Below, in pieces: positions 1-64,000 of a stretch of 64,000 nucleotides of DNA. A program made the translations under genes and the position numbers. Source of the stretch: Halorientalis persicus (GTDB taxonomy: Archaea; Halobacteriota; Halobacteria; Halobacteriales; Haloarculaceae); NCBI RefSeq assembly GCF_900110215.1, contig NZ_FOCX01000001.1, forward strand, positions 1 to 64,000. The letters are read 5' to 3'. The notes under the pieces are model-generated. The model ran no database searches, was not told where the DNA came from, and saw only the letters and a list, made by a program, of their open reading frames with translations. The stretch's first letter is position 1; each line of letters starts with the position of its first letter.

Positions 1-171
1 GTCAACACCTGCGAGAGCCACGCGTCGCTGACGCGACGGTGGCTCTCGCCCCACCGAGGAGTGTCAAAAGACAAGCTAACGCCGTATCTCAAAGCCTTTC
101 AGCTCCGCCGCGAACTCTACAGAAAACCAGGTGACGAAGCACTCAAATATGCTCTCGACGCCGTCCTCTAA
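1..171 (+). pseudogene. Transposase C-terminal fragment (IS1595/ISXO2-like, probable)
   Basis: The first frame is open from the window edge to a TAA at 169-171, giving 56 residues: VNTCESHASLTRRWL, then SPHRGVSKDKLTPYL and FQLRRELYRKPG. The pattern of N-x2-E followed by RRWL, RGVSK and a basic FQLRR tail resembles the last part of DDE transposases of the IS1595/ISXO2 type; this is recognition by eye. The gene continues left of the window, so it may be complete there. Its stop lies only 12 bases before the start of the truncated methylase, so the element either ends almost at its stop codon or is itself degraded. No terminal inverted repeat could be confirmed. Confidence 0.5.
11..49. repeat. 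39-base perfect-arm palindrome inside the transposase frame
   Basis: The left arm GCGAGAGCCAC (11-21) and CGTCGC (23-28) pair with GCGACG (33-38) and GTGGCTCTCGC (39-49). The loop is TGAC and G22 is a single bulge, giving 17 pairs. The palindrome lies within codons for CESHASLTRRWLS, so it constrains the coding sequence. It may be a strong mRNA hairpin in the transposase transcript or an accident of codon choice. Confidence 0.8.
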
Positions 172-182
172 AAATCAACAAC

Positions 183-2000
183 GTGCTTCACAAGAGCGAC
201 TACGAGAAGGCGTACACAGACACCTACCAGTTCCGATACGACCTGTACGCAGTATTCGTCGATCAAGGACTCGACGCAACACGGAACAATGGCCGGTTCT
301 CGTACATTATCCCCCACACCCTGCTGAACAACCAGTCGTTCGAGGATACCCGTCGCAAACTGCTCGATGAATCGGACTACATCCGCATCATCGACTTCAC
401 CGACGACGTATTCGAAGATGCGACGAACGAGCCGATGATCCTGTATGCTGAGCCGAACCGAAACCGGGAGGAGAACGACGAACAAACGCTCGAAAGCACG
501 ACAATCCACCCAGATGACCTCCCGGAAGCAAACGACAGCCTCCGAGAGTTCCCGTCAGAAGTGGTTGAATACCTCCCGTGGAACCCGCTGTTGATTCGCC
601 CGGCAGAATGGGTGGAAGGCTACCTCGAAACGGACAGAACGACCGAACTCGGGAATATCGCAGATACACAACAGGGACTCCGGACTGGCAACAACAGCGA
701 ATTCCTCACCGAGTCTCCGCAAGACGACGGTAACGTATATCGCAAAATCCTACGGGGCGATGATATCCACCGATATGGGTACGTCTGGGGCGATGAGTAC
801 GTGCGATATGATCGGGATGCGCTGGATGCACCCCGTGATGAGAAGTATTGGAAGGCCGATGAGAAAATCATCGCCAACGCAATCAGGAACTCACAGATGG
901 ATGATCGAATTGTCTCTACCATCGATCTCAACAAATACATAGGTTTCAACTCAACTATCACAATCCTGCCGCGGAGCGAGAACGAGGAGAGTATCTACTA
1001 CCTGCTCGCCATCGTCTCCTCCGGCCTAACAGACCACTACTTCTGGACTTGTTTTATCGACAACAACCTGGCTTCCGAATACTACGATTCCATCCCCATC
1101 CCAATCGTCGATTTCGACACCCAAGAAGACGAACGGGAACAGGTAGTCGGAGAACTCCAAGAGAAGGTGGAAGAGTTCCTCAACGGCGACATCGACAGCA
1201 GCACCATTACCGACTTTACCGACACACACATCCTCCACGAACCGGAGGACGAGACATCCGACGATGAGGAAGAAGGAGAAGAGTCCGAAGACAGCGAATC
1301 TGAGGAGTCAGAACGGTACGTGATACGGGATATTGCCCATGATATGCTGGTCTATCTGGCCAAGGAACACACCCGCATTATCGGCCTACGGGATGAACTA
1401 AACACCAGCCTTGTGGACTTCATCCAACCGTACGTCGAAGGAGAACGAGTCGGTGACCTCGGGCAAATCCAGCCAACTTCCGAAAGTCGTGGAACGGTGT
1501 TACCCGAAACCGTTGACGAGACAGAAAAAGGATCGCCAAAAATCAACGGCATTCGGTGTAGCACACCCGAAAAAATCGCTCCGGATATCTACTCGGTAAC
1601 TGTTGAAATCTGTCCGAAATACAAGCCAGAATACCCCGAAAAGCACGAAACAGACCAACACGGGTACATCGTGGAAGACGAACAGGAATACATCCCAGCA
1701 CTGCGATTCACGAATCTCGATGAGGAGGATGCACTTCTACTCTCGGAATTCCTCCCACAAGCATACGAAAACAGTGATCTACGGAACCAGTCAGGCCTGA
1801 AGCGCGACGCAAACACCCGCGACTCTATGATTGACCGGGTGAAGGATATCAAACTCCCCGATACAAATCAATCACACGTGGATATGGAGACGTTCATGGA
1901 AAACAAGCGAACTGAGAAGGAATACAACAGCGAATCAGCCAAAATAGATGATGTGACGGACCATATTGTAGCCCGCCTCTACGGGAATCCGTTGGATTAA
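183..2000 (+). pseudogene. Eco57I-type DNA methylase/restriction protein, N-terminus missing
   Basis: 605 codons are open from a GTG at 183. The residues resemble the middle and end of Eco57I-like N6-adenine methylase/restriction fusions: RYDLYAVF (about 18-25), GRFSYIIPHTLL (about 38-49) and the TaqI-type recognition region FNSTITILPRSENEESIYYL (about 256-275). A Glu/Asp/Ser linker at about 350-375 precedes a long C-terminal segment. The SAM-binding motifs and the catalytic NPPY expected just upstream are absent because the frame stops at 132-134 within the transposase fragment. The gene is therefore probably inactivated by the insertion or a deletion. Base composition is clearly more AT-rich than the chromosome to the right. 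An intact upstream half beyond the window would change the reading. Confidence 0.7.
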
Positions 2001-2035
2001 TCCGGAGATCCTCAAGACCGATCCCTCCGCCGTGA

Positions 2036-2218
2036 TTTGAGTCGTCCCGTTCACTATTCTTGATTTGCTTCATTGAGGGGTTGGAACCAGACCGCCAGAC
2101 AGTGGAAGAGACGAACATTGACGACCTCGAAGCGGAGATCGGCCAAACAGTGTACGACTTGTTCGATCTCACGGAAGAAGAGCAAGAGGTTATCGAGGAT
2201 TACCTCGAAGTGTTCTGA
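2036..2218 (+). pseudogene. Second methylase C-terminal remnant
   Basis: Frame 2 is open from 2036 to a TGA at 2216-2218. From about 2075 it reads GLEPDRQTVEETNIDDLEAE, then IGQTVYDLFDLTEEEQEVIE and DYLEVF at the stop. A closing segment of the type YDLFDLTEEE-VIEDYLE is what I associate with the extreme C-terminus of large DNA methylases of the Eco57I/PglX kind in haloarchaea. No start codon with a ribosome binding site is evident. I read it as the tail of a second, otherwise deleted methylase, supporting rearrangement in this segment. A short independent peptide is possible but less likely. Confidence 0.45.
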
Positions 2219-2525
2219 AACGAACATCAACCCATTGAGGGCGGGGGTGTCTCCTTGCCGTGTTCGTCCAGAATACTATTCATTTGGAGTATCTATCGGT
2301 GATCTCTATCTCAGGTACGTTCTTCGAGATCTTCCCGAGAGTTTCAATGCATCGAGGGTGTTTTCAGCCGTCTGAGTTGCTTTTCCGGCTCTTACTCTCG
2401 CCTCAATGAGCTGGAATTAGAACACTAATCGAGTCCAATTAGAACAGTAGATAAAAATACTAATAGAGCTGTCACCCCCTCGATGGGCAGAAATTCTGCG
2501 GTCTTTTCGAAGTTTCACGTAGAGA
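2219..2525. other. AT-rich intergenic stretch with direct repeats
   Basis: No convincing gene. AATTAGAACA occurs at 2415-2424 and 2437-2446, exactly 22 bases apart (two helical turns), followed by ACTAATAGAG near 2458-2467, which echoes ACTAATCGAG at 2424-2433. CAACCCATTGAG near 2228-2239 recurs near 4958-4970, and a related sequence lies inverted near 2474-2490. These may be iterons, operators or remnants of element ends. Confidence 0.4.
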
Positions 2526-4460
2526 CTAAGTACGTGAGAGTTCGGAAACATCCTCCACTTTTCCAAATTCGGAGAAGTCATCTAATCTAATATTCGACCA
2601 GTGATATGCGTTCCCTCGACCACCACGACGATGCGCTACATATCCTTCCTCATCTAATTCTTGCATCAGCTTGCTTACCTGCCGAACTCCAATAGAGATG
2701 GATTCCGCGATCTCCTTGTTCGTCCATTCCCCGCTTGGCCATTTTTCCGACTCCTGGAGCGCAGTAACGACTTCATTCATTCCATCGGACCAAGTTTTGA
2801 CCTGCAACTGCTTCTCGGGAATCACCCAATCAGGAAGCCAGAATGTGTGTACGTACACAGTTGCTCCCGGCTCATCCTTGCCAGGGGTCCGTCCAAACCG
2901 CATCACTGCCTGGAGTATCTCATTGTGGACTACGTCCTGAAAGAGTGCGTTGCCAAATGGCCCAAAGTCGAGATAAGTCCCACGCTTGGTTGTTCCATCC
3001 TCGTATTCCTGTCGTTCGACGCTCTCCCCATCAAGGGCGGCCCATCGTTGAACAGCCTCGTCCTCTGGTGGGTGAGGGCTTCCGATAACAGAGCCAAGCT
3101 GTACTCCCTTAAACTGATTACTCCCGATCAGATTGTTGTAGTGTTCACTGATCCCTATGTGGTTGTCAACACCGGATGCGCTATACAACTCTTCGGCCGC
3201 TTTCGAGGTTATCACTGCTGAACGGGTCCCCTCCTTCTCATGAATACTTTCCAGTAACGCCCCGTCTGAATCTACATTAACATAGTCTCCACTATGATAT
3301 GGCTTTGAATCAGCCGTGGTTTGAATTATCGTAAGGCCGAGAATTTCTTCGAGGTAGTGGCGTTTTTCCTCAGGTGTGTCGAGGACCTCCTCGTGATTGA
3401 TCCAGTCGCCACCGAGGATCAGTCGCCATTTCGTTACTGTTGGTGTTCCATCGAGCGCAACGACACTTTTTGCCCGGTGGATCGGTGGTGGGTTGAGTAT
3501 CGTCCATTCGTCCTCAGAGCTTCGGACAGCTCTCCGGCCAGATCCAAGAGTTGCATACTCCCAGTCGTTATCCAGCAAGTCGAACTCAAGGGCAGCGTGG
3601 GTCAAGAGAGGCGCATTAGCATGGAATCCTGGTTTTCGCTGAAGTATATATCGAGTATCTTTGTGTGAGTAGAATCCTAAGTCACTCTTCCACGCTTCTA
3701 CTTCGTCTTCGTATTCAGAATCCCCACGGTGATAGTACAGACGCTTCCAGGTATCGAACGGGAGGTCTTGCTCAGCCTCTAAGTAGTTAGTAATCGCACG
3801 CGTTGCTTCATTGTGTCGCGGTTCAAAGAAGTACGCGTCTCCTGGGAACTCGTCAAAGGCCACGTACCGATCTTCGAGGTAGTCATCATTGTGGGCCTGG
3901 AGATAGTGTCCAATGAGAACATCGTAGTTCTCTGGAACGAAGTCACGTTTCTCCATGTACGAACAGCGGCCATCACGTTGACAGGGGAGTTGCTCTCCAA
4001 AGTATCGTTCAGCGTTTCGATGAAGTTCTGCGCCCGTGATTCCTGATTCATAGACCTCATTTACCTCCACCTCGATGGGTTCGTTTTCACCCATTGTCTC
4101 GCACTCATGTTGGAAGGCAGGGAGAATCCGGTAATCCAAGCCCCGTTCTCGACACCACTCCTCATACTGACCGTATAACTCATGTCGAGCCGTGAATATC
4201 GTTAGATCTTCACCCGTTGTTTCAGCCCACTCTACGATGTGCTGGCTCTTCCCTATAGTAGGGAGAGCTTCAACCAGTGTTGTTCCGTTTTGCTCGAAGC
4301 CTCCATGAATCAGCTCATCGAGGCGATCACGAACGTCAGAGATGGTCAACTCGGAAGTCGGTTTCTCGGATATAGAATCGCTTGCGATACTTAACCGGCG
4401 AGACGGGTCGGGTAAAGATTTGTCATTCGGTGTCTTGTGTATCGGTAGACTCCGACTCAT
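2526..4460 (-). CDS. Fe-S-type (XPD/DinG-like) helicase-like ATPase with C-terminal winged helix
   Basis: 644 residues. EALPTIGKS (64-72) resembles a Walker A loop with Ala for the first Gly, TIFTARHELYGQ (87-98) resembles motif Ia, and VAFDEF (200-205) sits where a DEAD/DEAH box would be. Four cysteines at 103, 120, 160 and 166 lie between the Walker A-like motif and this box, followed by VLIGHYLQAH, as in XPD/DinG helicases with a 4Fe-4S domain. Near residue 555, QAVMRFGRTPGK resembles a helicase motif VI. The last 70 residues (GEWTNKEIAESISIG, VRQVSKLMQELDEEGY) form a winged helix. It overlaps the upstream TRAM-like gene by 38 bases, so the two are probably co-transcribed. The composition is AT-rich and foreign-looking. 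A replication or defence role in an integrated element is inference. Confidence 0.6.
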   Translation of the reverse strand: MSRSLPIHKTPNDKSLPDPSRRLSIASDSISEKPTSELTISDVRDRLDELIHGGFEQNGTTLVEALPTIGKSQHIVEWAETTGEDLTIFTARHELYGQYEEWCRERGLDYRILPAFQHECETMGENEPIEVEVNEVYESGITGAELHRNAERYFGEQLPCQRDGRCSYMEKRDFVPENYDVLIGHYLQAHNDDYLEDRYVAFDEFPGDAYFFEPRHNEATRAITNYLEAEQDLPFDTWKRLYYHRGDSEYEDEVEAWKSDLGFYSHKDTRYILQRKPGFHANAPLLTHAALEFDLLDNDWEYATLGSGRRAVRSSEDEWTILNPPPIHRAKSVVALDGTPTVTKWRLILGGDWINHEEVLDTPEEKRHYLEEILGLTIIQTTADSKPYHSGDYVNVDSDGALLESIHEKEGTRSAVITSKAAEELYSASGVDNHIGISEHYNNLIGSNQFKGVQLGSVIGSPHPPEDEAVQRWAALDGESVERQEYEDGTTKRGTYLDFGPFGNALFQDVVHNEILQAVMRFGRTPGKDEPGATVYVHTFWLPDWVIPEKQLQVKTWSDGMNEVVTALQESEKWPSGEWTNKEIAESISIGVRQVSKLMQELDEEGYVAHRRGGRGNAYHWSNIRLDDFSEFGKVEDVSELSRT

Positions 4461-4893
4461 CGAGGCTTTTTGCTATGTCACGAAGAGACTTCTCTGAGTC
4501 TGAACCCGGCTTTGAGGATGTCTGTTGGCCTTCGCTTGACTTATTGGAATTTAGCTCAGGTGCTCCGTGTGTCTTCGGATTGAATTCTCGATCCTCAATT
4601 GAATCGAATGCGTCACTCAGACTTCGCGTTTGTCCTGCTGACTTCCCGTCATGATGAAGGGGTGGGGCTTTCGCTCCTGCCTCCTTGAACATCGGGACCG
4701 CGGTGTATATATTACCATTCTCTGACGTGATCTTCACCTTCACCGTATCTTCCTCTTCCCAAGATCCGGATTTGAGTAGTGCAAATGCCTCGGTGGAATC
4801 CCCCTCGATGACTGCGTTTCCCGAATTGCTAATCCGATCAATGGTCGCCTCGAAGATCGCGCCAACCTTCAGATGTACCATTCCCTTACTCAA
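4423..4893 (-). CDS. Small TRAM/OB-like protein with Ser-rich tail, helicase operon partner
   Basis: 156 residues. The first 60 residues (VGAIFEATIDRISNSGNAVI, EGD, VKVKIT) have the beta-strand pattern of a TRAM/OB RNA-binding fold; the rest is a disordered, Ser/Glu-rich tail. The start is uncertain. TTG at 4893 has a good ribosome binding site (GGAGG seven bases upstream), while ATG at 4881 gives MVHLKVGAIF, a natural domain start, but lacks one. The stop lies inside the following helicase-like gene, implying coupled expression. Haloarchaea have many small TRAM proteins, but one joined to a helicase-like gene is unusual in my experience. The function is unknown; nucleic-acid binding is inferred from the fold alone. 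Confidence 0.55.
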   Translation of the reverse strand: MSKGMVHLKVGAIFEATIDRISNSGNAVIEGDSTEAFALLKSGSWEEEDTVKVKITSENGNIYTAVPMFKEAGAKAPPLHHDGKSAGQTRSLSDAFDSIEDREFNPKTHGAPELNSNKSSEGQQTSSKPGSDSEKSLRDIAKSLDESESTDTQDTE

Positions 4894-5187
4894 ACGAGCC
4901 CCTCCCCATATGTAACCCAGGGCGAAATCCTGCTTTGGTCTACTTTATTGCTAAGTAACAACCCATTGAGCGGGCAGTAGAGTCGGGGGCTTTTCGTCGT
5001 TTTGGGACTTCTACTTGTGAATAGTAGGAAGCTTGTTGTATCTGGAGATGCTACTTGTAGGTGAACCGATTCACGTCTTGCGGTTTCACACAGAATTAGC
5101 CGCCAACTTGCAGACTTGGTTCAGGGGTGTAACGCCCATGCGGTGCTGTCTGGCGGTTCGGTACTTCGCGCGACGAAAGGAGCGGGA
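4894..5187. other. Intergenic stretch between the element and tRNA-Val
   Basis: No gene supported. It carries the likely promoter of the TRAM-helicase operon (AT-rich ACTTTATTGC near 4941-4950) and a second copy of CAACCCATTGAG near 4958-4970 that also occurs near 2228. Composition changes from AT-rich to GC-rich over this stretch, so the element boundary probably lies here or at the tRNA 3' end. Confidence 0.4.
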
Positions 5188-5262
5188 TGGGTTGGGGCGG
5201 ATTTGAACCGCCGGCTTTCTCCGTGTGAAGGAGATATCATAACCGGACTAGATCACCAACCC
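5188..5262 (-). tRNA. tRNA-Val (CAC)
   Basis: The reverse strand folds as a complete 75-base tRNA. The acceptor stem is GGGTTGG with CCAACCC and discriminator A. The T arm is GGCGG-TTCAAAT-CCGCC, and the anticodon loop TTCACAC has CAC at 5225-5227, which reads GTG valine codons. CCA is not encoded. There is no intron. The 3' end faces the AT-rich segment at 1-5187, the usual orientation for integration into a tRNA gene. Confidence 0.95.
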
Positions 5263-5304
5263 GGCGCTCGGTGCTACCCCTGCGCCGGACTTAAGGGTTA
5301 CCTC

Positions 5305-5571
5305 TCAGGCTTCCGTCTGCCGGTAGGTCTCGATTTTCTCACGGGCGTCCGCGATCGCCTCTTTGGCTTCGCCTTCGGCTTTCCCCTGAAGTTCTTTCAG
5401 GTCGGCCCGAATGTCCGCCAGTCGACTCGCCTCCGGTTCGGCCTCGTCGTCGCCGCCGGTGAGGTTGTCGATCCGGTCCTGAATCGGCTCCAGTTCCTCG
5501 ACGACTCCTTTTTTGGCCGTCTCGCCTGCACGTTTGAGGTAGTATTGCGCGTCTTCGAAGTGTTTGTTCAT
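5305..5571 (-). CDS. Small helical haloarchaeal protein (DUF7553-like)
   Basis: 88 residues. It starts MNKHFEDAQYYLKRAGETAK and ends KEAIADAREKIETYRQTEA, nearly all predicted helix with heptad-like spacing, charged and without cysteines or membrane segments. I recall this as a conserved small haloarchaeal family annotated as DUF7553; no function is known to me. It lies alone between tRNA-Val and the divergent MBL hydrolase gene. Its upstream region contains an 18-base palindrome at 5684-5701 that might control it, although the distance is more than 100 bases. Confidence 0.75.
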   Translation of the reverse strand: MNKHFEDAQYYLKRAGETAKKGVVEELEPIQDRIDNLTGGDDEAEPEASRLADIRADLKELQGKAEGEAKEAIADAREKIETYRQTEA

Positions 5572-5683
5572 ATTCGTTGCTACGCCGAGGACAGAGAAAA
5601 GGGTTGTGGCACTACAGGTCCAGACCGCCGGACTCCAGTCCGATGCCTCGCCAGGAAGTGACCGACCACAAGCTTTTTCAATC

Positions 5684-5701
5684 TTTTAGGCATACCTAAA
5701 A
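5684..5701. promoter_or_regulatory. Palindromic operator-like site, DtxR/IdeR style
   Basis: TTTTAGGCATACCTAAAA is a perfect 7-base inverted repeat (TTTTAGG/CCTAAAA) around CATA. The half-site TTAGG/CCTAA matches the general form of DtxR/IdeR/MntR-family operators known to control metal uptake. It sits between two divergent genes with no obvious metal role (5305-5571 and 5851-6798). Binding by such a regulator is inference. Confidence 0.5.
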
Positions 5702-5850
5702 CCGGCTGGAACCCCGTCGGGGGGTCGGCCACGCGTCTGTCCCAACAACGCGTCCACCATGCATTCGGCCGTCGAGGTGACCGTGGGCATACCCTCGTCG
5801 GCCGGCTTTTCGTCACAACCCTATTGTTCCACCGGCGGGTACGGGTTCCC

Positions 5851-6798
5851 ATGTTCACACGCCTCACCGTTCCGACGCCGTTTCAGGTCGGGGCGGTCAA
5901 CGCCTACCTCGCCGGTCGGACGCTGATCGATCCCGGCCCGGACAGCGAGGAGGCCTGGTCGCACTTGCTCGACGCCCTCGAAGAGCGAGGGTTAGCCCCG
6001 GCCGACATCCAGCGCGTCCTCGTCACCCACCCACACCCCGATCACTTCGGGTTGGCAAACCGGTTCCGCGAGGCCGGAGCGTCGGTCGTCGCCACCCCCG
6101 ACGCCGCCCGGATCGTCGGCGATTTCGCGGGGCGGTTCGAGCGCGAGCGCACGTTCTTCACCGACTTCTTCGAGCGCTGTGGGATGGCGCGCTCGACCGC
6201 CGAGACCGTCACTGGCCTCCCGGAGGTGTACCTCCGCTACGCACCCGACGTGGCGACCGATCGGGAGATCGTCTCGGGCGATACCCTCGTCGTACAGGAT
6301 ACCGTCCTCGAAGTCGACGAAGTGCTCGGCCACGCCGACGGCGAGTGCATCCTCTCTTACGACCTCGACGGTGAGCGCCGCGCCGTCGTCGGGGATCACG
6401 TCCTCCCCGACATCACACCGAATCCCTTCCTCCTCCCGCCGGGAGACGGACGTGACGAGCGTCCGCGTGTCCTCCCCTCGTACAATCGATCACTGGACCG
6501 CCTGCGCGACCGGAACTACGACCGCCTGCTCCCGGGTCACCGCGAGGTGATCGACGCGCCGAGTGCGCGGATCGGGGAGATCCGTGAGGCACACGAAGAA
6601 CGGACGGACAACGTCCACGATCTCGTGGACGGTCCGACCACGCCCGTCGACGTGATGGATGGGCTGTTCGGCGATCTCCCCGTCACGGAGTCCTTTGCCG
6701 GCATGAGTGAGGCCGTCGGCCATCTGGACGTACTCGAAGACAGAGGCGAGGTGACGATACGGGATCGGGGCGGCGTCCTCGTCTACGAACCGGTGTAG
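5851..6798 (+). CDS. MBL-fold metallohydrolase
   Basis: 315 residues from the ATG at 5851 (MFTRLTVPTPFQVGAVNAYL), preferred to the GTG-type start at 5824 because homologous proteins begin with this strand. The metal-binding motif THPHPDHFG is at about residues 60-68, followed by GHADGE (about 170), GDHVLPDITPNPF (about 188-200) and a late PGHR near 228, the expected order of metal ligands in metallo-beta-lactamase-fold hydrolases. The C-terminal third resembles the extra helical domain of the glyoxalase II/LACTB2-like branch. It probably hydrolyses a thioester or other ester in the cytoplasm; the substrate is not deducible. Confidence 0.85.
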   Translation: MFTRLTVPTPFQVGAVNAYLAGRTLIDPGPDSEEAWSHLLDALEERGLAPADIQRVLVTHPHPDHFGLANRFREAGASVVATPDAARIVGDFAGRFERERTFFTDFFERCGMARSTAETVTGLPEVYLRYAPDVATDREIVSGDTLVVQDTVLEVDEVLGHADGECILSYDLDGERRAVVGDHVLPDITPNPFLLPPGDGRDERPRVLPSYNRSLDRLRDRNYDRLLPGHREVIDAPSARIGEIREAHEERTDNVHDLVDGPTTPVDVMDGLFGDLPVTESFAGMSEAVGHLDVLEDRGEVTIRDRGGVLVYEPV

Positions 6799-6810
6799 GT
6801 CGGCCGTCGG

Positions 6811-7347
6811 TCAGTAGGTCGGGCTCTCCTCGGGGACGCCCTCGCGTTTGTTGACCACGCGGGCGAGCGTGAACAGGCAATCGGAGAGCCTGTTGAGGTA
6901 GACGATGGCGGCGTCGTTGACGCCGGCTTCCTCGGAGGCGAAGGTGACCGCCCGGCGTTCCGCGCGGCGACAGACCGCCCGGGCCTGGTGGAGTTTCGCG
7001 CCGGGTTCGCTCCCGCTGGGGAGGATGAACCGCTCCAGGGGGTCGAGTTCGTCGTCGTAGTCGTCCATCCACGCCTCCAGCTCCTCGACGTGCTCGTCGG
7101 TGATCTGTGGGTCCTCCTCGTCGGGATCGGGGTTGGCGAAGTCGGCCTGAACGACGTGGAGGTGGTTCTGGATCGACCGCAACTGGTCGTCCACGTCGTC
7201 GTAGCCCGTGGGCCGCACGACACCGACCAGGGCGTTGACCTCGTCGACGGTCCCGTAGGCCTCGATCCGCGGGCTGGCCTTGGACACCCGGTCCATGTTC
7301 CGGAGGTCGGTCATTCCCTCGTCACCGCGACCGGTGTAGATCTTCAT
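6811..7347 (-). CDS. Cob(I)alamin adenosyltransferase, PduO type
   Basis: 178 residues. The N-terminal ATP-binding motif YTGRGDEGMTDL, followed by SPRIEAYGTVDEVNA (about 27-41), FILPSG (about 107-112) and CRRAER (about 125-130), are signatures of the PduO/MMAB family, which transfers the adenosyl group of ATP to cob(I)alamin or its precursors. Length is normal for the family. It stands alone, convergent with the MBL gene, with no other cobalamin genes in the window. It should supply adenosylcobalamin to cytoplasmic enzymes. The exact in vivo substrate (cobyrinic diamide or cobalamin) cannot be read from sequence. Confidence 0.9.
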   Translation of the reverse strand: MKIYTGRGDEGMTDLRNMDRVSKASPRIEAYGTVDEVNALVGVVRPTGYDDVDDQLRSIQNHLHVVQADFANPDPDEEDPQITDEHVEELEAWMDDYDDELDPLERFILPSGSEPGAKLHQARAVCRRAERRAVTFASEEAGVNDAAIVYLNRLSDCLFTLARVVNKREGVPEESPTY

Positions 7348-7431
7348 ACGTCCACTGGGGCCGCCAGTGTCTTATAGCTCCCCGACGCCGGCGGCGACGG
7401 AGTTTACTGACCTGGGGTCCCCACTACTGGT

Positions 7432-8004
7432 ATGGTCCTCGGCCGGAGCCCGACCGTCACGACGCTCACTGCCTTCGTCGTGGTCTTCCTGCTGGAGTGG
7501 GTCGCGATCCCGCTCGGGCTGTTCGGCACGCTGTTCGTGCTGACGCCGCCGGTCACCGCCCACCCGTGGACGCTCGTGACGAGCGTCTACGCGCACATGA
7601 CCCTCCAGCACCTGCTGGCGAACTCGCTCGGACTCCTGGTCACCGGGGCCATTCTCGAACGCGCGACGACGCGTCTGCGCTATCACGCCTTCTTCGTCGG
7701 GACCGGCGCACTCGCCGGGATCACACAGATCACGCTCGGGGCCGCGTTCGGTGCCGGAACCGGCGTCCTCGGTGCGAGCGGTGCCATCTTCGCGTTCGTG
7801 GGCTACCTGTTGACGGGCAACCGACTGACCGACACCGTCGTCGCCGGGATCGAACTCTCCGGGCGCGCCCGGTTGCTCGCCCTCCTGCTCGTCGCCGGAG
7901 TCGTCACGCTAGCCACTGGCTCGGCCCGCGCAGCACTGATCGCACACTTCACGGGCCTGTTCGTCGGATTGCTAGCCGGTCGAGCACACCTGTTACGTGT
8001 GTAG
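7432..8004 (+). CDS. Rhomboid-family intramembrane serine protease
   Basis: 190 residues with about six hydrophobic helices. HLLANSLGLL (about 60-69) matches the rhomboid H-x3-N motif of helix 2, LGASGAIFAF (about 107-116) carries the GxSG nucleophile, and AHFTGLFVGLLAG (about 173-185) supplies the catalytic His in the last helix. This minimal form lacks extra cytoplasmic domains. It would cleave membrane-embedded substrates; these are unknown. Start ATG 7432; no alternative downstream start preserves helix 1. It is divergent from the adenosyltransferase gene. Confidence 0.85.
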   Translation: MVLGRSPTVTTLTAFVVVFLLEWVAIPLGLFGTLFVLTPPVTAHPWTLVTSVYAHMTLQHLLANSLGLLVTGAILERATTRLRYHAFFVGTGALAGITQITLGAAFGAGTGVLGASGAIFAFVGYLLTGNRLTDTVVAGIELSGRARLLALLLVAGVVTLATGSARAALIAHFTGLFVGLLAGRAHLLRV

Positions 8005-8087
8005 CGATCCAATTCGATATAGCTGTCAGCCGTTTATCGCCCCCAGAAACCGGGACGTTGAACTATCCCGCCGTGGAACCGTCGCGT

Positions 8088-8255
8088 ATGGCCATGGAAC
8101 TCGAGCGGTCCTGTCCGAACTGTGGCGAGGAAAAGACCTTCTACCGGGCGGCGAGCACGGAGCTCCACCTCGGCCAGAAGGTCAAGTGGCACTGCCCGGA
8201 CTGTGACTACGGCTTCGTCCAGATCGACAGCATCGACACCGGCGCAGAAGCGTAA
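8088..8255 (+). CDS. 55-residue zinc-ribbon protein
   Basis: MAMELERSCPNCGEEKTFYR followed by KVKWHCPDCDYGFVQIDSI: two CPxC knuckles (residues 9-12 and 35-38) that would bind one zinc, with alternating strands typical of a zinc ribbon. It is too short for most gene callers. Start ATG 8088; an upstream in-frame opening reaching back to 7497 is out of phase with the rhomboid gene and has no family resemblance. Small CPxC proteins of this kind are widespread in haloarchaea and of unknown function. Upstream AT-rich GATATAGC at 8016-8023 could be promoter sequence. Confidence 0.75.
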   Translation: MAMELERSCPNCGEEKTFYRAASTELHLGQKVKWHCPDCDYGFVQIDSIDTGAEA

Positions 8256-8556
8256 CCGCTCGTTTTCGATTCCGTCCGGAGCCATCGCGGAGCCGCTGCA
8301 CTATCGTACCCCGTTCCGAGGGACCGCCACACCCGTCACAGCGCCGCAGCCGCCGGAATCCCAACCAGATCCGAGAAGCGGTGTCGCCGTGACGACCAGC
8401 GAATGCGGCCGGGTGTCGTGCTGAAATAAATGAGATATCGCGATAACAAATCCACGGAATTCCCCTAAGACGGGCAGCCGGGTGCTGATACCGCGCGTAC
8501 ATCGAGCGCTGAAATCGCCGAAACCCGTAAACAAGCTACTACGAAAGGACAACGCA
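8256..8556. other. Intergenic region upstream of the transducer-opsin pair
   Basis: No gene supported. The likely promoter of the transducer lies in the AT-rich part 8423-8455 (GAAATAAATGAGATATCG), about 110 bases before the start codon, so the transcript could have a leader; no other motif recognised. Confidence 0.4.
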
Positions 8557-10158
8557 ATGTCTGAATCGTTCACGAACCGTATCGCCTCGCAATACAGTCA
8601 GCGGGTCGGTGTCTCGCTGGCCGCGACGCTGGCTGTGACGCTCGTGTTGGGTACGATCTTCACCTACCACGCGGCGACCACCGGGGCCGCGGTGTCGGCG
8701 CTCGCCGGCACCATGTTCGTCATCGTATTGAACCTGGGCTTGCTGGGTATCGTCCTCGGCGGCAACGTCGGCGTCGAACTCCGCCGGCTGACCGAGGTGG
8801 CCGAGGCCATCGAGGACGGCGACCTCGACGTGACCCCCGAGTCCGACCGCCCCGACGAGTTCGGCGAACTGGCGGCCACCCTCGACGATATGCGACTGTC
8901 GCTGGACTCGGCATTCGAGGAATCAGAACAGGCCCGCGAAGAAGCCGAACAGGCCAGAAAGGAGGCCGAACAGGCCAAACGGGACGCAGAAGAGTTGACC
9001 GAGACGCTGCTCGACCGGGCCGACGAGATCGGCGACGCGATGACCGCGGCCGCCGACGGCAATTTCACTCGATACCTCGACGACGACGCCGACGTGGAGG
9101 CCATCGAGCGCATCCTCGTCGCCTACGAGGAGATGGCCGACGGCCTCTCCGTGACGGTCGAGGACATCCAGGACTTCGCGGCCGAGGTCCAGCAGGCCAG
9201 CGAGGCGGTCGCCGACGACGCCGCGACGGTCGAGGACCTCAACGCCACGCTGGCGACGGACATCCGTGACCTCGCCGAGGACATCGGCGACCAGGCCGAG
9301 CGGCTGGACGCGGCCGTCAGCGAGGCCAACGATCTCTCGGCGTCGATCGAGGAGGTCGCCTCGACGACGGACGAGGTCGCACGGCAGGCCGCTGACGCGA
9401 CCGAAGTCGGCGAGACGGGTGTCGAACGAGCCGAGCAAGCCGTCGATGCCATCCGCGAGGTCGAAGACGCGGTCCAGCGCCTGGGCGAACAGGTCGGCGC
9501 ACTCGACGACCGGATGGAGGACGTGGCGGCGACCACGGATCTGATCGACGAGATCGCCGAACAGACCAACATCCTCGCGCTCAACGCCAACATCGAGGCA
9601 GCACGATCCGGCGAGGCCGGCGACGGGTTCGCCGTCGTCGCCGACGAAGTCAAGGAACTCGCCGAGGAGACCCAGGACTCCATCGACGAGATCGAGGACA
9701 TCATCACCGGTGCACGGGCGGACGTGAATACCGTCACCGACGAGATGGCGGCCACGCGCGAGCGGATCGACACGAGCGTCGACAGCGTCACGGAGACGGG
9801 CGAGACGCTCGAAGAGTTGATCGACACCGTCACCGACGTGGACAGCGCGATGGGCGAGATCGCCCGCGCGACCGAGGACGGTGCGGCCGCCACCGAGGAA
9901 GTAGCCGCGACCGTCGGCGACGTGCGCGAGGCGGCGGCCGACGTGGCCGAGCGCTCACACTCGCTGGCCGACACCGCCGACGAGACCGCCGAAACCATGC
10001 AGGACGTTCGCGGGCGCGCGGACGACCTCGCGAGTCGGACCGCGGACCTCCAGCGCCGGCTTGCGGAGTTCGAGACCCGGAACGTGGACGACGCGACCGA
10101 CCACGGGATGGGCGACGCGAACCACGCGGCTTCCAGCGTGGGTGGTAGCGATGATTAG
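8557..10158 (+). CDS. Membrane-bound chemotaxis/photo-transducer (Htr-like MCP)
   Basis: 533 residues from ATG 8557. Two transmembrane helices (about 13-35 and 46-66) with a very short outer loop are followed by a HAMP domain (about 67-120), an Ala/Glu coiled coil, a second HAMP-like stretch, and a long signalling domain. The hairpin tip [20 protein letters not shown] (about 330-349), the CheA/CheW contact region, is intact. No large periplasmic sensor is present, as in haloarchaeal Htr transducers that read a partner membrane protein. The stop codon overlaps the start of the opsin-like gene by 8 bases, the same order and overlap style as htr-sop pairs. Start 8557 is chosen over 8482 because [10 protein letters not shown] fits a normal N-terminus. 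Confidence 0.9.
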
Positions 10159-10891
10159 CGCCGCGACGGTTTACGCCGCCAGCGCCGCCGTCTACGCCGT
10201 CGTAATCGCAGGGCTCGTGCTGTGGCTCCGCCGGATTCCCGACGCGTATCGGCAGTACTGTCTCCCGGTCCTCGGCATCGTCGTGATCTCGGGGATCGCA
10301 GTGGCGCTCGATGCAGCGGGAATCGGCACCGTCGTCGTGAACGAATACGCGATCACGATCCCGAGTCTGCTCGGCGACCTGATCGCCTACCCCGCGCTGT
10401 GGGCAGTCGCGGCCCTGTTGGCCGGCGTCGACCGGCGACTGTTCGCGATCACGATCGCGCTCCCGTTCGCCCAGCGAGCCGCCTTCACCATCGCCGCGAT
10501 CACCGGCGGCCTGGTCGCGCTGGTGATGCTGGCCGTCCTCGTAGTCGGACACCTCGTCTTGCTGTATCTCTACCGGAATCAGATCTGGGAGGCGGCCCAG
10601 TCGGTTTCGGAGGAACAGCGGCTCCTACACTGGAAAGCCCGGAACCTGCTGCTGTTCCTCATCGGGATGATCATCGTGTCGGCGGTACTGGGACTGGTCG
10701 GATTGTTCGACAACTTCGTCAGTTCGGTGCTGACCCAGTACATGAACCTCCTGATCCGCGCGGGCTTTGCCGGCTTCCTCTTTGCCAACGTCACGAACGT
10801 CGACATCGGCGACGCGGCCGGTGGCCTCCTCGACGAGATCGGCGGGGCGAACGACGCCGGCGGATCGACGAATCCCGACCCCGCCGACTGA
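10151..10891 (+). CDS. Seven-helix microbial-opsin homologue lacking the retinal lysine
   Basis: 246 residues with seven hydrophobic helices (about 5-27, 33-55, 68-91, 96-108, 111-140, 163-185, 188-212). By eye it aligns with bacteriorhodopsin: helix B ([12 protein letters not shown]), the C helix containing AYPALW, the E-F loop and helix G. In helix G, where bacteriorhodopsin has D212-x3-K216-VGFG, this protein has [14 protein letters not shown]: Asn199 for Asp and Arg203 for the Schiff-base Lys. The Asp85/Arg82 positions align with Gly/Ser. Retinal could therefore not bind covalently in the usual way. It overlaps the upstream Htr-like transducer by 8 bases, so the two probably form a receptor-transducer complex. 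Opsin-like proteins without this lysine are known in haloarchaea; the ligand or stimulus is unknown. Confidence 0.75.
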
Positions 10892-10892
10892 C

Positions 10893-11324
10893 TCAGTTCC
10901 CGCCGCTCAACGCCTCGTTTAGCCCGTCGACCGGTATCACGGAGTAATCGACCGTGAGCGTGTCCTTCGTCGCCCGGATCTTGCCTACGAAGGTAGAGAT
11001 ATCTTCGAGTGAGCCCTCGAGGATAAACAGTTCCATGCAGTACGCGTCGCCGACGTGGTTGTGGACGTTGGACTGGACCAGTTCCTCGTGTTGGTGGCGC
11101 AGGTGCATCATCCGCTCCTCGACGCTGGTGGTTTCGTAGTTGAACAGGACGGTGACGACGCCCATCAGCTCCCGGTCTTCCAGCCGGCGGTCCTCGAACT
11201 CCCCCAGCAGGTTGCGCGCGGCTTCCCTGACGACTTCACTGCGGCCGGTGTACCCGTGGCCGTCCGCGAACTCGTCGATTCTGTCGAGTAGTTCGTCCGG
11301 CATCGACACGCTGACGACGGTCAT
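10893..11324 (-). CDS. nikR: Nickel-responsive regulator NikR
   Basis: 143 residues. An N-terminal ribbon-helix-helix domain ([33 protein letters not shown]) is followed by an ACT-like domain. The nickel ligands are present in order: His in [12 protein letters not shown] in [12 protein letters not shown] and the Cys of that segment. NikR tetramers bind operators when loaded with Ni(II). The window contains a urease operon and a nickel permease 17 kb away, its most likely targets, though I found no clear shared operator. Downstream neighbour gcvPB ends 44 bases away on the same strand's far side; no operon with it. The start ATG 11324 lies about 24 bases after a TATTAA box, suggesting a leaderless transcript. 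Confidence 0.9.
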
Positions 11325-11325
11325 G

Positions 11326-11353
11326 TATTAACTCAGCGCCGCTCAGCTATTAA
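11326..11353 (-). promoter_or_regulatory. nikR promoter with nested repeats
   Basis: TATTAA at 11326-11331 and 11348-11353 are 22 bases apart; CTCAGC at 11332-11337 and 11342-11347 are 10 bases apart. On the minus strand the distal box reads TTAATA and lies about 24 bases before the ATG, right for an archaeal TATA box and a leaderless start. The proximal repeats could be an autoregulatory operator; that is inference. Confidence 0.45.
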
Positions 11354-11368
11354 GGATTGGTAAAACCC

Positions 11369-12844
11369 CTACTCGTCCAGCGCCTGCCAGGAGAGTCTCG
11401 GGGTCCGTGCGGCGGCGACCTGATCGATCCGGCGGGCGCTGGTCTCGGTGGGGGCCGCATCGAGTGTCGTGTCGTCCTCGCCAGCGACGGCGTCGAAGGC
11501 AGCCGCGAGTTGGTCGAGCGTCCGCTTGCCCTCGATCTCGGTCGGTTCGGTCATCAGCGCCTCGCCGACGGTCTCGGGCCACTTCGTCGTCGGCGGGTGA
11601 ACGCCGTAGTCCAGCATCCGTTTGGCCACGTCGGCGGCGTCCTGCTCGCCCGCGCTCGCGACGAACTCGTGGTGGAACGGACCGAACGGGACCTCGTAGT
11701 CGAGTTGCGTCGCGAGATAGTTGGCGTTCAGCACGGCCTTGGCGCTTGCGTCGGCGAGTCCGGGATCACCCAGCCGCGCGATGTAGGCGTAGGCCTTGAT
11801 CAAGACGAGCCAGTTGCCCTCGAAGCCGTGGACCTTCCCGACGCTGTGTTCGGGCTCGTAGCGTTCGTAGCCGGAGCCCTCGGGCCGCTCGCGGACGTGG
11901 GGACTCGGCAGGAACGGGGCCAATTCGGATTTGACGCCGACGGGGCCGGCACCGGGCCCGCCGCCGCCGTGGGGCGTCGCGAACGTCTTGTGGACGTTGT
12001 AGTGCATGATGTCGAACCCCATGTCGCCGGGGCGAGCCCGCCCCAGCAGGGCGTTGAGGTTCGCGCCGTCGTAGTAGAGCAGGCCGCCCGCGTCGTGGAC
12101 GATCCCGGCGATCGTCTCGATGTCGCGCTCGAACAGCCCGAGGGTGTTGGGGTTGGTAAGCATCAGCGCCGCTGTGTCCTCGCCGACGGCCGCGTCGAGG
12201 GCGTCCAGATCGACACGCCCGTCCTCCGCGCTGGGCAGTTCCACCACGTCGTAGCCCGCCAGCGCCGCGCTCGCGAAGTTGGTGCCGTGGGCGGTGTCCG
12301 GGACGACGATCTCGTCCCTGTCCTCGCCGTTTGCCTCGTGGTACGCCTTCGCGATCAGGATGCCCGCGTACTCGCCCGCCGCGCCCGCTGGCGGCTGGAG
12401 CGTCACCGCGTCCATCCCGCCGATCCGACCCAGATAGTCCTGCAGTCCGGCCATCACGGCCAGGGTGCCCTGCACGCTGTCGTCGGGTCGGTCCGGGTGG
12501 ACCGCACCATCGGGAATCGCGGCCACGTCCTCGGTGAACTTGGGATTGTACTTCATCGTACAGGACCCCAGCGGGAAGGGACCGCTCTCGACCCCGTAGT
12601 TCATCTGGGAGAGCCGGGTGTAGTGGCGGGCCAGTTCCGGTTCCGAGAGGGCGGGCAGTTCCAGCGAGTCCCGTGTGAGGTCGTCCGGGAGCGGGGAATC
12701 GTCGCCGCCCACCTCGACTTCGGTGGTGTCTTTCTCCGAGAGGAGGGGTTCGTAGCGCTGGTCGGAATCGGTCCAGCGGGCCTGCTGGTACCCGAGCGTC
12801 CCCGCGTCGTCGCTCGTGTCGGCTCCGTCCGGGTCGTCGCTCAT
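11369..12844 (-). CDS. gcvPB: Glycine dehydrogenase (decarboxylating) subunit 2
   Basis: 491 residues from the ATG at 12844, which overlaps the gcvPA stop (ATGA). The PLP-binding lysine lies in [16 protein letters not shown] (about 270-285), preceded by [12 protein letters not shown] and by [11 protein letters not shown], all P-protein signatures. The C-terminal half carries [20 protein letters not shown]. With gcvPA it forms the split P-protein that decarboxylates glycine and loads the aminomethyl group onto the lipoyl arm of GcvH. Longer upstream starts run into gcvPA and are rejected. The T and H genes lie about 6 kb away in another block. Confidence 0.95.
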
Positions 12845-14178
12845 GGGGCCACCTCCGCCATCGCCTCGACGAAATCGTCGATCGTCTCGGCCGTTCGCTC
12901 GGTCACGCAGATCCCTAGCAGGTGTTCGCCGACGTCGTGGACCGCGTAGCCCCGCTCGCGCAGGTCGGCCGCGACCGCGGTGGCGGGCTGGTCCGTCCGG
13001 GCCAGGAACTCCCGGAAGTGGTGGCGGTCGTGAACGGGGGCCTGCACGCCCTCGATCTCGTCGAGGCGGGCGGCCAGATCCTGCGGGTAGCGCACGCACT
13101 CCTCGGCGAGATCGGCCAGTCCGTCCGGCCCGAGCCAGGCCGCGTGGATCGCCGTCCGCAGTGCCACCCACGCCTGGTTCGTACAGATGTTCGAGGTCGC
13201 GCGTTCCTTCCGGATGTGCTGTTCGCGAGTCTGCAACGTGAGGGTGTAGGCCCGCCGGCCGCTGTCGTCGTCGCCCGCGCCGACCAGTCGGCCGGGGACC
13301 TGCCGGAGGTAGTCCTCCCGGGTCGCGAACATCCCCAGTCCCATCCCATAGCTGCGGCCCAGCCCGAGCGTGCTGGCGTCGCCGATCACCACGTCCGCAC
13401 CGACGCTCGCCGGTTCTTCGAGGAGCGCGAGCGCCACGGGGTCCGAGCCGAGACAGAACAGGACGTCGTGATCGTCGGCGACCTCACCGACGGCCGACAG
13501 CGATTCCTCGATCACGCCCCGCACCGTGGGGGTCTCGGCGTACACCATCGCCACGCCCTCGCCGATCTGACCTTCGAGGGCATCCGTGTCGACGGCCCCG
13601 TCGTCCATCGGATAGCTCTCGACGGTGACGCCAGCGCCGGCCGCGTAGTTCTCCAGGACGCCCCGGCGGCCGGGCGCGACGTGGGCGGGGACGAGAACGC
13701 GGTCGCCGGAGATCGACCGGACGCGCTGGGCGAGCGTGGCGGCCTCGCCGAGCGCGGTGGCGGCGTCGTACATCGAGCAGTTAGCCACGTCCAATCCCGT
13801 GAGCTCGACGAGCATGGACTGGTACTCGAAGAGGGCCTGGAGGAAGCCCTGCGCGACCTCGGGCTGGTACTGGGTGTAGGAGGTGAGAAACTCCGATCGG
13901 TCCGCCAGGTGGTCGACCAGCGAGGGCACGTAGTGGTCGTAGTGGCCGCGGCCGAGCAGTTCCGTCAGGTCCTCGTTGCGCGACAGCGTGCGCTCGATCT
14001 CGCGGCGAATCTCGCGCTCGCTCCCGGGTTCGATGCCGAAGCCGTCGGAAAATCGGACGCCCTCGGGGATGTCGAACAGTGCTTCCTCGCTGTCGACGCC
14101 GACGGCGTCGAGCATGGCCGCCGTCTCCGTCTGGGTGTGGGGTGCGTACGGACTCCCGCGTGTGTCGTTGTCGGTCAT
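12841..14178 (-). CDS. gcvPA: Glycine dehydrogenase (decarboxylating) subunit 1
   Basis: 445 residues from the ATG at 14178 ([20 protein letters not shown]); the extension to 14262 has no family resemblance. Typical P-protein N-domain features include [20 protein letters not shown]-like sequence, [12 protein letters not shown] (about 75-86), [18 protein letters not shown] and [20 protein letters not shown]. This subunit lacks the PLP lysine, which sits in gcvPB, as expected of the two-subunit enzyme. The genes overlap by four bases and are certainly co-translated. Role: glycine catabolism and one-carbon supply in the cytoplasm. Confidence 0.95.
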
Positions 14179-14258
14179 GGTAACTGCCGCAGGACGGCAC
14201 GGCCGCCCTGTGTCCTTGGGGACTGTTACGGCCGGGCTGAAAAGAGTGTCCCGGTTGC

Positions 14259-16121
14259 TCACGCGGTACAGAAATCGATGGCCTCGTGGACGGCTTCCCT
14301 GCGACCGATGAACGTGACGTGATCGCCGTGTTCGATCCGGTCGTCGGCGTGGGGGATGCGGTTCTCGTCGTCACGGCTGATGAGGCCGACGTAACAGTCC
14401 TCCGGGAGGTCCGCGGCGAGGTCGGCGACGGTCCGGCCGGCCGCCGCGTCGGCCGTGACCTCTACCTCCTGTACGTCGCCGGTCCGGTCGAGTTCGGTCA
14501 TCCAGCGCGCGATGGCCGGCCGTTCGATCACGTTGTCCATCGACCACGCGACGGACATTCCCGTCGAGATAGCCTCGATGTCCAGATCCTGGAAGGCGTC
14601 CTCGTTGTCGGGCTGGTTGACGCGGGCGACCACCGTCGCCACGTCGTACGTGTTTCGCGCCAGTTGCCCGACCAGCAGGTTCACGTCGTCGCTGGGCGTC
14701 GCGGCCGCGACCACCTTCGCGTTCTCGGCCCCGGCCGACCGCAACACGTCCCGGTCGGTCCCGTCGCCGTGTTCGACGCGGTAGCCGTCCTCCCGGAGCG
14801 ATTCGACCACGTCCCGATCCAGTTCGACGATGGTCACCTCTTCTCCGCGGTCTTCCAGCCGGTCGGCCAGCGCCTGCCCGATTCGTCCGCCGCCGACGAT
14901 GATAGTACGCATCGGAATCACGTCGAGTGCCTGCGCGATGTGACGGGCCAGTCCCCCTTGAAACGCCACGGTCGCGAAGATGACGAGGAAGACCGTTCCG
15001 ACCAGCGTCGTCGCAACCTCGGGCTGGCTGTCGCTCAGCTGGAGGGCAAAGAGCGTCACGACGCTGGCGGGAATGATCCCCCGCGGCCCGATGGCGCTGA
15101 CGAACAGCCGCTCGCGGAACGTGAACCGCCCGCCGATCGTCGAGAGAAAGACCAACAGCGGCCGGACCACCAGCGCGACCACGAGGACGACGGCGATACC
15201 ACCGATCCCGAGCGACCGAAGGTCCGACAGCGAGAGCAGCGACGCGAGGACCACGAACACGAAGGTCAACACCACGAGCGTCACGTCGCCTTTGAACTGC
15301 TCGATCTGCTCGCTGTAGGGCAACTCGACGTTGCCCAGCAGGAACCCGGCACTGGCGACCGCGGCGATGCCCGACTCGGCGACGCCCAGTCCGGCTTCGG
15401 CCACGCCGTAGGCCGAAAGCGCCGACGCCAGCACGACCAGCCGCGCGTTGCGGGGCGCGTTCTCGGTCGGCAGTTCCAGTCGCGCCAGCAACAGCCAGAC
15501 GACGCCGGCCACGGTCACGCCCACCAGCACACCCGCCCCGAGCCGGTAGGCGAACTGCCCGATCAGCGTCGGCAGGCCCTCGCCCTCCAGCAGGAGGTAC
15601 TCGAACATCACGATGGCCAGAATGGCGGCGGTCACGTCGTTGACGACCCCTTCGGTCTCCAGCGTCGTCGCGACGCGCTCGCGCACGGGGACCACCTCCA
15701 GAATCGGCGTGATGACCGTCGGCCCCGTGGCGATCAACAGTGACCCGATCAGCAGGGCCAGTTCCCACGAGGTTCCAAGCGCGAACCGAACGACGAGGGC
15801 GGTCCCGAGGTGGGAGACGATCGCGCCGACCGTCACCAGCCGCAGCGTCTCCCGCGGCGCTTCCCGCAATCGGTCGATCTTGAGCGCGAACGCGCCCTCG
15901 AAGACGATGATCGCGACCGAGAGCCCGACGATAGCCGACAGCGCCCCGCCGTCGATTGCACTCGGCGTGATCAGCCCCAGCCCCTCGGGACCGACGGCGA
16001 CACCGGCCGCGAGCCAGAACAGGACGCTCGGCACGCTCAGCCAGTCCGAGAACACCTGTGCGGCCACGCCGACACCGACGACGGTGACGACGAGCGCGAT
16101 GAGTTCTGTCGAAGCGGACAC
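14259..16121 (-). CDS. CPA1-family cation:proton antiporter with RCK (TrkA) domains
   Basis: 620 residues. About 12 hydrophobic helices (1-390) contain [11 protein letters not shown] (about 131-141) and [13 protein letters not shown] (about 156-168), the TP and ND signatures of electroneutral Na+(K+)/H+ antiporters. At about residue 403, [19 protein letters not shown] begins a Rossmann-type TrkA-N domain with a GxGxxG loop, and the last 80 residues resemble TrkA-C. The RCK module suggests control by nucleotide or cations, as in NhaP/Kef-like proteins. Probably exports Na+ or K+ in exchange for protons in the cell membrane, useful in a salt-in archaeon. Single gene; ends 81 bases from gcvPA. 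Confidence 0.9.
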
Positions 16122-16530
16122 CGGCGTAGTCGTTCGGTTCCCGGCACGCCAGCGTCGAAAGTGTTGCGTTCGCCGCCTCTCCTGGTGGTTCTGTGTGCCG
16201 AATCGGGCCCGAATGAATTGTATATCGCTATATCAAATTGTCGAGTGATTTGCACCCGCGGCTCCGGCGTAGTGTCGAAACGACGACTGGAACGCTCTGT
16301 CCGGCCGACTACCGGAAACGGTGACGGGTCAGAGCGGGTGTGTCTAGCCGTCGAGACGCCGAGCGGATCAGTCCTCGGTCCCTTCGACGCCACTGACGGA
16401 ATCCGGCCACAGGACGCCGAGACGGGGTCGAAACGGGGTCGAGTCTAGCTGTGTAGACAGGGGGATTATCCCACCCTCGGGAGTGTGACCTATCGGTTCG
16501 TTCCCGGGACGACGACCGGGTCGTCGATAT
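16122..16530. other. Intergenic region between antiporter and beta-helix gene
   Basis: Divergent promoters are expected here. AT-rich TTGTATATCGCTATATCAAA at 16217-16236 is the best promoter candidate. TATATC is repeated within it, and the inverse of its right part (CAATTTGATATAGC) nearly matches 8010-8023. The remainder is GC-rich; overlapping frames show no family resemblance. No gene supported. Confidence 0.4.
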
Positions 16531-18432
16531 ATGACAGGAAAACGACAGAGTTCGCGGACGGCCGACGGATCGAATCGGACGAGTGAGGAAACAGCCGACG
16601 GGACTGACCGACTCGACAGGCGCCGTCTCCTCGGATCGCTCGGGGCGACGGCCGTGACAGTCGGATTCGCGGGGTGCCAGATCGACGGCGACCTGTTCGG
16701 ATCGACGGAATCGGAGCCGACCGCCGACGCACCGACCGACAGCGCGTCGCCAAACTGTAGTTCGTTCACCACGCTGAGCCAGTCGGACCTGAACGGCGGT
16801 GTGACACTGGAGAAGGGGTGTTATCGTATCGACAGCGTTCTCGCGGTCACGGACGGGACGCTGACGCTCGAGGCGGGCGTGTACGTCGAATTCGGACAGG
16901 ATGCAGGGATCCACGTCAAATCGGACGGTGGGTTCGAGACGGCGGGGACGGCGTCGGATCCGGTGATCCTCACCGGGCAAACCCGGACCCGCGGGTTCTG
17001 GCGGGGCATCCGGCTGAACAACGGATCGACGGGCCAAAACGGTCTGCAGAACACGATACTCGAGTACGCGGGGGCCAGCAAGTGGCACGGCGCGTACGCG
17101 ATCAGGTCGGGCGGCCTGCTGGTCAGTTCGGGGGTGGCCAGTCTCGACGGCGTGACGCTTCGCCACAACGACCGGGCAGGCCTGCGAGCACCCTACGAAG
17201 ACCCGGATCTGACCGTCGAGAACACGCGCATCGCGAACAACGCGCTGTCGGCACAGGTTCACTCGGATCTCGTGAGTGGCATCGCCGCCGACAACACCGT
17301 CGAGAACAACGACACCGACAGGATCACCATCACCGGCGGCGGTCGCGGGCAGAACTCGGTCAGGAACAGCGGGACCTGGGTCGACCCCGGCGTCGACTAC
17401 TACGCCGAGAAAGACGTTCTGCTGTCGGCCGACCTCACTGTCGAGGAGAACGTCACCGTCCAGTGTGCGGAGGATGTGGGCATCGAGGCCGACGGCGTCA
17501 CGTTCGAGACGAACGGCTCGGGCGGCGATGGGGTCATCTTCACCGGGACTCGCGACTCGCCGGGGGCCTGGCAGGGCATCTTCGCCGGCAACGGCGCGAC
17601 CCTCGATTTCGTCCACACGAGAGTGGAGTCCGGTGGCGGTGAACCCTGGACCGGGGCCACAGACGCCAGCGGTGGCGTGTTTGTCCAGGGCGACGACGTC
17701 ACGGCGACGTTCGACCACTGTATCTGCAACCGCAACGAGAACGCCGGCATCAAGGTGGACTCAGGCGGCACGGACCTCACGGTCACCGAGTGCGTATTCT
17801 CGGACAACACGGCGGCCCTCCAACTGCACGCGAACGTCGTCGACGGAGTCGGAGCGGATCAGACCTTCGGGAGTGGCAGTTACATCGCTATCCAATCGGG
17901 CCCGCAGACGAGACTCACGGACGCGGCGACCTGGCACGGATTCGACGTTCCGTACCGACTCAGCGGGAACCTGCCCGTCGACGCCGCGCTGACGGTCGAA
18001 CCAGGTGCGACCATCGAGTCCCACCAGGACGTAACCATCTTCACCGGCAAAGGGACGAACGGCTCGATCAACGCCGACGCCGCCGGGTCCGCGAAGATCA
18101 CCTTCACCAGCGTCGACGGCACACCGGGGACCTGGAACGGGATCTCGTTCATCACCGGCAGTGCGAACAACGTGCTCCGCAACGTACTCGTCGAGAACGC
18201 CGGACAGAACCGGATGCGTGGCGGCGAACACAGCCAGGCGTCCGTGTTGCTGTACAGTTTCGGACACACCGGGACGGCGACGATCGAGAACTCGACCATC
18301 CGCGATAGCGGCTACCACGGGATCAGCTACGGACCGAACTCGAATCTCACCTGTGGCGGCAACCAGTTCTCGGGCAACGCGAAGCGGGACGTCAAATTCA
18401 CCGGGAACGGCGTGGGGAAACGCTGTACCTGA
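16531..18432 (+). CDS. Tat-exported lipoprotein with triplicated beta-helix module
   Basis: 633 residues. The N-terminus has a Tat signal and lipobox: RRRLLGSLGATAVTVGFAGC (about 30-49), so the mature protein is likely lipid-anchored at Cys49 outside the cell. A Ser/Thr linker follows, then a right-handed parallel beta-helix. A block of about 170-190 residues is repeated three times, each with a strand of the type LTLEAGVYVEFG / LTVEENVTVQC / LTVEPGATIES, then VILTGQ / VIFTGT / ITFTSV, then FWRGIRL / AWQGIFA / TWNGISF, and a repeat end such as NTILEYAG / NVLVENAG. Such folds often bind or cleave polysaccharides; no catalytic residues are recognisable. Single gene. Confidence 0.8.
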   Translation: MTGKRQSSRTADGSNRTSEETADGTDRLDRRRLLGSLGATAVTVGFAGCQIDGDLFGSTESEPTADAPTDSASPNCSSFTTLSQSDLNGGVTLEKGCYRIDSVLAVTDGTLTLEAGVYVEFGQDAGIHVKSDGGFETAGTASDPVILTGQTRTRGFWRGIRLNNGSTGQNGLQNTILEYAGASKWHGAYAIRSGGLLVSSGVASLDGVTLRHNDRAGLRAPYEDPDLTVENTRIANNALSAQVHSDLVSGIAADNTVENNDTDRITITGGGRGQNSVRNSGTWVDPGVDYYAEKDVLLSADLTVEENVTVQCAEDVGIEADGVTFETNGSGGDGVIFTGTRDSPGAWQGIFAGNGATLDFVHTRVESGGGEPWTGATDASGGVFVQGDDVTATFDHCICNRNENAGIKVDSGGTDLTVTECVFSDNTAALQLHANVVDGVGADQTFGSGSYIAIQSGPQTRLTDAATWHGFDVPYRLSGNLPVDAALTVEPGATIESHQDVTIFTGKGTNGSINADAAGSAKITFTSVDGTPGTWNGISFITGSANNVLRNVLVENAGQNRMRGGEHSQASVLLYSFGHTGTATIENSTIRDSGYHGISYGPNSNLTCGGNQFSGNAKRDVKFTGNGVGKRCT

Positions 18433-18504
18433 GAGCGCGCGGCCCGAACACCCGATCCTGCTCCGGGTCCAGTCCACGGTCGACCGCCGACCTGACGACA
18501 GGAA

Positions 18505-18921
18505 TCACTCGGCCACGACGCGTTCGAGCCAGTCGTACTGGGCGTTCAGTTCGCGCCGCCGCTGGCGCTGGATGACGGTGGCGTCGAGGACGGCACCGAC
18601 GACGGCCACGTCGAGCTGGAACTCGGTCGTGGCCGTCACCCGCGTGCCGCCATCTTCGGCGGTGACCTCGTAGGTCGTCCACATCTCCTCGAAGATGCCG
18701 TCGTCCTGTTCGTAGGCCAGTTCGGCGTCGTCTCGGTCGACGAGGGTGAGGTCCAGTTCGATGGCGGCGATGCCGAACCCGTTGACGATGGTCATGTCGT
18801 CGCCGTCGACGGTCACCTCGTCGAAGCCCGCCGATGCCATGAACTGCTGTACGTCGGCCATCGCCTCGCGAACCGTCTCGGGCTCGGCGTCGACCGTCCG
18901 AGACACACTGACTGATTCCAT
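18505..18921 (-). CDS. SRPBCC/START-like small protein
   Basis: 138 residues from ATG 18921 (MESVSVSRTVDAEPETVREA). The order strand, helices (ETVREAMADVQQFM), a run of beta strands (TIVNGFGIAAIELDLTLV, MWTTYEVTAEDGGTRVTATT) and a long C-terminal helix (VLDATVIQRQRRRELNAQYD) is that of the SRPBCC hydrophobic-ligand fold. ORF extension to 18966 is not needed. It sits downstream of a small membrane protein and the gcvH-gcvT genes on the same strand with a 64-base gap, possibly in the same transcript. Ligand and function unknown. Confidence 0.7.
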   Translation of the reverse strand: MESVSVSRTVDAEPETVREAMADVQQFMASAGFDEVTVDGDDMTIVNGFGIAAIELDLTLVDRDDAELAYEQDDGIFEEMWTTYEVTAEDGGTRVTATTEFQLDVAVVGAVLDATVIQRQRRRELNAQYDWLERVVAE

Positions 18922-18985
18922 ACACCGGACTACACGAGGCACCCCTAATCCCTTTGTGGCGAACACGAGCGGGACCCGTCCCGTG

Positions 18986-19189
18986 TCAGGAGAACGCAGA
19001 GAGTCCGACGTACGTGACCACGCCGAGGGCGAGGCCGAGACTGATCGTAAACGCCAGAATGGCGGACAGTGGCGGCCCGCCGGGCGGGAACGAGAACGCG
19101 GCCGTGGCGAGGACAGCGATCCCGAGGCCGAACGCGATGGCCGTCGCCAGCGGGTTCCGCGTCAGTCTTCCGGTCAAGGCATCGGGCAT
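18986..19189 (-). CDS. Small two-helix membrane protein
   Basis: 67 residues with two hydrophobic helices (about 13-33 and 41-65: NPLATAIAFGLGIAVLATAA; LSAILAFTISLGLALGVVTY) separated by FPPGGPP. There is a single in-frame ATG at 19189, eight bases after the gcvH stop (19198), so it is probably translated from the gcv transcript. I do not recognise a family with known function. The tight linkage to gcvH-gcvT may be incidental. Confidence 0.6.
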   Translation of the reverse strand: MPDALTGRLTRNPLATAIAFGLGIAVLATAAFSFPPGGPPLSAILAFTISLGLALGVVTYVGLSAFS

Positions 19190-19197
19190 GAGGTGGA

Positions 19198-19581
19198 TCA
19201 GGCGATCTGGTCGTCGTACTCCTCGGGGGAGAGCAGTTCTTCGAGTTCGCTCTCGTCGTCGAGTTCCACCTCGAGCATCCAGCCGTCGCCGTAGGGGTCC
19301 TCGTTGACCAGTTCCGGTGCGTCGACGAGGTCGTCGTTGGCGGCGACGACGGTCCCCGAGACGGGGGCATAGAGGTCCGACACGGCCTTGATGCTCTCGA
19401 CGACGCCGAAGTCCTCGCCCGCAGTCACCGTGTCACCCTCGGCGGGGAGTTCGACGAACACCACGTCGCCGAGTTCGTCCTGTGCGAAGTCTGAGATGCC
19501 GATCCGCACAGTCCTATCCTCGCGGCGCGCCCACTCGTGGGAGTCCAGAAACTGGCAATCGTCGGGAATCTCGAAACTCAT
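19198..19581 (-). CDS. gcvH: Glycine cleavage system H protein
   Basis: 127 residues. The lipoyl-lysine motif [18 protein letters not shown] lies at about 59-76, preceded by [20 protein letters not shown], and the C-terminus holds [14 protein letters not shown], all classic H-protein features. The lipoyl arm shuttles the aminomethyl group from GcvP to GcvT. ATG 19581 overlaps the gcvT stop by four bases (ATGA). Gene order gcvT-gcvH is separated from gcvPA-gcvPB by about 5 kb. Confidence 0.97.
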
Positions 19582-20681
19582 CTATCCAGAAATGGCAACG
19601 CCTGTGTTTGTGCCTTTTTCGACTCGCCGCGGACGAGCACCTGGACGTTGACGCCCGGGCTTCGGTACTCGACGGGCAGGTATGCCAGCCCGATCGGCGT
19701 GTCGAGCGTCGGACTCATCGTCCCGCTCGTGACGGTGCCGATGGCCTCACCGTCCAGATCCTGCACGGTGTAGCCCTGTCGGGGCACACCCCGATCCACC
19801 AGTCGGAATCCCGTCAGCTTCTCCTCGACGCCCTCGGCGTCGACTCGCTCCAGCGCGTCCCGGCCGACGAACTCCGTGTCGAGTTTGACCGTGAATCCGA
19901 CGCCGGCCTCGTAGGGGTTGCGGGGGTTGTCCTCGGGGTCGAAGTCCTGCCCCGACAGGAGAAAGCCCATCTCGATGCGGAGGGTGTCGCGGGCCCCGAG
20001 ACCGCAGGGCTGGCAGTCGAACTGGCTCCACACAGTCTCGACCTCGTCGGCTGGGACGATCACCTCGAAGCCGTCCTCGCCGGTGTAGCCGGTGCGGGCG
20101 ACCAGACAGTCGACGCCGGCGACGGTCGCCGTCATCGCCGAGAAGCGCGAGAGGTCACAGATCGCCGTTCGCTGGTCGTCGGCGACCGGATCGAGCAGGC
20201 GTTCCTCCGCCTCGGGCCCCTGAAGCGCGAGCATCGCGTAGTCCTCGGTCCGGTTCTCGACGGTGGCGTCCAGTCCCCACTCGTCGCGGTGGTCGACCCA
20301 CCGGTCGTACAGCTGGCCGTCGTGGCCAGCGTTGGGGACGAACAGGTAGTCCGCGTCCCGATCCCCGGGGAGGTTGTAGACCACCGTGTCGTCGAGGATG
20401 ATCCCGTCCTCGTCGGTGACCATCGCGTACTGGGCCTCGCCGGGGTCCAGCGCGGTCACGTCGTTGGTCGTGAGCCGCTGGAGGAGGCGCTCGGCGTCCG
20501 GGCCGGACACCTCGATCTCGCCCATGTGTGACACGTCGAAGATGCCGGCCGACTCGCGGACGGCCGCGTGTTCGGTGCGGATGGAGTCGAACTCGACCGG
20601 CATCTCCCACCCGCCGAAGTCCGTGAACGACGCCCCCGCGTCCCCGTGGACGGCGTGCAGGGGCGGTGTTCGTCCTGTCAT
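19578..20681 (-). CDS. gcvT: Aminomethyltransferase (glycine cleavage T protein)
   Basis: 367 residues. [13 protein letters not shown] (about 19-31) and [15 protein letters not shown] (about 46-60) are the T-protein N-domain signatures; [18 protein letters not shown] and [15 protein letters not shown] (about 194-208) complete the folate-binding site, and [20 protein letters not shown] is near 226-245. It transfers the methylene group from the H-protein arm to tetrahydrofolate and releases ammonia. Normal length. First gene of the gcvT-gcvH unit. Confidence 0.96.
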
Positions 20682-20732
20682 ACCAGTATCGGCCCCGGCC
20701 AGCGACCTAACTCTTCCCCCTGCGACACCGCA

Positions 20733-22193
20733 TCAGTCGTCCCCCGTCGCTCCCTCGCCGTCCGCCTCGTCGCCGTGGACCGGCTCGATACCCTCGGGCA
20801 ACTCGGGCACGTCGCTGGTGTCGTGGCTCCCCGTCGGCGGCAGGTTCACCTCGGCCGCCCCGGACTCGCTCAGGTCCGTCTCGTCCTCGATGGCCTCCAT
20901 CTCGCCGTCGGCGTCGCGTGCGTCCTGGTCGATCCGCATCGAGCAGAACTCGACGCCACACATCGAGCAGAAGCGGGCCTCCTTGTAGTTGTCCCCGGGA
21001 AGGGTTTGATCGTGGAACTCGCGGGCTCGCTCGGGGTCCAGCGCCAGGTCGAACTGCCGCCGCCAGTCGAACTGGTAGCGGGCTTCCGAGAGCGCGTCGT
21101 CCCAGTCCCGAGCCCCTGGCTTGCCCGCGGCCACGTCGCCGGCGTGGGCGGCGATGCGGTAAGCCGCCAGCCCGTCGCGCACGTCCTCGGCCTCGGGCAG
21201 GCCGAGGTGTTCCTTGGGCGTGACGTAACAGAGCATCGCCGCGCCGGCGCGGGCGGCCTCGGTCGCACCGATGGCGCTGGTGATGTGGTCGTAGCCCGGC
21301 GCAACGTCGGTCACGAGCGGGCCGAGCAGGTAGAAGGGCGCGCCGTCACAGACCTCCTGCTGGCGCTGTACGTTGTCGGCCACCTCGTCCATCGGGACGT
21401 GGCCCGGGCCTTCGACCATCACCTGCACGTCGTGGTCCCACGCGACGCGCGTGAGTTCCCCGAGGGTGTCCAGTTCCGCGAACTGCGCGTCGTCGCTGGC
21501 GTCGGCCAGCGACCCCGGACGGAGGCCGTCACCGAGCGAGAACGTCACGTCGTGCTCGGCGAAGATCGCACAGATGTCCTCGAAGTGGGTGTAGAGTGGG
21601 TTCTGCTCGCCGTTCTCCTCCATCCACTGCGCGAGGATCGAGCCGCCACGGGAGACGATCCCGGTCTTGCGGCCATCGGTCAGCGGGAGGTGTTCGGCCA
21701 GCACCCCGGCGTGGATCGTCTGGTAATCGACGCCCTGCTCGGCCTGTTTCTCGATCACGTCGAGCAGGAGGTCGGGGGTGAGGTCGGCCACCTCGTCGAC
21801 CTGCGTGACGGCCTCGTAGATCGGCACCGTCCCGACGGGCACGGGGGAGTGGGCGACGTTGGCTTCGCGAATCTCGTCGAGGTTCGATCCGGTCGAGAGG
21901 TCCATCACCGTGTCCGCGCCGTAGTGGACGGCGGCGTGGAGCTTTTCGAGTTCACCCGCCAGATCGCTCGTCGTCTCGCTGTTGCCGATGTTGGCGTTGA
22001 CCTTCGTCGCGAACTCCCGCCCGATGATCATCGGATCGAGCGCGTCGTGGCCGTGGTTGGCGGGGATCACCGCCTGCCCGTCGGCGACCTGCTCGCGGAC
22101 GAACTCCGACTCGCGATTCTCCCGGTCGGCGACCCGCTCCATCGCCGGCGTTACCTCGCCGGCGCGAGCGCGGGCTAACTGCGTCGGTGGCAT
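20733..22193 (-). CDS. thiC: Phosphomethylpyrimidine synthase
   Basis: 486 residues. The radical-SAM-type cluster motif [11 protein letters not shown] (C-x2-C-x4-C, about 420-430) lies near the C-terminus as in ThiC; upstream are [43 protein letters not shown] and [20 protein letters not shown]. ThiC rearranges aminoimidazole ribotide to HMP phosphate for thiamine synthesis. A 50-residue acidic tail follows the cluster, common in haloarchaeal versions. No thiamine riboswitch is apparent in the short upstream gap; AT-rich AGATGATATTACTAGGTGAT at 22202-22221 probably holds the promoter. Confidence 0.96.
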
Positions 22194-22288
22194 CGACCAC
22201 TAGATGATATTACTAGGTGATAAGCCTTGCTTCGACCGTGTAAGTGCGCCGCTTGTGGCGAGGGGGAACGGCGGGCGAGAAGGGGGGC

Positions 22289-22987
22289 CTAGACCGCGAG
22301 GTACGAGGCGATGGTCGCCTCGTCTTCGAGGTCGGTCGCGCCGAGTTCGTCGACGATAGTGCCCCGTTCCATAGCGTAACAGCGGTCGGCCATGTCACGG
22401 ATTACCGAGAGGTTCTGTTCGACGAAGAGGATGGTGGTCCCGAGGTCCTCGTTGATCGCGCGCATATCCTCGCTGATCTGGGCGACGATGGAGGGCTGGA
22501 TGCCCTCGCTGGGTTCGTCCAGCAGGAGGAGGTCGGGGTTGGCGACCAGCGCCCGCGCGATGGCGAGCATCTGCTGTTGGCCGCCGCTCATCGTCCCGCC
22601 GTTCTGGTCGCGGCGCTCGTCGAGGATCGGGAAGTAGTCGAACACGTCCTCGTAGAGCAGGTCCGAGGAGTCCTCGTTGATGGACTCGCCCATCCTGAGG
22701 TTCTGCTCGACGGTGAGATCGGGGAAGATCTCCCGGCCCTGCGGGATGTAGCCCATTCCGGAGCGCGCGCGTTCGTGTGGCGGCGTGTCGGTCACGTCGC
22801 GGCCGTCGAACCGGACGGTCCCCTGGTCGGGTTCGACGAGTCCCATGACGGTCTTGACCAGCGTCGTCTTCCCGACGCCGTTTTTCCCCATCACGCCGAC
22901 GATCTCGCCCTCCTCGACGGAGAGATCGACGTTCCGGAGGATCGGGGTCGAGTCGTAGCCCGCCCGGACGCCGTCGAGTTCAAGCAT
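22289..22987 (-). CDS. urtE: Urea/amide ABC importer ATPase UrtE (LivF-type)
   Basis: 232 residues. Walker A GKNGVGKTT (about 34-42), Q-loop YIPQGREIFPDLTV, signature MSGGQQQMLAIARAL and Walker B DLLLLDEPSEG are all intact. The motif EGIQPSIV after Walker B is characteristic of UrtE rather than LivF of amino acid systems. ATG 22987 is chosen because GGAGGTGA stands five bases before it, while GTG 22996 lies inside that ribosome binding site. It overlaps urtD by eight bases. Last gene of the urtABCDE cluster. Confidence 0.92.
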   Translation of the reverse strand: MLELDGVRAGYDSTPILRNVDLSVEEGEIVGVMGKNGVGKTTLVKTVMGLVEPDQGTVRFDGRDVTDTPPHERARSGMGYIPQGREIFPDLTVEQNLRMGESINEDSSDLLYEDVFDYFPILDERRDQNGGTMSGGQQQMLAIARALVANPDLLLLDEPSEGIQPSIVAQISEDMRAINEDLGTTILFVEQNLSVIRDMADRCYAMERGTIVDELGATDLEDEATIASYLAV

Positions 22988-23777
22988 CGGTCTCACCTCC
23001 GAGGTAGATCCGCTGGACCTCGGGATCGGCCTCGATCTCCTCGATGGAGCCCTCCCGGAACGTCTCGCCCTGGTGGAGGACGGTGATGTGATCGGCGATG
23101 TCGGCCACGAAGTCCGTGTCGTGTTCGATCACGACGAACGCAATCGATCGCTCCTCGTTGAGCTGGGTGATCCGGTCGGCGATCTCCTCGCGCTCGTCGA
23201 CCGAGAGCCCGGCGACGGGTTCGTCGAGCAAGAGGAGATCGGGGTCCAGCGAGGCCGCCATGCCGATCTCCAGTTGCTGTTGTTCGCCGTGGGACAGCGC
23301 CGAGGCCTCGATGTCAGCCTTGTCGGCGAGACCGGAGGCCGCCAGCGCGTCGGCCATCCGCTCGTCGCGCTCGGTCCCGGAGGCTAGCCGCTGGATCGGC
23401 AACCGGACGTTCTCGCGGACCGTGAGGTCCTCGTAGACGCTCGGCACCTGGAACTTGATACTGAGCCCGTGCCGGATGCGCTCGTGGGGGTCGAGTCCAG
23501 TGATCTCGTGGCCCTTGAAGTAGACCGCTCCCTCGGAGGGGGACAGCGCCCCGGTGATGAGGTTCAGCAGGGTCGACTTGCCCGCACCGTTGGGGCCGAT
23601 GAGACAGCGCAACTCGCCGGCCTCGACGCCGAAGTCCACGTCGTCGATGGCCGTCAGGCCGCCAAAGCGCTTGGTCAGCCCGTCGGTCTGGAGGATGGTG
23701 TCAGTGTCGACGCCCGTCGCCAGCTCCGCGCTGGTCTGTTTGACCGCGGGATCCATTCCCTCGGTGGCGTCGCTCAT
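22980..23777 (-). CDS. urtD: Urea/amide ABC importer ATPase UrtD (LivG-type)
   Basis: 265 residues. After a 28-residue leader, LTKRFGGLTAIDDVDF leads to Walker A GPNGAGKST (about 59-67); FQVPSVYEDLTVREN, signature LSHGEQQQLEIGMA and DLLLLDEPVAGLSVDE follow. The LSHG signature with E-Q-Q-Q-L-E-I matches UrtD, which differs from the LSxGxQR form of branched-chain amino acid LivG. Overlaps urtC by four bases and urtE by eight. Forms the ATPase heterodimer with UrtE under the UrtBC permease. Confidence 0.92.
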   Translation of the reverse strand: MSDATEGMDPAVKQTSAELATGVDTDTILQTDGLTKRFGGLTAIDDVDFGVEAGELRCLIGPNGAGKSTLLNLITGALSPSEGAVYFKGHEITGLDPHERIRHGLSIKFQVPSVYEDLTVRENVRLPIQRLASGTERDERMADALAASGLADKADIEASALSHGEQQQLEIGMAASLDPDLLLLDEPVAGLSVDEREEIADRITQLNEERSIAFVVIEHDTDFVADIADHITVLHQGETFREGSIEEIEADPEVQRIYLGGETDA

Positions 23778-24898
23778 TCGACCACCTCCCCGGTCGGCTC
23801 GGCGGTGTCGTCGGTCTCGCCCTCACTGCGGCGGTCACCGAGCCAGGACACGAGGTCCCGGAACCCCGGCACGAGCCCTTCGGGCAACAGGAGGACGATC
23901 ACGAGCAACAGGAGCCCGTTGATCACGAACGCCCAGTCGCCGACGTTGACCGAGAGGAACAGGCCCAGCCGCTCGATGAAGATGGTTGCCACGATGGGGC
24001 CCAGCAACGTCTTCCGGCCCCCGACGGCCACCCAGATGACCGGGAGGGAGGCCGCGGTCAGGCTCAGCTCCGAGGGACTGATGTAGTTGAAGTACGTCAC
24101 GTAGAGGACGCCGCTCAGCCCGGCCAGGGCACCGCCGAAGGTGAAGACGGTGAGCTTGACGCGTTTCACGTCGTAGCCGAGCATCTCGGTCCGGTCCTCG
24201 TCCTCACGGACCGCGACCATCACGCGGCCGTAGTCGCTGTTCAGCAACACGCGGAGCCCGAGGTACGTCAGCAGCACCGCGAGCAGGGCCGCGTAGAACA
24301 GCGTGAAGTCGTCGAAGACGAGGAACGGCTCCCCGATGCCCAGCGCCAGGTCGGGGATGCCGGGCATCCCGTTGAAGCCGCCGAGTGCGGCCTCGCCGAT
24401 GGTCCACTCGTCACCGGCGGTCTGGTCGAGGAAGGTCTTCAACACCAGCACGACCACCAGCGTCAGGATCGTCACGTACACGTCGCTGACGCCGCCGTAG
24501 AACATGAAGTAGCCCAGGACGGCCGCGAACAGGGCCGCGATTCCGACGGCGACGACCAGTCCAGCCATCGTCCCGAGCGGACCGGTGACGTTGATCGCGA
24601 CGATGCCGTAGGTGTAGCCGGCCACGCCGAAGAAGGCGACCTGGCCGAAGCTCAACACGCCGGTGTAGCCCCAGACGACGGCCAGGCTCAGCGCCAGCAG
24701 TGCCAGCGAGAGGTACTGGGACATATTCGTGACCGACGACGGGAGCATATACAGCGGGAAGAAGACGAACAACAACACCGCGACGCCGAACAGGTACCAG
24801 AAGCGCCGGGAGTTGCCCATCGTGTTCGGCCCGTGCAGGGCCGCGGTGAGCCGTCCCAGCGGCCCGCGGGTCGCCGTGTCGTCGCTTTCGGTGGCCAT
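23774..24898 (-). CDS. urtC: Urea/amide ABC importer permease UrtC
   Basis: 374 residues, about ten hydrophobic helices. VWGYTGVLSFGQVAFFGVAG (about 75-94) and LGYDVKRVKLTVFTFGGALA (about 243-262) are conserved LivM/UrtC stretches; the C-terminal YFNYISPSELSL and LFLSVN-VGDWAFVINGLLLL follow. It starts at ATG 24898, one base before the urtB stop region (24900), so the genes are adjacent without gap. Works with UrtB to move the substrate across the membrane. Confidence 0.92.
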   Translation of the reverse strand: MATESDDTATRGPLGRLTAALHGPNTMGNSRRFWYLFGVAVLLFVFFPLYMLPSSVTNMSQYLSLALLALSLAVVWGYTGVLSFGQVAFFGVAGYTYGIVAINVTGPLGTMAGLVVAVGIAALFAAVLGYFMFYGGVSDVYVTILTLVVVLVLKTFLDQTAGDEWTIGEAALGGFNGMPGIPDLALGIGEPFLVFDDFTLFYAALLAVLLTYLGLRVLLNSDYGRVMVAVREDEDRTEMLGYDVKRVKLTVFTFGGALAGLSGVLYVTYFNYISPSELSLTAASLPVIWVAVGGRKTLLGPIVATIFIERLGLFLSVNVGDWAFVINGLLLLVIVLLLPEGLVPGFRDLVSWLGDRRSEGETDDTAEPTGEVVE

Positions 24899-24899
24899 C

Positions 24900-25871
24900 T
24901 CAGTCCACCTCCAGCCGGCGTTCGCGCAGTCGTTCGACGAGGCTGCTCAGTCCCTCCGGGATGAACCGGATGAGGACGATGGCGACGATCAACAGCGCGA
25001 TGCGGCCGGCGAACGTCCCGTAGACGTTCGAGAACAGCGTGTCGACGATCCCGAGCAGGCCGCCCGACAGCAGGGTCCCGACGACCACCGACGACCCGCC
25101 GACGACGACGGCCACGAACGCGTCGACCAGGAACGCCGCCCCGAGGCCAGGCTCGATGCTCAAAAGCGGCGCGTACAGCGCGCCGGTCAGCCCGGCGAGG
25201 CCCGATCCCAGCGCGAACGTCGCCATGTAGGTCCGTTCGGTGTTCACGCCCAGGGACTGGGCCATGGACTCGTTCTGGATCGTCGCCCGGGCACGCATCC
25301 CGTAGTCGGTCCGGACGAAGAGCAGGTAGAGCCCGACCAGCACCAGCGCCGCGACGCCGGCCAGTAGGACCTGGTAGAGCCCGATCGAACTGTTCCCGTA
25401 ACTGAGTTTGCCGAAGGGGATCGGCACTCCGCTGAGGGAGTTGCCGAACACGTTCCGGAAGGTCTGGACCATGATGAGGCTGAGCCCCCAGGTCGCGACC
25501 ATCGAGTCGAGCAGGCGGTCGTACAGCGGCGTGATGACCGGGTGCCCGACCGTGCGCTCGGCGATCCAGTTCGGGATAGCACCGGAGATGATCGTCCGCT
25601 CGACCAGCAGGCCGAACAGCGCCGTCACCAGCGCGGCGAACAGCATCGCGCCGATCAGTCGTCCGAGTCCGGGCAGTGCGTCGATGGGCAGGAACGGGAT
25701 CCCGCCGTTGTAGGCGAGCGAGGTCGAGAACGCCCCGACCATGATGAACTCGCCGTGTGCGAGGTTGATGATGCCCATGATCCCGAAGATGATGGCCAGC
25801 CCGGTCGCCGCCAGCACGATCGACGCGAAGTTCGGGAAGAACTGGACGAGGAGATCCAGACCGACAGCCAT
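24900..25871 (-). CDS. urtB: Urea/amide ABC importer permease UrtB
   Basis: 323 residues from ATG 25871 (MAVGLDLLVQFFPNFASIVL). The longer frame to 25940 is basic and lies inside urtA. About eight membrane helices; IIFGIMGIINLAHGEFIMVG (about 27-46) is the LivH/UrtB hallmark, and VRTDYGMRARATIQNESMAQ (about 186-205) the cytoplasmic coupling loop. The intervening SGVPIPFGKL region is longer than in LivH, as in UrtB. One base separates it from urtA. Confidence 0.92.
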   Translation of the reverse strand: MAVGLDLLVQFFPNFASIVLAATGLAIIFGIMGIINLAHGEFIMVGAFSTSLAYNGGIPFLPIDALPGLGRLIGAMLFAALVTALFGLLVERTIISGAIPNWIAERTVGHPVITPLYDRLLDSMVATWGLSLIMVQTFRNVFGNSLSGVPIPFGKLSYGNSSIGLYQVLLAGVAALVLVGLYLLFVRTDYGMRARATIQNESMAQSLGVNTERTYMATFALGSGLAGLTGALYAPLLSIEPGLGAAFLVDAFVAVVVGGSSVVVGTLLSGGLLGIVDTLFSNVYGTFAGRIALLIVAIVLIRFIPEGLSSLVERLRERRLEVD

Positions 25872-25872
25872 C

Positions 25873-27150
25873 CTACCCCGCCTCCTCGTAGTAGTCCTGT
25901 GGCGTGTACTGTTTTTCTTCGTCTTTGCTCGTGAGATCACAGCCGACCGTGTCCTTGAGGAAGGTCTCGTCGATGACCCGGTCGTCGACGGCCTGGACGT
26001 TGTGTTCCTCGTCGGCCCGCATCACCCACATATGGTGGTTCACGTGGTGGGTCTCGGGCACCAGTTTGATCTCCTCGCCGTCGGGCGCTTCCGGGGCGGG
26101 GTAGGTGATTCCCGACTCCAGAGCCGCCTTGACCTCTTCTTGATCGGTCGTACCGGCCTGTTCGACCGCCCGCTTGTACATGTAGATCGAGAAGTAGTTG
26201 TTCTCGGCCTCCTCGTTGAGGTAGGGCGCGTCGGGGAACTTCTCGTAGTAGCGGTCGACGAAGCCGCCCTCTTTCGTGTTGCGGTTCGTCGGAACCTCCT
26301 CCATGTAGTTGACGCCGGCGTAGATGTTCGACATCGCCGGCGGGTCCAGCCGCAGGTGTTCGTACCCCTGGGCCATCGCGGTCGAGGTCCCGATGGGGAT
26401 GTCCAGTCCGGCCGACGCCTTCTGTTTGTAGAAGGAGGTGTGGTTCGACCCGACGAGCATCGACATCACGAAGTCGGGGTCGGCGTCCTGAATCCGGCTG
26501 ATGGTCGAGGAGAACTCCGAGTTCGACAGCGGGATGAACTCCTCGCCGATCACGTTGGCGTCGTTCTCGTCGGCCAGGACCTTCACCCAGTCGGCCGAGA
26601 GCTGGCCGAAGTTGTAGTCGGCCGCGATGGTGTAGATATCGGAACCGTACTCCTCGACGAGGTAGGGCAGGACGATGCCGAGTTGCTGGCGGGCGGTCGG
26701 CCCGACGGCGAAGACGTTCTTGTCACAGACCCCGCCCTCGTACTGGGTCGTGTAGAAGTACAGCTGATCGTTCGGGTCGATGGCCGGCTCACGGATGGTC
26801 TCGCGGGTCGCGCTCGAATACCCGGCCCACAGCGCGTCGACGTTGCGCTGGTTGATCATCCGCCGGGTCAACTCCAGATACCGCTGGTTGTTCGACTGCG
26901 GGTCGGGGTCGAAGTATTCGATCTGTTGTCCGTTGATGCCACCGTTATTGTTGATCTCCTCGATCGCCAGCAGGCTCGCCTTGTGTTTTGGCGACCCGAC
27001 CAGCGCGAAGTTGCCCGACTGGTCCTCGAGGATCCCGAGTTTGATCGTGTCGCTGCTGCCACTCCCCATCAGGGCACACCCAGCCAGCCCTGCGGTCGCG
27101 ATACTGGCACCGCCAGCGAGGAACTTCCGACGGTCGACGCGTTTCGTCAC
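25873..27150 (-). CDS. urtA: Urea/amide ABC importer substrate-binding lipoprotein UrtA
   Basis: 425 residues from GTG 27150, which has GGAGGTG seven bases upstream; the TTG at 27168 lies before that site and is rejected. The N-terminus RRKFLAGGASIATAGLAGC combines a Tat motif and a lipobox, so the protein is a lipid-anchored exoplasmic binding protein. KLGILEDQSGNFALVGSPKH (about 36-55), WAGYSSATRETIREP and YFYTTQYEGGVCDKNVFAVG are typical UrtA substrate-site regions, distinct from LivJ. It presents urea (or short amides) to UrtBC. First gene of urtABCDE and divergent from no urease gene directly; the nickel permease lies upstream on the same strand. Confidence 0.92.
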   Translation of the reverse strand: MTKRVDRRKFLAGGASIATAGLAGCALMGSGSSDTIKLGILEDQSGNFALVGSPKHKASLLAIEEINNNGGINGQQIEYFDPDPQSNNQRYLELTRRMINQRNVDALWAGYSSATRETIREPAIDPNDQLYFYTTQYEGGVCDKNVFAVGPTARQQLGIVLPYLVEEYGSDIYTIAADYNFGQLSADWVKVLADENDANVIGEEFIPLSNSEFSSTISRIQDADPDFVMSMLVGSNHTSFYKQKASAGLDIPIGTSTAMAQGYEHLRLDPPAMSNIYAGVNYMEEVPTNRNTKEGGFVDRYYEKFPDAPYLNEEAENNYFSIYMYKRAVEQAGTTDQEEVKAALESGITYPAPEAPDGEEIKLVPETHHVNHHMWVMRADEEHNVQAVDDRVIDETFLKDTVGCDLTSKDEEKQYTPQDYYEEAG

Positions 27151-27500
27151 GCCAGTACACCTCCGCAAAGACAGGCGTCCATATCGGCCGCGAATGAGTT
27201 CGTGTTGTAACCAATACTTCCGTGTTTTTCCGAATATATGTCCACCATCATTCGACGTGAGACTCTGATTGGCACTTACTTATAACAGTTTCCAAACGGG
27301 TATTAATTCTCTCCAGATTATGCAACATTGTATAAGGTACATCCCAATACGCTCGCAACACCGTCCGGTTTTCGAGATTAGCCGAAACATTCGTTCATAA
27401 ATGAGTTCGAAGTGTGGAGATTGTTAGATAACACAGGTTGGCGAGTTGAGGGGACGGATACAGAGGGATGTAAAAGACGGAAACCGCCGACTGTGGACGG
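27151..27500 (-). promoter_or_regulatory. urtA upstream region
   Basis: AT-rich, no gene seen. Candidate boxes on the minus strand are TTATAA at 27280-27285 (about 130 bases before the GTG) and ATATAT at 27235-27240 (about 85 bases). A leader carrying the ribosome binding site GGAGGTG at about 27158-27164 is expected. The far part (27420-27500) is the 3' side of the nickel permease gene. No NikR- or GlnK-type operator recognised. Confidence 0.4.
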
Positions 27501-28172
27501 TTAGAACAAGACGGGGCCGACACCGAGCAGTTCGTTCGTGACGAGCAGGCTACCGATGACGAAGCTCGCGCTTCCGGCGACGACTTTCAGCGCCGACTGG
27601 AGGCGGGTGGTGAGTACGGACCCCCACAGGTACGAGAGCACGCTCATCGTCACCACGGTGATGATCGAGAACGACAGGAGGAGCGAGAACGAGGAGGGGA
27701 CGGAGGAGGCACTCGCGGCGAGTGCGACGACGATGGCCCCGCTCCCGGCCAGGCCGTGAACGATGCCGACGAGGAACGACTCGCCGTCGACGTGCGTGTG
27801 GAACGAGCCGATGGAGACGCTCCCGAGAGAGACGTGCGTGTGTTCGTGGCCGTCGTGTTCGTGGCGCTCGACGGTGAGCAGGCCCGCGACCTCCAGCAAC
27901 ATCCGGAGGCCGAGATAGACGAGGATCAGGCCAGCCAGTACCTCGAACGCCAGCGTGACGGATTCGGGAAGCGACGCGCTGAGGAAGACGAACACGAGGC
28001 CGATGGCGATGATCGGGAGGGAGTGTCCAACGCCCCAGGACGCGCCGACCACGCCGGGACGGTCCGTCTTTCGGTCGTCGACGAGCGTCGAGATCGCGGC
28101 GAGGTGGTCCGCCTCCAGCGAGTGCCGGAGCCCCACCACCGCGCCAGTGATCGCCGCAGCAGTGATTGCCAT
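27501..28172 (-). CDS. UreH/NicO-type nickel permease
   Basis: 223 residues with about six hydrophobic helices. GLRHSLEADHLAAISTLVDD carries the HX4DH motif of nickel/cobalt permeases and FLVGIVHGLAGSGAIVV (about 135-151) the second signature; the loop between helices 3 and 4 is histidine-rich (ERHEHDGHEHTHV). It is placed directly between the urea importer and the urease operon, which fits supply of Ni(II) for the urease active site. Start ATG 28172 taken; a GTG four codons upstream (28184) is possible. Divergent from ureB. Confidence 0.88.
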   Translation of the reverse strand: MAITAAAITGAVVGLRHSLEADHLAAISTLVDDRKTDRPGVVGASWGVGHSLPIIAIGLVFVFLSASLPESVTLAFEVLAGLILVYLGLRMLLEVAGLLTVERHEHDGHEHTHVSLGSVSIGSFHTHVDGESFLVGIVHGLAGSGAIVVALAASASSVPSSFSLLLSFSIITVVTMSVLSYLWGSVLTTRLQSALKVVAGSASFVIGSLLVTNELLGVGPVLF

Positions 28173-28509
28173 GTGTCCGGACACGACCCACCGGCGTGAT
28201 TAATCCACCGATCCGATCAAAATTCTCGTCGTTTTTGCCGCCGAAAATCGGACGTATTTGTCACGCTACCGCCTAGAAGAGTACAATCACACACTGAGAC
28301 GAGAGAGAATCGCGCAAGGCGGAACTCCTGTCGGGCGGGAGATGCCCCGAATTTCGACGACTGTTCAGAAATTGTCGGCCGTTCGTCCACTGATTCCGGA
28401 TATATCCAGTTACTTCGTTCGCCGTAACCAGCAAGGATTAGTGGTTGCTCTAAATATTCACCAGTGAACATGGACAATCCGACAGCGATACTTTCGAGAG
28501 GTGGACGCG
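28173..28509. promoter_or_regulatory. Divergent nickel-permease/urease promoter region
   Basis: No gene supported. GGATATATCC (about 28397-28406) is a perfect 10-base palindrome and a plausible TATA element; CTCTAAATATTC at 28448-28459 is nearer to ureB and the better candidate for its promoter. GAGAGGTG at 28495-28502 is the ribosome binding site for the ureB ATG at 28510. I searched by eye for a NikR-style dyad (GTATGA-N16-TCATAC) and found none. Confidence 0.45.
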
Positions 28510-28938
28510 ATGGGCAGTGACCTGGTTCCCGGCGAAGTCGAGCCGGGTGCGGGACCGATCACGATCAACGAGGGTCGCGAGACGGCCACGGTGTCAGTCG
28601 CGAACACGGGCGACCGGCCCGTGCAGGTCGGCTCGCACTTCCATTTCTTCGAGGTGAACCGGGCGCTCGCGTTCGACCGCGAGACGGCGTTCGGGATGCG
28701 CCTGGACGTGCCGGCGGGGACCGCGGTCCGGTTCGAGCCGGGCGACGAACGCGAGGTCGACCTCGTGGCCTACGGCGGGAAACAGCGCGTCACCGGCCAC
28801 AACGGACTGACGGACGGGGCGACAAGCGACGGCGGGGCCGGCGATGCACTGACCCGGGCACGGGAGCGCGGGTTCGCCGATACGGGCAGCGAGTCCGAGG
28901 CCGAGACGAGTGAGTCCGACACGGAGGCGACGGAATGA
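28510..28938 (+). CDS. ureB: Urease beta subunit
   Basis: 142 residues from ATG 28510 ([13 protein letters not shown]), after ribosome binding site GAGGTG; the GTG at 28501 is within it. Signature [20 protein letters not shown] (about 33-52) and [18 protein letters not shown] (about 65-82) are typical. An unusually long acidic tail ([16 protein letters not shown]) follows the domain, as in other halophilic proteins. First gene of ureB-C-A-G-D-E-F. Its stop overlaps the ureC start (ATGA). Beta subunit packs on the alpha catalytic chain in the cytoplasm. Confidence 0.95.
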
Positions 28939-30638
28939 GAGACGTTTCCAGACGGCAGTACACGGACCTGTACGGCCCGACGGAGGGCTCGCGGGTTCGG
29001 CTCGGTGACACCGAACTGTTCGCCGAGGTTACGGAGGATCTGGGGACGCCCGGCGACGAGGCGGTCTTCGGCGGGGGGAAGACGCTCCGTGACGGCATGG
29101 GGATGGCCAGCGGCGTCACGGCCGCGGAGGGCGCACTGGACTGGGTGCTGACGAACGCGGTCGTGATCGATCCCGTCCTCGGCATCGTCTCGGCCGACGT
29201 GGGGATCAAAGATGGAGCCATCGCCGGCGTCGGGAAGGCGGGCAACCCGGACACGATGGACGGCGTGGACATGGTGGTCGGCCCGGCGACGGACGTGTAC
29301 AACGCCGAGGGGATGATCGCCACCCCCGGCGGCCTCGACATTCACATCCACTTCAACAGCGAGAACCTGTACGAACACGCCCTCACGTCGGGCATCACGA
29401 CGATGATCGGCGGCGGGTACGGTGGCGGCGCGACCACCTGCACGACCGGCCCGACGAACATCGAGCGCTTCCTGCAGGCGGTCGACGAGTGGCCCGTCAA
29501 CGTCGGGTTCTATGGGAAGGGCAACGCCAGCGACCCCGAGCCCCTCCGTGAGCAGGTCGAAGCCGGAGTTTGCGGCCTGAAGATGCACGAGGACTGGGGG
29601 TCGACACCGGACGTGATCGACACCTGCCTCTCGGTGGCCGAGGAGATGGACGTGCAGACCGCCATCCACACGGACACGCTCAACGAGTCCGGATTCGTCG
29701 AAGACACCTTCGACGCCATCGACGGCCGGACGATGCACATGTTCCACATCGAGGGAGCCGGCGGCGGCCACGCCCCGGACATCATCGAACTCGTCGGGGA
29801 ACCCAACGCGCTCCCCTCGTCGACGAACCCCTCGATGCCGTTCACCGAGAACACCGTCGACGAACACCTGGACATGGTGATGGTCTGTCACCACCTCGAC
29901 GACGACGTGCCCGAGGACGTGGCCTTCGCGGAGTCACGCATCCGCGCGGAGACGCTGGCCGCCGAAGACGTGCTCCACGACATGGGCGCGGTGTCGATTA
30001 TGACCTCCGACTCGATGGCGATGGGCCGGATGGCCGAGGTCATCGCCCGCACCTGGCAGACCGCGGACAAGATGAAGCGCCAGCGCGGTCCCCTGCCCGG
30101 CGACGAGGGGACGGACAACGACAACCAGCGGATTCTTCGGTACGTCGCCAAGTACACGATCAACCCGGCGATCACGGCGGGCATCGACGAGTACGTCGGC
30201 TCGCTGGAACCGGGCAAAGTGGCGGACGTGGCGCTGTGGGACCCCGCGTTCTTCGGCATCAAGCCCTCGATGGTGTTCAAGAGCGGTTTCCCGGTGATGT
30301 CGAGCATGGGCGAGGCCAACGGCTCGCTGATGACCTGCGAGCCCATCGTCCAGCGCGAGCGTGCGGGGGCCGTCGGGAAGGCCAAACACGAACTCTCGCT
30401 CTCGTTCGTCAGCGAAGCCGCCGCCGAGCGCGGCGTCGGCGAGGAGTACGGCCTCGACAGCCGGGTCGTCCCGATCTCGGGCACGCGGACGGTCGCCAAG
30501 TCCGACATGGTACGCAACGACTACTGCCCGGACGACATCGAGGTCGACCCCGAGACGTTCGAGGTCACCGTCGACGACGACGTGATCAGCTGTGAACCCG
30601 CCGAAGAAATTCCGCTGACCCAGCGGTATATGCTCTAA
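28935..30638 (+). CDS. ureC: Urease alpha (catalytic) subunit
   Basis: 567 residues. Ni ligands are present: HIHF (about 135-138), the carbamylated lysine in GLKMHEDWG (about Lys216), [10 protein letters not shown] (about 244-253), [12 protein letters not shown] (about 270-281) and the MVCHHLDDD flap (Cys-His about 317-319). Alpha subunits are normally about 567 residues, so it is full length. It hydrolyses urea to ammonia and carbamate. Start ATG overlaps ureB by four bases. It is followed after two bases by ureA. Coding of beta, alpha and gamma as separate genes, in the order B-C-A, is a haloarchaeal arrangement. Confidence 0.98.
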
Positions 30639-30640
30639 CG

Positions 30641-31003
30641 ATGAAACTCACACCCAAAGAACGCGAACGGCTGACGATCTTCATGGCCGCAGAGCTCGCA
30701 CGACGCCGCCGGGAGCGCGGCGTGAAGCTGAACCACCCCGAATCCGTCGCGCTCATCTCGGACTGGGCCTGTGAACGCGCCCGCGAGGGGATGGGCGTCG
30801 CCGAGATCCGCTCGGCGGCACAGACCCTGCTCACCGAGGCGGACGTGATGGACGGCGTCCCGGAGATGATCGACACGGTCCAGGTCGAACCGACCTTCCC
30901 CGACGGGACCAAACTCGTGACGATCCACGACCCGATCCGGTTCGAGACGGCCGAACAGGCAGAGGAGATGGGACTGGCCGGTAACAGTGAGGGGAACGCA
31001 TGA
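30641..31003 (+). CDS. ureA: Urease gamma subunit
   Basis: 120 residues. [20 protein letters not shown] and [20 protein letters not shown], then [20 protein letters not shown] and [18 protein letters not shown], cover the complete gamma fold. A 20-residue acidic tail is added at the C-terminus. The stop overlaps the ureG start (ATGA) by four bases. The ribosome binding site of ureA must lie within the end of ureC, since only two bases separate them. Confidence 0.97.
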
Positions 31004-31614
31004 GCCGACAGGTCGCAACCGTCGGCATCGGCGGACCGGTCGGCTCCGGGAAGACCTCGCTGGTCCGGGCGCTGGTCCCGCGACTGCGCGAGGACGGCCT
31101 GCAGGTCGGCGTCATCGCCAACGACATCCTGACACAGGAGGACGCGGACGTGCTCCGGGAGTCGTTCGCCGGCCAGATCCCGCCGGAACTGGTCGCCGGC
31201 GTCGAGACCGGGGCCTGCCCCCACACCGGCATCCGGGAGGACCCGTCGATGAACTTAGAACAGATCGACCGGTTCCTGGAGATCGAGCCCGACCTCGATC
31301 TCGTCTTGCTGGAGAGCGGCGGGGACAACCTCGCGGCCACGTTCAACCCGGAACTGGCCGACTACTTCCTCTACGTCATCTCGACGGCCGAAGGCGACGA
31401 CATCCCACGCAAGCGTGGTCCGGGCGTCACCGAGGCCGATCTGCTGGTGATCAACAAGACCGATCTGGCACCCCACGTCGGCGCGGACCTGGACCTGATG
31501 CTCGACGACGCCACCGAGGTCCGGGACGGCCCGGTCGTCACGACCAACTGCAAGACCGAGGACGGGATCGACGACGTGGCCGAGGCGATCCAGGGCCAGG
31601 TGTTGTTCGCCTGA
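31000..31614 (+). CDS. ureG: Urease accessory GTPase UreG
   Basis: 204 residues. P-loop [11 protein letters not shown] (about 9-19), the metal-binding [18 protein letters not shown] (about 68-85, CPH motif), [20 protein letters not shown], and the guanine-specificity NKTDLAP (about 149-155) identify UreG. GTP hydrolysis drives nickel transfer into apo-urease in complex with UreD and UreF. Normal size. One base separates its stop from ureD. Confidence 0.97.
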
Positions 31615-31615
31615 G

Positions 31616-32503
31616 ATGGCAGCCGAGAGCCCACAGGACGCCTTCGAGGCGTTCGCGACCGAACGGCTCCCCCCAGCGGCCGACGGTGCAGTCGGCAAGG
31701 AAGGTCGCCTGGACGCGGCGTTCGCCGCCGTCGACGGGGAGACGCGGCTGGTCCAGGACTACGCGACGGTCCCCTTCCACCTGACCGGCGGGCTGGACCA
31801 CGACGAGGCCCTGCCCGGCCTCGAAACGGTCTACCTCCAGTCGCCGACCGGCGCGGTCGCGCAGGGGGACCGCCACGACCTCTCGGTGACCGTCGGCGAG
31901 GGTGCACAGGCCCACGTCACGACCGGGAACGCGACGAAAGTCCACGGCATGGACCGCAACTACGGCCGCGTAGACGTGGACCTGACGGTCGCCGATGACG
32001 GCTATCTGGAGTACCTGCCCGAGCCGACGATCCTGCACGCCGACGCCCGCTACCGTGGCGAGACGACGCTCTCGGTGGCAGAGACTGCGAGCGCCATCGT
32101 CGGCGAGGTCGTCGTGCCGGGTCGACTGGCACGCGAGGAGGCCTTCGAGTTCGAGCGCGCGTACACGCGCCTGCAGGCACGCGACCCCGACGGATTGCTG
32201 TTCGAGGACGCGACCGACCTGCACCCGGCCGAGCGCGACCCGCGGCGGCCGGGCGTCATGGGCGACCACGACGTGCTGGGGACGCTGTACGTCGTCGGCG
32301 ACGCCGCGTCCGATCCCCTCCACGAACGGGTCGCCGATGCGACGACCGCCCGTGCCGGGGCGACTGCGCTCCCGAACGACGCGGGCGTGATGGTCCGCGC
32401 GCTGGGCGACCGGGCGGCGGTCTCGGGCGCGCTCGACGCCGCGTGGGACGAGGCCCGCCGGACACTCGTCGGTGCCCCGGCACCGGCACGGAGGAAGGAC
32501 TGA
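31616..32503 (+). CDS. ureD: Urease accessory protein UreD (UreH)
   Basis: 295 residues. LDAAFAAVDGETRLVQDYAT, YLQSPTGAVAQGDRHDLSVT and HVTTGNATKVHGMD (about 100-113) match the conserved UreD beta-solenoid core, and LEYLPEPTILHADARYRGE (about 126-144) is the family's best-conserved segment. The stop TGA overlaps the ureE start. UreD binds apo-urease and acts as the nickel-delivery scaffold. Not to be confused with the UreH-type permease at 27501-28172. Confidence 0.93.
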   Translation: MAAESPQDAFEAFATERLPPAADGAVGKEGRLDAAFAAVDGETRLVQDYATVPFHLTGGLDHDEALPGLETVYLQSPTGAVAQGDRHDLSVTVGEGAQAHVTTGNATKVHGMDRNYGRVDVDLTVADDGYLEYLPEPTILHADARYRGETTLSVAETASAIVGEVVVPGRLAREEAFEFERAYTRLQARDPDGLLFEDATDLHPAERDPRRPGVMGDHDVLGTLYVVGDAASDPLHERVADATTARAGATALPNDAGVMVRALGDRAAVSGALDAAWDEARRTLVGAPAPARRKD

Positions 32504-33093
32504 TGCTAGTCACCGAATCGGTCCTCGGGAACGTCGAGGACGACGCCGACCTGCGGGCGGCGGTCGACGACCGGCCGGCCGAGGAAATCGAGCGGGTCGT
32601 GCTGGACGAGCGCGAGCGACGCCGGTCGCGGATCCGGACGACGACGGACGCGGGCACCGAGATCGGCGTCGTGGTCGAGGACGAGCGCGGCCTGGCACCT
32701 GGGGACGTACTGGTGGACGACGACGAGCGGGTCGTCCTCGTGGAGTTCGCCGACCGCGAGGCGCTGGTCGTCGCTCTCGACGGTGGCGACGCCGCGGCGA
32801 TGGCCCAGGCGGCCGAGCTGGGCCACGCCATCGGCAACCGCCACCGGGATCTGGCGGTCAGGGACGGCGAGGTCCTGATCGCGCTCGACGCGGACGGCGA
32901 CCGGACCGTCGAAGAAGTCACGGCGATGGCTCCCGAGGGCACCGAGACCCGACGAGAGCTGGTCGATCCCACGCTGTTCGACGGGACTGGTACCACCGAC
33001 CACGATCACGACCACGGCCCGGACAGCCACACGCACGAGCCGGGTATCCGGACCCTCGACGCGTCGGGTCCTACGGGAGGAGCAGAGCGATGA
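32503..33093 (+). CDS. ureE: Urease nickel metallochaperone UreE
   Basis: 196 residues from ATG 32503, overlapping the ureD stop. An N-terminal peptide-binding domain and a ferredoxin-like metal-binding domain (LGHAIGNRHRDLAVRDGEVL, about 106-125) are recognisable; the His of GNRH is the conserved nickel ligand. The tail DHDHDHGPDSHTHEPG (about 166-181) is a histidine-rich nickel store like that of bacterial UreE. It delivers Ni(II) to UreG. Stop overlaps the ureF start (ATGA). Confidence 0.92.
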   Translation: MLVTESVLGNVEDDADLRAAVDDRPAEEIERVVLDERERRRSRIRTTTDAGTEIGVVVEDERGLAPGDVLVDDDERVVLVEFADREALVVALDGGDAAAMAQAAELGHAIGNRHRDLAVRDGEVLIALDADGDRTVEEVTAMAPEGTETRRELVDPTLFDGTGTTDHDHDHGPDSHTHEPGIRTLDASGPTGGAER

Positions 33094-33779
33094 GCGACGA
33101 CTTCCCGGTCGCGGCGCTGCAGTTCGCGGACTCGTTTCTCCCAGCGGGGTCGTTCACGACCTCCTACGGCGTCGAGCAGTTCGTGGCTGCCGAGGAGATC
33201 GAGGACGCCACGGACCTGCAGACACTCGTGGAGACGTATCTCGACCGGCAGATCGGGCCCTGTGACATGGTGGTCGTCGCGGCGGCTCACGGTGCGGCGA
33301 GCGTCGGCGATCACGACGAACTGCGCCGGATCGACCGGCGGTGCTCGGCGGTGCAGTTGCCCGCGGAGTTCCGCGAGAGTTCGACCCGGACCGGCGGGCA
33401 GTTGTGCTCGCTGGTGGCCGACACCGAGGACGATCCGTTCCTGTCGGCCTACGGCAGGACCGTCGAGAGCGGGGACGCGCCGGGCAACTACGCGGCCGTC
33501 CTCGGCGCGGTGGCCGCCCGCACCGGGATGACCGCGCGCCAGGCGGCCATGGTCCAGGGGTACTCGTTCGTCACCGACCTCGTGGCGGCGGCCCAGCGCG
33601 TCCTCCGAATCGGTCACACCGAGGTGCAGCGAATCGTCACCGAGAGCCGCCCCGCCATCGTCACCGCGTGGGAGGCGAACGCGGATCGAACCGTCGACGA
33701 GTTGAGCCCGTTCGCACCGCTGATCGACGTGCTGTCGGCGGAACACGAGCGGGCTGAACGCCGACTGTTCCTCAGTTGA
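33090..33779 (+). CDS. ureF: Urease accessory protein UreF
   Basis: 229 residues from ATG 33090, with GGGAGGAG upstream inside ureE. LQFADSFLPAGSFTTSYGVE (about 10-29) is the UreF signature, and the all-helical remainder includes MTARQAAMVQGYSFVTDLVA. UreF links UreD and UreG and gates GTPase activation during nickel insertion. Last gene of the urease operon; an AT-rich gap with a new promoter follows. Confidence 0.93.
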   Translation: MSDDFPVAALQFADSFLPAGSFTTSYGVEQFVAAEEIEDATDLQTLVETYLDRQIGPCDMVVVAAAHGAASVGDHDELRRIDRRCSAVQLPAEFRESSTRTGGQLCSLVADTEDDPFLSAYGRTVESGDAPGNYAAVLGAVAARTGMTARQAAMVQGYSFVTDLVAAAQRVLRIGHTEVQRIVTESRPAIVTAWEANADRTVDELSPFAPLIDVLSAEHERAERRLFLS

Positions 33780-33923
33780 GCCGTACCCCGGTGTTCCGGT
33801 CTGCGCCAAGAACTAAACGTTCGTGTTTTATCACCCGAATAGACGGACATTAAGACACAAATATGCCGTAATATTCGTTCGAGTTCGACGAATACCCACC
33901 CATCTGTGACCGGACGCTGTATC

Positions 33924-33948
33924 AGTATAAATCATGAAGGTTTATACT
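33924..33948 (+). promoter_or_regulatory. TATA-overlapping inverted repeat
   Basis: AGTATAAA (33924-33931) and TTTATACT (33941-33948) are perfect inverted copies with a 9-base spacer (TCATGAAGG). The right arm can serve as a TATA box about 42-49 bases before the ATG at 33990, so a repressor bound to the dyad would block transcription. The same arrangement read leftward gives a second promoter pointing at ureF's end. Confidence 0.5.
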
Positions 33949-33989
33949 ACTGGAGGTCGCAGAGTGAAACGAAGACGACGGAGCCTACT

Positions 33990-34142
33990 ATGACCCGGCC
34001 TCGATCCAACGAAATCGATCCGATGGTGCCCGAGCTCGCAGCCGCGACCGACCGGACCGACGGCGGGAGCCGCGTAGCGTCCGACGGGGGCGTGGCTCGT
34101 GCGGCGGAGACGGATGCGCCGCTGGTGCCCGACCTCACCTGA
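33990..34142 (+). CDS. Possible 50-residue protein
   Basis: MTRPRSNEIDPMVPELAAAT continues through a Gly/Arg/Ala middle and ends AETDAPLVPDLT. PMVPELAAATD near the start and APLVPDLT at the end look like two copies of a short motif. Start ATG 33990 lies downstream of a promoter-like dyad (33924-33948). No cysteines, no signal peptide, no family recognised. Its reality rests on the promoter, acidic composition and position, not on homology. Confidence 0.35.
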   Translation: MTRPRSNEIDPMVPELAAATDRTDGGSRVASDGGVARAAETDAPLVPDLT

Positions 34143-34262
34143 TCGCGTGGTGGACTCTTTTCGGTCGTCGCTGGCGGAGGGCAGCGGCGCGACCGGACTG
34201 GTCGTGCACGATTGCGACTCGCAAGCACAACCTTTGATTACCCGGTTGCTGTAGCTCAGTAT

Positions 34263-34550
34263 ATGGAGTCTGATCGGAACGACGACGGAGACGGGGGGCC
34301 GATCCGGACGACCTGGGACCCGGACGATCCGGATTCGCTGACCGGGACGGTCGTCAACGCGGTCGCCGAAGCGCGCGGTGTCGACGGGATGGAACTCTCG
34401 GAGTTGCTCAACGACGTCCTCGACCCGGACGCGCTCGCTCGCGTGCTCGCGTCGGGGACCGGAACGGTTACCGTCACGTTCACACTGGACGGACAGTCGG
34501 TGACGGTCGACAGCGACGGCACTGTCATCGTCGAACCGCGCGAGGAGTGA
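34263..34550 (+). CDS. HalOD1-type output domain protein
   Basis: 95 residues from ATG 34263 (MESDRNDDGDGGPIRTTWDP). After an acidic start come SLTGTVVNAVAEARGVDGME, LSELLNDVLDPDALARVL and VTVTFTLDGQSVTVDSDGTV, matching the HalOD1 pattern of two helices, then strands ending in a V-x-V-D-x-D-G-T-V-x-V segment. HalOD1 domains are attached to, or found near, haloarchaeal signalling proteins and are presumed output modules. Function unproven. Separated from the NYN gene by 119 bases on the same strand. Confidence 0.75.
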   Translation: MESDRNDDGDGGPIRTTWDPDDPDSLTGTVVNAVAEARGVDGMELSELLNDVLDPDALARVLASGTGTVTVTFTLDGQSVTVDSDGTVIVEPREE

Positions 34551-34669
34551 GCGCGGGCGAGTCGAACCCTGTTTTCCGCGACGATGCCCCAGCCGGCGAG
34601 GCGCGCCACCGTCGGGATCGGAGCGGTCGTCTCGAAAACCGTATACCGCCGGCCCGCACTCCAGAGGGT

Positions 34670-35116
34670 ATGGGACTGCTGGATCGGCTGGGAGCCGGCG
34701 ACGGGCCAGTGCGGGTGGGCCTGTTCGTCGACGGCCCGAACGTCCTGCGCTCTGAGTTCGACGTGGACCTCGCGGACGTGCGCGCGGTCGCCGACGAGCG
34801 GGGGCGACTCGCTATCACGCGCCTGTATCTCGACGAGAACGCCACGTCCGGGCTGATCCAGGCCGCCGAGGCCAACGGTTTCGAGGTCGTCACGACCAGC
34901 GGCGACGTGGACGTGAAACTGGCCGTCGACGCGACCGCCGCGGCCGCCGAGGACGAGATCGATCTGCTGGCCATCGCCTCCAGGGACACCGACTTCAAGC
35001 CAGTCGTCGAGGCCGCCGCCCGTCGAGGGATCGAAACGTTCGCCATCGCGCCCGGCGAGTACGGCCGGTCCGACGCGCTCCGGACCGCTGCCCACGACGC
35101 CGTGACGCTGGATTAG
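34670..35116 (+). CDS. NYN-domain (PIN-like) nuclease-family protein
   Basis: 148 residues from ATG 34670 (MGLLDRLGAGDG); an upstream frame to 34547 lacks resemblance. VGLFVDGPNVLRSEFDVDLA carries the first catalytic Asp in the FVDGPN motif, VTTSGDVDVKLAVDATAAAA the second pair, and LLAIASRDTDFKPVVEAAAR the third, as in NYN/LabA-like proteins (FVDGxN, D-x-D, SxDxDF). Predicted RNase of the PIN-like fold. Overlaps the convergent CaCA antiporter by four bases at the stop. Targets unknown. Confidence 0.85.
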   Translation: MGLLDRLGAGDGPVRVGLFVDGPNVLRSEFDVDLADVRAVADERGRLAITRLYLDENATSGLIQAAEANGFEVVTTSGDVDVKLAVDATAAAAEDEIDLLAIASRDTDFKPVVEAAARRGIETFAIAPGEYGRSDALRTAAHDAVTLD

Positions 35117-36153
35117 CCCGTCGGCAGGATACCCGTGATGACGCCGGCTGATTCGAGGACGACCCAGACGACGAAGACGACGTAGGCCAGCAGGAGGCTG
35201 TACGATTCTAGCTGTGTCAGCGAGAGGTCGGTCCGGAGGACGGTAAAGAGGAGGATGGTCGCCAGCGTGAGGACGGCGAACATCGGGACGGCCATCGCGA
35301 AGTCGATCGAGGCCGAGCCGACGATGAGGACGCCGACGGGGATCGCAACGAGCAGGTCGAACGTGTTCGAGCCCAGCACGTTCGCGATGGAGGCGACCCC
35401 GCGGTCGTCCTTGGCCGCCCGGATGCTCACGAGTGCGTCGGGGAGACTCGTCGCCGCGGCGATGATCGTCACGCCCATGATGAACTCCGGGACGCCCAGC
35501 GTCGCCCCGATCAGGTCGACGGAGTGGACCAGTCGCTCGACGGCGATCAGGATCACCACGAGACCGGCCGCCAGAAAGCCCCACTCCTTGCGAACCGCGA
35601 TGTCTTCGATCCCGTCGGTGTCGGCCACGTGGTCACCGGTGTCCTGGGCCTGGATGAAGATGTAGAGGCCGTAGAGCCCGATGGGGATCAGCGCCAGCGG
35701 GCGGGTCACGAAGCCGGCGAGTTCGGGCGCGCCCGCCGTATTGTCGGGGTAGTAGATCACCGCCAGCGCGAAGGTGATCACCAGCACCGAGACCGCGAGC
35801 ATATAGAACTGCGCTTCCTTGTAGACCAGCGTCCGGTTGGCCTCGATCTCGTCGTCTTTCGCGATACCCGACAGCGCGGGGATCACGAGGATGTTGAAGA
35901 TGGCCGACCCGACGATGGCCCCCACACCGAGTTCGATGGAGTCCGTCAGGATGGCGGCGAAGACGACGGAGGCCAGCTCGGGGAAACTGGAGCCGACCGC
36001 GGTGACGATGGCCCCCTGAACGACCTGCGGGAGGCCGTAGTACGTCGAGAGTTCCTCGCTGGCCTCTTCGAGCCAGCCGCTCCCGATCCAGATGCCAACG
36101 GTCGCCACGACGATGGTCCCGATGTCGACCAGTGAGACGCCGGCCTCGCTCAT
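35113..36153 (-). CDS. CaCA-family Na+/Ca2+ antiporter-like protein
   Basis: 346 residues from ATG 36153 (MSEAGVSLVDIGTI). Two homologous repeats of five helices are evident: IVTAVGSSFPELASVVFAAI (about 50-69) and TIIAAATSLPDALVSIRAAK (about 230-249) carry the alpha-repeat signature (G/A-x-S-x-P-D/E-x-x). GAIVGSAIFNILVIPALSG and NVLGSNTFDLLVAIPVG follow each repeat. It is predicted to exchange cations (Ca2+, Na+ or H+) across the membrane. The repeats are inverted copies, normal for CaCA. No RCK domain. Confidence 0.9.
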   Translation of the reverse strand: MSEAGVSLVDIGTIVVATVGIWIGSGWLEEASEELSTYYGLPQVVQGAIVTAVGSSFPELASVVFAAILTDSIELGVGAIVGSAIFNILVIPALSGIAKDDEIEANRTLVYKEAQFYMLAVSVLVITFALAVIYYPDNTAGAPELAGFVTRPLALIPIGLYGLYIFIQAQDTGDHVADTDGIEDIAVRKEWGFLAAGLVVILIAVERLVHSVDLIGATLGVPEFIMGVTIIAAATSLPDALVSIRAAKDDRGVASIANVLGSNTFDLLVAIPVGVLIVGSASIDFAMAVPMFAVLTLATILLFTVLRTDLSLTQLESYSLLLAYVVFVVWVVLESAGVITGILPTG

Positions 36154-36317
36154 CGGGTGGACGGTCAAATGGCAGGCCAATAGGGCTTCCGCCGGTCGGG
36201 ACGACCCCGGCAGGGAGACGCTGCGTCGTACCGGTAGAAACCTAAGAAGTTCGGAGTTCCCGCGGTCGACGTTGCCCGAGACGAACGGTTTTTGCGCCGG
36301 GCGCGACCAGAGGGCGT

Positions 36318-37160
36318 ATGGACGACCTCGACACGCCGGTACTGGACGATCACCTGCATCTGGACCCGGTCAACGGACGCAACACGGAGGCCGTCGAGGA
36401 GTTCGCCGACCACGGCGGGACCCACCTGCTGGTCCTCAACAAACCCTCCTGGGGACTCGGCGTGGAGGTCGACGACGCCGACGATTTCCGGGAAGTGTTC
36501 GATCTCACCGCCGAGGCCGTCGAGGACGCGACGGCGGTACTGGACGGCCGGGCCTGGCCCGTGCTGGGGGTGCATCCGGCGCTGATCTCGCAGTTGCTGG
36601 ACCGCGGCTACGACCCCGAGGAAGCCCGCGATCTGATGCAAGCAGGGTTAGACGTGGCCGCCGAATACGTCGCCGACGGGCCGGCGCTGGCCATCAAATC
36701 GGGGCGGCCCCACTACGATGTCGAGGACGCGGTGTGGGAGGCCTCCAACGACGTGATGAAACACGCCTTCGAACTCGGGGGCGAGGTCGGCTGTGCCGTC
36801 CAGTTGCACACGGAGGGTGGCGAGGACTTCACCGAGGTCGCCGAGTGGGCCGAGGACCGTGGTCTCCCGCGCGAGCGCGTCGTGAAACACTACTCGGGCG
36901 GCCGCATGGAAGGGCCCGTTCCGAGCGTCCTCGCCGACAAGGACGAACTCGAAGTCGCGGTCGAGCGAGCCGAGCCGTTCATGATGGAGACGGACTTCAT
37001 CGACGACCCGGACCGGCCGGGCGCGGTGCTGGGACCGAAGACCGTACCGCGGCGCGTGCGCTGGCTGCTCGAGGCGGGTCACGACGAGGCGATCCGCAAC
37101 GCCCACGTCGAGACGCCCGCGCGGGTGTACGGCATCGACACCGAGGCGACGCTGGAGTGA
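36318..37160 (+). CDS. TatD-like metal-dependent hydrolase
   Basis: 280 residues from ATG 36318. LDDHLHLDP (about 9-17) supplies the HxH motif; VLGVHPALI (about 82-90), KSGRPHYDV, QLHTEGG (about 161-167) and the late METDFIDDP (about 222-230) give the expected order of metal ligands for the amidohydrolase/TatD fold. The branch is archaeal. Predicted hydrolase or DNase; not proven. Ends 132 bases before the DUF2150 gene, no obvious operon. Confidence 0.82.
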   Translation: MDDLDTPVLDDHLHLDPVNGRNTEAVEEFADHGGTHLLVLNKPSWGLGVEVDDADDFREVFDLTAEAVEDATAVLDGRAWPVLGVHPALISQLLDRGYDPEEARDLMQAGLDVAAEYVADGPALAIKSGRPHYDVEDAVWEASNDVMKHAFELGGEVGCAVQLHTEGGEDFTEVAEWAEDRGLPRERVVKHYSGGRMEGPVPSVLADKDELEVAVERAEPFMMETDFIDDPDRPGAVLGPKTVPRRVRWLLEAGHDEAIRNAHVETPARVYGIDTEATLE

Positions 37161-37295
37161 GCTCGCCGCTCGTGGCGGCATCGGCGGGACGGGTCGTAAC
37201 GAAGCCGATATCGACGGATTCGAGGAGTCCAGACGGAGTCGGGCGGGGTGTGTTGACCTCGAAGTCTTTAACCCCGGCCGTACATAGGGGCAGGT

Positions 37296-37883
37296 ATGAG
37301 CGAAAGCGACCCGCCGGGGACGTTTTACACCGAGGAGCGGTGGCAAAACTGGATCGAGCGGATCGACGAGGAAGAGATCGACCCGGAAGACGAGGACTCC
37401 GCGCGGCTCCTGCTCAACCTGCAAGACGACACGGCGATCGCCGTCGCGAAGATCATCACGGCCTACGATGACGGCCACGTCGAGGCCGAGGAGGCCCGCG
37501 AAAAGCTCGCGGACATCCGGGAGATCGTCCTCTCGGAGGTCCAGCTGGACGACGAGGAGAAACTGATGCTCGTCGACGGCGTGCAGACCTCGCTGGTCTG
37601 TGTCTTCTACGCTGCCGAGGAGTACGTCGCCGGCGGCGTCGCCGAGGACGGGACCATCGAGGAGTACATTCGCGCGGCCGCCGACGCCGAGGCCGAAGAG
37701 GACCCCGACGCGGCGCTTGGCTACTGCGCGCAGGCCGGCACCCGGATCATCGACGGCAACGAACTGTCGATGGAACTGGCCGAGGAACTGGAGTTCGGAC
37801 TGGTCGCCGAGTGGGTCAACGGCCTCGACAGTCTGCAGACGGCGATGAGCGACCCCGAAGTCGTCGAAGAGGACGAGGACTGA
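37296..37883 (+). CDS. DUF2150-family haloarchaeal protein
   Basis: 195 residues, about one quarter acidic. The opening YTEERWQNWIERIDEEEIDP, middle LLNLQDDTAIAVAKIITAYD and EYVAGGVAEDGTIEEYIRAA are what I recall of the DUF2150 family, conserved in haloarchaea. Predicted all-helical, cytoplasmic, no cysteine motifs. Function unknown. Short upstream AT-rich GAAGTCTTTAACCCC near 37260-37274 may be its promoter. Confidence 0.8.
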   Translation: MSESDPPGTFYTEERWQNWIERIDEEEIDPEDEDSARLLLNLQDDTAIAVAKIITAYDDGHVEAEEAREKLADIREIVLSEVQLDDEEKLMLVDGVQTSLVCVFYAAEEYVAGGVAEDGTIEEYIRAAADAEAEEDPDAALGYCAQAGTRIIDGNELSMELAEELEFGLVAEWVNGLDSLQTAMSDPEVVEEDED

Positions 37884-37950
37884 CGTTCTTTCGGCCGTCG
37901 ATACGCCCCCGAGACTATTCCGAGTCGGGCCGAAAAGAACTGCCGGTAGT

Positions 37951-38361
37951 ATGCCGGACCGCGCCCAGTCCGAAGTTATCGGCGTCGTCATCCTGATCGG
38001 CGTGGTCGTTACGGTGGTCGGGATCGTCAGCGTCGTCGTGCTCTCGAACGTCGCTCAGGAGTCCGCACCGATCGCCGATCTCCGAATCGAGGGGGACGGC
38101 ACCGACCTGCAGATCACCCACATGGGCGGCGACCGACTCGTCGCCACTGACCTCGACGTCGTCGTCAGGGGCGACGAACGGACGAAGCGGTTCGCGGTCG
38201 ACAGGGCCAACCTGACGAGCGACGACGGGGACGACCGCTTCGAGTTCGGAGAGTCGCTGGTCCGCGAGCACGGGTTCGGCGAGACCGACGCGCGCGTGCT
38301 GGTGATCCACCGGCCGACGAACGAGATCGTCGGAGAGGGGACCGTCCGGTTCGGCGGGTGA
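37951..38361 (+). CDS. Type IV pilin-like secreted protein
   Basis: 136 residues. The N-terminus RAQSEVIGVVILIGVVVTVV is a class III signal for prepilin peptidase: a charged start, then a hydrophobic helix (about 9-31) preceded by an AQ/SE site. The rest is a small beta-rich globular domain (IADLRIEGDGTDLQITHMGG). Adjacent to a larger protein with a similar N-terminal helix (38436-40601), 74 bases downstream. Together they may form pseudopilus, adhesion or surface fibres; no ATPase or platform gene is in the window. Confidence 0.75.
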   Translation: MPDRAQSEVIGVVILIGVVVTVVGIVSVVVLSNVAQESAPIADLRIEGDGTDLQITHMGGDRLVATDLDVVVRGDERTKRFAVDRANLTSDDGDDRFEFGESLVREHGFGETDARVLVIHRPTNEIVGEGTVRFGG

Positions 38362-38435
38362 GGCGAGGACGGCCACGTTACGACGACTGGAACAGCCACA
38401 CGAGTTTTACTCGCGGAGCCAGAAGGGTCAGGAAC

Positions 38436-40601
38436 GTGAGCTTTCGGGACGACGAGCGCGGGCAAGCCATCCAGGTCGGAGCCGTGCTGCTGTTCGCGAC
38501 GCTGATCATCGCATTTTCGACGTATCAGGCGTTCGTCGTCCCCAATCAGAACCGCGAGGTGGAGTTCAACCACAATCAAGATGTGCAGGGCGATTTGCAG
38601 GAGGTCAGAAATACCGTCGTCTCGGTTCCGGGTGGAAATACGGGGCGGTCGATCAGGGTCGATCTAGGTGCCCGGTACCCGAGCCGGTTGGTCGCGCTGA
38701 ATCCAGGGCCGGCGACTGGAACGCTGAGAACTATCGGGACGAGCGACGAGCGATACAAACTGACGATCACCAACGCGACGACCACCGGTGAGACCGGCGA
38801 CTACTGGAACGGTTCGAGCCACGTCTACAACACCGGCGGACTCGCGTACGCGCCGAACTACAATCTCTACGATCAGGCGCCGCGAACGATCTACGAGAAC
38901 TCGGTCCTGTACAACGAGGGCCGCGATCGATCGATCACCGTCACGGATCAGCAACTGATCCGGGGGAACCGCATCACGCTGGTGACGCTGAACGGGTCGC
39001 TCGGGACGACGCGATCCGGCACGGTCTCGGTGGATCCGGAACCGCTGAGCACGTCTACCAGGACCGTCACGGTCAGCAACGACTCCCACAACGTCACGGT
39101 CCGGGTTCCGACGCGACTCTCGGCCGCCCAGTGGCGCAACCTGACGGCGGGTGAGACGAACGTCCGGGGTCTGACCGTCGACAGCGGGGCAGTCGACGGC
39201 GACTGGGGACTGCTCAAACTCGATCTCGAACCAGATACGACATACGACCTCCGGATGGCAAAAGTGGGGATGGGAACGGGGTACGACGACCCCACGGCGG
39301 AGTACATCCTGCCGGTCGCGGGCAACGAGTCGACGGTCCCGGAGGGGGGAACCCAGCGGATCACCGTCGAGGTCCGGGACGGTTATAACAACCCCGTCGA
39401 GGGCGTGGACGTAAACGCAAGCGTGTCCCTCACGGACGCGTCAGTGTCTCCGACCCAGCGCGAGACGAACGCGGAGGGGCAGGTCGTCTTCGCGTACAAC
39501 GCTACGGACGTGGAGATCGATGGGGTCGCCCAGGAGACGGAACGACTGAACATCAGTTTCGACACGCCACCGGGCGGCCTCGACACCACGACCTTCGACA
39601 GACAGGCACCCGAGAACGTGACCGTCGAGTTGACGGTCCGGAACGCTGACGATAGCGGTCTCGGGGGCGGCGGCGGTGGCAGCGGGGATCTCGTTTACGA
39701 CGGGAACGCCGTTGCCTACGACGGGCAGGACGGCAACTCGGTTCCCGGCGGTGTCAACGCCACGTTCATCAACGAGTTCGGGCAGGACCTGACCATCACG
39801 GACATCCGCGTCGCGCCGCAGAACGCCAACATCGACACGTTAGACGACACCGTGGGAACCAACACGCCGGCCGCACCGGGGCGCAACGAACTCTACGTGG
39901 ACAGCGACGTACAGAACGGGTACGTCGACGTCGATGACGGGTTCGGATTGCCAACGACGATCGACGTTGACTCCGACGGGTTCCTGAACAACGGGAACCC
40001 CGTCGTCTCTGCCGGGTCGCCCATGACGGTCTACCTCTACGAGTTCTACGACGGTGGAACGAACGTGGACATGGGCGGCCAGACGGTCGACATCACCGTG
40101 AGTTATCGGCTGGAGAACGGGCTCTTCGGCGAGAAGACCTACTCGGTGACGCCGACTGGGAGTGGGAGCGGCGGTGGCGGAACCACTGCCGCAGAGCGGG
40201 TGGACTTCGTGACCGGCAGCCAGGATCCGGACTTTACCTTGACGGGGTCGTTAGCGTTTGATATAGAGAACACCGGCATGTCGGACGTTACTGTGGAACA
40301 GATGTCCGTCGACGTGACCAGCGCCGAAAATATCCAGACGCTCGAGGAGGGGATTGGAGTTAATCCGGAGATGGAAATCGTCGGTACGACCGACAGTGGC
40401 TCCTACAGCACCGGCTCGTACTCACTGGGCAACACTGTGACCCTCGACAACTTCGCCACTATCGACGGGAACAGCCAAGCGACCTTCGGACTCCGGTACT
40501 TCAGACGGGGAAGCAACCGTCAGAGCGTCGCTAGCGAGGATATCTCGGTTACCGTCACGTACAGCGACGGGTCGACTGATACGTTCACGTTCACCGCGTG
40601 A
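38436..40601 (+). CDS. Large pilin-like/adhesin-type protein with Ig-like domain
   Basis: 721 residues from GTG 38436 (VSFRDDERGQAIQVGAVLLF). The sequence RGQAIQVGAVLLFATLII is a pilin-type helix (about 7-30), and Tyr-Gln-Ala-Phe-Val-Val-Pro follows, common in large haloarchaeal surface proteins. About 300-390: VPEGGTQRITVEVRDGYNNP, VEGVDVNASV, NAEGQVVFAYNATD, an invasin/Big-1-like Ig fold. Gly-rich linkers (GGGGGGSG near 440; GSGSGGGG near 600) separate two C-terminal beta domains that look related (both have NDxTITDI / SDVTVEQM strands after an NxSF or FDIENTG). Probably exported and filament- or surface-associated. The start 38358 would include basic sequence and is rejected. Confidence 0.7.
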   Translation: MSFRDDERGQAIQVGAVLLFATLIIAFSTYQAFVVPNQNREVEFNHNQDVQGDLQEVRNTVVSVPGGNTGRSIRVDLGARYPSRLVALNPGPATGTLRTIGTSDERYKLTITNATTTGETGDYWNGSSHVYNTGGLAYAPNYNLYDQAPRTIYENSVLYNEGRDRSITVTDQQLIRGNRITLVTLNGSLGTTRSGTVSVDPEPLSTSTRTVTVSNDSHNVTVRVPTRLSAAQWRNLTAGETNVRGLTVDSGAVDGDWGLLKLDLEPDTTYDLRMAKVGMGTGYDDPTAEYILPVAGNESTVPEGGTQRITVEVRDGYNNPVEGVDVNASVSLTDASVSPTQRETNAEGQVVFAYNATDVEIDGVAQETERLNISFDTPPGGLDTTTFDRQAPENVTVELTVRNADDSGLGGGGGGSGDLVYDGNAVAYDGQDGNSVPGGVNATFINEFGQDLTITDIRVAPQNANIDTLDDTVGTNTPAAPGRNELYVDSDVQNGYVDVDDGFGLPTTIDVDSDGFLNNGNPVVSAGSPMTVYLYEFYDGGTNVDMGGQTVDITVSYRLENGLFGEKTYSVTPTGSGSGGGGTTAAERVDFVTGSQDPDFTLTGSLAFDIENTGMSDVTVEQMSVDVTSAENIQTLEEGIGVNPEMEIVGTTDSGSYSTGSYSLGNTVTLDNFATIDGNSQATFGLRYFRRGSNRQSVASEDISVTVTYSDGSTDTFTFTA

Positions 40602-40649
40602 AGTTCACGGTTGGCGACTGATCTGTTCTGCCAGCCGGTCCTATTTCTT

Positions 40650-40663
40650 TCGACAGCTGTCGA
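40650..40663. promoter_or_regulatory. 14-base palindrome upstream of HMG-CoA synthase
   Basis: TCGACAGCTGTCGA is a perfect 14-base palindrome, 14 bases upstream of the likely TATA box AATATATTATA at 40677-40687. The position suits an activator or repressor site for the downstream gene; no protein can be named. Confidence 0.45.
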
Positions 40664-40676
40664 TAGTTTAGTCGAC

Positions 40677-40687
40677 AATATATTATA
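40677..40687 (+). promoter_or_regulatory. TATA box of HMG-CoA synthase gene
   Basis: AATATATTATA lies 23-33 bases before the ATG at 40710, so transcription should begin at or a few bases from the ATG, giving a leaderless or very short-leader mRNA. GGAGG immediately before ATG is too close to act as a normal ribosome binding site. Confidence 0.55.
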
Positions 40688-40709
40688 CCACGTTCCCGGA
40701 GATGGAGGT

Positions 40710-42053
40710 ATGACAGCGGTCGGCATCGACGCCGTGGAGATCAGGACGGGGAAGCTCGAACTGGATCTGGCGGAGACCTTCGCGCCGGCGAAGGGCGAGG
40801 ATCCGGGCAAGTACACGAAGGGGCTCGGCCTCCATTCGAGTTCGTTCCCGGACGCTTACGAGGACATCGTGACGATGGGGGCCAACGCGGCCCACCGTCT
40901 GATGGAACGGAAGGGGCTGGAGCCCGACGACATCGGTCGGATCGACGTGGCGACCGAGAGTGCCTTCGACAACTCAAAGCCCGTCTCGACGTACATCGCG
41001 GGCTGTCTGGAGCAGGTGTACGACGGTGACTTCCACCACGCCAACAAGGGCGAGCGGAAGTTCGCCTGCGTCGCGGGCACCCAGAGCATCGACGACGCGT
41101 ACAACTGGATCCGCGCGGGGCGACACCGCGGGCGGAAAGCAATCGTCGTCGCGACGGACACGGCACTGTACGCCCGCGGCGATCCGGGCGAGGCGACCCA
41201 GGGTGCGGGTGCGGTCGCACTGTTGATCGGCGAGGACCCCAATCTGGTGGAGCTGTCCCCGGAACAGGGCTTCGGAAGCGCAGACGAGACGGACTTCCTC
41301 AAGCCGAACCAGCAGTTCCCCTCGGTCGACGGGAAGCGGTCGGTGCAGGTGTACCTCGCGCGGATGCGCGAAGCCGTCGAGGACTTCGAGTCGGTCTGGG
41401 GCGAGATCGAGCCCGGGGACTTCACACTCGTTCCGTTCCACACGCCGTTCCCAGGGATGGTCCGGAAGGCCGCGCTGCTGGGGTTCCGGCACATCACCCG
41501 GGACACCCACATCGAGGAGGAACTGGCCGCGGAGATCGGTCGCCAGCCTCGCGCCGAGGCGTTCGACGACGAGGCGGCGTTCCGTGACGCTATCAGCGAG
41601 TACACGGACAAGCTCAAAGAGACCGAGACCTACGCGGCCTGGTACGACGACGTGATCGATCCGACACTCACGATCTCCCGTGAGGTCGGGAACTGGTACA
41701 CCGGCTCGGTCCACGTCGCCCGAGTCAGCGGCCTCAAGCAGGCGCTGGAGGCCGGCGAGGACCTGACCGGCGAGCGCCTGCTCGTCGGCTCGTACGGCAG
41801 TGGCGCACAGGCAGAAATTCACGCCGAGACCGTCCAGCCGGGCTGGGAGGACGAGATCGCCGAGTTGAACGTCGACGAACAGCTCGAATCGCGGTACGCC
41901 ATCTCCTTCGAGGAGTACGAGCACATCCACGACGTACACAACCACGACACGGACACCCAGGCCGACGCCGAGGAGTTCACGACCCCCGACGCGGAGTTCG
42001 TCTTCGACGGCTGGGGCCGGATGGGCGAGCGGAAGTATCGCTACGTGGAGTAA
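40710..42053 (+). CDS. Hydroxymethylglutaryl-CoA synthase
   Basis: 447 residues from ATG 40710 (MTAVGIDAVEIRTGKLELDL). Catalytic Cys is in RKFACVAGTQSID (about 111-123); VATESAFDNSKPVSTYIAGC (about 76-95), and FHTPFPGMVRKAALLGFRHI (about 240-259) contain other conserved active-site residues; GNWYTGSVHVARVSGLKQ (about 328-345) follows. It condenses acetoacetyl-CoA and acetyl-CoA in the mevalonate pathway that makes archaeal isoprenoid lipids. Archaeal/bacterial type, full length. Confidence 0.94.
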   Translation: MTAVGIDAVEIRTGKLELDLAETFAPAKGEDPGKYTKGLGLHSSSFPDAYEDIVTMGANAAHRLMERKGLEPDDIGRIDVATESAFDNSKPVSTYIAGCLEQVYDGDFHHANKGERKFACVAGTQSIDDAYNWIRAGRHRGRKAIVVATDTALYARGDPGEATQGAGAVALLIGEDPNLVELSPEQGFGSADETDFLKPNQQFPSVDGKRSVQVYLARMREAVEDFESVWGEIEPGDFTLVPFHTPFPGMVRKAALLGFRHITRDTHIEEELAAEIGRQPRAEAFDDEAAFRDAISEYTDKLKETETYAAWYDDVIDPTLTISREVGNWYTGSVHVARVSGLKQALEAGEDLTGERLLVGSYGSGAQAEIHAETVQPGWEDEIAELNVDEQLESRYAISFEEYEHIHDVHNHDTDTQADAEEFTTPDAEFVFDGWGRMGERKYRYVE

Positions 42054-42211
42054 TTGGCATCTCGAACCTCTGTTTTCGAACCTGATAGGGTATTTTCATC
42101 GGATTAGCCCCTCAAGCGCGGTATCTCTGCCCCGTCGTTCAACTGGTCGAAAGTATTGATAACGATAAAATTAACGAGGGATTCAAATCGGATGGTGGAC
42201 AACGCCGGGGT

Positions 42212-43390
42212 ATGGCACACCCAGCGGAGAGCGCGTTCGTGGGCGCGATCATCGGCCTGATCACGGCGCTGGTCGCGTTCCCGACGCGAGTCGGACGGTT
42301 GCTCGCGCCGGCGGGCGGGGTCGTCGTCGACGGCATCCGCTGGGTCAGCGAGACACTGCCCGACTGGGCGTTCATCCTGACGGTTTTTCTCGGGACGATG
42401 ATCGTCGCCGTGGTCGTCGCCTACGAGTTCGCCAGAGTCGGCTACGCGGCGGTCCGACGGGCCGGCCCACGGACGAAGCGCATCGTTCGGTTCGTCACAC
42501 CGAACACGCCCATCGGGAAGGCAGCGTTCGCGTTCTGTGTCACCATCCTCTTTCTCATCGGCTCGGTGTGGGCGCTCCCGTACGTGATCGGTGACATCGG
42601 TGCGAACAGCCCGATTACCGACTCGGGTGATCTCTCGAACACGAGCGATCCGCAGGATTCGGCCGAAGAGGTGACCGATCACTACGGTCAGTTACTCGCC
42701 GACGACACCATCATAAGCGGGCAAGACGCGAGCAGTTACGATCGGCCGCGGCCCGACACCGACGGCGACCGGCTAAAAGACAGCTGGGAAGAACGCGGGC
42801 GCACGCCGGACGGGGCCAAACTCCCGAACGCAGACCCGGACCGGATGGATCTGTACGTCCAGATCAACTACGGGAGTTACACGCACCCACTCACCCAGCG
42901 GGAGAAACAGATGCTCACGGAGGTGTGGGCGGAGATGCCGGTCCGGAACCCCGACGGATCGACGGGGATCACACTTCACATCGACGACACCCGGAGCGAC
43001 GGCTACGGCGGTGCCATCGGCGAGGAGATCGTCGCCGGCGGACCGGAGATTAGAGACTACTATACGGCCCGCAACCTCGGGCCGCGGCGCTGTCAATACC
43101 ACCAGGTCCTCGTCGGCGAGTCCACGGGCAGTCTCGGATGGGGGAGTGCACCGGGATTCTCGAGCATCGTCGACGACCAGCCCCCCGAGTCCGACGGTGA
43201 GATCCCGGCCAGAGTTCACGTCATCACACACGAACTCCTTCACAACGTCGCGGGGAAGGTCGGCGGTCGCAAACACACCACAGAGGGATGGCTGTCCACC
43301 GCCGACGACACGTTCCTCTCGGACGCGACGGCCCAGGACCTGAACGACGGACTGGCCGGTTCGGGGTATTTCCAGCAGAACCTCTGCTAG
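42212..43390 (+). CDS. Membrane-anchored protein with HExxH metalloprotease motif
   Basis: 392 residues. Three hydrophobic helices in the first third (about 9-30, 52-72, 105-131) are followed by a linker with DTDGDRLKDSWEERGRTPDG (about 187-206), a calcium-binding thrombospondin-3-like loop, and a C-terminal domain. VHVITHELLHNVAGKVGGRK (about 332-351) contains HELLH, a zincin-type HExxH, and KHTTEGW follows after about seven residues. This suggests a zinc peptidase facing outside. I do not recognise a named family. Upstream AT-rich AACGATAAAATTAACG at 42161-42176 is the likely promoter. Confidence 0.65.
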   Translation: MAHPAESAFVGAIIGLITALVAFPTRVGRLLAPAGGVVVDGIRWVSETLPDWAFILTVFLGTMIVAVVVAYEFARVGYAAVRRAGPRTKRIVRFVTPNTPIGKAAFAFCVTILFLIGSVWALPYVIGDIGANSPITDSGDLSNTSDPQDSAEEVTDHYGQLLADDTIISGQDASSYDRPRPDTDGDRLKDSWEERGRTPDGAKLPNADPDRMDLYVQINYGSYTHPLTQREKQMLTEVWAEMPVRNPDGSTGITLHIDDTRSDGYGGAIGEEIVAGGPEIRDYYTARNLGPRRCQYHQVLVGESTGSLGWGSAPGFSSIVDDQPPESDGEIPARVHVITHELLHNVAGKVGGRKHTTEGWLSTADDTFLSDATAQDLNDGLAGSGYFQQNLC

Positions 43391-43658
43391 ACCACCGTCT
43401 GCCGCCTCGGGTTCGTAGCGGAGCCACGAATCACTCGGCGCAAAACCGTCTCCGGAGATCTCTGGCGCGAAGCACCGCGGATGCTGGTCGCAATACAGAC
43501 CACCGCTGTCTCACGCGAACTGGAATCGGTCCGGTGGCTGTCGACCCTGGTACGGTGAGACCCGGAACGGGGCGAGGTCGGATCTACTCCGCATCGTCTG
43601 CCCGTGTCATCGCGGCCGAGTGGGAAGCTTGAGGGAGACGACGGGCGAGTGGACACGC

Positions 43659-43943
43659 ATGAGCCCGACCGTCCACGAGATTCAGAACGCGATTCGAGAG
43701 ACGACAGGTCGCTTCGAACGGGAGGTCGATGCGTCGTTCACGAAGGAGGAACTGCAGGCGATCTGTGCGGCACTCGGGGTCGCTGTCGACGACGCGGAGC
43801 GGCCGTCGACGACGCAGATGCGCCGACGAATCCGGGCGGCGGTCGGGGTCGCGGAGTCGCTGGAGGCAGCGGACGGCTCCACGTTCCGGAAAGCCGACCT
43901 CCAGGCGATCGCCGACGCGGTCGGAGCGTCCGTCGAGTCGTAA
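43659..43943 (+). CDS. Small two-repeat helical protein
   Basis: 94 residues from ATG 43659 (MSPTVHEIQNAIRETTGRFE). Two copies of a motif are seen: FTKEELQAICAALGVAVDDA (about 26-45) and FRKADLQAIADAVGASVE (about 75-92), each of the form F-x-K-x-x-L-Q-A-I-x-x-A-x-G-x-x-V, reminiscent of HeH/SAP-type helix-turn-helix pairs. RPSTTQMRRRIRAAVGV links them. A DNA-binding role is conjecture. Family not recognised. Confidence 0.55.
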   Translation: MSPTVHEIQNAIRETTGRFEREVDASFTKEELQAICAALGVAVDDAERPSTTQMRRRIRAAVGVAESLEAADGSTFRKADLQAIADAVGASVES

Positions 43944-43965
43944 TCGTAGTCCCCGAGCAGTTCCG

Positions 43966-44673
43966 TCAGGGCAACTCGCTCATCCCGTCGAGCATCGTCG
44001 GCAGGTCCGTCGTCGTCACGGCCAGTGAGAACCCGTCGATGCGTGCCAGTCGCGGCGCGTGCTCCCAGAGACTGTCCTCGTCAAGCCCGTGGAGGACGAT
44101 GGCGTTGGGCGTCGGTGTGACGACACGCATCGCCACCAGTGGTGACTCCCCGCGCGTGACGTTCGTGAACACGAGCGCCCGGTTGGTCGACTGGCCGTAG
44201 AGCCGATAGAACTCCTCGCTGGAGAGTCGGGTGATCGCCTCGATGCTGTCGATGACGGTGTGGCCGGCGACGGTCGTCTGTGCGCCCTCGACCAGTTCCG
44301 TCGCGCCGATAGCGTCGTAGTACCGCTCGATCGGGATCGTCGCCGGGTACTCACGGAGGTCGTGGACGATCTCGCTGTCGAACCCCGCCGAGAGGACGCG
44401 GGCGTGCTGGCGGATACGCCCACCGCCGCGAGCCTCGTCGATGTCCAGCAACGCGCCGACGATGCGCTCTATGACGCCGATCCCCGGGCTCTGCCGGCGG
44501 CCGCTCTCGTAGTCCGAGATTACCGACGAGGAGACCTCCAGCGTGTCGGCCAGTTCGGTCTGGGACACGTCGAAGTCGGTCCGCCACTTTCGAAGGGTCG
44601 CCCCCGGATCGTCGCTCAGCGTGATCTCGCCGGCGATCTTCTCCGCGAGTTCCCGACGTGGCCCACGGCCCAT
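43966..44673 (-). CDS. XRE-type HTH transcriptional regulator
   Basis: 235 residues from ATG 44673 (MGRGPRRELAEKIAGEITLS). A Cro/CI helix-turn-helix is at about 25-80: LRKWRTDFDVSQTELADTLE, SSSVISDYESGRRQSPGIGV. The C-terminal 150 residues form an alpha/beta domain (YYDAIGATELVEGAQTTVAG, HTVIDSIEAITRLSSEEFYR, NAIVLHGLDEDSLWEHAPRL), a combination seen in archaeal XRE regulators. A CTTAAAG box about 25-30 bases upstream of ATG suggests a leaderless transcript. The upstream extension to 44940 belongs to another frame. Regulated gene unknown; it is divergent from the YdjM-like gene. Confidence 0.85.
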   Translation of the reverse strand: MGRGPRRELAEKIAGEITLSDDPGATLRKWRTDFDVSQTELADTLEVSSSVISDYESGRRQSPGIGVIERIVGALLDIDEARGGGRIRQHARVLSAGFDSEIVHDLREYPATIPIERYYDAIGATELVEGAQTTVAGHTVIDSIEAITRLSSEEFYRLYGQSTNRALVFTNVTRGESPLVAMRVVTPTPNAIVLHGLDEDSLWEHAPRLARIDGFSLAVTTTDLPTMLDGMSELP

Positions 44674-44769
44674 GTCGCCAGTGGACGCACTCGAGGACTT
44701 TAAGATACCGGCACGGCGGAGCGGTCGAGCCACCGGAAGGGATTTGCCCGGACGCTCCGATGAGCCCTC

Positions 44770-45399
44770 ATGCCATCGACGGTGGTCCATCTCGCCTTCG
44801 CGGGCATCCTCGCCGCCGCGTTGCTCGCCGACGCCTTCTCCCGCCGAAGCCTCGCCGTCGTGTTCGCCGTCGTGATCTTCGCCGATCTGGACGTGTTCGT
44901 CGGTCTCGTCGTCCCCGGTGCTCACCGCGCGGCCTTCCACACGCTCCTGCTACCCACGGTCGCCGGCGGGCTGCTGTACTACGACCGACGGCGCGACCGC
45001 CCGTGGCTCACCGCCCGCTTCGGCGAGCAGGCACCGCGTCTCGCCTGGGTGTCGCTGCTCGCGTTCACGTTCGCCGCGGTCGGACTCGACCTGTTCACCA
45101 CGTGGGGGGCGAACCCGTTCTATCCCTTGCACGACCAGTTCTACTCCGTCGGCGGGACACTGGAGTACTCCACCCAGCGGGGACTCGTTCAGACGTTCGT
45201 CGAGATCGGCGGCCCCGAGCCCGGACCCCAGCGACTGGGCACGACCGACAGCTACCACGTCAACAGCGGCGTCGACCCGACCCGCGGGGCCGAACCTGAA
45301 GCCGTCGACCGCGTGTTTCCCGTCGCCCAGTCTGGCTGGCAGTTACTGCTCGTCCTCACCAGTCCCGTCGTCCTGTGGGCGCGCGCCCGTCAGGACTGA
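44770..45399 (+). CDS. YdjM/LexA-binding-type membrane metal-dependent hydrolase
   Basis: 209 residues. Several hydrophobic helices carry conserved polar residues: PSTVVHLAFAG (about 2-12), FADLDVFVGLVVPGAHRAAF HTLL (about 37-60), and LDLFTTWGANPFYPLHDQFY (about 108-127) resemble the H, D-x-D, H-x-x-x-H and D motifs of the DUF457/YdjM membrane hydrolases. C-terminal HVNSGVDPTRG region is soluble. Predicted membrane enzyme, substrate unknown. Overlaps the convergent DUF7978-like gene at the 3' end by 10 bases. Confidence 0.75.
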   Translation: MPSTVVHLAFAGILAAALLADAFSRRSLAVVFAVVIFADLDVFVGLVVPGAHRAAFHTLLLPTVAGGLLYYDRRRDRPWLTARFGEQAPRLAWVSLLAFTFAAVGLDLFTTWGANPFYPLHDQFYSVGGTLEYSTQRGLVQTFVEIGGPEPGPQRLGTTDSYHVNSGVDPTRGAEPEAVDRVFPVAQSGWQLLLVLTSPVVLWARARQD

Positions 45400-45950
45400 G
45401 TCGCGAAGGCGGCGACACTCCCCAGCGCACCGAGGACTGCGGGGTAAACCAGACCAGCCAGAATAGCTCCGAGGAGGAGGTCCGGCCCCACAGAGGAACC
45501 GCCCGACTGTACCTGAACCAGGAAGGCCCCGATCACCGCCAGGGGCAGGTACCCGACGACGACGGTCGCGCCGGCCGCGGCAGCGTCGCCGTAGTCCTGC
45601 TCACCGGGAATCCGACGGCCGACGGCGAGACCTGCGATGAATAGCAGTGCGACAGGCACCAGGTACAGAATCGGGGAGAACGCCTCGAACTCGGTGATCA
45701 GGTTGCCGGTGCCGCTCAGGACGGACAGATCGCCGACCGTCGAGACGAAGTGGGCGTTGTAGAACACCCATCCGACGATCTCGTAGGTCAGGTCCTCCCC
45801 ACCGAATACCTGAAAGACCTGATTCACGGCCGATTCGCGAATCTCGCTCCCGACCAGCAGGTAGGTGAAGACGTATCCGAGCAGGTACGCACCCGCGCCA
45901 GCTATCGCACCAGTTCCCAGCGGCAGCCCACCGAACCGATCTGTACTCAT
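45390..45950 (-). CDS. Five-helix membrane protein (DUF7978-like)
   Basis: 186 residues from ATG 45950 (MSTDRFGGLPLGTGAIAGAG). Five hydrophobic helices (about 12-30, 58-78, 90-108, 125-145, 155-180) include GAIAGAGAYLLGYVFTYLLV and GATVVVGYLPLAVIGAFLV. I recall similar haloarchaeal integral membrane proteins annotated DUF7978. Function unknown. The longer frame to 46163 is rejected because the first 71 residues are basic and unlike the family. Confidence 0.7.
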   Translation of the reverse strand: MSTDRFGGLPLGTGAIAGAGAYLLGYVFTYLLVGSEIRESAVNQVFQVFGGEDLTYEIVGWVFYNAHFVSTVGDLSVLSGTGNLITEFEAFSPILYLVPVALLFIAGLAVGRRIPGEQDYGDAAAAGATVVVGYLPLAVIGAFLVQVQSGGSSVGPDLLLGAILAGLVYPAVLGALGSVAAFATQS

Positions 45951-46032
45951 ATCTTTCGAGTCGTCACCTGCCGGAATGAGCCTTGTGGCTTCACTTTTTT
46001 CTCTCCGGGTGTGCCGAAGGCGCACCACTCTC

Positions 46033-46123
46033 ACCAGAACACTCCGCGTTCTGGTTGGCTCACGGAGGTTTTGCTCCCGTGAACGTCGAGCGACGTGGGC
46101 GAAAAAGCCGGACGCTCGCGTCC
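46033..46123. repeat. Cluster of four hairpins upstream of rfcL
   Basis: Inverted repeats in order: ACCAGAAC/GTTCTGGT (46033-46040 and 46048-46055); CACGGAG/CTCCCGTG with a one-base bulge (46061-46067 and 46074-46081); ACGTCG/CGACGT (46083-46088 and 46091-46096); GGACGC/GCGTCC (46110-46115 and 46118-46123). They occupy most of the gap between two divergent genes. Confidence 0.7.
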
Positions 46124-46195
46124 AGTACTCATAGCCGGACACAGTGCAACCCCCGCTCCGCAACCCCTAAACGCGGTCCGTTCGTCCCTCCGTCA

Positions 46196-47704
46196 ATGAG
46201 TGACTGGACCGAGAAATACCGCCCGTCGACGCTCTCGGAGGTCCGGGGCAACGACAAGGCCCGCGACGCCCTGCAGGAGTGGGGGCGGAGCTGGGACCAG
46301 CACGGGGAGGCGGCCATCCTGCACGGCAGTCCCGGGATCGGGAAGACCTCGGCGGCTCACGCGCTGGCAAACGATATGGGCTGGGACGTCGTCGAACTCA
46401 ACGCCAGCGACTCCCGGACCAAAGACGACATCGAGCGGCTGGCCGGACGCGCCGCCAAGAACGCGACGCTTGGCGGCTCCGGCAAACAGCTCATCATCGT
46501 CGACGAGGCCGACAACTTCCACGGCAACGTCGACCGCGGCGGCTCGAAGGCAGTCACGTCCATCGTGAAGGAGGCCGGCCAGCCCGTTGTCCTGATCGCC
46601 AACGACTTCTACGAGATGTCAAACACGCTCCGGAACAACTGCCGCGAGATCGAGTTCCGGGACATCTCCGCGCGCTCGATCGTCCCCGTTCTCCGGGACG
46701 TGTGCCGCCAGGAAGACATCGAGTTCGAGCAGGAGGCGCTGGAAGCCATCGCCGAGTCCAACAGCGGCGACCTCCGGGGAGCGATCAACGACCTGCAGGC
46801 GCTCGCACAGGGCCGCACGGAACTCCGGGCCGAGGACGTAGTCACCGGCGAACGGGACCGCACCAACGGCGTCTTCGACTATCTCGACACCGTCATCAAG
46901 AAAGCCGGCGCCGAGGAAGCGCTGAAAGCGTCCTACGACGTGGACGAGACGCCCGACGACCTCATCAACTGGATCGAGGACAATATGCCCAAAGACTACG
47001 AGGGCCGGGAGCTAGCTCGTGCCTACGATTTCCTCGCCAACGCCGACCGCTGGCTCGGGCGGGTGCGGGCGACCCAGAACTACTCCTACTGGCGCTACGC
47101 CGGCGACAACATGACCGCCGGCGTCGCCGCCGCCCGGGACGGTGAGAAAGGGGGCTGGACGCGCTACGGCCCCCCGAGTTACTGGTCGAAACTCGGCCGG
47201 TCGCGAGGGACCCGCGAGAAACGCGACTACGTGGCCCGCAAGATCGCCGAGAACCTGGGCGTGAGCATGGCTACCGCCCGCCGGGAGGTCATCCCGCACC
47301 TGGCGGCGATGACCCACCACTGCAAGAACCGCGAACTCACCGTGGCGATGACCGCTCGGTACGATCTCGACGCCGAACACGTCGCCTTCGTCACTGGGTC
47401 GGGCAAGGACACCAACAAGGTTCAGGACATCGTGGCGGACGCCGAACAGCTACGGGAGGAAGCCGCTGTCGAACACTCCGGCGGTGCGTTCGAGGGCGGT
47501 CGCGCTGGCGGAGCCGATGGTGATGGGGAGAGCGAGGACGCCGCTGACGGCGACGACGGTGAAGCCGACGACGGCGACGGGCAGGCGACGCTCACCGCGA
47601 GCGCGGCATCCGACGAGAGCGAGGACGAGTCCAGCGAGGCGGAGTCGGCCGAGGAAGAGGCGGACGCGGACGACCAGCAGTCGGGGCTGGGCGAGTTCAT
47701 GTAG
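46196..47704 (+). CDS. rfcL: Replication factor C large subunit
   Basis: 502 residues from ATG 46196 (MSDWTEKYRPSTLSEVRGND). AAA+ motifs: Walker A GSPGIGKTS (about 45-53), Walker B LIIVDEADNF (about 99-108), sensor 1 region VLIANDFYEM, arginine finger SNTLRNNCREIEF. An acidic, low-complexity tail (about 430-495, GDGESEDAADGDDGEADDGD) ends in DDQQSGLGEFM, a plausible PCNA-interacting peptide of the form Q-x-x-L-x-x-F. RfcL with RfcS loads the PCNA clamp. A CCTAAAC box about 25-30 bases before ATG suggests a leaderless transcript. Upstream frames to 45983 are rejected as basic. Confidence 0.96.
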   Translation: MSDWTEKYRPSTLSEVRGNDKARDALQEWGRSWDQHGEAAILHGSPGIGKTSAAHALANDMGWDVVELNASDSRTKDDIERLAGRAAKNATLGGSGKQLIIVDEADNFHGNVDRGGSKAVTSIVKEAGQPVVLIANDFYEMSNTLRNNCREIEFRDISARSIVPVLRDVCRQEDIEFEQEALEAIAESNSGDLRGAINDLQALAQGRTELRAEDVVTGERDRTNGVFDYLDTVIKKAGAEEALKASYDVDETPDDLINWIEDNMPKDYEGRELARAYDFLANADRWLGRVRATQNYSYWRYAGDNMTAGVAAARDGEKGGWTRYGPPSYWSKLGRSRGTREKRDYVARKIAENLGVSMATARREVIPHLAAMTHHCKNRELTVAMTARYDLDAEHVAFVTGSGKDTNKVQDIVADAEQLREEAAVEHSGGAFEGGRAGGADGDGESEDAADGDDGEADDGDGQATLTASAASDESEDESSEAESAEEEADADDQQSGLGEFM

Positions 47705-47731
47705 CGGCGGAAAAGAAGGCAGTTCGCAGAG

Positions 47732-48235
47732 TCAGACGGGGCCCGACGATCCGTCGGCCGTGGCGTCGGCGTCCGCGTCGGTCGCGGTGTCGGCTGTGGA
47801 CACGGTGCCCTGGAACGCCCAGGCAGTCGTCGCGGTCATGGCCGCGAAGATGGTCAGCGCGGCGGTGTGGTGGAGGACCTGCGCGACCGGTCCGTAGAAC
47901 CAGATCGTGTTCGCGCCGAGCAGGACCTGCGCGGGCAGGACGGCGAGGGCGATCGTCGAGGCCCAGCGGATGTCGGTCCGGGGCTGACGTTTCCAGGCGG
48001 CGTAGGTCGTCCCGATAATCATGAAGCCAGTGACCATCGCGACGAAGCGGTGGAACCACTCGACGAAACTCGGCCAGTCCGCCGGGAACAGGCCGAACAC
48101 GGCCCCGTTACAGAGCGGCCAGCGTGCGCCACAGGACAGTCCCGCACCGATGGCACCGGTGTAGACGCCGAGCAGGATGAGCGAGAACGTCATCCCGGTC
48201 GTCGCCGCGGCGAGGTGGCGAAAGCCCAATCGCAT
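47732..48235 (-). CDS. Half-size COX15/CtaA-type heme A synthase
   Basis: 167 residues with four hydrophobic helices (about 9-30, 63-82, 92-110, 116-138). LSCGARWPLC (about 33-42) carries the paired loop cysteines, and WFHRF (about 60-64) and VLHHTA (about 120-125) the heme-binding histidines of CtaA. Bacterial CtaA has eight helices formed by two such halves; this 4-helix form would act as a dimer. It converts heme O to heme A for terminal oxidases. No ctaB or oxidase genes in the window. The acidic C-terminus is unusual but simple. Confidence 0.8.
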   Translation of the reverse strand: MRLGFRHLAAATTGMTFSLILLGVYTGAIGAGLSCGARWPLCNGAVFGLFPADWPSFVEWFHRFVAMVTGFMIIGTTYAAWKRQPRTDIRWASTIALAVLPAQVLLGANTIWFYGPVAQVLHHTAALTIFAAMTATTAWAFQGTVSTADTATDADADATADGSSGPV

Positions 48236-48354
48236 ACTCGCCCCTCGGGGTCGCGTCTACTTATGCTCGGCCTTTCGTTCCCGGGCGGTGGGATCGACGA
48301 ACGTCGAACATTATTTTCGGTTACCTTTTTACGCTGGCAAGGTCCCCCTAGTGC

Positions 48355-50613
48355 ATGGGACTAGACGAGGATTCGCTCGACTATCACCGGGAGGACCCCC
48401 CGGGGAAGATCGAGATCTCGACGACGAAGCCAACCAACACCCAGCGTGATCTGAGCCTCGCCTACTCGCCGGGCGTCGCCGCCCCCTGCCGTGCGATCCG
48501 GGACAACCCCAACGACGCGTACAGCTACACCGCGAAGGGGAACCTCGTCGGCGTCGTCTCCGACGGCACTGCGGTGCTCGGCCTGGGCGACATCGGCGCA
48601 CAGGCCTCGAAACCCGTGATGGAAGGCAAGGGCGTCCTGTTCAAACGGTTCGCCGACATCGACGTCTTCGACATCGAACTGGAGGACGCAGACACCGAGG
48701 AGATGATCCGCTCGATCAGTTCGATGGAGCCGACGTTCGGCGGGATCAACCTCGAGGATATCAAAGCGCCCGAGTGTTTCGAGGTCGAGGAACGCCTCCG
48801 CGAGGAGATGGACATCCCCATCTTCCACGACGACCAGCACGGCACCGCGATCATCTCCGGGGCCGCACTGCTCAACGCCGCCGACATCGCGGGCAAGGAG
48901 CTCGACGAGCTGGACATCGTCTTCTCCGGTGCCGGTGCGAGCGCGATCGCCTCCGCGCGCTTTTACATCTCACTGGGCGCGAAACGCGAGAACATCACGA
49001 TGTGTGACTCCTCGGGGATCATCACCGAGGCCCGCGCCGAGAACGAGGACGTCAACGAGTTCAAAAAGGAGTTCGCCCGCGACGTGCCCGAGGGTGATCT
49101 GGCGGATGCGATGGTCGACGCCGACGTGTTCGTCGGCCTCTCGGTCGGCGGCATCGTCGACCAGGAGATGGTCCAGTCGATGGGGTCGGATCCGATCATC
49201 TTCGCGATGGCCAACCCCGACCCCGAGATCGCCTACGAGGACGCCAAACAGGCCCGCGACGACACCGTCATCATGGCCACGGGCCGCTCGGATTACCCCA
49301 ACCAGGTCAACAACGTCCTCGGGTTCCCCTTCATCTTCCGGGGCGCACTCGACGTGCGCGCCACCGAGATCAACGAGGAGATGAAACGCGCCGCTGCCGA
49401 GGCGCTGGCCGAGTTGGCCCGCCAGGACGTGCCCGACGCCGTCGTCAAGGCCTACGGCGATCAGCCCCTCCAGTACGGCCCGGAGTACGTCATCCCGAAG
49501 CCGCTCGACCCACGCGTCCTCTTCGAGGTCGCGCCAGCCGTGGCCGAGGCCGCCATGGACAGCGGGGCCGCCCGCGTCGAGATCGAACACGACGAGTACG
49601 TCGAGCAACTGGAGGCCCGGCTCGGCAAATCGAGAGAGATGATGCGGGTCGTCCTCAACAAGGCCAAAAACGAGCCAAAGCGGGTCGTCCTCGCGGAGGG
49701 TGACGACGAGAAGATGATCCGTGCGGCCTACCAGATGGCCGATCAGGGGATCGCCGACCCCATCCTGATCGGCGACCGCGAGCGCATCTGGGCGATCATG
49801 GAGACCCTGGCGCTGGATTTCGATCCCGAGATCGTCGACCCCGGCGAGGGGAGTCTCGAACCCTACGCCGAGCGGCTGTACGACCTCCGCAAGCGCAAGG
49901 GGATCACCCGCCGCGAGGCCGGCGAACTCGTCCAGGACGGCAACTATCTCGGCAGCGTCATGGTCGAGATGGGTGACGCCGACGCCATGCTGACCGGGCT
50001 GATGCACAACTACCCCTCGGCGCTCAAGCCGCCCCTGCAGATCGTCGGCACCGCGGAGGACGCCAACTACGCGGCGGGCGTCTATATGCTCACCTTCAAG
50101 AACCGCGTCGTGTTCTGCGTCGACACCACCGTCAACCAGAACCCCGATGCCGAGGTCCTCTCGGAGGTCACCTGCCACACTGCAGAGCTGGCCCGCCGGT
50201 TCAACATCGAACCCCGCGCGGCCATGCTGTCGTACTCGAACTTCGGGAGCGTCGACAACGAGGGCACGCGCAAGCCACGGAAGGCCGCCGATCTCCTGCG
50301 TGACGACCCACAGGTCGACTTCCCCGTCGACGGGGAGATGCAGGCCGACACCGCCGTCGTCGAGGATATCCTCAACGGCACCTACGAGTTCTCCGACCTC
50401 GAAGAGCCAGCGAACATCCTCGTGTTCCCGAATCTGGAAGCCGGGAACATCGGCTACAAGCTCCTCCAGCGCCTCGGTGGCGCGGAGGCCATCGGCCCGA
50501 TGCTCGTCGGCATGGACAAGCCCGTCCACGTCCTCCAGCGCGGCGACGAGGTCAAAGACATCGTGAATCTGGCGAGCGTCGCCGTCGTGGACGCCCAGCA
50601 GAACGACTACTAG
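48355..50613 (+). CDS. NADP-dependent malic enzyme fused to phosphotransacetylase domain
   Basis: 752 residues. N-terminal malic enzyme (1-420): [51 protein letters not shown] and the Rossmann [21 protein letters not shown]-terminal phosphotransacetylase-like domain (about 440-752): [59 protein letters not shown] and [20 protein letters not shown]. This is the MaeB organisation, in which the PTA domain generally acts as a regulatory module sensing acetyl-CoA. It makes pyruvate and CO2 from malate. Ends in a hairpin-rich intergenic region. Confidence 0.94.
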
Positions 50614-50628
50614 CCACCACTTTTTACG

Positions 50629-50805
50629 TCGGGGGGTGCGCTTCGCGCACCCCCCGAAGCAAAAACTTGGGGAAAAAGGCGGGACTCGCGCTCCGCGCGA
50701 GTCCCGGGATACCCGCGAGCGACCACGGGGAGCGAGTGGGTGCTCGTCAGAGCCCTGCTCTGACGGTGACCGGCGCGCCGCCGGCGCGCGGATGCTGGAC
50801 ATCCG
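50629..50805. repeat. Array of six hairpins between convergent genes
   Basis: In order: GGGGGGTGCG/CGCACCCCCC around CTTCG (50631-50655, extended to 12 pairs at 50629-50657); GGGACTCGCG/CGCGAGTCCC around CTCCG (50681-50705); imperfect CGAGCGACCAC/GTGGGTGCTCG (50716-50746); CGTCAGAGC/GCTCTGACG around CCT (50745-50765); GCGCGCC/GGCGCGC (50773-50789); CGGATG/CATCCG around CTGGA (50789-50805). It may double as a bidirectional terminator for maeB-like and the convergent membrane gene. Confidence 0.85.
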
Positions 50806-50822
50806 CCATTAAACCTCGTGCC

Positions 50823-51218
50823 TCACTCCGTCCCCAGCGACGCTAGCCGTTGCTCGGTCTCGAAGTAGAACTCGGCGATCAGACCCGACCAGAGAAAGGC
50901 GAGGACGACGACGGAGACGGCACCGGGGACCCCGACCGGCGAGAGGATGCTTGCGACTGCCAGCCCCACGGCCAGCACCGTCACGAGAAAGACGTACTCG
51001 TCGAGGGGGTCCGTGGCTAACAGTGAGGTGTCGAAGTAGGCGTAGGCCGCGCCGAGGGTGACACCGACGACGAGTGCGGCGACGGACACGAGCAAGGGGC
51101 CGTCCGGAAACGGACCACCCCACAGCTCGACCACGGCGTAGATCGTCAGCGCGAGTGTCAGCACCCCAGCCTGAGCGACTGACCCGACTGGCTCCCAGAA
51201 CCCCCCATCGCTCCCCAT
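50823..51218 (-). CDS. Four-helix membrane protein, unknown
   Basis: 131 residues with four hydrophobic helices (about 13-32, 40-64, 74-92, 95-115: VSVAALVVGVTLGAAYAYFD, YVFLVTVLAVGLAVASILSP) and a charged C-terminal tail. No conserved polar signature, no family recognised. Start ATG 51218 is at the expected distance from a CG-rich upstream region; the promoter is not obvious. Its 3' end meets the hairpin array at 50629-50805. Confidence 0.65.
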   Translation of the reverse strand: MGSDGGFWEPVGSVAQAGVLTLALTIYAVVELWGGPFPDGPLLVSVAALVVGVTLGAAYAYFDTSLLATDPLDEYVFLVTVLAVGLAVASILSPVGVPGAVSVVVLAFLWSGLIAEFYFETEQRLASLGTE

Positions 51219-51260
51219 TGCCCCATCGTGGTACCGGCCAGCATGATAAATCTTACCGCG

Positions 51261-51902
51261 TCAGTCGCTGGCACCGCGGTCCGACCGGGACGGCGGGGGG
51301 ACCTGCTGCTCGGTCGGGTCCTTCGGGATGACACAGCGGTCGGGTTCGTGATTGACGTGGGCGTACTGGTCCGGGGCGTTCGCCAGCGGATGCGCCGGGT
51401 TCACGTCGCCCGAGATGCGGGCGGCCCTGATCTCGTCGAACCCGTTGATCCGGGCCCGGATGCCCCGCCAGTGGTAGGTCGTGGCCCGCGGGACGGAGAC
51501 GGCGGGGTTCCAGTCTGCGCCACGGGAATCGAGGACGGCCTGGTTGACGTTGCCCGCCAGGTCGTCGTGATCGATCAGGACGCCGATGCGAGCGTCGTCG
51601 GGCGCTCGCGCCGCGAGGACGTCCAGCCCGAGATGGAGTGCGCGGTACTCGGCGACGTTGTTGTCGGGAGCGCTGTCGGCGACCGAGAGCCGCGCCACAC
51701 GCTCCCCGTCGCGTGTCTCGATGACCACGCCGAGACCACCGTCGGGGTCGTCCTCGCCCCCGACCGCGCCACTCCGGCCTCTGTAGGAGCCGTCTGTGGC
51801 GAGATAGAAGTCCCGGTGGTGGGTGCGAGGCGGGTGTGCAATGTGTGGCGTCGGCGACTCGTCGAACAGGTCCCGAAGGGACGGCCGGCCGTAAGCGGCC
51901 AT
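51261..51902 (-). CDS. Ribonuclease HI-family protein
   Basis: 213 residues from ATG 51902 (MAAYGRPSLRDLFDESPTPH). FYLATDGSYRGRSGAVG (about 31-47) carries the first catalytic Asp, NNVAEYRALHLGLDVL (about 81-96) the Glu, and IGVLIDHDDLAGNV (about 107-120) the second Asp, the RNase HI fold order; a final D lies near QISGDVNPAHPLAN. It should cut RNA in RNA-DNA hybrids. The 30-residue N-terminal extension and the C-terminal Pro/Asp tail are halophilic-style. The longer frame to 51980 is not needed. Confidence 0.85.
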   Translation of the reverse strand: MAAYGRPSLRDLFDESPTPHIAHPPRTHHRDFYLATDGSYRGRSGAVGGEDDPDGGLGVVIETRDGERVARLSVADSAPDNNVAEYRALHLGLDVLAARAPDDARIGVLIDHDDLAGNVNQAVLDSRGADWNPAVSVPRATTYHWRGIRARINGFDEIRAARISGDVNPAHPLANAPDQYAHVNHEPDRCVIPKDPTEQQVPPPSRSDRGASD

Positions 51903-52021
51903 ATCTCCACTATGGAGACGGGACAATTTAAATATATGGGCCTTTCGAGGCGACGACTGGACGCCCGCACGCGGGTTCACCCACCGGAAGGCCTACGGCC
52001 GGGCCGGCCGTCCGCCCGGGT

Positions 52022-52567
52022 ATGCCCACCGCTCGCGACATCATGACGACCGACGTGGAGACGGTCGCACCCGACGACGACGTGGCCGAAGTCCTCACGA
52101 AACTGGCACAGGCGGCGTTCAACGGCTACCCGGTCACCGACGGCGACGAACTCGTCGGCATCGTCACGCAGGGCGACCTGGTCGACCTGTTCCAGCCCTC
52201 CGACCGGACGCTGTGGATCCCCGTCGGCTTCCCGCCGTTCCTGGAGAGCCTCACCTACGGGTTGGATCTCTCGTGGGACAACCTGGACGTGGGGCTGGAC
52301 ATGGTTCGTAACTCCGGGAAGTCGATCAGCGACGTGATGACGGCCGACGTGGTGACGGTCGCACCCGACGACGATATCGACCGCGTGCTGGCGCTACTGG
52401 CCGACAGCGAGCGGGACATCAATCGTCTGCCGGTCGTCGAGGACAGCGAGGCGCGAAGCGCCTCTGGCAACCGGACGCAGTCCGGCGACGGCCGTGTCGT
52501 CGGGATCATCGCCCGCGAGGATCTACTGCGGGCGCTTCGCGACGAGCGACTCGAGAAGGCGGGGTAG
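52022..52567 (+). CDS. CBS-domain protein with an in-frame palindromic insert
   Basis: 181 residues, two CBS motifs: ARDIMTTDVETVAPDDDVAE (about 4-23) and ISDVMTADVVTVAPDDDIDR (about 101-120). Each is followed by the usual FNGYPVTDGDELVGIVTQGD and INRLPVVED...GRVVGIIARE strands. In the second repeat, 15 extra residues (SEARSASGNRTQSGD, about 142-156) separate VVED from GRVVGIIARED, where homologous CBS domains go straight through. That insert is encoded by the palindrome pair at 52448-52485. Likely binds adenine nucleotides; partner unknown. Confidence 0.85.
   Translation: MPTARDIMTTDVETVAPDDDVAEVLTKLAQAAFNGYPVTDGDELVGIVTQGDLVDLFQPSDRTLWIPVGFPPFLESLTYGLDLSWDNLDVGLDMVRNSGKSISDVMTADVVTVAPDDDIDRVLALLADSERDINRLPVVEDSEARSASGNRTQSGDGRVVGIIAREDLLRALRDERLEKAG
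52445..52489. repeat. 45-base palindromic insertion within CBS gene
   Basis: Two adjacent perfect hairpins: GAGGCGC-GAA-GCGCCTC (52448-52464) and CCGGAC-GCA-GTCCGG (52471-52485). Flanking GAC codons (52442-52444 and 52487-52489) could be a target duplication. The core GCGCGAAGCGC of the first is the reverse complement of GCGCTTCGCGC in the first hairpin at 50631-50655. Confidence 0.7.
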
Positions 52568-52581
52568 GGCGGGGCGGCAAA

Positions 52582-52842
52582 TCAGTCGTGGTAGCGGTGG
52601 CCGATGACCGCCGCGACCACGTTCAGGGCGAGCAGACCGACGAACGCACCGACGATCGAGCTACTCCGGAGGCCGTAGGCCAAAAGCGGGAAATAGAGGA
52701 AAGGCAAGACGATCGCGGACCAGAAGGCGAGACCGGTCACGCCGGTTTTCAGACCGGTTCCGTACTGCGCCAGCGCGGGACGGACGTCACTCACTGGCGG
52801 GAACAGTTGCCGTTCGTTACTGGAGGGACTTGACGAGGCCAT
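52582..52842 (-). CDS. Small membrane protein
   Basis: 86 residues. A soluble N-terminus (about 30 residues) leads to two hydrophobic helices (about 34-55, VTGLAFWSAIVLPFLYFPLL; 62-80, VGAFVGLLALNVVAAVIG) and ends in HRYHD. Start ATG 52842 with TTATAAGG at 52877-52884 about 35-42 bases upstream on the minus strand as TATA box. Converges with the CBS gene. Function unknown. Confidence 0.6.
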   Translation of the reverse strand: MASSSPSSNERQLFPPVSDVRPALAQYGTGLKTGVTGLAFWSAIVLPFLYFPLLAYGLRSSSIVGAFVGLLALNVVAAVIGHRYHD

Positions 52843-52876
52843 CGTATCGTTCTACTACCTGCTTGCACAGCCGACC

Positions 52877-52884
52877 CCTTATAA
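52877..52884 (-). promoter_or_regulatory. TATA box of the small membrane protein
   Basis: TTATAAGG on the minus strand, about 35-42 bases before the ATG at 52842. The distance fits archaeal promoters with a leader of about 10 bases. Confidence 0.45.
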
Positions 52885-52885
52885 C

Positions 52886-53096
52886 CGGACGAGCCTTCGA
52901 CCCGTTTCGGCTCATTTCACTCGACCACCAGCAGTATACCGACCTTTCACGACGGCCGCAGATCGCCGTATAAATTTTATCCTCGTGTCTAAGCCCGTAA
53001 CGTTGGGTTACAGTCAGCCATTATTCCGCACACAACTGGCCGGAACGAGTGGGGTCGATTCGAGAGGTAAGTCAGTGGTTACCATACACATGGCTA
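52886..53096. other. AT-rich intergenic stretch with unassigned promoter-like box
   Basis: TATAAATTTTATC at 52971-52983 is a strong TATA-like element, but no well-placed gene starts downstream on either strand within 60 bases, apart from a dubious GTG frame at 52985. A small RNA or short peptide is possible; nothing more can be seen. Confidence 0.35.
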
Positions 53097-53366
53097 CTAT
53101 CGACACGAATCGAGATCGGTGCGCAGTCGTTCCCGGGTCGACGAGTCGAGGTCGGCGATCGCATCGTCCGTGAAGGGTGAGGCCAGGAGCGTCGCGAGAG
53201 CGCGGTCGGTCTTCTCCCGGATGCGGTCGACCGCCTTCTCGACTGAGTCGACGGATTCGTCCCGTGTCGCGGCGATCTCGTCGACGGAGTTGCCCGCCTC
53301 GAGCATGGCCGCAATCTCGCGTTCGCCGTGGCTCAGAATCGAGGCCTCGGGCGTGGCGTCGGACAT
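53097..53366 (-). CDS. Small HTH-type haloarchaeal protein
   Basis: 89 residues. ILSHGEREIAAMLEAGNSVD, EIAATRDESVDSVEKAVDRI and REKTDRALATLLASPFTDDA look like a LuxR/sigma-4-like helix-turn-helix followed by a helical tail. No sensor domain. Start ATG 53366. The stop lies about 36 bases from the next gene on the same strand (53403), so the two may be unrelated. Likely DNA-binding but unproven. Confidence 0.6.
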   Translation of the reverse strand: MSDATPEASILSHGEREIAAMLEAGNSVDEIAATRDESVDSVEKAVDRIREKTDRALATLLASPFTDDAIADLDSSTRERLRTDLDSCR

Positions 53367-53402
53367 ACCGACGGTTCGGCAGGGGCGGTCAAAACGGTGG
53401 CG

Positions 53403-53834
53403 TCAGCCTAGCACGGTGACGCCGACCTCGTGGGGGCCAGTCGGCGTGTCGAGCGTGACGGTGTCGACGAAGTGGTCGGTGACGGCCTCGCGCCAGGCGT
53501 CGACGGCCTCGGCGTGGCGTTCCCGGTGGCGCTCGCGCGTGTACTCGACGGTCGGATCCTCGCGGAGATCGTCTTCGGTCTGGGCCGGCGTGGGATAGAC
53601 CGGCGCGGACTCGGTGACGAGGGCGTCGGGAGCGACGTGGATCGGTGCGGGTTCGTCGTCGTACTCGGTCGCACCGTCGCGGTGGAGTCGGGCGCGCATC
53701 CGCCCGCTGAACGGCGGGGTCACGCGCAAGACGGGGTCCTGTCCGCTCCGGCGGCCCGCCTCCAGCGCAGTGACCACGTCCTCGGCGTCGACCGCGATCG
53801 AGTTGATCGCCGTCGGATCGGGTGACCCGGTCAT
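53403..53834 (-). CDS. Conserved haloarchaeal protein (DUF8009-like)
   Basis: 143 residues. It opens MTGSPDPTAINSIAVDAEDV, continues VLRVTPPFSGRMRARLHRDG and YTRERHRERHAEAVDAWREA, and closes TVTLDTPTGPHEVGVTVLG. Mixed alpha/beta, acidic, with no membrane helix or metal motif. I recall it as a haloarchaeal hypothetical family; function unknown. It overlaps no other gene and precedes the transducer gene on the same strand by 45 bases, so co-transcription is possible. Confidence 0.6.
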   Translation of the reverse strand: MTGSPDPTAINSIAVDAEDVVTALEAGRRSGQDPVLRVTPPFSGRMRARLHRDGATEYDDEPAPIHVAPDALVTESAPVYPTPAQTEDDLREDPTVEYTRERHRERHAEAVDAWREAVTDHFVDTVTLDTPTGPHEVGVTVLG

Positions 53835-53878
53835 AGCGACAGGTGGCGGGCCACAGCCTTCAGCGTTCCCGTCGCCGC

Positions 53879-54844
53879 TCAGTCCCCTGTCGCGTTCCGC
53901 TGGACGTCCGCGATCAGGTCGTCGATGGCCGCGTTGATGTCGACCACTTCGTCGGTCTGGTCGTCGAGTTCGTCGGTGATCTCGTCGACGGCGCTGACGA
54001 TGTCGGCCGCGTTCTCGGTCGATTCGTCGATCATACTGGCGACTTCCTCTGTCGAGGCGGCCTGCTCGTCGGTCGCCGTCGCCACCTCTTCGATCCCGTT
54101 GTTGACTTCCCGGACGGTCTCGCTGATCTCTTCGAGCGTGTCCATGGCGTCGTCGACTGACTCGATCCCGCCCTCGATGCGCTCGTTGTTCTCTTCGAGG
54201 CTGCCGACGGCCTGCTCTGTGTTCTCCTGAATCTCGTCGATCATGGCCTCGATCTCGCCGGCCTGGGTCTGTGACTCGCCGGCGAGGTCTTTGATCTCGT
54301 CGGCGACGACGGCGAAGCCCTCGCCCGCCTGCCCCGCGCGGGCGGCCTCGATGGAGGCGTTCAGTGCGAGGATGTTCGTCTGGTCGGCGATATCGTTGAT
54401 GATCTCGACGATCTCGTCGATCTCCTGGACGCTGTCCTGGATCGTCCGCACGTCCTCGGCGACGCTGTCGGCCGCCGCCTGAATCTCCTCCATCGCGTCG
54501 ACGACTTCCTCCGCCGAGTCCTGTCCCTCGTCGGCGAGGTCTCGGGCTTCCTTGCTTGCGGCGGCGACCTCTTCGGCGGAGGAGGCGATCTCCTCGACAG
54601 AGGCCGACAGCGTCGAGACCTCGTTGGCCACCTCGGACATCCCCTGATGTTGCTCGCGAGCCAGTTCCGAGATGTCCCGGGTTTGCTCGGCGATTTCGAC
54701 GGAGGAATCCTCGAGTTCGGCGATCGAGGTCTGGATCTCGCTGGCCGCATCGTGGTCGTAGCCCGCGTTACGGTCGATATCCTGTTCGATGTCGTCTTCG
54801 ACGGTGTCGCCGATACCAGCGTCGAGACCGGCCTCACGGGACAT
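53879..54844 (-). CDS. Soluble methyl-accepting chemotaxis transducer
   Basis: 321 residues from ATG 54844 (MSREAGLDAGIGDTVEDDIE). There is no membrane helix. The whole chain after residue 30 is one coiled coil with the hairpin tip [20 protein letters not shown] (about 164-183) that binds CheA and CheW, and methylation-site Glu/Gln pairs on each side. A 30-residue acidic leader replaces a sensor domain. It is probably a cytoplasmic transducer; the signal is not apparent. Upstream neighbour is the Bat-like regulator on the same strand. Confidence 0.88.
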   Translation of the reverse strand: MSREAGLDAGIGDTVEDDIEQDIDRNAGYDHDAASEIQTSIAELEDSSVEIAEQTRDISELAREQHQGMSEVANEVSTLSASVEEIASSAEEVAAASKEARDLADEGQDSAEEVVDAMEEIQAAADSVAEDVRTIQDSVQEIDEIVEIINDIADQTNILALNASIEAARAGQAGEGFAVVADEIKDLAGESQTQAGEIEAMIDEIQENTEQAVGSLEENNERIEGGIESVDDAMDTLEEISETVREVNNGIEEVATATDEQAASTEEVASMIDESTENAADIVSAVDEITDELDDQTDEVVDINAAIDDLIADVQRNATGD

Positions 54845-54937
54845 TGTTGACGGATGGAAGGCAACTTGCAACAAAACGATGACTACCCGGCTGTCAGCAT
54901 TGATAATCGAGTGTTCGATTAGTTTATAGGTCCGGCG

Positions 54938-56560
54938 CTACTGCCGGTCGCGCTCGAAGAAGGAGTCGAGCAGTTTCCGCTCGGCGACCCGGAGGTGCTG
55001 GTGGAAGGTAGAGCGGGAGATATCCATCATCGCGGCGAGTTCGTCGCCGTCGACGGCGCGGGGCCAGTCGAAAAAGCCGCTGTAATACGCCGTCCGAAGC
55101 GCGGTGAGCTGTCTGTCGGTGAGTCGCTCTTCGAGACCGGCACGGAACTCCTGGCGGGTCTGGACGGGGCGTTCGTGTTCGTGATAGCCGGCGAGTTCGG
55201 TGCCCTCGTACCGATCCGCGACATCCTCGAAGAGCGCCCTGGCGTCGGCCTCGCGGGAGAGTTCGACGGTGAAGGCCGTCACGCCGTCCTCGCTGGTGAC
55301 CTCCCTGGTGACGGCACCCCTGTCGACCAGGAGTCCGACGAGCGAGCCGGAAAGCGTCAGTTGCAGGAGACAGCCGTCGTCGTGATCGGCCAGCACCGTC
55401 ACGTCGGTGACGGCGTCCTGATCGGTCGCAAACTCGCGGACGGTCGCGGGATCACACCCGTCGACGGTGTAGAACTCCCGGAGTGCGCCGTTCGAACCGT
55501 AGACCGACCCGGAGTAGGAGAACCGGCAGTCGAGTTCGATCGAGGCGGCGTTGAGCAGGAGCGTCGGATCGTCGACGGTGAACTCCATCTCGACGATCCG
55601 GTCGGCCGTCAGCGTTCGCTTGCTCTCCAGGGCGTCGATGGCGTTGGCGATGGCGCGGCCGAGCGCCTCCAGCACGACCTGTTCGCGCTCGTCGAAGGCG
55701 TCTGGGTGGCCGGCACAGACCGTGAGGACACCGTACTCGCTCTCCTGATTGCCGATCGGGACCGAGATGACCGCCTCGATCCCCGCGTCGCCGTAGCGTC
55801 GCCCGACGGCCGAACCACCGTCGACCGTCGAGACGATCTGGCCACGTCCGGTCGCGAACGCTCGCGCGCTCGGCGTCGGTGCGTCGGCGTCCAGCGCGAA
55901 CGCCGCATCGTCGAGGTCGAGGTCCACGTCGGCCGGCCCAGCGGATGCCCGCACTCGGAGCCGTTCTTCGGAGATGCCGGCGCTCCCGATCCAGGCGAAC
56001 AGGTAGGGGTCGGTGTCGGCCAGTCGCTCACAGACGCCGTGTTCGATCTCGTCCCTGGAGACCGACTCGACGAGCAACCGGGTGATGTCCTGGACGAGGC
56101 CGTTGATACGGTCGACGAGGTGTTCGAGGTTCTGGCGCTCCCGCTGTGCCTGCCGAGCGTTCGCCTGGGCCTCCAGTTCGGCGAGTCGCCGGTCCGTGAT
56201 GTCGATGTGTGCGACGGTCGCGAAGTTGCCGTCACCGATTGTGAACGGCGTCGCGCGCATCAGGAACCAGCGCTGTTGCTCCGGCGTATGGCAGGGATAT
56301 TCGAGGGTGAACTCCTCACACTCGCCGTCGAGGACGCGCCTGATTCCACGGACCGCCTCGACGGCGTGGTCGTCCTCGGTCGGATCGACCGAATCGAAGT
56401 AGTTGAGCCCCTTTGCATCCGCTTCGGCTCCAGTAGTCCCGTCACCCGCAGTCCCCCAAGAGCTGTTGGTGAACAGAATGTGTCCCTCCTCGTCCAGCAC
56501 AGCGATCTGGCTCGACAGCGTATCGAGGGCTGCTCTGGCTATCGATTCGGTGACTTCCAT
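54938..56560 (-). CDS. Bat-like regulator with PAS, GAF and HTH-10 domains
   Basis: 540 residues. PAS (about 8-130: QIAVLDEEGHILFTNSSWGT, LMRATPFTIGDGNFATVAHI), a coiled link, GAF (about 160-315: DTDPYLFAWIGSAGISEERL, AVISVPIGNQESEYGVLTVC), a middle domain (about 330-470) and a C-terminal bacterio-opsin-activator-type HTH (about 485-535: LTDRQLTALRTAYYSGFFDW, DISRSTFHQHLRVAERKLLD). This is the haloarchaeal Bat architecture. Such proteins respond to light, redox or oxygen and activate bop-like genes. The opsin homologue in this window is 45 kb away, so a link is speculation. Upstream AT-rich AATAAA is absent; promoter unclear. Confidence 0.87.
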   Translation of the reverse strand: MEVTESIARAALDTLSSQIAVLDEEGHILFTNSSWGTAGDGTTGAEADAKGLNYFDSVDPTEDDHAVEAVRGIRRVLDGECEEFTLEYPCHTPEQQRWFLMRATPFTIGDGNFATVAHIDITDRRLAELEAQANARQAQRERQNLEHLVDRINGLVQDITRLLVESVSRDEIEHGVCERLADTDPYLFAWIGSAGISEERLRVRASAGPADVDLDLDDAAFALDADAPTPSARAFATGRGQIVSTVDGGSAVGRRYGDAGIEAVISVPIGNQESEYGVLTVCAGHPDAFDEREQVVLEALGRAIANAIDALESKRTLTADRIVEMEFTVDDPTLLLNAASIELDCRFSYSGSVYGSNGALREFYTVDGCDPATVREFATDQDAVTDVTVLADHDDGCLLQLTLSGSLVGLLVDRGAVTREVTSEDGVTAFTVELSREADARALFEDVADRYEGTELAGYHEHERPVQTRQEFRAGLEERLTDRQLTALRTAYYSGFFDWPRAVDGDELAAMMDISRSTFHQHLRVAERKLLDSFFERDRQ

Positions 56561-56641
56561 TCACTGCATTTCGGGACCGCAGACGCATAAAAATCCCCCC
56601 GCCGACTCCGGGTGCCGTCCTGGGCCGCCACCGAACTGGGG

Positions 56642-57346
56642 TCACCTGGGGTCGAACCGCGAGAGCACCGGAATCTCCGCCCGGCGCTCGTCGGACAGCA
56701 ACGCCCAGTCGATGCCAGCCGGCGTCTCGCCGCCACCGGTCCGGAGCGTCCGCCCGGGCGTCACGATCAGATCCAGCGGCACGTCGTGGTCGCCCGTCGG
56801 CACGTCGGCCTCGACCAGTTGTCGCTCGTGGACGGTCGTCGCGACCGGCGTCGTCTCCTCGACCAGCCCCAGTTCCCACAGGACTGCAAACTCCAGATCG
56901 CTGTAGCCCTCACCCTTACCGACCCGTTCGCCATCGGCGGTGACGGCGACACTTCCCGAGACGATCAGGTCGACGCGCTCCATCTCGTCGGGGCCGACCT
57001 GCACCCCGACCTCGGCGGAGCCACCGACCGTCGTCGCGTGATCGATGTCCTCGATCTCGGCGGGATCGAGCCGCAGAAAGCATTTCTCGTCACGGAGTCG
57101 CGGGACGGCCATGTAGACCGTCTTCCCCTGTCGCAGAGCCGCCCGCCGGACTGGAAGCTGTGGCGCGTCGGGATTGGCCTTGATCACGTCGGCGTCGCGC
57201 CACGCCCCGGTGTCGGCCAGTCGCTCTGCGGCGTCGTCGGCCCCCGCGAAGTTGGGAATGCGCCCGTGTGGCGGGAAGGGGAACCGCGCCTCGCCGCTCT
57301 CCTCGAGGTCGTCCCAGACGCGTTCGCGGAGTCGCTCCTTGTCCAT
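56642..57346 (-). CDS. 5-formyltetrahydrofolate cyclo-ligase family protein
   Basis: 234 residues. DKERLRERVWDDLEES and IPNFAGADDAAERLA start the fold; VYMAVPRLRDEKCFLRL (about 98-114), GVQVGPDEMERVDLIVSGSV (about 129-148) and GERVGKGEGYSDLEFAVLWE (about 156-175) are the characteristic G-K-G-x-G-Y-x-D segment that binds the phosphate and folate. In haloarchaea it should convert 5-formyl-THF to methenyl-THF, or act on another N-formyl compound. Normal size. No folate genes next to it. Confidence 0.88.
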   Translation of the reverse strand: MDKERLRERVWDDLEESGEARFPFPPHGRIPNFAGADDAAERLADTGAWRDADVIKANPDAPQLPVRRAALRQGKTVYMAVPRLRDEKCFLRLDPAEIEDIDHATTVGGSAEVGVQVGPDEMERVDLIVSGSVAVTADGERVGKGEGYSDLEFAVLWELGLVEETTPVATTVHERQLVEADVPTGDHDVPLDLIVTPGRTLRTGGGETPAGIDWALLSDERRAEIPVLSRFDPR

Positions 57347-57455
57347 AGTTCCCCCAGCGGTGCTACCGCCATCAGCCTTCAGGACGACACCGGGATATTA
57401 AACGACCGCAATATGTTCGCACAACGGCTACCCGCCAGTCCCACCACTCGACCGT

Positions 57456-57629
57456 ATGAGCAGCGTTGACAAGACCAGTGGGGGCGAGGGGGAACGCAGT
57501 GCCACGACCGAACGGGGACGGCCGACCGTGACGACGATCGACGGGGCGTCGGACCGGACGATCTTCACCGAGACCGGCAACACCGACGCCTGGATCGCGA
57601 CCGACTACGTCAGCGACGTCCAGCGATAG
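57456..57629 (+). CDS. 57-residue haloarchaeal protein (DUF7331-like)
   Basis: MSSVDKTSGGEGERSATTER is followed by GRPTVTTIDGASDRTIFTET and GNTDAWIATDYVSDVQR. The closing GNTDAWIATD segment is one I associate with small haloarchaeal proteins annotated DUF7331. It starts at ATG 57456; upstream GGGATATTAAACGACCGC near 57391-57409 includes a TATA-like ATATTAAA. Disordered except for a final beta pair. Function unknown. It precedes the tRNA-Met-associated repeats. Confidence 0.65.
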   Translation: MSSVDKTSGGEGERSATTERGRPTVTTIDGASDRTIFTETGNTDAWIATDYVSDVQR

Positions 57630-57746
57630 CCGCCAGTTTCGACAGCCCCGTCCGAACGCCGACCAGCCGCAGTGCTCGTTTTTCCACCGGCCACCCGCTC
57701 GGTGGACTTCGAAGCGGTCGCTCACACGAGGTTTGCGACGGAAGGA

Positions 57747-57846
57747 AATGCCCGGGGAGGGCTCCGAACCACGGAAAATCAGACATTTTCCTGCTCCCCC
57801 TCGCTCCGCTCGGCGGGACCCTGCGGGTTCGGAGTTTTCCGGGCAT
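57747..57846. repeat. tRNA-Met 3'-end copies in inverted orientation
   Basis: Positions 57747-57770 are identical to 24 bases at the 3' end of the downstream tRNA-Met gene (57891-57914, running AATGCCCGGGGAGGGCTCC then GAACC). An inverted, slightly shortened copy is at 57826-57846 (GGTTCGGAG..TTTTCCGGGCATT). Between them is a perfect hairpin GGAAAAT-CAGAC-ATTTTCC (57773-57791). The outer ends ATGCCCGG and CCGGGCAT also pair perfectly. Confidence 0.8.
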
Positions 57847-57892
57847 TCTCACGGCATTGCCACTCGCCGATAGCTCGTGGCGTTCGAGAGAA

Positions 57893-58033
57893 TGCCCGGG
57901 GAGGGCTCCGAACCCTCGATCTCCGCATGTCCCAGGTTCGAGGCTGACGGGCCTCACGGGACCGGGAGCGACGCCGCGCAGAGTCTCGAAAACCCTATGA
58001 GTGCGGCGCTATGTCCAGCTAAGCCACCCGGGC
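57893..58033 (-). tRNA. Elongator tRNA-Met (CAT) with intron
   Basis: On the minus strand: acceptor GCCCGGG (58027-58033) with CCCGGGC (57894-57900) and discriminator A; D arm GCTTAGCTGGACATAGC; anticodon stem CCGCA/TGCGG; anticodon CAT at 57997-57999; T arm GAGGG-TTCGGAG-CCCTC. The mature tRNA is 74 bases. An intron of about 67 bases (57929-57995) sits between positions 37 and 38, typical of haloarchaeal elongator tRNA-Met and removed by the bulge-helix-bulge endonuclease. It reads methionine at internal ATG codons. The 3' end is duplicated at 57747-57770. Confidence 0.93.
57929..57995 (-). other. tRNA-Met intron
   Basis: Starts on the minus strand with GGGTTTTCGAGACTC and ends CTGGGAC, inserted after A37 of the anticodon loop. 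The two exon-intron junctions can form a bulge-helix-bulge. I looked for snoRNA box C and D elements (as in the tRNA-Trp intron) but did not find a clear pair. Confidence 0.85.
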
Positions 58034-58090
58034 TCAGTGTGCACCCGGTGCTAAACGAGTGGTCGTCTTTAACCTTCCCATCTTCGGCGG

Positions 58091-59965
58091 CTATCCCCGC
58101 CACTGCAAGCGAATCCCACACACGACGAGCGCCAGCGCGACGAGTCCGACCACCAGCCCGAAACCCGCACCCTCGGCTTCGGTGACTCGGGGGCCAACGA
58201 CGGTCCCGGTCGGTGTCGCTGCCGTCTCGGTCGCCGTCCGCGCCTCCGCAGCCGCGTCCGCCGCCGTCACCGGAGACACCGTCTCGACCTGCGTCCGTTC
58301 CGTCGTCGGCGTCTCCGACGATGTGGCAGTCTCCGTCGACCCCTCCGCCGTCTCTGGCTGGATCGTCACCAGATCCATCCCGGAGACGCCGTCCACGCCG
58401 TCGACGTCGGCACCGCCAGCACCGTCGTCCCCGGACGCACCCGCCGGTCCATCACTCCCGCCACCACCGCCACCACTGTCACCCCCGGCGTCGTCGCCGT
58501 CGTCGGTCGAGTCCGCGCCGCCGCTCGCCTCGTTTTCGTCGGCCGGTCGCTGTGCCGTCGCCGGTTCGGGGGAGTCGGTAGCCGGAGCGTCTGGCGTCCC
58601 CGAGTCAGCGTCCGTCGGCGGTGCGGTCTGAGTTCCCGGTTCGGCGGGTGTGGATGTCTGCGACGGCGTCTCCGGTTCGGTCGGCGTGCCGGGTCGGGCT
58701 GGCGTGTCGGTATCCCGTCCCGCAGAGGAGTTCGTGTCCGGTTTCGCGGGCGTGCCCGTTCCCGTCGGCGTATCGGCTTCGGGCGTGGCCGGATCGGCTG
58801 GCGTCGACGAGTCGTCGGTTGGTCCCTGCTCGGCCGGCGTAGATGTCCCGCCGTCCGGCGTCGACGAGGCCGGCGTGTCGGACGCATCACCGTCGGGCGT
58901 GTCGGCTGGCGTGTCCGGTGCGGGCTCGGGCGTCGAATCGGGCGTGGACTGCTCGGATGCGGGCGTTTCCCCGTCGGTCGAATCGTCGTCCGTGTCCGGA
59001 GTGGGTGTGGACGGCGGCAGATCTTCGGTGGACTGCTCGGTGGCCGGTTCGTCGTCAGTATCGTCCGCCTCGTCCTCGAATATGTCTTCGACCTGGTCGA
59101 AAAAGCCGTCATCGTTCTCGTCGGCTTCCGGTCCGCCATCTCCCTCGTTGTCCGTCGGTTCCTCGTCAGTCACGTCTTCCGATCCGTCGTCACCGGCGTT
59201 GTCCTCCGACTCGTCGCTGTTCGGTTCGTCGGTTCCGTCGTCGCCTGCCGAGCGGTCGTCTTCCCCGCTCTCGCCGTCCGACTCGTCCGGGGTTGCAGTG
59301 CCGTCGTCTTCCCCGCTCTCGTCGTCCGACTCGTCCGGGGTTGCAGTGCCGCCGTCTTCCCCGCTCTCGTCGTCCGACTCGTCCGGCGATCGCTCGGGTT
59401 CGCCCTCGTCGGCTGGCGTGGGATCCGACGCGGGGTCGGTAGGTGCGTCCGGCTCCGCAGTCGGTCGGTCGTTCTCGCCGTCTTCGCCGTCGGTGTCGGG
59501 TCCGCTGTCGTCGTCCACAGCAGTTCCGCCGTCACCCGCTCCGTCGGCAGTGTCGTCCGGCGGCGTCGCTGTCCCGCCGTCGGCCCCCGATCGGTCGTCG
59601 GGGTGTGGATCGGCGGTGGTCGGCCCGTTCGGGTCGGTTGCTTCGTCGTCCCCGTCGGGCGGTGAGTCGTCGTTCGGATCCGGGTCGGCCTCGGACGCTG
59701 GCGTGTCGCCGTCGTCGGTCCCGCCGCCTTCGTCTGGTGACTCCGGTTCACCGTCGGGTTCGTCCCCCGCGTCGGGGTCGGCGGTATCCTCGTCACCGGA
59801 CCCGTCGGTGTCCGGTTCGGGTGTCGGGTCGGAGCCGTTCTCCTGAGCGACGAGATGAGCCGGCGAATCGACGCCGGACGGGACGGCAACGGCCGTGGAG
59901 ACGCCGAGGGAGAGCAGTGCGAGGACCGTCAGGAGGGCGATCGGTGGGGAGACGGGACGTGACAC
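58091..59965 (-). CDS. Secreted Thr/Asp/Ser-rich surface protein with C-terminal anchor
   Basis: 624 residues from GTG 59965 (VSRPVSPPIALLTVLALLSL), with a signal peptide to about residue 33 (GVSTAVAVPSG). The body is long, acidic and low-complexity, full of TPDESDDESGED, PDTPADTPDG and TPTEPETPSQ repeats, no globular domain. A single membrane helix (about 595-619: GAGFGLVVGLVALALVVCGI) sits at the C-terminus, preceded by TEAEGAGFG, close to the PGF-CTERM archaeosortase signal but with Ala for Pro. It probably forms a glycosylated or stalk-like cell-surface layer protein. Start codons further upstream to 61231 fall in the opposing gene and are rejected. Repeats at 59259-59388. Confidence 0.7.
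   Translation of the reverse strand: MSRPVSPPIALLTVLALLSLGVSTAVAVPSGVDSPAHLVAQENGSDPTPEPDTDGSGDEDTADPDAGDEPDGEPESPDEGGGTDDGDTPASEADPDPNDDSPPDGDDEATDPNGPTTADPHPDDRSGADGGTATPPDDTADGAGDGGTAVDDDSGPDTDGEDGENDRPTAEPDAPTDPASDPTPADEGEPERSPDESDDESGEDGGTATPDESDDESGEDDGTATPDESDGESGEDDRSAGDDGTDEPNSDESEDNAGDDGSEDVTDEEPTDNEGDGGPEADENDDGFFDQVEDIFEDEADDTDDEPATEQSTEDLPPSTPTPDTDDDSTDGETPASEQSTPDSTPEPAPDTPADTPDGDASDTPASSTPDGGTSTPAEQGPTDDSSTPADPATPEADTPTGTGTPAKPDTNSSAGRDTDTPARPGTPTEPETPSQTSTPAEPGTQTAPPTDADSGTPDAPATDSPEPATAQRPADENEASGGADSTDDGDDAGGDSGGGGGGSDGPAGASGDDGAGGADVDGVDGVSGMDLVTIQPETAEGSTETATSSETPTTERTQVETVSPVTAADAAAEARTATETAATPTGTVVGPRVTEAEGAGFGLVVGLVALALVVCGIRLQWRG
59259..59388. repeat. 48-base tandem repeat in the surface-protein gene
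   Basis: Three nearly identical 48-base units start with GTCTTCCCC at 59259, 59307 and 59355 and encode 16 residues (GTATPDESDDESGEDD on the minus strand). The copies differ in a few bases, so the number may vary between strains. Confidence 0.85.
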
Positions 59966-60127
59966 GACCGAACGGTCGACGAGGACGCGAATTGTTACAC
60001 GGGGAGTATCGGGTGACAAGCCCGGCTTATCCGGTCCGGTGGCGGGTAAGCCGGTGGTACCGCTGCGGGAACTCCACGGGGTCACACCACCCGCGGATTT
60101 AAGCCACCCGGCAAGTACACAACGACC

Positions 60128-61201
60128 ATGGAGATTCCTGACCTCGTCCGGGACGCGCTCGGGGGCGAGGACGTCGAGCTGGGCGTCAACCTCGGTGACG
60201 AAGACGTCGTCTGTCTCACGCCGACCCGGACGCTCCTGTACCGGGCCGAAGGGCTGTTGAGCGACGAGAAAGTCCAGGAGTTCCCCCACGACGTGGAGTG
60301 GCTGGACGTGAAAGAAGGCCGCCGCAAGACGAAGTTCATCCTCGAGTACGTCGAGGGCACGCGCAAGTTCGGCGTCCCGAGCAACCGGGACGGCGCGGTG
60401 CTGGAACTGCTGTTGACCGGCATCCTCCGGGCCGGCGGCGTGACCGACCCCGACGAATCGGTCGTCGGTGCCTTCCGGTTCAGCGAACTCGTGTTGATCG
60501 TCACGGACAAGCGAGTCGTCCGTCACATCGGCTCGGCGGTCTGGACCGAGGATTTCGAGGAATACCCCTTCAGCGACCTCACCGGCCTCTCGTTCGAGGA
60601 GGGCAACGTCGCGACGGAGGTCGTTCTCGAGATCGGCGGGCGACCCAAACGGATCAAGACCCCGAACGAACAGGCCCGGAAGGTCCAGCAGGTCGTCGAG
60701 AACGCCGTCTTCGACTTCTTCGACGTGGGCAGTCTGGAGGAGTTGAACGCCAGCATCGGCGTCGACGCGGGTGAGAAAGCGGAGAGCGACGACAGCGGTG
60801 GCGGCAGCGACATCGACATCGGCGGCGGCATCGACCCGCTGGTCTCCGACGACGAGGACACGAGTCCGAGCATCGACGGCCCCACGGCGAGTGGGTCGTC
60901 CGGTTCGTCGGAGACGACCGCCAAGACAGCGTCCCGGTCCCGGAACGACGGCGAGAGCGACGCCGCGTCCGGGACGGCCGAGCGACGGGAGCGAACCACC
61001 GACACCGGCGACAGTCCGTCGAGCACCACGGAGTCGACGACCCGGAGCCGCCAGTCCGGGGCGGCGAGCCAGCGCGACCTCGACGCCGTCGAGTCGCAAC
61101 TCGGGGAGTTGACGACGGCGGTCCAGCGCCACAACGAGTTGCTCGAAAAACAACAGCGGACGATCGAAAAGCTGATCGAGGAGTTGCGCGAGGGACGCTA
61201 G
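60128..61201 (+). CDS. DUF7115-like protein with coiled-coil tail
   Basis: 357 residues. MEIPDLVRDALGGEDVELGV begins an N-terminal domain (1-210) with LTPTRTLLYRAEGLLSDEKV, RKTKFILEYVEGTRKFGVPS and FRFSELVLIVTDKRVVRHIG, a PH-like pair of strands. A linker rich in Ser/Asp/Gly (about 210-310) is followed by a coiled coil (DAVESQLGELTTAVQRHNEL, LEKQQRTIEKLIEEL). I recall this family as DUF7115 of haloarchaea, of unknown function. Start ATG at 60128, divergent from the surface-protein gene; promoter in the 162-base gap. Confidence 0.7.
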   Translation: MEIPDLVRDALGGEDVELGVNLGDEDVVCLTPTRTLLYRAEGLLSDEKVQEFPHDVEWLDVKEGRRKTKFILEYVEGTRKFGVPSNRDGAVLELLLTGILRAGGVTDPDESVVGAFRFSELVLIVTDKRVVRHIGSAVWTEDFEEYPFSDLTGLSFEEGNVATEVVLEIGGRPKRIKTPNEQARKVQQVVENAVFDFFDVGSLEELNASIGVDAGEKAESDDSGGGSDIDIGGGIDPLVSDDEDTSPSIDGPTASGSSGSSETTAKTASRSRNDGESDAASGTAERRERTTDTGDSPSSTTESTTRSRQSGAASQRDLDAVESQLGELTTAVQRHNELLEKQQRTIEKLIEELREGR

Positions 61202-61560
61202 CTCTCCCGGCCGGTGACTTTCCGGATGCACGAGGAGCCAAACGGGCCGTGTTCCCCGGCGTCGAACGTGATGAAATAGCCCGTCGAGATTTCGGCACTA
61301 CAGCGCCGACAGGTGAATTCTCCCTCTTTCGTGATCACGTCATTCTCGAAGCTCACGTAGTCGTGACTCGTCGGTCGGACGGTCCCGTCCTCGCGCTCGA
61401 CGATGCCGCGAGCGACAGCGGTGTCCAGAATCTCGCGCTGGACGTTGGGATCGGTCGTGATCGTCTCGATCCGGTCGAGTGCCGCGGCGACCGACAGGGA
61501 GTCGTGTTCGAGACTGGCGAGCAACTCCAGGCCGAGTTCGACCGGATCGACGTCCTGCAC
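61198..61560 (-). CDS. DUF5830-like small protein with zinc-type cysteine motif
   Basis: 120 residues from GTG 61560 (VQDVDPVELGLELLASLEHD), chosen over 61629 because the first 23 residues of the longer frame look unlike the family. A winged-helix-like N-half (LDRIETITTDPNVQREILDT, AVARGIVEREDGTVRPTSHD) leads to FTCRRCSAEISTGYFITFDA, where CRRC plus later C-terminal Cys in GSSCIRKVTGRES form a probable zinc site. I recall the family as DUF5830. Stop overlaps the coiled-coil gene by four bases. Possibly a small transcription factor; not proven. Confidence 0.65.
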   Translation of the reverse strand: MQDVDPVELGLELLASLEHDSLSVAAALDRIETITTDPNVQREILDTAVARGIVEREDGTVRPTSHDYVSFENDVITKEGEFTCRRCSAEISTGYFITFDAGEHGPFGSSCIRKVTGRES

Positions 61561-61643
61561 GCCGGACACTGTGGTGGCGACCGAATTAAGCGTTGTGAGC
61601 CCACCACAAGAGGTATAGTGCACGGGCATCGCCTCTTGTGTAG

Positions 61644-62312
61644 ATGCGAGGCGTGACGCGCCAGCGACTCCTCGTCGGGTCGATACTCGCCGCGGTGGCG
61701 GCCGTCGCCGTCGTCGGCCGGTCGCCGACCGCGGTCCTCCGGTGGGCCGAGAGTCTCGCCGGTCAGCCGGTGCTGTTCGCGGTCGCGCTGGCGGTCCTGT
61801 ACCTGTTTCGCCCGCTCGCGCTCCTGCCGGTCGCCGTCTGTTCAGTCCTCGTCGGCTACGTGTACGGCCTCGCTGGCATCCCCATCGCGATGGCCGGTGC
61901 GGCCGTGACCAACATGCCAGTCTTCCTGCTGGCCCGGTACACGGACATGGGCGGGACGCTGGCGGCCCGCTTCGAGAGCCACGCCGGGCGGTTCGTCGCG
62001 ACGGCCGGCGCGTTCCGGAGCGTTCTCGTGGCCCGGCTCCTGCCGCTCCCCTCCGACGCCGTCTCCTACGCGGCCGGTCTGACGCGGGTGCCCGTGCGGT
62101 ACTACGTTCTCGGCTCGACCGTGGGTGAGATTCCGTGGATCGTCGCCGCCATCCTCGCGGGGCGGTCGATGCACGACCTCACCGCCTCCGGCGCGAGCGT
62201 CGGCCTCGACGTGATCGTCGGTCTGGTGGCGCTCGCGGCCCTGTTGCTCGCCGGACCGGCCTACCGGTATCTCACCGAGGAGCGAGCCACGGGTGCCGCC
62301 GACGTTCAGTAG
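61644..62312 (+). CDS. TVP38/TMEM64-family (VTT/DedA) membrane protein
   Basis: 222 residues, about six hydrophobic helices. FRPLALLPVAVCSVLVGYVY (about 54-73), GLAGIPIAMAGAAVTNMPVF, and RLLPLPSDAVSYAAGLTRVP (about 132-151), with VRYYVLGSTVGEIPWIVAAI next, match the VTT/SNARE-associated domain, which has conserved R-x-x-P and G-x-x-x-G motifs. Members are thought to scramble or transport lipid carriers. Start ATG 61644 fits after an AT-rich GAGGTATAG box at about 61610. It overlaps the convergent zinc-finger gene by seven bases. Confidence 0.85.
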   Translation: MRGVTRQRLLVGSILAAVAAVAVVGRSPTAVLRWAESLAGQPVLFAVALAVLYLFRPLALLPVAVCSVLVGYVYGLAGIPIAMAGAAVTNMPVFLLARYTDMGGTLAARFESHAGRFVATAGAFRSVLVARLLPLPSDAVSYAAGLTRVPVRYYVLGSTVGEIPWIVAAILAGRSMHDLTASGASVGLDVIVGLVALAALLLAGPAYRYLTEERATGAADVQ

Positions 62313-62464
62313 AAGGTGTCCGCACAGTCGTAGACGACGCCGTGTTCCGGACAGACGTACTTGCAGTGGCGGCTGTACATCGGCCGCTCACACATCGGAC
62401 AGGGACGGCCTCCCGAATCGGAGTCCCGACCCTCGGTGCCGACGCCGCCGCTCTCCTCGCCCAT
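62306..62464 (-). CDS. HVO_2523-like zinc finger protein
   Basis: 52 residues from ATG 62464 (MGEESGGVGTEGRDSDSGGR). PCPMCERPMYSRHCKYVCPE, then HGVVYDCADTFY, carries CPMC, HCKYVC and CPEH metal ligands and a DC-ADTF end, matching HVO_2523-like small zinc finger proteins known in haloarchaea. Two zinc sites are possible. Their role is unknown; some in Haloferax affect biofilm or growth. Convergent with the DedA gene. Confidence 0.82.
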   Translation of the reverse strand: MGEESGGVGTEGRDSDSGGRPCPMCERPMYSRHCKYVCPEHGVVYDCADTFY

Positions 62465-62581
62465 GCTTGCCGGATGAGGCCAGCGCGGGCTTGACTCTTC
62501 GGGTCGATCCCGGTCCAATTCTAGAACCATCCCGAACGGAGTTCGGACAATCGGTTTCAGTGGGCATCGCCTCCGGACAGG

Positions 62582-64000
62582 TATGTCACGGCTCCGTGTG
62601 CAGGCGTCGAACGCACTGCCGGCGTTGCTGATCGGTCTAATCGCCGGTTTCACCGCCGTCGTCGGCTCGTACGCGGCCGCCGGGTTCACCCCGTCGTTCG
62701 TCGTTACGCCGGTCACGAACTGGATCCGCGAGACGAGCCCCGCAGTGGTCACCAACTCGATCATCGAGAACCTGGGGAGTCTCGGCCAAACGCTGCTCTT
62801 TTCCAGTGCGGTCACGCTGGTCGTCGTCGGCGTCGCCGCACTCGTCGTCGGCTCGCACTCCCTCGGCCAGCGACTCAACAACCGGGCGCTCCCGGTCGTC
62901 GCGACGACGGTCGGCACCTGGGCGTTCGTCGCGGTCACGACCGGCCAGGCGTTGCTCGCGCTCGGCGCGGCGCTTCCGCCGGGCGCGGTCGTCCTCCTGA
63001 GCGTGGCCACCCCGTCGCTCCCGATGCCCGAACCGATCGATTCGGGACGCAGACGGGTTCTCTCGGGAGGTCTCACACTGGCCGGCTTCAGCCTCGCCGG
63101 GTACGCCGTCGGACGGCGGCGCACGCCGAATCTCGGCGGCGAACCGCTCGCGGGGAACGCGAACCGCCAGCAACTGCTCGAAGACGCGGCCGAGAAGTCC
63201 TTCTCGATGGACGGTGCGGAGCCGCTGGTCAGCGAGAACTTCTACACCGTCGACATCGCCAACGTGGACCCGACCGTCGACGAGGCCCAGTGGGAACTGA
63301 CGATCACCGGTGAAGTCGACGAGGAAGTGACCCTCGGGTACTCGGAACTGCGAGAGATGGCGTCGGTCGACCGCTTCGAGACCCTGCGGTGTGTCGGCGA
63401 GAGCCTCAACGGGAAGAAGATGGACACCGCGCTCTGGACGGGCGTCCCGTTACAGGACCTGGTCGCACGGGCCGGCCCAAACGGCGGCTGTGACTGTGTG
63501 CGCCTCCGGGCGGCCGACGACTACTACCAGGTGTTCCCGATGGACGCGCTCGAAGACAGCCTGCTCGCCTACGGGATGAACGGCAACGCGCTCCCGCGCG
63601 GTCACGGTTACCCCGTCAGGGCGCTCATCCCGGGTCACTGGGGCGAGATTCAGGTCAAGTGGCTCAGTGAGATCGAAGTGCTCGACCAGGACGCCGAGGG
63701 CTACTGGGAACAGAAAGGCTGGCACGGGACCGGCCCCGTCGAAACCGTCGCGAAACTCCACGCCGTCAACGACCTCCCGGATGGACGCAACGAGGTCGGC
63801 GGTCACGCCTACGCGGGCATCCGTGGTATCCAGCAAGTGGAGGTGTCCACCGACGGCGGATCGACCTGGAACGAGGCCGAACTCACCGAGCCTCTGGAGG
63901 GCGTCAGCGTCTGGCGGCAGTGGCGGTACCGCTACGATCCGCCGAGCGGGTCCCACGAGGTGGTCGTCCGTGCGACCGACGGCGAGGGACGCCTCCAGCC
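62582..64000 (+). CDS. Sulfite-oxidase-like molybdopterin enzyme with membrane domain, partial
   Basis: Open from ATG 62582 to the window edge, 473 residues, no stop. Four hydrophobic helices (about 12-35, 73-94, 103-128, 156-174: PALLIGLIAGFTAVVGSYAA, LFSSAVTLVVVGVAALVVGS) precede the catalytic domain. NFYTVDIANVDPTVD starts it; FETLRCVGESLNGKKMDTAL (about 263-282) has the Mo-ligand Cys, and IPGHWGEIQVKWLSEIEVLD (about 348-367) the sulfite-oxidase fold's substrate loop. Near the edge the Ig-like dimer domain begins (GIRGIQQVEVSTDGGSTWNE). It resembles membrane-linked haloarchaeal members of the SoxC/YedY-like group. Substrate uncertain (sulfite or other oxoanion). Confidence 0.82.

Follow-up and report, generated by a model that had tools for sequence, protein, structure and literature searches.

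The 45-nt palindromic insert in a CBS-domain gene of Halorientalis persicus is best explained, with a probability that we put at roughly 80%, as one copy of a mobile palindromic unit, about 45 nt long, that is non-autonomous and specific to haloarchaea. That it is a mobile element inserted in frame is almost certain, and it is very probably translated as peptide. It lies within a 64,000-nt stretch of DNA (NZ_FOCX01000001.1, positions 1–64,000, forward strand; hereafter the window), in which the following features were placed.

52022..52567, + strand: host gene for a 181-aa protein with two CBS domains; the insert falls in the second CBS repeat, at a turn joining two strands (Pfam CBS; AlphaFold model)
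52442..52444, + strand: target-side GAC (Asp codon), insertion site GAC/G; kept in the empty orthologue, with GAC here in 31 of 41 independent genic copies
52445..52489, + strand: two-hairpin, probably mobile unit of 45 nt (AGCG-hp1-TGGCA-hp2-GAC), 15 codons, SEARSASGNRTQSGD; from near-identical dispersed copies and absence from CBS orthologues, ends from paralogous empty sites
52448..52464, + strand: hairpin 1, stem GAGGCGC/GCGCCTC, loop GAA (C-GNA-G); from the sequence and from stem covariation in 41 independent genic copies and in the set found by hairpin 2 only
52470..52486, + strand: hairpin 2, stem (G/A)CCGGAC/GTCCGGC, loop GCA; from the alignment of copies
52487..52489, + strand: terminal GAC of the unit; GAC in 33 of 41 copies, and from paralogous empty sites

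The insert, AGCGAGGCGCGAAGCGCCTCTGGCAACCGGACGCAGTCCGGCGAC, is in frame with the two-CBS open reading frame, and its letters match the first-pass annotation, which had described fifteen extra codons made almost entirely of two perfect hairpins and bounded by GAC. The inner palindrome of hairpin 2, CCGGAC-GCA-GTCCGG, occupies 52471–52485; an A at 52470 in the window copy removes the outermost pair and encodes Asn instead of Ser. Both loops are closed by C-G and so take the C-GNA-G form, which is that of very stable DNA mini-hairpins. The isolated 45 nt folded into two hairpins, as DNA (−14.8 kcal/mol, z −2.7) and as RNA (−23.0, z −2.5). In an AlphaFold model of the host (shallow alignment, mean pLDDT 65), strands were predicted at residues 135–140 and 158–164, while residues 142–155 had pLDDT <50 and no secondary structure, as for a putative disordered loop.

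CBS orthologues are filled at the identical site in G000 (the H. persicus genome), G002 and G003. Orthologues in three congeners lack the element. That in G005 is empty (VIE/DGAVVGIIARQD): it differs by exactly 45 nt and keeps the target-side GAC, as had been predicted for close relatives. G006 is likewise empty, and G004 has a short unrelated loop. Had every orthologue carried the insert, with conserved amino acids over unconserved DNA, an ordinary loop would have been the natural reading; we found the DNA palindrome conserved and the amino acids covarying.

Copies within and between genes

Near-identical genic copies were found elsewhere in the H. persicus genome, in a CBS–MaoC gene (C50:139008), a PAS–histidine kinase gene (C50:159085) and a PolB-like gene (C51:296932), together with an intergenic relative (C42:133400) whose hairpin 1 is different in sequence but perfectly paired. 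A covariance model built from the four genic copies of this genome recovered the window copy far beyond chance, with an E-value of about 4e-18, and the three other genic copies and one intergenic relative at E <1e-9. A different shared element, GACCGAGGTTCTGCGCGAAGCGCAGGTTCTCGGGCGTGGTTC, was seen in the same genome at C77:8893 (L028) and C82:13460 (L029); in L028 it is adjoined by a tRNA-like sequence, GGTTCGAATCCCG.

At a loose threshold (E ≤ 0.1) the model matched 35 of 39 relatives. At E ≤ 1e-6 it matched 28 of 43 genomes of the order and none of 204 outside it, where the 43/204 split was inferred from listing order and lower GC outside the order could contribute to the zero. The exact consensus 22-mer of hairpin 2 had 75 occurrences, distributed over 62 of the 391 class genomes, and its reversed control had none. 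When a strict genome-wide pattern, which proved too strict, was run on the named genome collection, the matches were limited to Halolamina salifodinae and Halorientalis marina. Six haloarchaeal records of a plasmid collection matched, whereas no match to the unit was found among 50,697 phage records, and phages were rejected as carriers.

The unit occurs both inside and between genes, as a palindrome search of the genome had been expected to reveal, in H. persicus and across haloarchaea; it was seen in genes, in intergenic mosaics, within palindromes next to tnpB-like genes and inside further units of its own kind. The empty orthologues, with the copies dispersed in unrelated genes and intergenic DNA, support the proposal that a small mobile palindrome can land in genes and be tolerated as peptide.

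The relationship that had been proposed between hairpin 1 and a hairpin array at 50631–50655 was not supported: only an 11-nt core, GCGCGAAGCGC, is in common, and the array scored 13.8 bits, over hairpin 1 only, at E 0.1. Kinship with this array (50614–50672 in full) was therefore rejected, and from its sequence it looks like a different, T-run-flanked palindrome family. This second dispersed family, CTTTTTCGCCCACGTTTTTGCCGCGAGTGG-TTCGCGCGAAGCGCGAA-CCCGAGCGGGAAAAAGGTGG, recurs at L016, L017, L023 and L024, flanked by T- and A-runs in a terminator-like arrangement. Short hairpins with the loop GAACGGAGTGA also recur between genes (L026 and other intergenic loci), and the intergenic two-hairpin units L039 and L084 are flanked by GAAC and GNAGTGA, as would result from insertion into that loop.

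Reading frame, host proteins and hairpin pairing

By codon-usage scoring, 49 of 126 copies had coding sequence on both sides and none was classed as joining two different frames. Frame was kept in all 49, as follows from a usual unit (AGCG, hairpin 1, (T/C)GGCA, hairpin 2, GAC) of 45 nt, or 15 codons, without stops, and 43 of the 49 were read in the same sense frame (frame 0). Judged by eye, none of the six frames of the coding consensus contains a stop, and stops therefore do not account for this preference; the target codon (GAC, Asp) and the hydrophilic character of the peptide so encoded may do so. Most intergenic copies are 47 nt long, a length that would shift the frame, and only 18 of 51 have lengths compatible with the genic frame. 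A GTA loop, which makes a TAG, was present in just one of the 49 genic copies, compared with 18 of the 51 intergenic ones; the latter are interrelated, so that p-values are overstated.

The 66 genic copies fall into 52 protein contexts, often in essential proteins. Pfam supported as hosts molybdopterin oxidoreductase, SDR, Sir2, MutS, a class I tRNA synthetase (called valyl-tRNA synthetase, ValRS, by inspection), PolD DP2, HisH-like amidotransferase, beta-CASP nuclease, HerA, NUDIX and ABC transporter proteins; plasmid records named PEP synthase, aconitase and CobN. The hosts MutS, Sir2, HerA, HisH, valyl-tRNA synthetase and PolD were seen in relatives. Genic copies sit at turns, often Asp-Gly, of conserved proteins. 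Against a solved relative of Sir2, which we take to be the Archaeoglobus protein, the insert forms an extra loop, with a 15-residue gap after FRG and before DG(L/I)W. In PEP synthase the insert, with the signature SDEQSSSGSRTQSGDG, is again an extra loop and takes the place of a short turn in the solved enzyme. A PDB search with HerA found no relative. The PEP synthase of Haloterrigena salifodinae plasmid pHTS220 (L287, 1568–3988) contains a clear insert, SDEQSSSGSRTQSGD, together with another that looks degenerate, GTDGASPSDRGTSSRAGE. At L125, L131, L137, L175, L176 and L180, the conserved NAVEHG (N-box) codons of histidine kinases (GTGGAGCACGG-CTCCAC) coincide with the left hairpin 1 arm, and host sequence is thereby mirrored in the right arm of the palindrome.

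Across 41 independent genic copies, Watson–Crick pairing in the stems was 97.9% (hairpin 1) and 97.2% (hairpin 2), compared with 70.6% and 78.0% when arms were exchanged between copies, and several stem positions showed three or four pair types. These copies had been found with a structure model, which favours pairing, so covariation was recounted on 70 sites found by hairpin 2 alone; nearly all had a perfect 6–9 bp hairpin 1 directly upstream, in many sequences. Because the stems vary in sequence but stay complementary, the residues that they encode covary, and DNA structure is what is conserved in the unit, with the amino acids varying together. Some old, vertically inherited copies (L233, L240) carry stem mismatches, and pairing therefore seems to erode slowly once a copy sits in a gene. 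At one HerA site within a single genus, hairpin 1 was either GCGGAGC/GCTCCGC or GATGAGC/GCTCATC, reflecting either two insertions or a concerted change of both arms.

Ends of the unit and how it may move

At the HerA site LEPVAVLY-DD/DGE-LKRRMTDR, 11 filled and 14 empty alleles differ by exactly 45 nt and are mixed inside genera g22, g42 and g52. A HerA tree built without the insert required seven state changes, at least four of them on well-supported branches, and the filled alleles clustered no more than shuffled labels. These changes may be gains, losses or both, and what looks like repeated use of the site could be an old insertion lost many times over instead of repeated gain. G025 has a larger intergenic repeat of which three copies (L110–L112) contain two 45-nt units (AGCG...GAC) that the sister copy L154 cleanly lacks, and in three genes a unit is nested inside another unit. 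The ends of the unit are fixed by these paralogous empty sites and nested copies: AGCG on one side and GAC on the other, give or take bases shared at the joint. The same 90-nt nested composite occurs in three different genes of three g19 genomes (L206, L210 and L213), which suggests that the composite itself moves. Insertion was precise, mostly right after GAC and before G, with target duplication of at most a shared terminal C, AC or GAC.

The precise ends, lack of duplication and two end hairpins recall the single-strand transposition of REP/RAYT and IS200/605 elements. By analogy with the ends of those elements, the unit may move as single-stranded DNA, its C-GNA-G mini-hairpins marking the two ends for a trans-acting nuclease or transposase; we give such ssDNA-hairpin transposition slightly under even odds, and hold it with less certainty than translation into peptide.

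Spread in trans by an IS200/IS605-type Y1 transposase active today, the route proposed for PATEs, is unlikely, if still a serious contender. It would suit the hairpins near both ends, the missing target duplication, the fixed insertion context AC/G and the 47-nt versions inside palindromes adjoining tnpB-like genes, and Y1_Tnp is present in the H. persicus genome. Yet no match to Y1_Tnp (IS200/605, RAYT) was found in G025, G018, G026, G029 or G005, all of which have unit matches; G025 is a two-contig, 99% complete genome with 40 loose covariance-model matches. A resident Y1-family transposase is thus not needed now, and an IS200/605 or RAYT enzyme residing in the genome was not supported as the necessary mover. 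The mover may have been lost from these genomes, several of them rich in copies, or belong to another family, or the copies there may have arrived from outside. Among relatives, 47-nt two-hairpin versions at L087, L089, L134, L136, L139, L142, L144 and L173 lie inside an outer palindrome, CCGCGCCGTGAAC...GACGGCGCGG, which is shared with long homologous flanks and, where checked, adjoins tnpB-like ORFs identified by inspection.

Less probable again is movement with no dedicated enzyme, by replication template switching or repair capture of hairpin-forming single strands, with quasipalindrome correction keeping the stems perfect. The nested palindromes and the compensatory stem differences at one site in orthologues (the two HerA stems above, and hairpin 2 in HisH) fit such a process, whereas the exact 45-nt ends and preferred target context look enzymatic.

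The two hairpins between matching GAC codons, and the insertion in essential enzymes, would also fit a mobile unit that the ribosome skips, like mitochondrial byps or T4 gene 60 with the matched GAC for take-off and landing, or that is spliced from the mRNA. We regard this as very improbable, since bypass or splicing would relax the constraint seen in 49 of 49 frame-keeping copies and in the near-absence of the TAG loop from genes, and the matching GAC is missing on the left in 10 of 41 and on the right in 8 of 41 genic copies. It is hardly credible that this is simply a CBS-protein loop of variable length, palindromic either by accident or because codon usage is GC-rich: the insert is in frame and in a loop, where G004 has another short loop, but the same 45-nt DNA recurs in unrelated proteins and between genes, the stems covary, the reversed 22-mer is absent from the 391 genomes, and the near-identical copies in the histidine kinase and PolB-like genes of the same genome refute it. 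Gene conversion between CBS paralogues was rejected, as it cannot explain copies in unrelated proteins.

Under the reading that we prefer, a mobile unit translated in place, the insert would be a flexible hydrophilic peptide tolerated by purifying selection, and an insertion would be lost if it shifted the frame, introduced a stop or landed within a folded core. A bolder version, doubtful as a whole, is that an order-wide element with a non-Y1 mover keeps reseeding the same Asp-Gly turns of essential genes, and that hairpin pairing rather than protein fitness dictates the linked amino-acid changes (A..A, E..S, G..P, V..T).

Comparison with known elements and significance

To our knowledge, protein-coding palindromes are known mainly from Rickettsia, Wolbachia and some REP-rich bacteria. 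We take the unit to be a haloarchaeal variant of this known kind of element, not previously described as far as the open-access literature shows; a search of that literature found no archaeal or haloarchaeal in-frame palindrome. Here such a palindrome is spread over many haloarchaeal families and lies in core enzymes (MutS, Sir2, HerA, PolD, valyl-tRNA synthetase, aconitase, PEP synthase), and single genera contain both filled and empty alleles. As many haloarchaea can be cultivated and several engineered, what moves such palindromes, and whether proteins gain usable new loops from them, are testable questions. Annotators should expect 15-residue inserts in haloarchaeal proteins, where comparison with bacterial structures would otherwise suggest lineage-specific adaptations in place of what is only a transposon.

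The nearest counterparts of the unit are Rickettsia palindromic elements and intragenic REPs, along with the SMR/PATE repeats of Haloquadratum. RU-type MITE-like repeats of enterobacteria are likewise small mobile repeats with open reading frames found inside genes, but are 103–168 bp long (PMC2759123), compared with 45 nt for the haloarchaeal unit. Closer in host are the SMR-A, PATE and IS605-type elements of Haloquadratum, described in the available text as transposase-free haloarchaeal repeats without target duplication (PMC3119063). SMR-A inserts within near-terminal palindromes of IS605/PATE elements according to the same text, and the 47-nt versions, which lie in such palindromes beside tnpB-like ORFs called by inspection, may do likewise. 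SMR-A is given there as about 110 bp with terminal inverted repeats, unlike a 45-nt unit with the ends AGCG and GAC, and that part of PMC3119063 makes no mention of in-frame insertion in genes. The hairpins and ends of the unit are as expected of non-autonomous elements derived from IS200/605, although likeness to their fixed targets is limited, with GAC in 31 of 41 copies. Translational bypass elements (byps) have matched flanking codons and no frame or stop constraint, whereas genic copies of the unit keep the frame, avoid the TAG loop and often lack matching GAC codons.

CGTC- and GTAG-tagged REPs, including intragenic REPs, are, in the accessible part of the source, likewise short palindromes, often paired and partly inside DNA repair and tRNA synthesis genes (Di Nocera 2013, PMC3733652). 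The reverse strand of the unit begins (C)GTC next to hairpin 2, recalling the CGTC tag: 33 of 41 copies end in GAC, mostly followed by G, and the fourth base is supplied by the target. CGTC REPs are defined in the same text by 8–9 bp stems opening with A-T pairs and by 4–5 nt loops, whereas the unit has mostly 7-bp GC-rich stems and 3-nt loops; GTAG-REPs are mobilised by RAYT, and the five genomes named above had no Y1 match. The REP species and phyla that this portion of PMC3733652 lists are all bacterial. The likeness to Rickettsia palindromic elements (RPE) that the first-pass annotation had drawn stands for behaviour, which is what was compared: the haloarchaeal unit is a 45-nt double hairpin spanning many families of one order, and RPEs are likewise palindromes, found between genes and within the reading frames of many unrelated proteins, where they are tolerated as extra peptide (PMC3733652).
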